A DNA stretch of 36,354 nt from a bacterium (GTDB lineage Bacteria; Patescibacteriota; Minisyncoccia; UBA6257; JAGOQP01): NCBI GenBank assembly GCA_021801825.1, contig JAJYXK010000019.1:1-36354 (forward strand), in the 5' to 3' direction. Of the stretch, positions 1 through 36,354 are shown piece by piece (position 1 is the first letter of the stretch; each line of letters starts with the position of its first letter). Made by a program: the position numbers and the translations under genes. The notes beneath the pieces are model-generated. The model saw only the letters and a program-made list of their open reading frames with translations, had not been told where the DNA came from and searched no databases.

Positions 1-20
1 TTTTGGTACCATTCCCCTAT

Positions 21-91
21 TGCGGGATCGTCTAATGGTAGGACACATGACTCTGAATCATGTAATCTAGGTTCGAGCCCTGGTCCCGCAG
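21..91 (+). tRNA. tRNA-Gln (anticodon CTG)
   Basis: Acceptor TGCGGGA(21-27)/TCCCGCA(84-90), D-arm, anticodon loop CTCTGAA giving CTG, T-arm GGTTCGAGCCC. CCA is not encoded (gCAG follows). Confidence 0.93.
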
Positions 92-103
92 CAGTGTTCA
101 TGA

Positions 104-140
104 ATTAGTAGGACATATAACTCTAAATCATGTAATCTAG
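104..140 (+). pseudogene. Partial decayed copy of the upstream tRNA-Gln (D-loop through variable region only)
   Basis: Ungapped alignment at a constant +70 offset: 34-70 vs 104-140, 32/37 identical. Acceptor and T arms are absent. Confidence 0.75.
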
Positions 141-147
141 TTAACTT

Positions 148-194
148 CTACATAATATAAAAACCACCCAATAGGTGGTTTTTATATTATGTAG
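148..194. terminator. Bidirectional hairpin between tRNA-Gln(+) and the HEPN gene(-)
   Basis: Perfect 21-bp stem CTACATAATATAAAAACCACC / GGTGGTTTTTATATTATGTAG with a 5-nt loop, located between convergent genes. Confidence 0.8.
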
Positions 195-212
195 ATAAAA
201 ATCTTTATACGA

Positions 213-794
213 TTAGCCGACTTGTCTAATCCAATCACGAATATTCATCCCCACCCTCTCTATATCCTGCGGAGCCAATTCACCACTATGCATAATTACA
301 TTTCGAGATCTCTCTAACGACTCAATCACATGCTTTGCCCAATCCAAAGAATCAACGTGGGGTTCGAATTGGTCCCAATTTTGCCCCATTATAGATGCGA
401 GATCTCCAAACTCTGTGTAGCTTATCAGAGCATCTCCTCGAGGAGTGTGCCATCGAGCATTACTTTCGTCTTTTTTTCTCGATTCTGCTTTTATCCGAAT
501 TTTTTCTGAAACGCATTCTAACCACCAGTTTTCACCCTTGATTTCCATTAATTTCTTTGAAACAAAATCTCTTACGTAATTCTCAAAGGCACAAATGGCG
601 GTATATACCATTGCCATCCTCTTTGCTTTACTAACAAGTTCGCCTTCAAGCAATGATATTCCAAGTCTTTCGATCATCTCACGGCTCGCTTCTTCAGAAA
701 ACTTATCTCTACTGTGTCGGCCTGCTTTATCTAGGGATTGTTCCGTCAGCAATCCACGAAAGACAAAAGAATAAAAATCAGGAGATTGATCCAT
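213..794 (-). CDS. Swt1-like HEPN domain protein (putative RNase)
   Basis: 193 aa; pattern AICAFENYVRDFV...WW...YTEFGDLASIMGQNWDQFEPHV...ERSRNVIMHS, including a HEPN Rx4H motif (RNVIMH). Starts 3 nt after the stop of the upstream ORF. Confidence 0.72.
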   Translation of the reverse strand: MDQSPDFYSFVFRGLLTEQSLDKAGRHSRDKFSEEASREMIERLGISLLEGELVSKAKRMAMVYTAICAFENYVRDFVSKKLMEIKGENWWLECVSEKIRIKAESRKKDESNARWHTPRGDALISYTEFGDLASIMGQNWDQFEPHVDSLDWAKHVIESLERSRNVIMHSGELAPQDIERVGMNIRDWIRQVG

Positions 795-797
795 AGA

Positions 798-1415
798 TTA
801 GAATAAATGGTCTTTTAGGCTCTTAAAGATCGCGTCGTAAACGGCCTGGTCCCTAGATTCCGGAAGGTGGATCTGAATGTTATAGTGGAACTCACCTGTT
901 AATTGCGAAGTTGTAGACTTCGGTAGTTCCTTATTTTGTATAGTAGTCTCCTGCTTTGGTTTAGGTTCATCTATTTTCGGTTTTGGTCCTATTGTCCAAT
1001 CAGCATAATCACATAATGCCCTGAATGTATTTGCCATCAACTGAAGAACATTGTCGGTTTTCTTGCCCTGAGTGAGAGTTCTTAACTTGTTTTTTACATC
1101 CTGTGCATTCAGTTCATTAGCTTTGGTTTGCACCGCAAACAAATCCCCATACGCCTCCCTAATACCATCAGCTAAAACTTTCTTCGACTGCGTCTGATCC
1201 AAAAATTTATAATACCTGTCTTGAGGTACACCCGCCTCGTCAATAAAGCCCAAGCTCTTCATTAACCCTATGTATAAACGGTCATTGGAGCTCTTAAATT
1301 CTAAGGTTTCTAAGAATTTCTGCGTAAAACGTTCTGGAGCTTGAGCCGTAACCAAGGCATTAAAAAAAGCTTCGAGATTTTTACTAGTAATAAGATATGA
1401 GTTGGTAAGTGTCAT
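798..1415 (-). CDS. DUF5343-like domain protein
   Basis: 205 aa; PERFTQKFLETLEFKSSNDRLYIGLMKSLGFIDEAGVPQDRYYKFLD..SKKVLADGIREAYGDLF resembles DUF5343; C-terminal FHYNIQIHLPESRDQAVYDAIFKSLKDHLF. Confidence 0.72.
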   Translation of the reverse strand: MTLTNSYLITSKNLEAFFNALVTAQAPERFTQKFLETLEFKSSNDRLYIGLMKSLGFIDEAGVPQDRYYKFLDQTQSKKVLADGIREAYGDLFAVQTKANELNAQDVKNKLRTLTQGKKTDNVLQLMANTFRALCDYADWTIGPKPKIDEPKPKQETTIQNKELPKSTTSQLTGEFHYNIQIHLPESRDQAVYDAIFKSLKDHLF

Positions 1416-1589
1416 AGTAGTTTAGGTTTGACTAATTTTATCATATACATTTTGACGCTCAAATTAAAACAAGTCAAACAAGCAAACTGTCAAAATAATA
1501 TATGTAGCTTTTTATTAATTATTCTCATCTTACTCTTAAGATAACCTAGTAAACCACATTTTCCAAATATATAGAGCCAACTACTTAAG

Positions 1590-1630
1590 TATATGCAAAA
1601 ATAGTACCCCTGTGGTACTATTTTCATATA
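1590..1630. promoter_or_regulatory. Bulged hairpin in the divergent intergenic region upstream of the hydrolase gene
   Basis: AAAATAGTACC(1598-1608)/GGTACTATTTT(1614-1624), 11 bp, 5-nt loop; flanked after a 2-nt bulge by TATATG/CATATA. Confidence 0.55.
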
Positions 1631-1653
1631 TCTAAGAAGATTAACCAATAAAT

Positions 1654-2235
1654 ATGGAGCAAGTAATTCTTATCCATGGACTCCCAGACAAAGAAGAGAT
1701 TTTGGACAATATTTTTCCATCACCATCAAATGCGCACTGGTTCCCATGGATACAAAAACAACTAACCAAAAAAGACATTCTGTGCCAGTCCCTAGAAATG
1801 CCAAAATCATACAATCCAATATACTCTGAACATAAAAGAGTGCTAGATCAAATGGAAATATCAAATGAAACCATATTGGTTGGTCATAGTTGTGGTGGTG
1901 GATTTTTACTACGCTACTTGTCTGAGCATAAAGAATTAAAACCTAAGAAGGTTATTCTTGTCGCGCCATGGCTTGATCTGGAGGGATATTTAAAAAAACT
2001 AAATCCCCTATCTGATTATTTTGATTTTGAGATAGACAAAACGATAACCAATAGAACAGATTTGTATTGTATGTACTCAACTGATGACGCAAAAGATATA
2101 CTCAACTCAGTGGAAATGATTAGAAAAGAATTGCCCGACATTAAGATGAGTGTATTCACAAACAAAAAGCATTTCACCGAAAGACATTTAAAATCAAAAG
2201 AATTTCCTGAATTACTAGAATTGATTTTGAGTTAA
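1654..2235 (+). CDS. RBBP9/YdeN-family serine hydrolase (alpha/beta hydrolase)
   Basis: VILIHG N-terminus, nucleophile elbow VGHSCGGGFLLRYL, LVAPW. Confidence 0.8.
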   Translation: MEQVILIHGLPDKEEILDNIFPSPSNAHWFPWIQKQLTKKDILCQSLEMPKSYNPIYSEHKRVLDQMEISNETILVGHSCGGGFLLRYLSEHKELKPKKVILVAPWLDLEGYLKKLNPLSDYFDFEIDKTITNRTDLYCMYSTDDAKDILNSVEMIRKELPDIKMSVFTNKKHFTERHLKSKEFPELLELILS

Positions 2236-2280
2236 CTAAAGTTTTATGCCAGATTAAATAGGATTATTCCAAAATAGACC

Positions 2281-3018
2281 ATGTCAGATCTTAATTTCAA
2301 AAAATGGGAAGAATATATAAAAAAACCAACATGGTATTTTGATATACTCGCCGAAATTGAACAATATAAAAAATCAAATACAAAAACTCCAACGGAATGG
2401 AAACAATTAAAGAGAGAAGTTTACAACTTTTTTGAAGACTATTTAAAAAGAGATGCTATTTTTCTTGGAGATACTGGAAAAAATTGGGACACCGAACGAA
2501 AATCAATTGACACCATTATAATCCACCACACCTCAGAATCTAGAAATCTCACCCTAGAAAGATTATCCGCAGTCACATTATTTCGCCTATACGCAGCATA
2601 TTATGCAAATCCATATGATTCTCGTGATGCGGACGTTAAAGGTCAACCGATTTATTCGCATCATTTTAGAAATAAAAAACAAGTGTTCTGGCCTTATCAT
2701 TGGATAGTAAGAGAGGGAGGAAAAATAGAGCGCCTACTTAACGATGACGAGATTGGTTGGCAAGCGGGAAATTGGGATATAAATTGCAGAAGTATTGCGA
2801 TCGTTTTAGATAACGATTATGAAAATGATACCCCACCAGATGACGAAATATCTGCGATTGTAAAAATTATAAAAACAAACTACCCACACATACAAAAAGA
2901 ACGAGTATTCGGGCATCGTGAAATCAATCCAAAAACAACATGCCCCTCAAATCTATTTCTGTCCCAGAATAATACCCCTGGATGGAAAGATGCTATACTG
3001 AGGGAGATAACTATATGA
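2281..3018 (+). CDS. N-acetylmuramoyl-L-alanine amidase (amidase_2/PGRP-like)
   Basis: IDTIIIHHTSES, WPYHWIVREGGKIERLLNDDEIGWQAGNWDINCRSIAIVL, VFGHREINPKTTCPS. No obvious signal peptide. Confidence 0.8.
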   Translation: MSDLNFKKWEEYIKKPTWYFDILAEIEQYKKSNTKTPTEWKQLKREVYNFFEDYLKRDAIFLGDTGKNWDTERKSIDTIIIHHTSESRNLTLERLSAVTLFRLYAAYYANPYDSRDADVKGQPIYSHHFRNKKQVFWPYHWIVREGGKIERLLNDDEIGWQAGNWDINCRSIAIVLDNDYENDTPPDDEISAIVKIIKTNYPHIQKERVFGHREINPKTTCPSNLFLSQNNTPGWKDAILREITI

Positions 3019-3851
3019 ACATCAACTCAAAACGAAAGGACTCTACCGAGCTTCCAGAAATCAAAGAGCTTGAAGCAATAATGGAGAAAGAAGCAAAAAG
3101 AGACATTCCAATCAACAATAGAGATAAGCATTTTGCGTCCTTTGAGCTCCCTATACAATGGCTTCAATTACTAAGATTACCGACGGACCTTTTTGATCAA
3201 AAACACACATGGCAAGATGTGGTAGTATATGGAGCTGAACTCCAACGAGAGGTTGTTTCTAGAACACTTGAGCATGTGGAAGCCAGAGATGCAGAATTTG
3301 AAAAACTAGTATCTTGTATCACTCAATATCTAGGAGAGGAAGATATCCCCCGCCCCTCAGATTCTATTTTTGTATTTGGAAGTAAGAATTTAACTCGTAT
3401 AGAAACTGCGGTAGATTTATATAATAAAAAATTAGCACCAAAAATATTTATAAGCGGCGGAATGCCAGTCTACGAAAAAAGAGATCAATCGGAAGCACAA
3501 ATATTTCGCAATTGGGCAATTGAGCATGGCGTATCTATGGATGCCATAGCAACTCACGATGAAGCTATCACTGTGGTAGACAACGTGCGTGGCGGATTAA
3601 ATACTATGGATAAACTCCATCTCCCCTACAATTCATTAATTTTAGTTACTGCATGGTTTGCAATGAAACGATCTTGGGCAGTTATGATGAAACATATCCC
3701 AGAAAACACAAAACTATATCGGGTAAATACATCAGTAACAGCGAGTGGAAATTTTACCCAAGATGGGTGGTATAAAAATGAAGTAGGAATAAAAACCATT
3801 TTTAACGAGTTTGGAAAATTAAAAATATCTGAACTTTTAAATTCGTCATAA
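3015..3851 (+). CDS. YdcF/DUF218 family protein
   Basis: DSIFVFGSKNLTRIETAVDLYNKKLAPKIFISGG...VVDNVRGGLN...LILVTAWFAMKRS. Start taken as ATG 3015, overlapping the preceding TGA (ATGA), rather than 2982. Confidence 0.72.
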   Translation: MNINSKRKDSTELPEIKELEAIMEKEAKRDIPINNRDKHFASFELPIQWLQLLRLPTDLFDQKHTWQDVVVYGAELQREVVSRTLEHVEARDAEFEKLVSCITQYLGEEDIPRPSDSIFVFGSKNLTRIETAVDLYNKKLAPKIFISGGMPVYEKRDQSEAQIFRNWAIEHGVSMDAIATHDEAITVVDNVRGGLNTMDKLHLPYNSLILVTAWFAMKRSWAVMMKHIPENTKLYRVNTSVTASGNFTQDGWYKNEVGIKTIFNEFGKLKISELLNSS

Positions 3852-3855
3852 ATTT

Positions 3856-4155
3856 ATGAGCTACATACAAAAATATACTGAATATCTGAAAGATAACCCT
3901 AAAGAGTATTGGTTTAAGAGAAAATTATATGGTTGGGGCTGGACTCCCGCAAAGTGGCAAGGATGGGTTGTTGTCTTAATAGCCGTCCTCCTTATTGCGT
4001 GGAATGGGATTTATTTTGCTGAAATAAAAAGTCCCACCAATGAAAACATTAATTGGTTTCTCATAAGAACCGCTATTATTGTGGGATTATTATTTCTCAT
4101 CTGCTTTAAAAAAGGAGAAAAACCTCGTTGGCAATGGGGACCAGATAAAAAGTAA
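3856..4155 (+). CDS. Small two-TM hypothetical membrane protein
   Basis: 99 aa with YWFKRKLYGWGWTPAKWQGW followed by two hydrophobic segments. Confidence 0.65.
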   Translation: MSYIQKYTEYLKDNPKEYWFKRKLYGWGWTPAKWQGWVVVLIAVLLIAWNGIYFAEIKSPTNENINWFLIRTAIIVGLLFLICFKKGEKPRWQWGPDKK

Positions 4156-4157
4156 CT

Positions 4158-5396
4158 ATGAAAAGTATTTTTAGAAAATTCATCCCCTTTTGGATGTTTC
4201 TTGTGTTATATAAGATAGGAGGAGCACTGCATTACTCTCTTATTTCACCTCTTGGAGCAAAGATTCTCCCTTTGTGGATAGTAGGTATCTTAATGGGAGG
4301 TGGATCAATTATACAACTTTTATGTGATGTCCCCGCAGGACATCTGTTAGATAGATTTGGGTATCTAAAACTTCTAAAAATCACCACGTTCATTTTCCTT
4401 TTTGCGGGGATAGCTCTTATTTTTAATTTTTCTCTCGTTACGTTTATTATCAGCCTTACCGCGGCCACCTTTGGGTGGGTATTTTTTGGTCCTGGGGTGA
4501 ATGCATACATTCTCTCTCAAGCCCCCAAAGATCACGCGGGTAAGTTTATTTCATTAAGAGACATTTTCGGATCCATTGGCGTCTTTCTTTCAAGTGCTCT
4601 GTTGGGATTTATTCTCGCGCTAAGCCCAACCTCAATGGGATGGATTATTCTCATTATGATGCTGATAGCGCTAGGTACGCTCTTCTTTAGTCCCCAAGAT
4701 ACTATTTCTGCTCATGCTGAACAAAAACTTTCCACACAACATCACCATATACGACGAAATTACATTCATCAATTGCTTCCCGCGTTGAAAAAATTAAATC
4801 CTGCAAGTTCTATGTTATTACTCACAGGATTAACTTCATCTATATTCTATGGGGTCATCTGGTTTGTAGTACCGCTGGTTATCATAGAGAGCGCAAATTC
4901 TGGTATTTTAAGCATTGGGTTAGGAATTTTTGATCTTGCGGTCGTAGTTTTTGGATTTCTTCTTGGTAAGGTGGCGGATAAAAGCAATAAAAGGGCACTT
5001 GTATTCTTCGGCCTTCTCCTGTTTTCTCTGTCAGGAATGTTCCTTGGTTTTAATTTTAACCTACTCTTTCTTCTGTTTGGTTTTCTTGCCACCACAGGAG
5101 ATGAGATGGCAAGCCTCTCTCTATGGTCATGGCTTCATGATTTAGACAAAGAACACGCTCATGACGGACTTGTGTCTGGAATTATCAATTTATTCCAAGA
5201 TTTAGGATGGGCCATAGGTCCTATGGTTGCGGGGTTTCTCTTTACACTCATTGGTCCATCATGGACAATCATGTCTGCTGCCTTGTTGTTGTTTGTGACG
5301 TGGATAATTTATCAATTCTTAATACGACACCACAGACCATTGGGATCAATTTTTGACGTACCGCAAAAACCACACAGAGCACGACATAGAATCTAA
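4158..5396 (+). CDS. MFS transporter
   Basis: 412 aa with about 12 hydrophobic segments; DVPAGHLLDRFGYLKLL motif A-like; LGKVADKSNKR. Confidence 0.8.
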   Translation: MKSIFRKFIPFWMFLVLYKIGGALHYSLISPLGAKILPLWIVGILMGGGSIIQLLCDVPAGHLLDRFGYLKLLKITTFIFLFAGIALIFNFSLVTFIISLTAATFGWVFFGPGVNAYILSQAPKDHAGKFISLRDIFGSIGVFLSSALLGFILALSPTSMGWIILIMMLIALGTLFFSPQDTISAHAEQKLSTQHHHIRRNYIHQLLPALKKLNPASSMLLLTGLTSSIFYGVIWFVVPLVIIESANSGILSIGLGIFDLAVVVFGFLLGKVADKSNKRALVFFGLLLFSLSGMFLGFNFNLLFLLFGFLATTGDEMASLSLWSWLHDLDKEHAHDGLVSGIINLFQDLGWAIGPMVAGFLFTLIGPSWTIMSAALLLFVTWIIYQFLIRHHRPLGSIFDVPQKPHRARHRI

Positions 5397-5401
5397 ATAT
5401 A

Positions 5402-5456
5402 TTGACATTAATGTTAGAAAAATATAACATTATAAATGTTATAAATAATTAACATT
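5402..5456 (+). promoter_or_regulatory. Sigma70-like promoter overlapped by a 21-bp dyad operator
   Basis: TTGACA(5402-5407)-N17-TAACAT(5425-5430); perfect dyad TATAACATT-ATA-AATGTTATA (5423-5443) over the -10; palindrome ACATTAATGT (5405-5414) over the -35; further AACATT at 5451-5456. Confidence 0.6.
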
Positions 5457-5461
5457 TAAAT

Positions 5462-6004
5462 ATGTCTGCAAAACAATATAAAACATTAAAGATCATAGTT
5501 GCGATGCTGATTGCTATGATTTTTAGCCACTCGCTCATTGCAAATAATTTCTTCGTTCCCATAATAACACTGGCTCTCGCTATGGTAATTCTTTTATATG
5601 CAAAGAAACGCGTGCATGGAGTCATTGCTGATGAAAGAGATTACGAAGTAGGAGGAAAGTCAGCTTTATGGACTATGCAAATATTCTCTATCATTGCGGT
5701 TGTTATAACATTTATCTTATACGCACTTAGAGAGACGAATCCATTCTTTGGACCAATAGCAATGACATTGTCATATGCAGTGATAACCCTCCTACTATTA
5801 TATTCGCTCATATTTAATTATTTGGGCCGTTTTAAATTTGGTAATAAAAAATCTTTTTATTCCATGCTAATTGTTTTTGCTATCCTTGCTTTATTTTTAG
5901 GAGGCATGCGATTACTCTCTGGTGAAGATACGTGGGTATGTGATCATGGTACATGGGTAGAACATGGACATCCTGCGTCCCCCGCCCCCCCAAACCATTT
6001 GTGA
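5462..6004 (+). CDS. DUF2178-like membrane protein
   Basis: About 5 TM segments, VIADERDYEVGGKSALWTMQIF motif, immediately upstream of an HTH gene; C-terminal W-C-G-WVEHGHP motif ending near a poly-C tract. Confidence 0.6.
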   Translation: MSAKQYKTLKIIVAMLIAMIFSHSLIANNFFVPIITLALAMVILLYAKKRVHGVIADERDYEVGGKSALWTMQIFSIIAVVITFILYALRETNPFFGPIAMTLSYAVITLLLLYSLIFNYLGRFKFGNKKSFYSMLIVFAILALFLGGMRLLSGEDTWVCDHGTWVEHGHPASPAPPNHL

Positions 6005-6014
6005 ATAAAATTTC

Positions 6015-6203
6015 ATGACTAATAGAATAAAAGAAATCAGAAATAAAATAGGACTCACTCAAGAAGAACTCGCTGAAAAAGTTGGCGTACGACGAGAAAC
6101 AATCGTGTTTCTGGAACAAGGAAAATATAATCCATCATTACAACTAGCTCATGCCGTGGCTAAGGTGTTAAAGACTACCATTGATGCACTATTTAAATTC
6201 TAA
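6015..6203 (+). CDS. XRE-family helix-turn-helix transcriptional regulator (short, YozG-like)
   Basis: [52 protein letters not shown]. Confidence 0.88.
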
Positions 6204-6206
6204 CAA

Positions 6207-7337
6207 GTGAAGGTATATACTATCTTAATGGACGAAAGAAAAGAAAATTTAGAAGATTTGGGATACAATTCCTCCTTTGAATCAGCAGCGAAAGAAATAA
6301 GTCTTCGCAATGTTGTTCCTGCTCGGGTAATCGCTCAACACAAGGAAGCATACAAAGTTAAAAATCTTCATGGAGAGTTTCTCGCAAAAATAACTGGGAA
6401 ACAAATATTTGAAGCGGAAAATAGAGAAGATTATCCAGCCGTAGGAGACTGGGTTCTTATTACCGAACTAGATAACGAACACGCGGTTATTGAGAAAATA
6501 TTACCAAGACAAACTATTATTAAAAGAAGGTGTGGTGATAGAGATAAACACGGAGAAAAAAATGGTGTCCAAGTTATTGCTACGAATATAGACGTGGGAT
6601 TTGTTATTGAATCAGTAACCCGTGATTATAATTTAAATCGTTTTGAAAGGTACTTCTCTATTTTACAAGACAGCGGTATACAAGGAGCTATTATTTTAAA
6701 TAAAGTAGATCTTTTATCTCAAAAAGAGAAAGAAGAAAAGATAGAGGAACTAAAGAATAGATTCCCCCACACCGATATTATTATGACGAGCGTGATTAAT
6801 AATAATGGACTTGATACGTTAAGGCAGTATATAGAAAAAGGGAAAACGTATTGCTTTCTTGGCTCATCAGGGGTCGGTAAATCATCTCTCATTAATGCAT
6901 TAATGGATAAGGAGATAATTAAGACCAACACCGTTAGTTTACAGACTGACAGAGGAAAACATACCACCACCGGAAGACAAATGTATTTTTTGAACAATGG
7001 TGGAATTGTAATAGATAACCCTGGTATTCGCGAAGTTGGTATGGTTTCTGTGAAAAAAGGGGTGAATAATTTTTTTGAGGAAATCACTGCGTTAGAACAA
7101 AGCTGTAAATATGTTAATTGCACACACACCCATGAACCCGGATGTGCCGTATTAGACGCAATAAAATTAGGAAAAATCAACAAAGAAAGATATGCTAATT
7201 ATATAAATCTTAGAAAAGAGGCGGAATATTATGATCTAACAGATAGCCAGAAAAGACAAAAAGATAAGGATTTTGGAAAATTTCTAAACAAAGCAAAAAA
7301 AGATTTTAAAAAATTTGGATACAATAATTATCAATAA
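6207..7337 (+). CDS. rsgA: Ribosome small-subunit-dependent GTPase A
   Basis: Circularly permuted GTPase: NKVDLL (G4) precedes GSSGVGKSSLINAL (G1); TDRGKHTTTGRQMY; Zn motif CKYVNCTHTHEPGCAV. GTG 6207 or ATG 6228 start. Confidence 0.92.
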   Translation: MKVYTILMDERKENLEDLGYNSSFESAAKEISLRNVVPARVIAQHKEAYKVKNLHGEFLAKITGKQIFEAENREDYPAVGDWVLITELDNEHAVIEKILPRQTIIKRRCGDRDKHGEKNGVQVIATNIDVGFVIESVTRDYNLNRFERYFSILQDSGIQGAIILNKVDLLSQKEKEEKIEELKNRFPHTDIIMTSVINNNGLDTLRQYIEKGKTYCFLGSSGVGKSSLINALMDKEIIKTNTVSLQTDRGKHTTTGRQMYFLNNGGIVIDNPGIREVGMVSVKKGVNNFFEEITALEQSCKYVNCTHTHEPGCAVLDAIKLGKINKERYANYINLRKEAEYYDLTDSQKRQKDKDFGKFLNKAKKDFKKFGYNNYQ

Positions 7338-7338
7338 T

Positions 7339-8139
7339 ATGGCGCCTATGAAAAAAACATCAAATACACTAACAATACTTGGCACAGGAACTTTTTTTGT
7401 AAATAAAAATAGAACTGCGTCGTCTTATCTATTAGAGATAAAAAATAAAAAAATACTTATAGACTGCGGGCCCGGAACACTTATGCGTCTTTCAGAGCTG
7501 GGTATAAAACCAGAAAACATAGATTATATCTTCATAACTCATTTCCATGCCGATCATACATCCGATCTATTTCCATTGATAATGAATATTAGATTAAGGG
7601 ATTTCTTCTTTAAAAACGGATTGAAAAAATTTCCTCACATTGTGGGACCCACGGGTATTAAAAAATTTATTATTTCACTATCACTAAACTTTCAACTACC
7701 ACTATTTAATAGCTGGAATAAGTTAAAAATAACAGATGTAAAATCATCTCAGAAGTTTGATGGTTTTACCGTGGAAGCATTTAAAGTAAAACATATTGCT
7801 TTCAATCTTGCCGCAAATGCATACGCGTTTAGATTTATTATAAATGGAGATAAGGTTATTTCTTTTTCTGGAGACACCACAACATGCGTTGGTATAGAAA
7901 AAGCTTGTAGAGACGCGGATTTATTTGTCTGCGATACTTCGTATCCAAAAAACAACGGAAATTCAGCGCATATAGATACGACACAAATAGGAAAAATAGC
8001 GTCAAAGAGTAATGTGAAGGAAATTCTTTTAACCCATTTCTATCCGCAATATGAAGGAACAGATTTTGCAAAAGAAGTAAAAGAAAATTATTCTGGAAAA
8101 GTGACTAAAGGAAAAGACAAAATGAAAATGAAGATATGA
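7339..8139 (+). CDS. MBL-fold metallo-hydrolase, ribonuclease Z-like
   Basis: FITHFHADHTSDLFPL, IDCGPGTLMRLSELGI, ISFSGDTTTC, LLTHFYPQ. Start taken as ATG 7339. Confidence 0.82.
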   Translation: MAPMKKTSNTLTILGTGTFFVNKNRTASSYLLEIKNKKILIDCGPGTLMRLSELGIKPENIDYIFITHFHADHTSDLFPLIMNIRLRDFFFKNGLKKFPHIVGPTGIKKFIISLSLNFQLPLFNSWNKLKITDVKSSQKFDGFTVEAFKVKHIAFNLAANAYAFRFIINGDKVISFSGDTTTCVGIEKACRDADLFVCDTSYPKNNGNSAHIDTTQIGKIASKSNVKEILLTHFYPQYEGTDFAKEVKENYSGKVTKGKDKMKMKI

Positions 8140-9380
8140 AAAACGGAATAAATTTAAAACAGTTGATATTATGGGCCCTGTATGACTTTGCGAATTCGTT
8201 CGTTTTAATTACGTTCTTTTTATATTATTCACAGTGGCTAGTGGTAGATCGTGGTGTTTCTGATTTTTGGTTCAATATGACGTTTGTAGGATCAAGTCTA
8301 TTGTTTTTATTTACCGTTCCGGTGGCAGGATCTATCACCGATAAAATAAAAATAAAGCTACCAAGTTTGAGAATCACTACCCTTCTAGCAGTAATATTTT
8401 TTGCCATCACCGCATTAATAACCATCTTTACTCCTGAATACTATGTAATCAGTATTATAACTTTTTCTCTTGCTTCTTATTTTTACTTATTCTGTTTTAC
8501 GTTCTATAATCCCCTCCTGCACGACGTTGCAACCCCAGAAAAACATGGGCTCGCGTCTGGTTGGGGTCAATTTGGAAACTGGTTAGGAGAGATTGCTGGA
8601 TTATTGGTAGCGCTTCCTCTAGCTAGTGGAGCAATAAATTTAATTGGTCAATCTGGAAGAGCACAGACGCTCCTTCCCGCAACTATTCTGTTTTTGTTAT
8701 TCGCGCTTCCTCTGCTCCTCTTTTTCAAAGAAAGCTCAACAAAAATTCCAACAAAAATAAACCTGAAACAAGAATATAAAGACATATTCAAATCATTTAT
8801 TGTATTATGCAAATCTCCGGGAGTGGGACTGTTTTTCTTATCATACTTCTTCTTTAACGATGCAGTAACAACCGCATCAAATAACTTCCCCATTTATGTA
8901 GAAAAGGTATTTGGTGTTAGTGATAATATAAAATCTTATATTCTCATCGGTATTCTCATAACTTCGGCAATCGGAGCTCCTATAAGTGGATGGATCGCAG
9001 ATAAAATAGGATTCAAAAAAACATTATATGGTATCTTAGGAGGATTTCTTGTTATTTTTCCACTTATGGCAATAACAAAAAACTTTTTCTTTTTTATAGC
9101 AATCTGTGTAGCAATGGGTTTATGGTTCGGATCTATTTGGACAGTAACCAGGGCCTATCTAATGAAATTAACCCCTCCCACCATGATGAATCAATCATTT
9201 ACCTACTACACACTTATGGAGCGTCTTGCTACATTTATAGGACCTATTTCGTGGGGACTTATTGTTACGTACGTGCCCCCGATGAACAACGTGCTAAACT
9301 ATCGTATAGCAGCCGCAGTCATGGCAATCTTTGTATTTATTGGCATTGTATTTGCAAAAAATATTCCCGAAACCAAATAA
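8136..9380 (+). CDS. UMF1/Atg22-like MFS transporter
   Basis: LILWALYDFANSFVLITFFLYYSQW N-terminus; 12 hydrophobic segments; ATGA overlap with the upstream gene. Confidence 0.78.
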   Translation: MKNGINLKQLILWALYDFANSFVLITFFLYYSQWLVVDRGVSDFWFNMTFVGSSLLFLFTVPVAGSITDKIKIKLPSLRITTLLAVIFFAITALITIFTPEYYVISIITFSLASYFYLFCFTFYNPLLHDVATPEKHGLASGWGQFGNWLGEIAGLLVALPLASGAINLIGQSGRAQTLLPATILFLLFALPLLLFFKESSTKIPTKINLKQEYKDIFKSFIVLCKSPGVGLFFLSYFFFNDAVTTASNNFPIYVEKVFGVSDNIKSYILIGILITSAIGAPISGWIADKIGFKKTLYGILGGFLVIFPLMAITKNFFFFIAICVAMGLWFGSIWTVTRAYLMKLTPPTMMNQSFTYYTLMERLATFIGPISWGLIVTYVPPMNNVLNYRIAAAVMAIFVFIGIVFAKNIPETK

Positions 9381-9940
9381 TGGAAAAAATTCAAACCTAT
9401 TCAAAAAATACAAAAAAACAAGCGGATTTGATTTTGAAGAGAACGCAATTAGTAGAATCGTTATCTCGTTTTGGAACCGTACATATTATTGGAAGCTACC
9501 CAATGGATTTAATGTATAATCCCGATATAGATATTGTCGTTACTTCAAAAGATATACGCACATCTTCTTTAAAAGCATTAGAAGCAATTCTCCAAAAAAG
9601 AATCTGTCAAAAAATAGAATACGGAGATTTCGTAAAATTTAAGCGAGCCAAAAGACCCGCGGGATATATCATTGTTCTTAAAATCATTTCTAAAGGTGTG
9701 TTATGGGAAGTAGAAATATGGTTTTTATCAAGCGCGCAAAAAGAAAAGAAGTTCATGGAAAAAGTGGTGAAACAATTAACCCCCGAGAAGAAAAAGTTGA
9801 TATTAGAATTTAAACATCTAATAAATCAAAGCCACATATCAAAACACCAAATTTCAAGTACAAACATATATGACGCAGTATTAAACAAGAAGATGACCAG
9901 CTTTAATACAATATTAAAAAAATATGGGAAAAATAACTAA
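9380..9940 (+). CDS. Pol-beta-superfamily nucleotidyltransferase domain protein
   Basis: VHIIGSYPMDLMYNPDIDIVVTS (GS...DxD). Start ATG 9380 overlaps the MFS stop (TAATG); the 9122 extension reads through the MFS gene out of frame. Confidence 0.65.
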   Translation: MEKIQTYSKNTKKQADLILKRTQLVESLSRFGTVHIIGSYPMDLMYNPDIDIVVTSKDIRTSSLKALEAILQKRICQKIEYGDFVKFKRAKRPAGYIIVLKIISKGVLWEVEIWFLSSAQKEKKFMEKVVKQLTPEKKKLILEFKHLINQSHISKHQISSTNIYDAVLNKKMTSFNTILKKYGKNN

Positions 9941-11156
9941 GCTTTGGTATTCATACGACTTCGCAAATTCTTTTGCATCATCTGTTCTAGTTTTTTACTA
10001 TCCCTTAATACTCGCTGAAAAAGGAGTTGGTAGCGCCTGGATAGGAATCCCCGCATCAATCTCTACTATTATTCTACTCATTATATTACCTCGATTAGGA
10101 AACTATTCTGATGCTAAGGAGAAAAAGATGTTCTTTATAAGAATAGCCTCAATTCTTATGCTTGTATCTTTGGCTGTTATCGCATTCTTATCGCAACATT
10201 CAGAAATATTTTCTCTAAATATACTCTTCCTACTCTCAGTATGTTATATATTGTTTCAAGTTTGCTTCCAGGGATCGTTTGGATTTTATTCAGCAATGTT
10301 ACGAAACATAAGCAACCCAGAAAACAGCGCAAAGATATCAGGAATCGGAATTGCTTTGGGACAACTGGGTAATGTACTTTCTCTGGGTATTATTGGGATA
10401 ATTCTTGGATCTTCGTTTGTGTTTCTAGGGTTAAGCGGGAAGCCCCTTGCGTTTTTGCTCGGAGGATTACTTTTTGTGGGAATCTCACTACCGTTTTTAT
10501 TACAAAAAGAATCCCCCACCAAACAAGTAAACCAATCATTCTCGTATAAAGCTCTTCTGAAAAAAGTATTCTCCGACAAGAAACGATATCTTTTTATAGT
10601 AGGATATTCTCTGCTTGCGGATTCAATTCTTACGTTCCAAATTTATATCACTGTTTATTTAAAAGATATTTTTAATTTTTCTGATCAACTCATAGCGTAT
10701 GCGGGAATTACCGGATTAGTTTCTACTGTTATTGGAGGTTTTGTTATACAAGCAATCGTAACCAAAATAAAAGACAAGGAAAAAACATATATCTTTTCGG
10801 CTATTTTTTACTCATTTTGTTTTTTTCTTTATGCCGTTATACCAGAAATAACATGGGTTGCATTTGTGTGTCTAGCATTTAGTGGATTTGCGTACGCAAT
10901 GGTTTTTTCTCTTGCGAGATCAATTTATTCAGAGATATCACCAGAAAACGAACAGGCTGGTTTCTTTAGTATCTTCACCATATTTGAACGAGCTGCTTCT
11001 GTAGTTGGACCACTGGTATGGCTTGCTGCATTTTACGTATTAGAAAAATTTGGAAAAAATATGCAATACAGAGGGGCGGTTTTGGTTCTCGCAATTACAT
11101 GCCTCGTTGGATTTTATTTTTTGAAAAAGAGTAGTAAGTTCAAAGCCATCTCGTAA
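9924..11156 (+). CDS. UMF1/Atg22-like MFS transporter (paralogous to 8136-9380)
   Basis: LWYSYDFANSFASSVLVFYYPLIL; LPRLGNYSDAKEKKMFF; 12 hydrophobic segments; overlaps the preceding gene. Confidence 0.78.
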   Translation: MGKITKLWYSYDFANSFASSVLVFYYPLILAEKGVGSAWIGIPASISTIILLIILPRLGNYSDAKEKKMFFIRIASILMLVSLAVIAFLSQHSEIFSLNILFLLSVCYILFQVCFQGSFGFYSAMLRNISNPENSAKISGIGIALGQLGNVLSLGIIGIILGSSFVFLGLSGKPLAFLLGGLLFVGISLPFLLQKESPTKQVNQSFSYKALLKKVFSDKKRYLFIVGYSLLADSILTFQIYITVYLKDIFNFSDQLIAYAGITGLVSTVIGGFVIQAIVTKIKDKEKTYIFSAIFYSFCFFLYAVIPEITWVAFVCLAFSGFAYAMVFSLARSIYSEISPENEQAGFFSIFTIFERAASVVGPLVWLAAFYVLEKFGKNMQYRGAVLVLAITCLVGFYFLKKSSKFKAIS

Positions 11157-11214
11157 GAAAAAATTATATGACCTTAAGATGCAAAAATAAAATGCATATG
11201 ATACTATTTTCCCT

Positions 11215-11889
11215 ATGAATACAAAACAAGGAATTATAGCTTTTATAATACTAGTCGTCGTATTAGGATTGGGTATCTGGTATATAAACAGCAACAAAGT
11301 ACAAATACCAAGCGAATCAACTCAATCAGAAAACACTGCACAGAAACAAGAACCAGCCACCACAACAAGCACAAACACACAAACTAATAACAAAACTAAT
11401 ATTACAAAAAATATGACTGCAATCTTACACACCACCAAAGGAGATATCACCATTGAATTTCTTCCCGAGCAAGCACCAAACACTGTCACCAACTTTGTTA
11501 AACTCGCACAAAGCGGATTTTACGATGGAACTAAATTCCACAGAGTTATAAAAGGATTTATGAATCAAGGAGGAGATCCCCTATCCAAAGATGATGCAAA
11601 ATCAGCTCTCTGGGGAACGGGTGGTCCCGGATATGCGTTTGCAGATGAAATTGGAGCTAACAACAAGAACAACACCGGAACTATCTCAATGGCAAATGCA
11701 GGCCCTAACACCAATGGAAGTCAATTCTTTATCAACGCCGCGGACAATAATTTCCTTGATACCAAACACACGGTATTCGGACACGTGACCGAAGGACTTG
11801 ATGTGGTTATGGCAATAAATTCTGTACCAACCGATGCAAACGATCGCCCATTAGAACCAGTAGTTATTAATAGCATCACCATAAAATAA
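11215..11889 (+). CDS. Peptidyl-prolyl cis-trans isomerase, cyclophilin type, N-terminally anchored
   Basis: TM plus Ser/Thr/Asn-rich linker, then TTKGDITIEFLPEQAPNTVTNFVKLAQSGFYDGTKFHRVIKGFMNQGGDP...NGSQFFI. Confidence 0.93.
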   Translation: MNTKQGIIAFIILVVVLGLGIWYINSNKVQIPSESTQSENTAQKQEPATTTSTNTQTNNKTNITKNMTAILHTTKGDITIEFLPEQAPNTVTNFVKLAQSGFYDGTKFHRVIKGFMNQGGDPLSKDDAKSALWGTGGPGYAFADEIGANNKNNTGTISMANAGPNTNGSQFFINAADNNFLDTKHTVFGHVTEGLDVVMAINSVPTDANDRPLEPVVINSITIK

Positions 11890-11930
11890 ACGTTACAAAA
11901 AAATAACGGTAAAATTCTAAATTAACCTTA

Positions 11931-11970
11931 GGCCAAAGTTTTTGACGATCGTCAGTAACTTTGGCCTTTT
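11931..11970. terminator. Bidirectional terminator between convergent ppi(+) and truB(-)
   Basis: GGCCAAAGTT(11931-11940)/AACTTTGGCC(11957-11966) then TTTT; interior perfect palindrome TGACGATCGTCA (11943-11954). Confidence 0.85.
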
Positions 11971-12008
11971 ATAAAGAAAACTAAAATAGTCCGCGCATAC
12001 CCTTAAGA

Positions 12009-12950
12009 TTATTTTATAAAAAAATTTTTATATTCTTCTGACACGCTCCCAAACCAGTCCTCTTTAAATTCAATATGAGCGCCCACAGGACCTGTTGAAA
12101 TTTTTACGAGGAACTCCTGCAGTTGAGATAGTCTTCCTTGTCCCACAATCTTAATTCCGTCATCAACGTTTTGAGAAAAACCGACAATTCCAAGGATATC
12201 TGCGATATTCTTAGTAAAAGCTCTAAAACCCACGTTTTGAACGGCACCAGTTGCCCGAAAGCTCAATTCCACGCTTTTCTCTAAATCGTCCAAAATAAGG
12301 GCATTTTTGAGCGAAAAATGGCCTATTTTGACCCGTTCTAGGGCATTTACATACCCGCCACAGCCCAGAGATTGACCCAGATCGCGGGCAAAACTCCGTA
12401 TATAAAAACCAGATGAAACAAGTATCGTCACCACAATAAAAATCAGACCGTTCTTTTCTTCTATTGATTCAAGCTCAGAAGCAATAAGAGAAACTTTTTT
12501 AGGAGAAAGCATGATAGTCTCCCCCGCTCTTTTTCGCGCATATGCAGGTTGTCCTTGAATTTTTATTGCTGAATATTGCGGAGGTATTTGTGTTTCCTGA
12601 TTTTTTAATTCCTCCATCGCAGATATTATTTTTTCTTTCCATTCGCTCAGGTGAACGCATGAATCAATATTAGTATTTTGAATAATTCCAGTACGATCGT
12701 CAGTATCAGAAGTTGCTCCTAGTACAATTTCGGCTTTATATTCTTTAGCGGTGTGATGTAATTGGTAATCAAGTAATTTAGTATATGGACGAGAAATCCC
12801 AACTATCAACAATCCTGATGCAAATGGATCAAGGGTTCCCCCATGTCCAATACGAATATTGCGCGGAAGCTTTAATACATGCTTTATTTGAGAAACATAG
12901 TAAGCCGAGCTTGGTCCCGATGGTTTATGAAATAAGAAAAGTCCTTGCAT
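12009..12950 (-). CDS. truB: tRNA pseudouridine55 synthase TruB with C-terminal acylphosphatase domain
   Basis: IGHGGTLDPFASGLLIVGI, SFARDLGQSLGCGGYVNALERVKIG; C-terminal SFRATGAVQNVGFRAFTKNIADILGIVGFSQNVDDGIKIVGQGRLSQLQEFLVKISTGPVGAHIEF matches the acylphosphatase pattern. Confidence 0.9.
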   Translation of the reverse strand: MQGLFLFHKPSGPSSAYYVSQIKHVLKLPRNIRIGHGGTLDPFASGLLIVGISRPYTKLLDYQLHHTAKEYKAEIVLGATSDTDDRTGIIQNTNIDSCVHLSEWKEKIISAMEELKNQETQIPPQYSAIKIQGQPAYARKRAGETIMLSPKKVSLIASELESIEEKNGLIFIVVTILVSSGFYIRSFARDLGQSLGCGGYVNALERVKIGHFSLKNALILDDLEKSVELSFRATGAVQNVGFRAFTKNIADILGIVGFSQNVDDGIKIVGQGRLSQLQEFLVKISTGPVGAHIEFKEDWFGSVSEEYKNFFIK

Positions 12951-12998
12951 AAAAACAGTATATTCAGAAAAGAGAAAAGATGAAAGTAAAAGCTTATT

Positions 12999-13027
12999 TT
13001 GACAATTCCTAATCTTTATTTTACGAT
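12999..13027 (+). promoter_or_regulatory. Sigma70-type promoter for 13086-13451
   Basis: TTGACA(12999-13004)-N17-TACGAT(13022-13027); downstream SD AAGGAGAG (13071-13078) 7 nt before ATG 13086. Confidence 0.65.
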
Positions 13028-13085
13028 AACAAAACTGCTATTTAAAAAATACATATTGTAAACTTTATCAAAGGAGAGTTTTGCT

Positions 13086-13451
13086 ATGGAACAGATTGCA
13101 ACAAACACCGCCACACAGAATAGCGGTTTTGTAAGACAAGCAATGGTAAGAATTGGTATTTTCTTTGGACTTGTTATTATTGCAACAATAACACAAGCGT
13201 CCATGGAAGTATCCGTAGTCTTTGGTCCGCTAGTTATGGGGATCGTTATTGTATTTGTAACCAGCAAAGTATATTCCAGAGAAAAACATCAATTCGTGCT
13301 GAAACAACTGGCAATTTATATTGCATCCGCTTTTGGTTTTATTTCTCACAAAGAGTTTGCGTTTAGTGATGAATACTACCTGATAGTACTTACTTTGCTG
13401 ACAGCTTTGTTTCTATTAAGTTCCATTTTTATTTATTTGAAGCGATATTAA
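13086..13451 (+). CDS. Hypothetical membrane protein (multiple TM segments)
   Basis: 121 aa; strong SD and promoter; hydrophobic segments IFFGLVIIATITQAS, VVFGPLVMGIVIVFV, YLIVLTLLTALFLLSSIFIYL. Confidence 0.75.
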   Translation: MEQIATNTATQNSGFVRQAMVRIGIFFGLVIIATITQASMEVSVVFGPLVMGIVIVFVTSKVYSREKHQFVLKQLAIYIASAFGFISHKEFAFSDEYYLIVLTLLTALFLLSSIFIYLKRY

Positions 13452-13470
13452 AAAAGTTTTTTACCGTTTC

Positions 13471-13500
13471 AAAAATCCCGCCTTAGGGCGGGATTTTTTA
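13471..13500. terminator. Rho-independent terminator between convergent 13086-13451(+) and ftsX(-)
   Basis: AAAAATCCCGCC TTAG GGCGGGATTTTTT: 12-bp stem, 4-nt loop, T-tract. Confidence 0.92.
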
Positions 13501-13517
13501 TTTGAAGTTTTGAAAAC

Positions 13518-14426
13518 TTATTCTTTTAAATATTTCTGTATAGCAAAGAAACTAGACACTAAACCGAGAAGAACCCCAAACAATAGTTGATAGAAGAATA
13601 TCCCAAAAATATGGGAGGTAAAATAATTCCAAACATTTAATTCAGGAACTAAAACCGTTCCATATGGAGAAAGAAAATATACCACCGGCATTACCAGAAA
13701 CACGCTGATAACCGCAGAAAGAGCTCCATATAAAATTCCCTCTACTAGAAATGGACCACGAGTGAAGAAATTTGACCCCCCCACTAATCTCATAATAGAA
13801 ATGCTCTCGCGGTTAGAATAGATAGCGAGTCTAATGGTATTGAAAGTAATAAGTACCGCAATCAACGACATAAAGATAGTAAGCGCAAGCCCCCCCGTTT
13901 CTGCGGTTTTTAATATTCTATTCAGACGATCAATGACGGTTTGATTTTGACTATAGGTAACTCGTTCTACAAACGGACCGATAGAATCATTCTTAAGATA
14001 TTGATCAATGACTCCATATTCACTCGTATTGCGAGCTTTGATATTTAAAGATGCGAGTAGTGGATTTTGATTTAATTGTTCAATCGCTTGAGAAATAGTA
14101 GTATCTCCCTGATGTTTCTCCTTAAAAACTTCTAAAGCCTTATCTTTTGAAACATATTCAACCGCTTTTACTTCGGGTAATGATTCAAGGGTTGACTTAA
14201 TACGCAACACATCATCCTCTGCGGTGCTTCCTTTAAAAAACACGCTGATATCTATTTTGTCCTGCACGCTGGTGATAATGGTTTTAGTAGTGACATTAAA
14301 TAAATTAAGTCCCGCAAACGCAATAAGGCTTAACACCATAACTAATACCGTAGCAGTTGAGAGCCATGCATTGCGCGTAAAGTTTTGTACTCCGTATTTT
14401 ATTATTCTTGATAAAGTAGTAAGCAT
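13518..14426 (-). CDS. ftsX: Cell division protein FtsX
   Basis: N-terminal TM, DISVFFKGSTAEDDV...LPEVKAVEYVSKDKALEVFKEKH, SIMRLVGGSNFFTRGPFLVEGILYG; adjacent to ftsE. Confidence 0.93.
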   Translation of the reverse strand: MLTTLSRIIKYGVQNFTRNAWLSTATVLVMVLSLIAFAGLNLFNVTTKTIITSVQDKIDISVFFKGSTAEDDVLRIKSTLESLPEVKAVEYVSKDKALEVFKEKHQGDTTISQAIEQLNQNPLLASLNIKARNTSEYGVIDQYLKNDSIGPFVERVTYSQNQTVIDRLNRILKTAETGGLALTIFMSLIAVLITFNTIRLAIYSNRESISIMRLVGGSNFFTRGPFLVEGILYGALSAVISVFLVMPVVYFLSPYGTVLVPELNVWNYFTSHIFGIFFYQLLFGVLLGLVSSFFAIQKYLKE

Positions 14427-14468
14427 GAATTAAGTATAAAGTTAAAAGTATAAAGCGCTTAGTTTGTT
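14427..14468. repeat. Degenerate short-repeat intergenic spacer (ftsX/ftsE)
   Basis: AATTAAGTATAAAGTTAAAAGTATAAAGCGCTT: repeated A(A)GTATAAAG units. Confidence 0.55.
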
Positions 14469-15161
14469 TTAAAACAAAATGTATTTCCCCTCTTCTTCGT
14501 CTCTAATAATCTGACCATTATCCAGACTAATTACTCGGCGGTTAATAAGGTTAATAACTTCCTTGTTGTGCGTAGCAAGAATAATAGTCGTTCCTAATTC
14601 GTTGATCTTAAGCAAAAGATTAATAATTTCTGATGAATTAATAGGATCTAAATTTCCTGTAGGTTCGTCTGCGATAATAATATCGGGATTATTTATCATC
14701 GCGCGCGCAATAGCAATGCGCTGCTTCTCTCCACCCGACATTTCTCGGGGAAAATTATTTGTTTTTGAACTAAGTCCCACAATATCAAGCGCGCGAGGAA
14801 CCAATTCATCAATTTCACTTTGTGGACGCTCGGCTATTTCCAAAGCAAATGCAACATTCTCATACGCAGTTTTTTCTGGAAGCAATTTAAAATCCTGAAA
14901 GATGGTTCCAATATGGCGGCGCATTTTAGGCAATTCGTTAGGTTTCAATTTAGTCACCTCAAATGATCCAAAGACAATCCTTCCTTTCGTCGGCTTCTCT
15001 TCTCCCGTAAGAAGTTTGATAATAGTAGACTTTCCCGCTCCAGATTTACCTACTAACGAAACAAATTCTTTGGGATTTATTTTAAAATTTACATCATTTA
15101 ATGCAGTTTGGGTGTGATGATTTGACTTGTATTCCTTTGAAACTCCTTGAAATATAATCAT
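14469..15161 (-). CDS. ftsE: Cell division ATP-binding protein FtsE
   Basis: VGKSGAGKSTIIKLL, MSGGEKQRIAIARAMINNPDIIIADEPTGNLDP. Start MIIFQGVSKEY at 15161 preferred over 15209. Confidence 0.93.
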   Translation of the reverse strand: MIIFQGVSKEYKSNHHTQTALNDVNFKINPKEFVSLVGKSGAGKSTIIKLLTGEEKPTKGRIVFGSFEVTKLKPNELPKMRRHIGTIFQDFKLLPEKTAYENVAFALEIAERPQSEIDELVPRALDIVGLSSKTNNFPREMSGGEKQRIAIARAMINNPDIIIADEPTGNLDPINSSEIINLLLKINELGTTIILATHNKEVINLINRRVISLDNGQIIRDEEEGKYILF

Positions 15162-15232
15162 ACAAAATAGTATAACAAAACCGAGAACATATAACCAGTA
15201 GTTATTCACCTCTAACCACTGGCGGCTAGTAA

Positions 15233-16309
15233 CTAATTACTCATAGTTAGCTCCGCTTCTATAAATCCATCAAGTTCCCCTCTCTCCAAAACAGCATCAA
15301 TATTCCCTGTCTCATACTCAGTGTGATGGTCTTTTATAAGTTGATACGGGTTTAACACATATGAACGAATCTGACTCCCCCATTCTGGCTTCACCTTGGT
15401 ACGCAATTTATCAATTTGATCAACTCGCTCTTGTTCCATGAGTTGGATTAGTTTTGCTTCAATAATATGCATTGCTTTCTCTCTATTTTGTGATTGTGAT
15501 CGTTCACTCTGTGAAGAAGCAACAATGCCTGTAGGCATGTGAACAATACGAACCGCAGTCTCAACCTTGTTGACATTCTGACCGCCAGGACCCGAAGATC
15601 TAAAAAATTCAACTTTCAAATCACTTTCTTTTATGTGTAGTTCGGTTTCTTGTATTTCGGGTAAAACATCAACCAAAGCAAACGAAGTATGGCGAAGTCC
15701 CTGCCCCGAGAATGGAGAAATGCGTACCAAACGATGTACACCACTTTCTTTTTTTAGGTGCCCAAATGCATATGGCCCCCTAACTTCAAACGTAATATTT
15801 TTTAATGGATGTCTCCCCGTCTTTGATTGAAACGTTTCTTCTGCAGAATCAATTATTAAAGTCTCCCACTTTTGACTTTTTGCATATAACACATACATAT
15901 CATAGAGCATATGTACCCAATCTGCCGCGTCTTGCCCTCCTGCCCCCGCTTGAATAGTTATTACGGCGTTGTATTTATCTCTCTGACCCACAAACAAGCG
16001 TTTTACTTCAATAGCACGAATGCCTCGCTCTATATCAAATAATGCATTCTCGTTATCTGCGGTATAACTTTTACAAAGCTCCAACTGATCTTGTAAAGAA
16101 GAAAATTGCTTTATCATATTCTGAATATCCCCCATTTCCTTCATGACTGTCTCTGATTGTTCACGATCTTTCCAAAAATCCTGGTCCTGCATCTGTGACT
16201 CTATTTCTTTCAAGCGTAGTTCTTTTTGGGGTATATTAAACCATTCCTCAAGTTGAGAAATTCTAGACAACAGATCATTTCGCTTCTCTATAAATTCTTT
16301 TTCTATCAT
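15233..16309 (-). CDS. prfB: Peptide chain release factor 2
   Basis: ITIQAGAGGQDAADWVHML, RISPFSGQGLRHTSFALVDVLPE (SPF motif), RSSGPGGQNVNKVETAVRIVH. ATG start 16309; the ORF-track start at 16318 is a GTG inside the tRNA. One continuous frame. Confidence 0.95.
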   Translation of the reverse strand: MIEKEFIEKRNDLLSRISQLEEWFNIPQKELRLKEIESQMQDQDFWKDREQSETVMKEMGDIQNMIKQFSSLQDQLELCKSYTADNENALFDIERGIRAIEVKRLFVGQRDKYNAVITIQAGAGGQDAADWVHMLYDMYVLYAKSQKWETLIIDSAEETFQSKTGRHPLKNITFEVRGPYAFGHLKKESGVHRLVRISPFSGQGLRHTSFALVDVLPEIQETELHIKESDLKVEFFRSSGPGGQNVNKVETAVRIVHMPTGIVASSQSERSQSQNREKAMHIIEAKLIQLMEQERVDQIDKLRTKVKPEWGSQIRSYVLNPYQLIKDHHTEYETGNIDAVLERGELDGFIEAELTMSN

Positions 16310-16312
16310 GTG

Positions 16313-16385
16313 AGCCACCTCCGAGATTTGAACTCGGGACCTACGCTTTACGAAAGCGTCGCTCTACCAACTGAGCTAAGGTGGC
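16313..16385 (-). tRNA. tRNA-Thr (anticodon CGT)
   Basis: Reverse complement GCCACCTTAGCTCAGTTGGTAGAGCGACGCTTTCGTAAAGCGTAGGTCCCGAGTTCAAATCTCGGAGGTGGCT; loop TTCGTAA. CCA not encoded. Confidence 0.95.
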
Positions 16386-16408
16386 ACATACTATAAAATT
16401 GATTGCTC

Positions 16409-16428
16409 CCTGCCTACCGGCAGGCAGG
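16409..16428. repeat. GC-rich near-palindrome CCTGCCTACCGGCAGGCAGG
   Basis: 20-nt near-perfect self-complementary sequence in an AT-rich intergenic region. Confidence 0.6.
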
Positions 16429-16494
16429 TACCAGTTGAAGCTACATCGGCCTTCAAGTAAAAACGATACCAAAAATAACAACGTTGGTCAAAAA

Positions 16495-16917
16495 TTATTT
16501 TAATGAGATGAGAATAGCTCCTCCAGCCATTAAAAGAGCTCCTAAAATCACTTTCCATCCAAATGTCTCTCCCAAGAGTAGTGCCGACAGTATTACCACC
16601 ATAAGAATACTCAAACGATCTATCGCGACTACTTTTGTAGTAACCCCTTCTTTTAACGCAATAAAATAAAACAGCCACGAAAGAGCGCCAGCAATACCCG
16701 CGGATATAATCAATAACCAATCTTTCCCTCGCAAAGATCCAAATGAAAATCCATCAAATTTATTTAAAAAGAAACTCACCACAAAAAGAAATCCTGCCAT
16801 GATAATTGAGCGGATGGTAGTTGCTAAGGTAGGATCAATATTTTTAAGACCAAGTTTTCCAAATATAGCGACCGCGGCGGCAAACAACGCGGACAAAAAT
16901 GCATAGAATAGCCACAT
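16495..16917 (-). CDS. EamA-family transporter, single-domain (half-size)
   Basis: 140 aa; WLFYAFLSALFAAAVAIFGKLGLKNIDPTLATTIRS...ALKEGVTTKVVAIDRLSILMVVILSALLLGETFGWKVILGALLMAGGAILI. Confidence 0.85.
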   Translation of the reverse strand: MWLFYAFLSALFAAAVAIFGKLGLKNIDPTLATTIRSIIMAGFLFVVSFFLNKFDGFSFGSLRGKDWLLIISAGIAGALSWLFYFIALKEGVTTKVVAIDRLSILMVVILSALLLGETFGWKVILGALLMAGGAILISLK

Positions 16918-16927
16918 AAGATAAATA

Positions 16928-19285
16928 TTATGACCTCAAACGATTCAGAATATCAGTTTCTACCAATTGTCTATCAGATCCATATTTCGCAGATGACAAT
17001 TCTTTTAATTGAGGAATCATCATATGATTTTGCTGAGGATACAATGGCGTCTTAATGTTAAAAGGTTTTGACGTCTGACCATGTATCAAAAGACGAATAT
17101 ATGCATTAAAGTTATCAATATTCATCAAATCATTTTGAGAAAAGACTGGTTCAAATTGTTTGACTAAAAATTCAGTATCTTGAGCGCCAACACGGAATAC
17201 AACCATAGACCCCACGTTACCAAATACCGCATCGCGTATTTTTTCTTCTAATTGAGCGATAAATTGATGCGCGATAGTAAGATTTAATTTATATTTACGC
17301 GCTTCTGAAAGAATGGTTGCAATAGAATCGGTCGTAAAGTTTTGGAATTCATCAATATACACATTGAAATCAGTACGACGTTCTTGTGGAACATCAATAC
17401 GAGAAAATGCGGCAAGAAGCAATTTACCCACAATCAACATTCCCAACAAACCAGAGTTAATATCTCCAATTCTTCCTTTTGAAAGACTCACCAGTAAAAT
17501 TTTCTTCTCATCCATAATCTGTCTGAATTTAAAAGAAGATTTTACCTGACCAATAATCGGACGCACATAATCGTTGGCAATAAAATTGTTAAACTTTGAA
17601 GTAATGTAAGGAGCCATGCTATTCAATGAGGCTTCCCCCGTCACCTTCATTGCTTCTTTCTGCCAAAAATCAAGCACTACTGGATTCGTAATACGAGACA
17701 GTTTCCGTTTACGAAATTCATCATCAGTAAAAATGCGTGGTACCTCAACAAGCGTCGCTGGTTCATTAATGGAATCCTCCATGAGGAGCAGGAGGGCATT
17801 ACGCATATATTGCTCAAACATAGGACCCATCGTCTCTGCAGTAAACAATCTATTAAAGATGCTTTGAATCTCATTCACAATAAATGTCTTTTCTTCAGGC
17901 CGTGACGGATCAAACTCAAGCATATTCAATCCGATGGGATGATTAATATTACCTGGATCAAAAATAATAATATCCTGCGCGCGTTCTGGCGGAACACATC
18001 CTAAAATTGAATCTATTAATTCACCGTGAGGATCAATAACGCACACCCCTTTGCCATTACGAATATCCTCAACCGCCATATTGGTCATAAGAGATGATTT
18101 TCCAGTTCCTGTCTGTCCCACGATATACATATGACGACGCCTATCTTCATCAGTAATATAAATTGGTCGCGCTGAACCACGAAATACATTTTCCCCCAAT
18201 CGTGTTCCTTGCGCAGGAACATTTGTGGGAGCAGGAGCATCTTTAGATTTCAGCCATTTAATTTTCGGGGAAAGCATGGTGCTCGTAGGTAAATGGAACA
18301 CGCTTGCAAGTTCTTCAGAATTTAAAACCATGCTCTGGCCACTATCAAATTCGCGAAAAATAAATTGATATGAGAATTTTTTTATATTTTTAGTAACCGC
18401 AATTTTAAACTTATTGCGCAACGGAGATTCAAACTGAGAAAATGCGCCGCCAATTGCGGAAAAAATAGCATCAGTATTTACCTGGCTATTCGTTGAAACA
18501 ATATATCTAAAATTTACCTCTAGTAATGGCTTTGAAATTTTCTTCTCAAGGGCTTGAATAGTTGATTCATCAATAGGTTTCTTTTCTTCCGGTTTTGGTT
18601 CTTCAATATTGGAAAATAGTTGTTTAATATCTTTATACTCAATAATTTTCTGAGACGATACGTCCTTAAAAGATGCCCCTTTCTTTAAGTTCTCTATGAT
18701 AGTCTTTATATTCTTTTTATAAGAATCTTGAGCAGGACGAACACAAATTTGAAGAGCCGCTCCTTCTCCGACCTCATTAATTTTTGAAAGCGCCCCAATG
18801 ATAGGAGAAAACGTATCCCCTTCTGTTTCAAGATAGGTACGAATAGGAAGCGCATAGTGTTCATTTTGGGTAAGATACGCTCCCGCGGTATATCCATTTG
18901 GCTGGAACACATTATATTCAACCACTTCTTCAATATGAGCATCTTTAAATACCCCCTCAATCTGACGACTGAGAAATGGAACCATTTTTTCATTGGTAGA
19001 AAGGTAGAAATAAATTTCCTCTCCCACATGATGCACCGCCGCTTCCAAAACAGTTCCCTCGGCATTCCCTGAAAGAATACTAAAAAGCTGTTCAGAAAAA
19101 TTTATCTCTTCTTTATAGTTAGATTGTCTATCAGCTGACAATTGCGGGATACGAACTAAAAGTAATTTGGAGGATAGAGATTTTCTCAAGTTCTCATCAC
19201 GATTCTTCTTAATAACAAAAAATAGACTCACTACAAGTATTCCGAGAAACACTACTACTCCGCCTATGAATAAAAAAGGAGACAT
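16928..19285 (-). CDS. Membrane-anchored TraG/VirD4-like (HerA/FtsK superfamily) ATPase
   Basis: N-terminal TM; Walker A VGQTGTGKSSLM; VIDPHGELIDSILGCVPPERAQDIIIFDPGNINHPIGLNML; Walker B VYIDEFQNF; TIAHQFIAQLEEKIRDAVFGNVGSMVVFRVG. Confidence 0.85.
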   Translation of the reverse strand: MSPFLFIGGVVVFLGILVVSLFFVIKKNRDENLRKSLSSKLLLVRIPQLSADRQSNYKEEINFSEQLFSILSGNAEGTVLEAAVHHVGEEIYFYLSTNEKMVPFLSRQIEGVFKDAHIEEVVEYNVFQPNGYTAGAYLTQNEHYALPIRTYLETEGDTFSPIIGALSKINEVGEGAALQICVRPAQDSYKKNIKTIIENLKKGASFKDVSSQKIIEYKDIKQLFSNIEEPKPEEKKPIDESTIQALEKKISKPLLEVNFRYIVSTNSQVNTDAIFSAIGGAFSQFESPLRNKFKIAVTKNIKKFSYQFIFREFDSGQSMVLNSEELASVFHLPTSTMLSPKIKWLKSKDAPAPTNVPAQGTRLGENVFRGSARPIYITDEDRRRHMYIVGQTGTGKSSLMTNMAVEDIRNGKGVCVIDPHGELIDSILGCVPPERAQDIIIFDPGNINHPIGLNMLEFDPSRPEEKTFIVNEIQSIFNRLFTAETMGPMFEQYMRNALLLLMEDSINEPATLVEVPRIFTDDEFRKRKLSRITNPVVLDFWQKEAMKVTGEASLNSMAPYITSKFNNFIANDYVRPIIGQVKSSFKFRQIMDEKKILLVSLSKGRIGDINSGLLGMLIVGKLLLAAFSRIDVPQERRTDFNVYIDEFQNFTTDSIATILSEARKYKLNLTIAHQFIAQLEEKIRDAVFGNVGSMVVFRVGAQDTEFLVKQFEPVFSQNDLMNIDNFNAYIRLLIHGQTSKPFNIKTPLYPQQNHMMIPQLKELSSAKYGSDRQLVETDILNRLRS

Positions 19286-19316
19286 AAATAAGTTGAAAGT
19301 ATAAAGTAAAAAGTTT

Positions 19317-19718
19317 CTATAACATTCCTCTTTCCTTCATTTGCTGAACTACGTGTTCAGCAAGCGCATCGTGATACATATCTATAATAAAAGGATCTAA
19401 TCCCGCAACCTCGGAAATACCGGCCGATAAACCTTTGTCTAAGGTATGAGTAATAAGTTCTTCAACTTTATTCTGTATTTCTGGAGAGGTGCCTTCTGCA
19501 TATGAAGGGAGACCCCTCTCTTTTAAATCACTTCCTGCGGTTTGTTGAATTGGAGAATATTGAGTTGTGGTTGAAAACGTAGGAGATTTTTGTTCAGCAA
19601 TGGTTTTCTCCCTCAAAACAGAAATAACCGCTTCTTTATGATCTTGTGGCGCTTGTTCTTTACCCTGTTGCTGTTTGATTACTTCTCGAGCTAATTCCTC
19701 ATAATTAATTGAGTCCAT
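19317..19718 (-). CDS. Hypothetical protein
   Basis: 133 aa, lacks TM; lies directly upstream of the ATPase gene on the same strand. Confidence 0.6.
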   Translation of the reverse strand: MDSINYEELAREVIKQQQGKEQAPQDHKEAVISVLREKTIAEQKSPTFSTTTQYSPIQQTAGSDLKERGLPSYAEGTSPEIQNKVEELITHTLDKGLSAGISEVAGLDPFIIDMYHDALAEHVVQQMKERGML

Positions 19719-19755
19719 GAGATAAGTATAAAGGATAAAGAGTAAAGGGTAAAGT
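19719..19755. repeat. Degenerate short-repeat intergenic spacer (19317-19718/ychF)
   Basis: AGATAAGTATAAAGGATAAAGAGTAAAGGGTAAAGTTT: (G)G(A/G)TAAAG-type units about 7-9 nt long. Confidence 0.55.
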
Positions 19756-20763
19756 TTATCCGTGGCGAATCACCAAAACATCGCCATCTTTAACTTCATA
19801 TTCCTTTCCCTCAACGCGCAATTTTCCTTTTTGTTTTGATTGATTCCAACCACCACAAGAAACAAGGTCGTCATATGAAACAACCTCGGCGCGAATGAAT
19901 TTACTTTCAAAATCAGTGTGAATCGTTCCTGCCGCCTGTGGAGCTTTCCACCCACGCTCAATAGTCCATGCGCGCGTTTCATCTTCTCCCGTGGTAAAGA
20001 AACTAATCAAATGTAACAACTCATATGCTTTCGTAATCAACGCGGATAAATTCGGTTCTTGAGATAAATCCAAAATAACATACCCGTTTCCATCGTTCGT
20101 GATTTTTTCTCTCAATTCTTGCGATACATCGGATTCTGACCCGTTTAATAAATAAAGCTGTGGTTTTGTAGTAAGTGGAGACAATTCTTTAATAAGCGGC
20201 TCAATCAAAACGTCTCTCCCGAGAACAAAGAGTGGTTTTTCAGCGAGGAGAGTTGATTCAAGTTGTTTAAGAAATTCCACATCTTTTGTTTTTTGTTTAT
20301 CACCACTGCGAGCTTCGCTTTCAGCTTTTCCTAATCGTTTTTGAACGCTATCTAAATCTTTTAAAATCAATTCATTATGAATAATTTCAATATCTCGCAA
20401 AGGATTTACCGTTTCTTCTACATGAATAATATCTGAGCGTTCAAAACAACGCACCACATGCACAATTGCATTTACTTCTCTGATATGAGAAAGAAATTGA
20501 TTCCCCAATCCTTGCCCCTGACTCGCCCCTTTCACCAACCCCGCAATATCATAAAACTCCACAATAGCGGGAATAGTTTTTTTAGAATTACTCAATTTTG
20601 TTAATGCCAAAAGTCGCTCGTCAGGAACCGAGACAATGCCTACGTTCGGATCAATAGTCGCAAATGGGTAGTTTGCAATATGCACATCATTATGCGTAAG
20701 CGCCTTAAACAGAGTAGATTTACCAACGTTTGGCAATCCAACAATACCAATAGAGAGTTTCAT
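19756..20763 (-). CDS. ychF: Redox-regulated ATPase YchF (Obg family)
   Basis: IVGLPNVGKSTLFKALT, YPFATIDPNVGIV, DIAGLVKGASQGQGLGNQFLSHIREV, TGEDETRAWTIERGWKAPQAAGTIHTDFESKFIRAEV. Confidence 0.97.
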   Translation of the reverse strand: MKLSIGIVGLPNVGKSTLFKALTHNDVHIANYPFATIDPNVGIVSVPDERLLALTKLSNSKKTIPAIVEFYDIAGLVKGASQGQGLGNQFLSHIREVNAIVHVVRCFERSDIIHVEETVNPLRDIEIIHNELILKDLDSVQKRLGKAESEARSGDKQKTKDVEFLKQLESTLLAEKPLFVLGRDVLIEPLIKELSPLTTKPQLYLLNGSESDVSQELREKITNDGNGYVILDLSQEPNLSALITKAYELLHLISFFTTGEDETRAWTIERGWKAPQAAGTIHTDFESKFIRAEVVSYDDLVSCGGWNQSKQKGKLRVEGKEYEVKDGDVLVIRHG

Positions 20764-20799
20764 AAAAGTAAGTCGTAAGAGATAAGTAGTAAGTATTAG

Positions 20800-21355
20800 C
20801 TATTTCCAATAGACCCGGTACTGATAGCTTGATAAGTATAACACATCAGTGTCTGAATCTTTGTTAGTCAATCTATCTGGATGGGTTAATGCGTAATGGC
20901 AAATTATGTTAAAAGGAAGAATTCCAAGCCCATTAAATGTAGTTTCTAATATTTCACTATAAAAAGATCTACATAAAACATTTGCTCCGGCACAATCACC
21001 TGCTATTATTTTCCCCCTCAAACATTTCTTTAAGATCTGTGAAGGGTTCTAAAGCAGATAATAGTTTTGTAGATAAGCCCCCATGCAAATAAACAATGTT
21101 TGCTCTTTTTATCTGATCCTCAAATATTTTTTCATCTGCTATCTCAAAAAATAGAGCCCTGTTTCCCTTATTTTTCTCAAATTGCTCTATGTCCTCCTTC
21201 TTATTAAAATCAACTCTATCTTTCTCTTTGGCAAAATAAACAAGTAGAACATTCGCTTTTTGCGGAGCGGTTTCAAGTATCTCTTTAAAAAATGCATCAT
21301 TCCTTGAACCCTCACCAGGATTAAATCCACCATGTAAAACAAATTTTGTTTTCAT
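20800..21355 (-). pseudogene. Peptidase E / S51-like (type 1 GATase-like) protein split by a frameshift
   Basis: ORF 20996-21355 (KFVLHGGFNPGEG...LHGGLSTKLLSALEPFTDLKEMFEG) and ORF 20800-21021 (GKIIAGDCAGANVL...HYALTHPD) join if one G of the G5 run at 21013-21017 is removed. Confidence 0.7.
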
Positions 21356-21380
21356 TGTTTTTCACAACATTCACATTATG

Positions 21381-22661
21381 TCACTCTACCTCAATTTTGA
21401 AAAACATCTTTTTCCCCACACGGATTACACAACCATCTGCGGCTGTATCTTTTATATTGAGCGTCTTTTCAATCGGAGAAACAATTTTTATCGCCCCATC
21501 ATCAAATAATCTACGTAATTCAGTATTACTTAGTTTCGTTACTCCCTGCTCTTCCTTTAAAGCATCAAATAAAATGGTTTCTGAGGCAATAGAAAGAGTT
21601 AGCATATCAACGTCAAATTCCTTCTTACTAAATTTTTTCTCAAATTTTTCTCGTTGCGCGGAAGCTTCTTTTAATTTTTTAGTCGCAACCGCAACCATGA
21701 ATTGAGCGAGTTGCTTTTTCATTTCAAGAGGATGCTGACGAGTTAATTCTTCTAAATGGGGAACTTCAGTCTTTTTAATATCCGCGAAGGCCCTAAGATA
21801 TTGCATAATCAAAGTATCTGGAATAGACATAAGCTTTCCAAAAATATCATCTGGTCGCATAGAAAGCGCTATATAATTTCCATAGCTCTTACTCATTTTT
21901 CTTCCACTTCCATCGGTTCCCTCTAGTACGGGCGTAGTGATGTTTACTTGAGGATCCATACCATGTGAACGCATCATATCGCGTCCCAATGCTAAATTAA
22001 GAAATTGATCTCGCCCACCAACCTCAATATCACACGCTAATTCAACCGAATCAGTTCCTTGTAAATAACCATACAATAATTCTGCCATAGAAAGCGGAGA
22101 TCCTGAATCCAAGCGAGTGCGAAAATCTTCTCTTTGTAAAACACTTCCAACTGGAATCATCTGCAAATCGGCAAGTATTCGCTTAGCAGTAAGTTTAGAT
22201 AACCATTGCGCATTATGATGCACTTTAATAAGTTTAACATCCAAATAAGGAGCTATTTGTTTTAAATATGTTTTTTTGTTTGCAGAAATCTGGGTGGTAG
22301 TTAAAGCAACGCGTTGCGTATTTCTCCCACTGGGGTCTCCAATCATAGCAGTAAAATCTCCAATAATAAGATGCACCACATGTCCTGCTTTTTGAAATTG
22401 TCTAAGAAGCATAATAGGAACCAAATGTCCCATGTGCACATCGGGGCCCGTAGGATCAATCCCCAGCTTTACCGAAACCTTTTTTTTAGAAGCCAAGCGA
22501 CCACTTAACTCTTCAAAGGTAAGGGCCTGCTCTATTTTAACACTAATAAAATCAAGTAATTCGTGTACCGTAATTCCTTTCCAATCAGAACTAAAGCGCT
22601 CAAAAAGAGCGCGGTGTAGATTGTGTAATTCATTCCCTGATGGCAGTCTGTGTAATTCCAT
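21381..22661 (-). CDS. tyrS: Tyrosyl-tRNA synthetase
   Basis: VKLGIDPTGPDVHMGHLVPIMLLRQFQ, GRDQFLNLALGRDMM, KMSKSYGNYI. Start MELHR at 22661. Confidence 0.95.
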   Translation of the reverse strand: MELHRLPSGNELHNLHRALFERFSSDWKGITVHELLDFISVKIEQALTFEELSGRLASKKKVSVKLGIDPTGPDVHMGHLVPIMLLRQFQKAGHVVHLIIGDFTAMIGDPSGRNTQRVALTTTQISANKKTYLKQIAPYLDVKLIKVHHNAQWLSKLTAKRILADLQMIPVGSVLQREDFRTRLDSGSPLSMAELLYGYLQGTDSVELACDIEVGGRDQFLNLALGRDMMRSHGMDPQVNITTPVLEGTDGSGRKMSKSYGNYIALSMRPDDIFGKLMSIPDTLIMQYLRAFADIKKTEVPHLEELTRQHPLEMKKQLAQFMVAVATKKLKEASAQREKFEKKFSKKEFDVDMLTLSIASETILFDALKEEQGVTKLSNTELRRLFDDGAIKIVSPIEKTLNIKDTAADGCVIRVGKKMFFKIEVE

Positions 22662-22707
22662 ATGCAGACAGTATATCACGAATTAATTGGAAATTGGAAA
22701 TTGACTA

Positions 22708-23055
22708 TCAGAAATTATTAAGCGCCTCTTCTATTTCCGATTGAATTTCATCGGGCAAGGAAGCGCGTAACTTTGACTTTCCCGGATACCGCCACGCAGA
22801 AATAATTTTAGTGCTCTTTTTTTTATCAACTTGCGCCATTACCCATATCTCTTGGCTCCACGTTTTTTCATTATTTTTCGTCTTAATTGAAGATGGTTGC
22901 ATGCACGCAATAGTTTTTGGAGCAATCCCCTCCTCTCTACGAAGAGGATTTCGAAGTACTCTTTTTACTCTACTCTCAGATAATCCATAATATGCCATCT
23001 TTGCTTTCGCGTGCTGAGTCCACACATAAGAAGATAGTTGTAAAAGAGAATTCAT
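22708..23055 (-). CDS. DUF4258-like hypothetical protein
   Basis: WTQHAKAKMAYYGLSESRVKRVLRNPLRREEG...EIWVMAQ...KIISAWRYPGKSK. MNSLL start preferred over 23073, which overlaps the upstream gene. Confidence 0.55.
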   Translation of the reverse strand: MNSLLQLSSYVWTQHAKAKMAYYGLSESRVKRVLRNPLRREEGIAPKTIACMQPSSIKTKNNEKTWSQEIWVMAQVDKKKSTKIISAWRYPGKSKLRASLPDEIQSEIEEALNNF

Positions 23056-23059
23056 ATAA

Positions 23060-23875
23060 TTATTTTCTGTCACACTCGGCGCCTCGTTTACAAAGATAAA
23101 TTCTATTGTTAATCGTCAGATCTATATACGCAAGACTCTTCATGTCATATTTTTTCAACTCATTCAGAGCATATTGTGGATGTTGCTGAATACTGAAATA
23201 AATAACAGGAAATGAGGCGCGCGGATCAGTCTGTATTTCATCAAGGTCTTTGTTCCATATAATATTTTTAACGGGATCTCCAACAGAATCTAGAAAAGAA
23301 AATATCGCGTTAACGGTTGCAACGCCCCCTTCTATAGGAATGGTATCCCCCAATGATATAGTACTAGAAGCCTGAGAGGTAACCTTATTAAGGAGTTGCC
23401 CCTGAGTTAACGGCCCTTCTAAAAAAAGAATTCCTTCATCATCAAACCACCAACATGCAGTACTTGCATCACACCATAAAGCAACTTTTTTACGTTCACG
23501 GGCAACAATAGTAACAGCTCGTGTAATATAATTTTTTGAAACTGAGATGTCAGTAAGAATAGGATACGCCTCAGATATCTTTTGACTTAAGGAGTGGGAA
23601 CTAAATCCCCACAAGCTTTGTGTATTAAACAAAAGGGAAGAAATAAAAGACCGGTCATGAATATAGTCCCACGTTAATTGAGTAACTTCCGGTCGTAAAA
23701 CAGGATCTACAGTATCCCCAACCAAAACATCTGAGACGGTATAAATGTTGCTGTGTAAAAACCAAATAATTCCCGAAACAGAAAGTATCGCCACAATACT
23801 CAGAACAATAAGATGTATTTTATAAGCCTTTTTACGGCGTTTTTCTTCTTGTTTTCCTTGAATATAATCTCGCAT
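23060..23875 (-). CDS. FtsQ/DivIB-like POTRA-domain membrane protein
   Basis: Basic cytosolic N-terminus, one TM, extracytoplasmic domain with YPILTDISVSKNYITRAVTIVARERKKVALW...WWFDDEGILF. Confidence 0.6.
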   Translation of the reverse strand: MRDYIQGKQEEKRRKKAYKIHLIVLSIVAILSVSGIIWFLHSNIYTVSDVLVGDTVDPVLRPEVTQLTWDYIHDRSFISSLLFNTQSLWGFSSHSLSQKISEAYPILTDISVSKNYITRAVTIVARERKKVALWCDASTACWWFDDEGILFLEGPLTQGQLLNKVTSQASSTISLGDTIPIEGGVATVNAIFSFLDSVGDPVKNIIWNKDLDEIQTDPRASFPVIYFSIQQHPQYALNELKKYDMKSLAYIDLTINNRIYLCKRGAECDRK

Positions 23876-23950
23876 ACCAGGTAATAATAAGGGTTTAGGT
23901 GTTAGGGGCTAGGGATGCGTATAGATTGTTTTTGTTATATACACTACTCT

Positions 23951-25183
23951 TTAACTTATTTTCTCAAACCCAGTGTATTTCTGAAGCGCCTTTGGTATGA
24001 GAACAGAACCATCCGCTTGTTGATGATTTTCTAAAAGAGCAATAATGGTACGACCCATAGCAAGACCCGTGGCATTTAAAGCATGCGCAAATTCAACTTT
24101 CCCATCAGGATATCTTACCTTAGTGTTAATTCCTCGTGTTTGATAATCGGTGGTGTTGGAACATGAACCAACTTCTCTATATGTATCCTGACTAGGAATC
24201 CATGCCTCAATATCAAACTGACGCGCATCAGTAGGGCCCATATCTCCGGTACATATCTCAACAATCTGATACGGAATTTCTAATCCTTGGAACAATTTTT
24301 CTTGCAATGCTGATAATTTTTGGTGTTCTTGCTCAGAAGATTCTGGAGCACAAAATTCATACATCTCAACTTTATCAAATTGATGCACTCGTAAGATTCC
24401 CTTTGTATCCTTACCATAGCTCCCCGCTTCGCGACGAAAACAAGTTGAAAATCCAACATATTTTTTAGGAAGTTGATCAGAAGAAAATGTTTCATCCATA
24501 TGCAGGGGTCCTAAGGTATGTTCGGCGCTCCCAATCAAATACAGGTCATCTTTTGGAAGATAATATCGTTCTTCTTTTTGAGAGTCCGTAAGTCTTCCCA
24601 TTCTTTCATACACATCAGGACGAATCATTACGGGAGGAATAACGGGTTCAAATCCTTCTTGTGTTAGTAAATCAAATGCATAGTGCATAAGCGCTAATTC
24701 AAGAAGAGCTCCTTTTCCTTTCAAATAATAAAACCGCGCGCCAGAAACTTCCGCGGCTTGTTTGGTGTCAATAATATTCAACGCCTGACCGATTTCCATG
24801 TGGTCCTTAATAGTGAAATTAAATACGGGCTTTTCACCATACGTGCGAATTGGTCTATTGTGAGATTCATCGGGACCCACTAATACATCATCAAAAGGAA
24901 TATTGGGAAGCTCAGTGAGAGCAATGCGGCGACGATTTTCAATTTCGGGAAGTTCTTGCTCTTTTGCTTTCAAGGCCTCTTTGTTCATACGAGCTTCCTC
25001 TCTATGCTCGGGACCAGTAAATTGTTTTTGAGTAGCGCGAAGCTCATCAATTTCTCTCACAAGATTTCTCCACTGATCATCAAGGGCAATGCAAGAATCA
25101 ACAAAAGATGCGTCTTTTCCTCGTTTAGTAAGAGCAACCTTTAAAAGCTCCGGGTTGGTGCGAAGAACATCTATGTTGATCAT
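23951..25183 (-). CDS. serS: Seryl-tRNA synthetase
   Basis: Coiled-coil N-terminus; STCFRREAGSYGKDTKGILRVHQFDKVEMYEF; EVGSCSNTTDYQTRGINTKVR; NATGLAMGRTIIALLENHQQADGSVLIP. Confidence 0.96.
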   Translation of the reverse strand: MINIDVLRTNPELLKVALTKRGKDASFVDSCIALDDQWRNLVREIDELRATQKQFTGPEHREEARMNKEALKAKEQELPEIENRRRIALTELPNIPFDDVLVGPDESHNRPIRTYGEKPVFNFTIKDHMEIGQALNIIDTKQAAEVSGARFYYLKGKGALLELALMHYAFDLLTQEGFEPVIPPVMIRPDVYERMGRLTDSQKEERYYLPKDDLYLIGSAEHTLGPLHMDETFSSDQLPKKYVGFSTCFRREAGSYGKDTKGILRVHQFDKVEMYEFCAPESSEQEHQKLSALQEKLFQGLEIPYQIVEICTGDMGPTDARQFDIEAWIPSQDTYREVGSCSNTTDYQTRGINTKVRYPDGKVEFAHALNATGLAMGRTIIALLENHQQADGSVLIPKALQKYTGFEKIS

Positions 25184-25253
25184 AATAAATAGTTAATAAC
25201 TAATGATAAAAATAGAATAACAGAAAATGAATAAAAAAAGAAGTAAATAACTA

Positions 25254-25278
25254 AAATCCGCCCAAATGGGGCGGATTT
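25254..25278. terminator. Hairpin terminator downstream of lysS
   Basis: AAATCCGCCC/GGGCGGATTT 10-bp stem, 5-nt loop, T-rich on the minus strand. Confidence 0.75.
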
Positions 25279-25282
25279 AATA

Positions 25283-26737
25283 TTATTTATTTCTTCGCTT
25301 CATGGGAGGAGAAAAAATCGTTTCACGAATTGGTCGCCCCGCAAGAACTGCAAACAATCGTTCAGAAGTTCCAAACCCCGCGGTCGGTGGCATACCATAT
25401 TCCAAAGCTTCCAGAAAGTCCTCATCAAGCATCTGCGCTTCTACATCTCCCTTTTCACGCAATTTCATTTGTTCCTCAAAACGTTTCCGTTGGTCAATGG
25501 GGTCATTTAATTCAGAAAATCCTTTCCCTAATTCAGTTCCGTATGCCATCACTTGGAAACGCTCAACTACACGAGGATCTTTGGGTGAACGTTTTGCGAG
25601 GGGTTCAATCGTTACCGGAGGATTAATAAGAAATGTAGGACGGATAAGTAGTGGTCGCACCGTCTTTTTATAGATAAGATCTATCAGACGACCCCTTCCA
25701 ATATTTTTTTCAAATTTAATACTCAGTTCTCTAGCACGAACACGTAATGCATCATCAGAACAAGAAAGAACATCAAGTTTATTATGTTTCTGAAAAGCCT
25801 TACAGTAATCAACGGTATCCCATGCTCCACCCCATGATATTTTTGTATTTCCATACGGAAGCGTAAGGGTACCAAATGTTTTTTTAATAACGGTTTGATA
25901 CATTTTCTTCACAAACTTCATCAAATCACGATAGTCAGCATACGCCCAATAAAACTCTAGTTGGGTGTAATCCTGCAAATGTTCAGCATCAATACCTTCA
26001 TTTCTAAAAATACGTCCAATCTCATAAATTTTTTCAAACCCTCCCACGATCATTTTTTTGAGAGCTATTTCCAAAGAAATACGCAAATAAAAATCTTCGT
26101 CAAGGGCGTTATGATGTGTAACAAACGGTTCTGCCTCGGCGCCACCGGGAGTAATCTCAAACACCGGAGTCTCAACAGAAATGAAGTTATGTGCCTCCAA
26201 AAATTCGCGGACTGATTTCCAGAATACTGATTTCTTAAGAAACAAATCACGTTCAGCGGGATTTAAAATAGTATCAAGATATCGCTTTCTTAAACGAATT
26301 TCTATGTCTTCCAAACCATAAAAATCAGTAGGAAGAGGTTGCAATGTTTTGGTGAGAATTTGATATTTTTTTATCAATAAACTTTTCTCTCCTGTTTTTG
26401 TTTTTATAGGACTTCCCGCCCCTTGAATAATATCCCCCGCATCAAGAGTTTTTTTGATAAGATCAAATTGAGCAATAGTATCTTTTTTAAAAACAAACTG
26501 AATACGTCCAGAGGCATCTTCGCATGAAACAAAGAGAATCTTACCCTGATCTCTGATTGATCGGACGCGTCCCACTAAATAAATAAGGGTTGATTTTTTA
26601 CTCAACCGCGTGAATGAGTTATTGAATTCCCCGATATGCATACTGCGTTTTGCAGTCACCGGATAAGGATCACATTGAGCTTGTTGTAATAGCTCTAATT
26701 TTTTCTTTCGTTCTTCAAGAATTTTGTCTAATAGCAT
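25283..26737 (-). CDS. lysS: Lysyl-tRNA synthetase, class II
   Basis: VRSIRDQGKILFVSCEDASGRIQFVF (OB fold), FISVETPVFEITPGGAEAEPFVTHHNAL, YEIGRIFRNEGIDAEHLQDYTQLEFYWAYADY, GTELGKGFSELNDP. Confidence 0.96.
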   Translation of the reverse strand: MLLDKILEERKKKLELLQQAQCDPYPVTAKRSMHIGEFNNSFTRLSKKSTLIYLVGRVRSIRDQGKILFVSCEDASGRIQFVFKKDTIAQFDLIKKTLDAGDIIQGAGSPIKTKTGEKSLLIKKYQILTKTLQPLPTDFYGLEDIEIRLRKRYLDTILNPAERDLFLKKSVFWKSVREFLEAHNFISVETPVFEITPGGAEAEPFVTHHNALDEDFYLRISLEIALKKMIVGGFEKIYEIGRIFRNEGIDAEHLQDYTQLEFYWAYADYRDLMKFVKKMYQTVIKKTFGTLTLPYGNTKISWGGAWDTVDYCKAFQKHNKLDVLSCSDDALRVRARELSIKFEKNIGRGRLIDLIYKKTVRPLLIRPTFLINPPVTIEPLAKRSPKDPRVVERFQVMAYGTELGKGFSELNDPIDQRKRFEEQMKLREKGDVEAQMLDEDFLEALEYGMPPTAGFGTSERLFAVLAGRPIRETIFSPPMKRRNK

Positions 26738-26765
26738 AACATTCCGGATACTAAAATCCGTCCCC

Positions 26766-27230
26766 TTATTCTATCGCAATTATTTCGTATTGAATAGTGT
26801 TTCCCTTTGGAGTTTTTACTAAAACTACGTCCCCCACCTTCTTTCCAATAAGTTCTCGCCCAATAGGAGATACATTTGAAATTTTATTATGTGTAGGATC
26901 CGCTTCTTCAGATCCAACAATAGTAAAGATTGATTGTGTTTTATCAGATTTTTTCAAGGTCACCGTTAGCCCAACTCCCACCACAGATTTATTTTTTGGC
27001 TTAGTAATGACACTTGAATTCTTAATAAGATTTTCAAGTTTAAAGATTGCATGCTCTAGTCTATCCTGATCTTCTTTTGCTTGCGCATACTCAAAATTTT
27101 CAGACAAATCTCCAAATTCTTTTGCACGCTTAAGACGCTCTGCAATTTCAATACGATGCGTTGTTTTTAATTCATGTAATTGCTTTTTTAACTCCTCTAT
27201 TTTTTCTTTGCTTACGTAGTTTTCGCTCAT
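26766..27230 (-). CDS. greA: Transcription elongation factor GreA
   Basis: LKKQLHELKTTHRIEIAERLKRAKEFGDLSENFEYAQAKEDQ; VGSEEADPTHNKISNVSPIGRELIGKKVGDVV. Confidence 0.95.
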   Translation of the reverse strand: MSENYVSKEKIEELKKQLHELKTTHRIEIAERLKRAKEFGDLSENFEYAQAKEDQDRLEHAIFKLENLIKNSSVITKPKNKSVVGVGLTVTLKKSDKTQSIFTIVGSEEADPTHNKISNVSPIGRELIGKKVGDVVLVKTPKGNTIQYEIIAIE

Positions 27231-27347
27231 AAGGTGTAATAAAATATTCAGCCAAATATAGTATGTCTATGGGGAAAAGTCAATCCCAAAATCGTGGCGT
27301 ATATACTGATTAGAAACAAGCTGTCGGTGGGATTGATAACAATAACA

Positions 27348-28073
27348 TTAAAAGATTTTCTTAAGCGGATAAGAATGAACAACAAGTTTAAATTTAATAC
27401 GAAATGCTTCACATATCCCCTGTATATATGAAGAAGTGTTTTGAGACGAGGTTGTTATAAAATCTTGAGAATAAAGCTCCTTGACTCGCAGCTTCTGACT
27501 CTGCGCAAGCGCAATTGATTCCCGAATGACTGTTGTAGAGCGAGCGATGGTATGCGGAAACAACATTGTTGCCGATTTCTGAGAATATGCCGCCCATCCT
27601 CCATCAGCATCACTAATAAGCGGAGTTAATAGATGTTGCATAAACCATTGGAACGCACGCTCATAAAAGGATACACGAATAGCAGAAGGAGCAGTTGAAA
27701 TCCGCGATCCAACCACGACGTCATATCCTTTACGAAACCACTGCTCAATTCCCTCATAGAAATTAATACTTGAAGCGTTCGCGGGATTCATATATATGCG
27801 AATAAGACCCCTTGCTTCCAACATTCCTTTCTGAATCGCCACCCCCTCATATCCACCTTTTATTTCTTGAATACGTGCATGAGGAATAAGAGAAATAAAT
27901 CTATGCAATACCTCTTTTATATACAAAGCAGAAGTGTGTGGTATTAAAATTAATTCGTATGAAAATGAATGTTTGGCAAAATATGCATCAAGCGTAACTA
28001 ATGCCAGAGTAATCATTTTTAAATTTCTTCCACAGGGAATAATGATTGAGATAAGCGGTTGTTGAAGTTTCAT
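27348..28073 (-). CDS. GT2-like (DPM1-type fold) glycosyltransferase-family protein with altered DxD region
   Basis: PLISIIIPCGRNLKMITLAL; GGYEGVAIQKGMLEARGLIRIYMNPANASS; GYDVVVGSRIS; DADGGWAAYSQKSATMLFP. Confidence 0.65.
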   Translation of the reverse strand: MKLQQPLISIIIPCGRNLKMITLALVTLDAYFAKHSFSYELILIPHTSALYIKEVLHRFISLIPHARIQEIKGGYEGVAIQKGMLEARGLIRIYMNPANASSINFYEGIEQWFRKGYDVVVGSRISTAPSAIRVSFYERAFQWFMQHLLTPLISDADGGWAAYSQKSATMLFPHTIARSTTVIRESIALAQSQKLRVKELYSQDFITTSSQNTSSYIQGICEAFRIKFKLVVHSYPLKKIF

Positions 28074-28080
28074 ATTGGTA

Positions 28081-28839
28081 TTACAAAGTCACCACCAGAT
28101 GACCCCTTTTAGTAACAACGACCGTGTGTTCATAATGAGCAGAGGTACTTCCATCGGCTGTCGCATAACTCTCATCACGCTGTTGTATAATATGCTCCGA
28201 AGAAAGACTAAACATTGGTTCAATAGCAAGAACCATCCCCTCTCGCAAAACAAGACCAGCCCCTTTATTCCCATAATTAAATATAACCGGATCTTCGTGC
28301 AACTCATATCCTACTCCATGTCCGGTGAGCGCCTTAATTACCTTAACATTATCTCGAGAAGCGCGTTGTTGAATAACCCACCCAATATCCCCAAGGGTCT
28401 TTCCGGGTTTAATAATAGAGAGAGCCTCATCAAGAGCTTTTCGGGTACTTTGCATCAAGCGTTTTATCTTCGGAGAAACTGAACCAATAGCGACGGTAAT
28501 AGCCGCATCGGTATACATACCGTTATAGACAACCCCCGCATCTATTTTAAGTACATCCCCAGAACGAAGTTTATAATTATGGGGAGTTCCATGAACAATC
28601 GTGTGGTTTAAAGAAGTACAAATTGATGCTGGATACGGATGATCGGCTCCTTCTGGTTTATAGTTAAGAAACGCAGGTTGTCCTCCGTTTTCTTTTATGT
28701 ACGTATATGCAAACGAATCAAGATCAGCAAGATTCGTCCCCTCCTTTGCTTGTGCGGCAAGCTTTTTCAACAAACTAGAGAGAATTTTTCCTGATTCTTT
28801 AAGTTGAATAATTTCTTGTGGAGTCTTGATAGAGATCAT
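28081..28839 (-). CDS. map: Methionine aminopeptidase type I
   Basis: ICTSLNHTIVHGTP, GDVLKIDAGVVYNGMYTDAAIT, TGHGVGYELHEDP, GMVLAIEPMF, HYEHTVVVTKRG. Confidence 0.96.
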   Translation of the reverse strand: MISIKTPQEIIQLKESGKILSSLLKKLAAQAKEGTNLADLDSFAYTYIKENGGQPAFLNYKPEGADHPYPASICTSLNHTIVHGTPHNYKLRSGDVLKIDAGVVYNGMYTDAAITVAIGSVSPKIKRLMQSTRKALDEALSIIKPGKTLGDIGWVIQQRASRDNVKVIKALTGHGVGYELHEDPVIFNYGNKGAGLVLREGMVLAIEPMFSLSSEHIIQQRDESYATADGSTSAHYEHTVVVTKRGHLVVTL

Positions 28840-29540
28840 GACAATAATGTAACAATCCGACTAAAGACGCGATACGGCATTGCGTTCGCAGGAACTTCGT
28901 GTACTACAAACTTACGCGCCCGCAACTCTCGTATAATAGGGGCTGTTTTTTCTTCATATTCTTTGAATCGAACCAAAATAGTTTTGGGATCATCAAGAGT
29001 TCTCTTGTATAACTTTCCACCACAAAATGGGCATTGTGTAATAGTAAGATTTTGTGCCGCCCCTAATAATGGATTCTGGCACACCGAACAGATGAGTCGT
29101 TTTGTATTACGCGCAAGAGCTTCTTTCTGAGTAACCTTAAGAAGTATAAAAAGTATATTATGTTTTCCGTATAACCCTTCCAAAATCTGAATAATACCTT
29201 GATGTTTTTTGTCACCAAATGCATCGTACATAGCGCGAGGAGAGCCACTAAACACAAGGCTTTCACCGCCTACCGCGAGCTCTTTCACACGCCGACCAGT
29301 ATGAGAAAGGATAAAATCAGAATCCATTAATTTTCCCGTATCAAAAAGTTTCTTCTCGCGTTGTATATCAGGATGAGAAGCAAGTTTTGGATCATGTACC
29401 AAGTTTTCAACAAACTTACCGGTGTTAAAATGATACAATCCAAACTTCTCAGCTAACAATACTGCTTGCGTGCTTTTTCCTGATCCCGGATACCCAAAAA
29501 TGACAATTGCTTTTTTGCCCTGATTAAGTTTTTTTGACAT
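28836..29540 (-). CDS. adk: Adenylate kinase with zinc-binding LID
   Basis: IFGYPGSGKSTQAVLLAEKFG; LID CSVCQNPLL...QCPFCGGKLYKRTLDDPKTILVRFKEYEEKTAPI. Confidence 0.9.
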   Translation of the reverse strand: MSKKLNQGKKAIVIFGYPGSGKSTQAVLLAEKFGLYHFNTGKFVENLVHDPKLASHPDIQREKKLFDTGKLMDSDFILSHTGRRVKELAVGGESLVFSGSPRAMYDAFGDKKHQGIIQILEGLYGKHNILFILLKVTQKEALARNTKRLICSVCQNPLLGAAQNLTITQCPFCGGKLYKRTLDDPKTILVRFKEYEEKTAPIIRELRARKFVVHEVPANAMPYRVFSRIVTLLS

Positions 29541-29569
29541 AGTAAAGAGAAATTATAACGGAAAGATTT

Positions 29570-30841
29570 TTATTCAAATCCTTCGTACTCACGCATTATA
29601 AGTTGAGAGTTGATTTGACGCAACACTTCTAATGCCACTGAAACCACGATAAGAAGCGCGGTTCCTCCTAATGAAACAATGGTAATACCCGTTACCATAG
29701 TAGTAATGTTTGGCAAGATAGCAACGATTCCCAAAAAGATCGCTCCCCATAACGTAATACGAGTGATAATCTTACCTAAATAGGTTGAGGTTATTTCTCC
29801 GGGACGAATTCCAAGAATAACTCCTCCGGAACGTTGTAAATTCTTTGAGATTTCTCGTGGATCAAACGTCACCGCGGTATAGAAGTACGTAAATAATACC
29901 ACCAGCACAAAATAAAATAGTGCGTGCCAATACTGATTGTTAAATACTTTTGTAACCACATCAACTAAATACAATGACGTATTCTTTGAAAAGATAGCGA
30001 CCGCTTGTGCGATAAATTGCGGGAACATAAGTACCGAGATAGCAAATATAATAGGAATAACACCCGCCTGGTTTACTTTTAAAGGAAGGTAGCTTGAAAC
30101 ACCGCCAAACATTTTGGTTCCTCGCACTCGTTTCGCATAGGTAATAGGAATTTTTCTTTCTGCTTCGTTCACATATACCACTCCCGCAATAACTACAACT
30201 GCGATAATTAAAAATGCGATATAGCTAATTAGAGTAGTTGAATCAAATGATATAAATAATTTTTGAATCGTGGTTGGAATAGCACTCACGATACCCGCAA
30301 ATATAATAAGTGAAATACCATTTCCAATATGTTTTTCAGATATAATATCTCCAATCCATACCAATGCCATGGAACCCGCAACTACAATCAGAGTATCTCT
30401 CAATAGAGCAAGTGTACTCATTTGAGGAAGTACTTGTTGAGAAATAAGTAGATTCAAGAAACCATATCCAGAAAGGAAGGCAAGCGGAACGGTAAGATAT
30501 TTTGAATATCTATTAAATTTTGCACGTCCAACACTTCCCTCTTCATAATACATTTCTTTAAATTTAGGGAATATCATAGTCAACAATTGCATAACAATGG
30601 TTGCAGTTATGTACGGACCAACTCCCAACATAACAATAGAGAGGTTAGAAAGACCACCTCCCGAAAAGATATTAAGAAAACCAAATAACTGATTCCCCTG
30701 AAAGAAGTTAGCCAGACGCGTTAGATCAACATCAGGAACAGGAATAACCGCCAGCAAACGAAATACGATTAACCAAAACAAAACAAAAAATATTTTTTTT
30801 CGTAAATCAGGAATGCGAAATATGTTAGTGATCTTTGGCAT
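29570..30841 (-). CDS. secY: Protein translocase subunit SecY
   Basis: 423 aa, about 10 TM; FRIPDLRKKIFFVLFWLIVFRLLAVIPVP; FSGGGLSNLSIVMLGVGPYITATIVMQLL; RKIPITYAKRV; LPLKVNQAGVIPIIFA. Confidence 0.97.
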   Translation of the reverse strand: MPKITNIFRIPDLRKKIFFVLFWLIVFRLLAVIPVPDVDLTRLANFFQGNQLFGFLNIFSGGGLSNLSIVMLGVGPYITATIVMQLLTMIFPKFKEMYYEEGSVGRAKFNRYSKYLTVPLAFLSGYGFLNLLISQQVLPQMSTLALLRDTLIVVAGSMALVWIGDIISEKHIGNGISLIIFAGIVSAIPTTIQKLFISFDSTTLISYIAFLIIAVVVIAGVVYVNEAERKIPITYAKRVRGTKMFGGVSSYLPLKVNQAGVIPIIFAISVLMFPQFIAQAVAIFSKNTSLYLVDVVTKVFNNQYWHALFYFVLVVLFTYFYTAVTFDPREISKNLQRSGGVILGIRPGEITSTYLGKIITRITLWGAIFLGIVAILPNITTMVTGITIVSLGGTALLIVVSVALEVLRQINSQLIMREYEGFE

Positions 30842-30885
30842 AACGGTAAAATATCTAATAAGTAATCAAATACAATATAAGATGA

Positions 30886-31311
30886 TTATTCTATGTTTCC
30901 TTTTGCTTTTTCAATTTTTTTACGAGCTCCTTCTGAAACAGGAATCCCTTTAAATTCTTTTGCGGTCATTAAAGATCCCGATCCTACAATTTTTGCAGGC
31001 TGAGAAAGTGAACGAATAATACGATGTGCAAGCAAAACCTCTTTAGTAATTTGTGTCTCGGAAAGTTTGGCTATTTTTTTAAGAGAAATTGCTAATAACT
31101 TCGGTGACTTAGGATTATTTTTATTTCTTCCTCGTCCACGCTTCTTAGGAGTACGCAAAACTAAATCCCGAGCTCCTGGGCGCATATTTCTTCCTGCGCG
31201 AGCTTTCTGTCCTTTTTGTCCACGTCCTGAAGTTGTTCCACGCTTTCCTCCCCGACCAATGCGTCGCTTTGAGCGTGTTTCAGTTTTTGGTTGTAATTCG
31301 TGTAATTGCAT
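30886..31311 (-). CDS. rplO: Ribosomal protein uL15
   Basis: KRRIGRGGKRGTTSGRGQKGQKARAG. Confidence 0.94.
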   Translation of the reverse strand: MQLHELQPKTETRSKRRIGRGGKRGTTSGRGQKGQKARAGRNMRPGARDLVLRTPKKRGRGRNKNNPKSPKLLAISLKKIAKLSETQITKEVLLAHRIIRSLSQPAKIVGSGSLMTAKEFKGIPVSEGARKKIEKAKGNIE

Positions 31312-31315
31312 AATG

Positions 31316-31855
31316 TTATGCGGTTAGTTTCTTAAGTGCCTCAAGGGTTGCGAGGGCGTTTGTTAATTTATTTTTTGTGCGGCCCAAACATTTTGCCGAT
31401 GCATCTTGAATTCCCGCCATTAACAAGACACTTCGTACCGCTCCTCCTGCTTTTAATCCTGATCCCTTTTTACCTGGTTTAATAAGAACGCGCGCCGCGC
31501 TGAATTTCGCCTCTACTTCGTGCGCAATACTCGTCTGATGTAATTTAATCGCGAAAGTTTGTTTCATTGCATCGTGACGAGCTTTATCAATTGCTTGCGC
31601 CACATCAATTCCCTTTGCGACCCCTACACCAACTAATCCCTTTTTATTCCCCACAATAAGCGTGCAACGAAATGAAAATCGTTTTCCTCCTTTTACCACA
31701 CGAGTCACTCTGCGTAAGTCCAACGTCTTTTCGTCCAATTCTCGTTTTGGGGCCATCGGCGCATTAGAACGAGGACCGCGGGAAGATGGTCTGTTGCCAC
31801 CGCGGAATCCTCCTGCTGATGGTCTATTTTGTTGTGATTGTTGATTGTTCATCAT
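31316..31855 (-). CDS. rpsE: Ribosomal protein uS5
   Basis: LRRVTRVVKGGKRFSFRCTLIVGNKKGLVGVGVAKGIDVAQAIDKA; N-terminal Gly/Arg/Ser-rich extension. Confidence 0.96.
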   Translation of the reverse strand: MMNNQQSQQNRPSAGGFRGGNRPSSRGPRSNAPMAPKRELDEKTLDLRRVTRVVKGGKRFSFRCTLIVGNKKGLVGVGVAKGIDVAQAIDKARHDAMKQTFAIKLHQTSIAHEVEAKFSAARVLIKPGKKGSGLKAGGAVRSVLLMAGIQDASAKCLGRTKNKLTNALATLEALKKLTA

Positions 31856-31865
31856 AATATATCAA

Positions 31866-32222
31866 TTAAATACGAATTCCTCCTTTTCGTAGACCTTCTG
31901 CAATAAGTTTTACCGTACCATGAAATCTATACGATCCCCTATCAAATATCGCGGTGGTGATTCCTTTTTCCTTTACTTTCTGAAGCACAGTCTCCACCAA
32001 ACGAGTTGCCCGTTCTTTTCCTTTGGTGGTGCGAAGATCTTTTGCAGCAGTTGATACTCCAATAACAGTTTTCTGAGCTTCATCATCTATAAATTGAAGG
32101 TACAGATGGGTATTACTCTTGTGGACTGAAATACGTGGGCGCTGAGCGGTTCCAAATAAAACTGCACGAGTTCTACGCGCGCGACGTTTTTTCATTATGA
32201 CGGTTTGCTTATTCTTATTCAT
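31866..32222 (-). CDS. rplR: Ribosomal protein uL18
   Basis: RRARRTRAVLFGTAQRPRISVHKSNTHLYLQFIDD...FDRGSYRFHGTVKLIAEGLRKGGI. Internal MKKRRARR start also possible. Confidence 0.94.
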   Translation of the reverse strand: MNKNKQTVIMKKRRARRTRAVLFGTAQRPRISVHKSNTHLYLQFIDDEAQKTVIGVSTAAKDLRTTKGKERATRLVETVLQKVKEKGITTAIFDRGSYRFHGTVKLIAEGLRKGGIRI

Positions 32223-32236
32223 ATAATGACGTTAGA

Positions 32237-32782
32237 TTATTTTGCAGCGGCGCCAGCTTTCTTACCGTCCTTGCGACGGATAACTTCTCCTTGATAACGA
32301 ATACCCTTTCCAAGATATGGTTCCGGCTTCTTAATTTTACGAATAACTGCTGCGGTTTGTCCGACAATCTGCTTTTCATTTCCAGAAACAGTGATAACGT
32401 TCTTTTCAACAGTAATAGAAACGTCCTTAGGGATAGGAAAACGAACCAAGTGAGAAAAACCAACTTTCAAAACCAATTCATTACCTTCAATACTTACTTT
32501 GAATCCAACTCCCTCTAACTCTAGTTTTTTTACAAAACCAGTAGTGACCCCCTCTATTGCATTCTGTATGAGAGAACGAGTAGTTCCCCAATCCATAATA
32601 GTCTGTTTCAAATCATCTGAGGGCTGCAATACAATAGTTGATCCAGATTCAGTTAATTCAACAGACTTTGGTTTTTTCACGGTTAACGAGCCACGAGGTC
32701 CAGCGACAACAATGGCGGATCCTTCAAACTTGATAGAAACTCCGCTTGGTATTTCGATTGGTTTTTTTCCGATCTTAGACAT
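32237..32782 (-). CDS. rplF: Ribosomal protein uL6
   Basis: MSKIGKKPIEIPSGV; KKPEPYLGKGIRYQGEVIRRKDGKKAGAA. Confidence 0.96.
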   Translation of the reverse strand: MSKIGKKPIEIPSGVSIKFEGSAIVVAGPRGSLTVKKPKSVELTESGSTIVLQPSDDLKQTIMDWGTTRSLIQNAIEGVTTGFVKKLELEGVGFKVSIEGNELVLKVGFSHLVRFPIPKDVSITVEKNVITVSGNEKQIVGQTAAVIRKIKKPEPYLGKGIRYQGEVIRRKDGKKAGAAAK

Positions 32783-32806
32783 AATAGTAAATTCAAAAAA
32801 TAAAAA

Positions 32807-33187
32807 CTACCAAATATTAAACAAAACTTGTCCGCCGACTTTTTTAGAACGAGCCTGTTTATCAGTCATGAGCCCCTGCGAAGTTGAGATGATTGCAGTA
32901 CCATATCCTTGTCGCACCGTTCGCAATTTTGCATAGGGAACATATATCTTTCTGGAAGGAATGCTTACAAATTGCACATCGGTGATACCATTCTTAGTTC
33001 CAGATCCAAATAAATTTATTTCAAAAAACTTTTTTGGATTTTTGCCTTTCTTTTCAAAAGCCGAAATGAATTTATTTTCCGCAAGCAACGTTAAAATTTG
33101 CTCATCCATTTTTGAGTACGGAAAACGAACCGTTTCCTTGTTCATCACCTGCGCATTTTTTATTTTAGTAAGTAGTGGAATATACAT
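32807..33187 (-). CDS. rpsH: Ribosomal protein uS8
   Basis: LLTKIKNAQVMNKETVRFPYSK; GTAIISTSQGLMTDKQARSKKVGGQVLFNIW. Confidence 0.94.
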   Translation of the reverse strand: MYIPLLTKIKNAQVMNKETVRFPYSKMDEQILTLLAENKFISAFEKKGKNPKKFFEINLFGSGTKNGITDVQFVSIPSRKIYVPYAKLRTVRQGYGTAIISTSQGLMTDKQARSKKVGGQVLFNIW

Positions 33188-33228
33188 GAGTAAAATTTCT
33201 AATTTCTAATATCTAATTTCAAAAGGTG
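33188..33228. repeat. Degenerate short-repeat intergenic spacer (rpsH/rpsZ)
   Basis: AATTTCTAATTTCTAATATCTAATTTC: 7-nt unit ATTTCTA. Confidence 0.6.
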
Positions 33229-33414
33229 TTACCAAGATGACTTTTTTACTCCTGGAATTTCTCCTCTTCCCGCCATCTCTCTAAAACAAATTCTGCACAA
33301 TTCAAAATCACGCATAAACCCATGTTTGCGACCACATTTAAAACAGCGTCGTACGACACGAGTTGAAAATTTAGGGGTTTTTTTAGATCGAGCTATAACT
33401 GATTGTTTTGCCAT
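33229..33414 (-). CDS. rpsZ: Ribosomal protein uS14, zinc-binding type Z
   Basis: 61 aa, [38 protein letters not shown] (CxxC...CxxC). Confidence 0.96.
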
Positions 33415-33416
33415 AC

Positions 33417-34013
33417 TTATTTCTTATGTTTATTCTTGGAGGAATCATCTTTAAACAAAAATCCAAGTTTTTTATATAATGCGACAGCATGATCGCGGCT
33501 ATGAGCATTTTTCACCACGATAGTCATTTGTATTCCAAATTGTACGCTAGACGCTTCAGGACTTATTTCAGGAAACACAACGTGCTCTTTTAAGCCGAGG
33601 TTTAGATTACCTTGTTTGTCAATGTTTTTCAAGTCAATTCCTCTAAAATCACGGACACGAGGATATACCGCAGAGGTTATTTTATGAACAAAATCATACA
33701 TACGATCACCACGAAGTGTGGCGGATAATCCAATGGTCTGTCCTTCTCGAGATTTAAACCCTGCGATTGATTTCTTAGCTCCACGGGGTGATGGTTTTTG
33801 ACCACACAATGAAGCAAGCTCTTTCTCTATATTTGGAAGAACTTTATCTTTGAATGAAGGCTGTTGGCTCGCGCGTCCCAATCCAGTATTAATTACCAAC
33901 TTTACCATACGAGGAGCCGCATTTCGGTTTGTAATACCCAACTCTTGCATAAGTTGTGGCACCGCTGTTTTTTCAAATGTTTCCTTAAGACTTGTTTTCA
34001 TAATCGTAGACAT
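33417..34013 (-). CDS. rplE: Ribosomal protein uL5
   Basis: [68 protein letters not shown]. Confidence 0.96.
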
Positions 34014-34255
34014 TATTTTTTCTTAGGCGCTTCTTCAGATACCACATTTGACACATGAAGTGGACGCGGAACTAATACCGTTTGCCCTTTCTCTTGTTGC
34101 GTTCGTGGACGTACGTGTTTTTTATACACATTAACTCCCTCCACAATCACCTTCTCTTGAGCAGGTAAACATTTGATAATTTTCCCGGTCTTTCCCTTAT
34201 CTTTTCCCGTGAGAACTCGTACCATTTCTCCTTTTTTTACATGTAAGCTATTCAT
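34013..34255 (-). CDS. rplX: Ribosomal protein uL24
   Basis: VKKGEMVRVLTGKDKGKTGKIIKCLPAQEKVIVEGVNVYKKHVRP. Confidence 0.95.
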   Translation of the reverse strand: MNSLHVKKGEMVRVLTGKDKGKTGKIIKCLPAQEKVIVEGVNVYKKHVRPRTQQEKGQTVLVPRPLHVSNVVSEEAPKKK

Positions 34256-34281
34256 ATCTTTAAAAATTAGACTTGGTTAAT

Positions 34282-34650
34282 TTAGACCACATCCTTTGCC
34301 ATCGTGACTATTTTCTCAAATCCACGCTCTTTAACTTCGCGAGGGATGGGTCCGAAGATACGAGTTCCTCGTGGTTCTTTCTTTGCATCAAGAAGAACCG
34401 CCGCGTTCTCATCAAAACGAACATACGATCCATCACGACGACGAAAAGCATTTTTCTGACGAACAATAACCGCTTTTATAATATCCTTCTTCGCGACTGG
34501 TTTTCTTGGCTCGGCAACTTGAACTGACGCAACAATAATATCTCCAATTTGCGCATATCTTCGACGAGTAGCTCCTAATACGCGAAAACAACGGATTATT
34601 TTTGCTCCGGAGTTATCGGCAACTTTTAAAATAGATCGTTCTTGAATCAT
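34282..34650 (-). CDS. rplN: Ribosomal protein uL14
   Basis: MIQERSILKVADNSGAKIIRCFRVLG; GTRIFGPIPREVKERGFEKIVTMAKDVV. Confidence 0.97.
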   Translation of the reverse strand: MIQERSILKVADNSGAKIIRCFRVLGATRRRYAQIGDIIVASVQVAEPRKPVAKKDIIKAVIVRQKNAFRRRDGSYVRFDENAAVLLDAKKEPRGTRIFGPIPREVKERGFEKIVTMAKDVV

Positions 34651-34668
34651 AAATAGTAGATTGAAAAA

Positions 34669-34968
34669 TTATAACGTAGTATTTGTTGACTCATCAGTGG
34701 CTACTTCGGATTTATTTTTTCCTTTTTCTACCAACTGTATGATTTCCCATCGTTTATCTCTTGAAAGCGGCCGTGTCTCTCCAATAATAACCACATCTCC
34801 GGTATGAAATTCATTCTTTTCATCATGCGCTTTAAATCGAGTAGTGACGGTAAAAAATTTCTGATAACGAGGATGTTTTTTAGATCGCGCAACCTCAACC
34901 ACGCGTGTTTTGTTCATGCGATCTGATACGACAGTACCGGTAAGTTTTCTTTGTGTAGTTGAAGTCAT
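34669..34968 (-). CDS. rpsQ: Ribosomal protein uS17
   Basis: RKLTGTVVSDRMNKTRVVEVARSKKHPRYQKFFTVTTRFKAHDEKNEFHTGDVVIIGETRPLSRDKRW. Confidence 0.95.
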   Translation of the reverse strand: MTSTTQRKLTGTVVSDRMNKTRVVEVARSKKHPRYQKFFTVTTRFKAHDEKNEFHTGDVVIIGETRPLSRDKRWEIIQLVEKGKNKSEVATDESTNTTL

Positions 34969-34969
34969 A

Positions 34970-35173
34970 TTAGTGATTATTTCGTTTTTCGTGTATGAGA
35001 GTAAGTATAGTGGCTATTTCCTGCTTTATTTTTTTTGTTTCTTTTAGGGTCGCGGTTTTTCCTCCGCGAGCATTAAATTGCAGTTGAGCAATTTTTTGCT
35101 TCAATACATTCACCTGTGTCATGAGGTTATCAATATCCTTAGTTCTTAATTCATCACGATAGCTTTTTTTCAT
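34970..35173 (-). CDS. rpmC: Ribosomal protein uL29
   Basis: 67 aa helical; ELRTKDIDNLMTQVNVLKQKIAQLQFNARGG; position between rpsQ and rplP. Confidence 0.9.
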   Translation of the reverse strand: MKKSYRDELRTKDIDNLMTQVNVLKQKIAQLQFNARGGKTATLKETKKIKQEIATILTLIHEKRNNH

Positions 35174-35188
35174 ACAATGTATACTAGA

Positions 35189-35608
35189 TTATTTTTGTTC
35201 TCGTACTACGACACGGGTTTTTATGGGCAACTTATACGACGCGCGATCAAGTGCTTCACGAGCAACTTTCTCAGGGAGCCCCCCTACTTCAAATAAAATT
35301 CTTCCTGGTTTCACGGGGAAAACATAATGATCCAAAGATCCTTTTCCTCCTCCCATGGTCAATTCTGGAGGACGTTTGGTAATCGGCTTATCAGGGAAAA
35401 TACGAATCCACAATTTTCCTCCACGTTTAGTAAAATGAGAAATGGATTTTCTCACTGCTTCAATTTGCTTTGCATTCACATATGCAGATCCCAATGATTG
35501 CAACCCAAAATCACCAAAACTTAATTCAAGTCCTCGTGTTTCAACTACTCGTTTGCGTGAGCGTCCTTTTTGTCCTTTGCGAAATTTTGTTTTCTTAGGG
35601 GCTAGCAT
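35189..35608 (-). CDS. rplP: Ribosomal protein uL16
   Basis: LAPKKTKFRKGQKGRSRKRV; RIFPDKPITKRPPELTMGGGKGSLDHYVFPVKPGRILFEV. Confidence 0.97.
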   Translation of the reverse strand: MLAPKKTKFRKGQKGRSRKRVVETRGLELSFGDFGLQSLGSAYVNAKQIEAVRKSISHFTKRGGKLWIRIFPDKPITKRPPELTMGGGKGSLDHYVFPVKPGRILFEVGGLPEKVAREALDRASYKLPIKTRVVVREQK

Positions 35609-35626
35609 ATGCGTACAATAAATTCT

Positions 35627-36298
35627 TTAGTTATTCTTAAAAATTTGACCCTTATAAATCCAAATTTTAATACCAATAGTTCCATAGGTAGTAAAAGCGG
35701 TTCCTTCTGCATAATCAATGTTTGCGCGAAGAGTTTGTAATGGGAGGCTTCCTGCAGTTAATTGTTCACTGCGAGCAATTTCAGCTCCATCAAGTCGTCC
35801 GCTGACTTTGATTTTTGCTCCTTTTACATCTCGGTTCTGCATAATACGTTCCAAATATTTCTTGATCGTGCGGCGATATGGCATACGTTTCTCAAAATCC
35901 CATGCGATACTTTGCGCAGTTACTGCTGCAGAAACTTCATATCGTTTAATTTCTTCAATGGTGATATTAAGAGACGGATTTTCTTTAATTCCCTTTTCTT
36001 TGCGAAATGCTTTGAGCTTCGCGTTCAAGAACGCGTTTAACTCTTCAATTCCCTTTCCTCCTCGTCCGATAATAAGTCCAGGTTTTGCTGTTTTTATTGT
36101 TACGCGACAAGTTCCAGAAGAACGCTCAAAGGTAATTGAATCAATACCCGCAATACCTATTTTTTTATTAATTGCGGTACGTAAAATATGATCTTCTTGA
36201 AGCTGAAGACCGAACTTAAAATGACGCGGAACCCAGCGAGCGGTCCACTCTTTCGTAATCCCTATGCGTAATGATGTTGGTTTAATCTTTTGTGACAT
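35627..36298 (-). CDS. rpsC: Ribosomal protein uS3
   Basis: MSQKIKPTSLRIGITKEWTARWV; KPGLIIGRGGKGIEELN (KH); VSGRLDGAEIARSEQLTAGSLPLQTLRANIDYAEGTAFTTYGTIGIKIWIYKG. Confidence 0.97.
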   Translation of the reverse strand: MSQKIKPTSLRIGITKEWTARWVPRHFKFGLQLQEDHILRTAINKKIGIAGIDSITFERSSGTCRVTIKTAKPGLIIGRGGKGIEELNAFLNAKLKAFRKEKGIKENPSLNITIEEIKRYEVSAAVTAQSIAWDFEKRMPYRRTIKKYLERIMQNRDVKGAKIKVSGRLDGAEIARSEQLTAGSLPLQTLRANIDYAEGTAFTTYGTIGIKIWIYKGQIFKNN

Positions 36299-36354
36299 AA
36301 CAATATAAAATGCTATTATACCGATTTTCTCTGAAACATTTTCTGAGAGAATCC

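Follow-up and report, generated by a model that had tools for sequence, protein, structure and literature searches.

Candidate defence systems that carry the prefix PDC come from a guilt-by-embedding screen and are mostly without experimental proof (PMC12988326; PMC11811056). One of them, PDC-M34, is an unpublished candidate of Payne et al. listed in PADLOC, and our literature search found no paper naming either PDC-M34 or DUF5343. Among HEPN proteins, Swt1 and Abi2/AbiF were placed in one group, in a survey that also includes Ymh and DUF4145 as HEPN families (PMC3710099), and AbiD/F was reported to co-occur with the RNA RF03085 (PMC12165695).

The window studied here, a stretch of 36,354 nucleotides, belongs to a 654-kb genome assembly (24 contigs, 92% complete). 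An earlier note on this DNA had described two minus-strand genes 3 nt apart beside a tRNA-Gln, with a hairpin on each side, and had read them as a candidate defence system. The open reading frames, the tRNA and both hairpins are indeed located there (Table 1), and the gene pair encodes products of 205 and 193 aa. The first product is a DUF5343 protein (PF17278; Pfam E-value 2.4e-45, 154.7 bits against a curated cut-off of 27) and the second is HEPN_Swt1 (PF18731; 1.5e-12, 48.2 bits against 27.5), as the note had assigned them. The Rx4H motif RNVIMH that it had pointed out occupies residues 164-169 of the HEPN protein, where E71, R75, W90-W91 and R164-N165-xxx-H169 stand out, and the separate C-terminal motif that it had seen in the DUF5343 protein, FHYNIQIHLPESRDQAVYDAIFKSL, was found as well. 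The candidate status of the pair is borne out independently by PADLOC: the DUF5343 protein matches PDC-M34A (2.6e-82, residues 1-204 of 205), and the product of the adjacent gene, across the 3-nt gap, matches PDC-M34B (1.8e-79, residues 2-193 of 193). Because both halves match, the pair is, as judged from its sequence, a member of the listed candidate PDC-M34 and hence no new system. The host of this copy has a genome of just ~0.65 Mb. Between the HEPN gene and the tRNA-Gln, a perfect 21-bp stem looks like a terminator common to both, and the closest relative, locus L012, has a similar hairpin in the corresponding position. There was no sign that the hairpin upstream of the pair is part of the module, and the homology with L012 stops at position 1478.

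Table 1. Features of the PDC-M34 pair and its surroundings, in window coordinates.
Feature	Position	Strand	Remarks
HEPN gene, second of the pair	213..794	-	Swt1-type HEPN protein, predicted RNase effector, PDC-M34B
DUF5343 gene, first of the pair	798..1415	-	PDC-M34A
Coding stretch of the C-terminal tail of the DUF5343 gene (EFHYNIQIHLPESRDQAVYDAIFKSLKDHLF)	801..893	-	proposed HEPN-docking or neutralising element; tail-HEPN association
Perfect inverted repeat, apparent bidirectional terminator, between HEPN gene and tRNA-Gln	148..194	.	fold -27.8 kcal/mol; counterpart in L012
Terminator-like hairpin upstream of the pair	1590..1635	.	fold -15.0 kcal/mol
tRNA-Gln (CTG), adjacent, probable insertion site	21..92	+	same arrangement in L012

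When 84,980 genomes were scanned, with DUF5343 as the sole query protein, 18 loci were obtained, spread over Patescibacteria, Bacteroidota, Chloroflexi, Firmicutes, Proteobacteria and others. The pairing across genomes that the earlier note had anticipated was evident: the HEPN gene is directly downstream of DUF5343 in all 17 evaluable M34 loci, the 18th stopping at a contig edge. The nearest copy, in a Candidatus Yanofskybacteria genome, has 87% amino-acid identity in each protein, which makes a patescibacterium the most likely host of the window pair. Six further pairs obtained by profile were added to the scan set and 23 pairs were compared. The intergenic gap is -4 (an ATGA overlap) in 13 of these and at most 16 nt in every pair but one, which is frameshifted. 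The mirror-tree distances of the two proteins are strongly correlated (r=0.952, 0/5000 shuffles), R164 and H169 of the Rx4H motif are invariant in 23/23 pairs, as are E71, R75 and W90, and pN is low while synonymous sites are saturated, indicating purifying selection in M34 pairs. Conservation, strong purifying selection and recurrence in several phyla together show that the arrangement is not due to chance. At one locus (L015 10606-11191, Uhrbacteria, beside tRNA-Ala) the HEPN gene is split by a frameshift and DUF5343 is intact.

In the AlphaFold2 model of the DUF5343 protein, residues 1-143 form a confident helical domain, residues 144-177 a linker that is disordered and residues 190-204 a C-terminal helix; the conserved tail covers residues 175-205. 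A globular N-terminal domain, a disordered linker and a C-terminal element make up the layout of many type II antitoxins. We read the predicted helix-helix-helix-hairpin start of the protein as wHTH-like. The HEPN protein is modelled as all-helical (pLDDT 81), and its top Foldseek match in the PDB is PbAbiF 8vz6, with probability 0.91 but an E-value of 0.79; neither protein had a Foldseek match with E<0.001. A known fold for DUF5343 was also sought and set aside, with no significant match among PDB or viral structures.

The tail of the DUF5343 protein consists of HYNIQIHLP and a helix at the C-terminus. As the peptide EFHYNIQI was one search pattern of the first scan, the invariance of the tail among the seeds follows in part from the search itself and was discounted, and the seed set gave way to DUF5343 proteins picked solely by the Pfam profile in the genomes of five taxonomic draws (53 loci, seeds removed). 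The tail model, made from the first set only, was scored on the 53 proteins; HEPN-type genes were sought at each locus in every reading frame. A tail was called at >=6 bits, a threshold picked after seeing the scores, which drop there from 6.3 to 1.6 bits. A HEPN-type gene was directly downstream in 18/18 loci with a tail versus 2/35 without one (Fisher p=2.9e-12, a value that overstates independence, as the loci are kin by descent). The two tail-less exceptions, L042 and L081, carry the tail in another frame. Both belong to a single M34 subfamily and have a break in the linker, past which the tail resumes in the -1 frame (L042 1850-2130, L081 1880-2130), with a run of eight A at the break in L081; sequencing error, decay, phase variation and programmed frameshift cannot be told apart as its cause. 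Tail-less DUF5343 proteins mostly stand alone and have TPR-like or DKFPxFDPxW ends, and for three proteins with weakly tail-like ends (L003, L102, L105) no partner was found. This association of the tail with a HEPN gene is new, is general beyond the listed pair and is the most useful outcome of the analysis. Regarding the suggestion of the earlier note that DUF5343 is a sensor, antitoxin or DNA-binding partner, the association newly supports a role as sensor or antitoxin partner. DNA binding is hinted at by the predicted topology, which we read as wHTH-like and for which no structure gave a significant match.

The HEPN genes that follow tailed DUF5343 genes are of several kinds. There are 20 partners, counting L042 and L081: 11 are Swt1/M34B, three are Ymh (PF09509, 6e-30 to 1e-28), four are DUF4145-like (3e-5 to 0.014, mostly below the cut-off) and two are unassigned. 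Five of the partner sequences were used to build the search models, and their HEPN call draws on Pfam and the motif rather than on the model. The DUF4145-like partners have GDKSAH and are without the canonical R of Rx4H, and because of this some tailed modules, by their sequence, may not be RNases. The two unassigned partners (177-178 aa, with RNxxxH or RHxxxH) are encoded at L055, a PglX/PglZ locus, and in its relative L056, on a short contig. In L055 (3158-11979) the tailed DUF5343 gene and that of the small RNxxxH protein lie between PglX and helicase/PglZ genes of a BREX-like locus. Pfam gives no match for the small protein, which may be a new HEPN family; hhalign did not link the L055/L056 partner to other HEPN profiles, and only the RNxxxH motif speaks for such a relation. 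Tailed relatives were also found within DUF1156 loci. The HEPN family itself occurs in other company: other members of the phylum carry the same Swt1-type domain as a fusion to GmrSD-like DUF262 proteins (L010, L011), and at L009 (401-2028) a gene for an SLFN/AlbA_2 protein is followed, 2 nt apart, by a Swt1-type HEPN gene, an alternative partner for the family.

These partners bear on what the tail does. If it were mainly an oligomerisation element of DUF5343, with the HEPN association reflecting the shared descent of one operon lineage, an intermolecular strand formed by tail residues would be conceivable, and the tailed proteins are to a degree related by descent. We find this rather improbable, as the position after a retained tail is filled by HEPN-type proteins of no fewer than three dissimilar families, and other DUF5343 proteins lose the tail and the pairing together. 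About as doubtful is an activator or targeting subunit, with DUF5343 taking the HEPN RNase to invader RNA or DNA and the tail serving as a constitutive docking strand. The same data are compatible with docking without inhibition, and the swapping of HEPN partners and the predicted wHTH-like topology would suit it; the HEPN protein, however, looks a complete conserved enzyme with no recognisable need for activation.

The distribution of the pair is patchy. DUF5343 was found in 1/61 near relatives and in 3/380 genomes of the phylum, where the other two copies are unpaired. The G+C content of the pair is below that of the flanks in all 18 scan loci; in the window it is 0.40, not below the 0.37 of the remainder. 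The L012 pair likewise adjoins a tRNA-Gln, there of another isoacceptor, and is arranged as in the window; its other side is flanked by a serine recombinase, a D12 methyltransferase and an AlwI restriction enzyme. In L015 and L028 the pair is <300 nt from a tRNA gene. A defence or mobile gene is near 10/24 M34 loci, a proportion for which no background rate was computed: restriction-modification genes at L012 (AlwI), L017 (MjaI) and L060, integrases at L019, GmrSD at L020 and L025, an OLD-like gene at L026, PARIS at L028, PDC-S28 and IS66 at L062, and TIR at L063. About 14/24 are without an evident defence or mobile neighbour. The mobile or defence context that the earlier note had proposed is upheld, by the patchiness, the adjacency to tRNA genes and the 10 loci with such neighbours, although the neighbourhoods are no more than suggestive; the ~14 others and the G+C of the window count against it.

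The tRNA-Gln is a probable insertion site. No clean empty site was found: the tRNA-Gln regions of relatives share no synteny with the window, whose contig begins immediately ahead of the tRNA, so that the left junction is not readable. No att duplication was found at the tRNA of L012 or L015. Just 3′ of the real tRNA-Gln, window positions 108-140 hold a 33-nt, 91% identical copy of its positions 18-50, without acceptor and T arms, which looks like a decayed partial duplication and is perhaps an insertion scar. At the tRNA-Gln loci of related genomes (L067, L070, L076, L077) the last nucleotides of the tRNA are repeated ~130-250 nt beyond it, where the repeat closes a small palindrome-rich element, often with a reversed GGATTCGAA box; in this family it may represent a short element that targets tRNA ends.

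No M34 copies were found in plasmid, phage and viral collections, nor in E. coli genomes by DNA similarity search. The plasmid result argues against a plain toxin-antitoxin system for stability or addiction, in which DUF5343 would autoregulate and neutralise the HEPN toxin with no dedicated phage sensing. The order antitoxin-then-toxin with ATGA overlap, the linker plus C-terminal element in the DUF5343 model and the many loci amid housekeeping genes with no defence neighbours would all be expected of such a system, but 72,556 plasmids, where addiction modules abound, contained no copy when searched with three M34 DUF5343 queries, and tailed relatives occur inside PglX/PglZ and DUF1156 loci. 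We consider it rather unlikely.

An RNA component was sought as well. The grouping of Swt1 with Abi2/AbiF, the reported co-occurrence of AbiD/F with RF03085 and the complex of PbAbiF with its ncRNA as top fold match would favour an AbiF-like system that needs a noncoding RNA. Such an RNA was rejected as a component of the pair: neither the window nor any of 8 loci gave a match to an Rfam AbiF RNA, no conserved noncoding flank is shared within five groups of close M34 pairs save 28 nt in one, and the window-L012 homology ends 63 nt ahead of the first gene. This explanation is mostly refuted and retains very little probability.

The reading that we favour, and hold to be probably correct, is that the PDC-M34 pair is a protein-only conflict module, with DUF5343 as a sensor or antitoxin that holds the HEPN RNase via its tail; the window pair would be a horizontally acquired copy, which we judge equally probable. 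Computed results behind this reading are the families, the conserved catalytic residues, the gene order, the co-evolution, the tail-HEPN association, the partner swapping, the mobile or defence context and the lack of a conserved RNA part. From here on we infer RNase activity, inhibition by the tail, a trigger and phage defence. DUF5343, made first, would be the dedicated partner of the HEPN protein. Its N-terminal wHTH-like helical domain would sense or bind a ligand, either nucleic acid or something made by a phage, and its C-terminal strand-plus-helix tail, on a flexible linker, would keep the HEPN protein inactive until the trigger. The HEPN protein would be a metal-independent RNase with R164/H169 as its active site, probably formed by a dimer, and once released by the trigger it could halt growth or phage production, resulting in abortive infection or dormancy.

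A broader version of this reading is more tentative, and we are nearly evenly divided over it. Here tailed DUF5343 would be a general sensor-adaptor through which HEPN-superfamily RNases could be exchanged for one another in bacterial immunity, from stand-alone PDC-M34 to BREX/PglZ-type islands, and the tail would be a peptide that docks and neutralises HEPN proteins and can be transferred. In either version DUF5343 gains a testable role, its short tail marking and probably controlling HEPN RNases of several families. Were the broader version true, the small gene after a tailed DUF5343 gene could be predicted to encode a HEPN-type effector, the tail would provide a small peptide with which to inhibit HEPN RNases, and simple two-gene modules would be tied to larger defence islands.

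Among described systems, those of the Abi2/Swt1 HEPN group, including AbiF/AbiD, share with the window pair the HEPN_Swt1 Pfam match and Rx4H, and AbiF is the top, though not significant, fold match; the window pair differs in that no noncoding RNA was found, in its DUF5343 partner and in a shorter HEPN protein. MntA-HepT (MNT/HEPN) toxin-antitoxin systems likewise have two small genes and a HEPN RNase effector (predicted here), but the HEPN family is another one and the partner in the window is DUF5343, not a nucleotidyltransferase, with Pfam giving DUF5343 only. With type II toxin-antitoxin systems in general, the gene order in the window and the predicted tail would be compatible. The GmrSD-like DUF262 fusions of L010 and L011 share a HEPN domain detected by the PDC-M34B model and have an RNAVKH motif, but there the domain is fused to a DUF262 nuclease protein, whereas in the window it is a separate protein paired with DUF5343. 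PDC-M34 itself has the same two-gene make-up and full-length matches to both window proteins, and nothing sets the window pair apart from it; it is the tail rule and the swapped HEPN partners that extend past the listed system.
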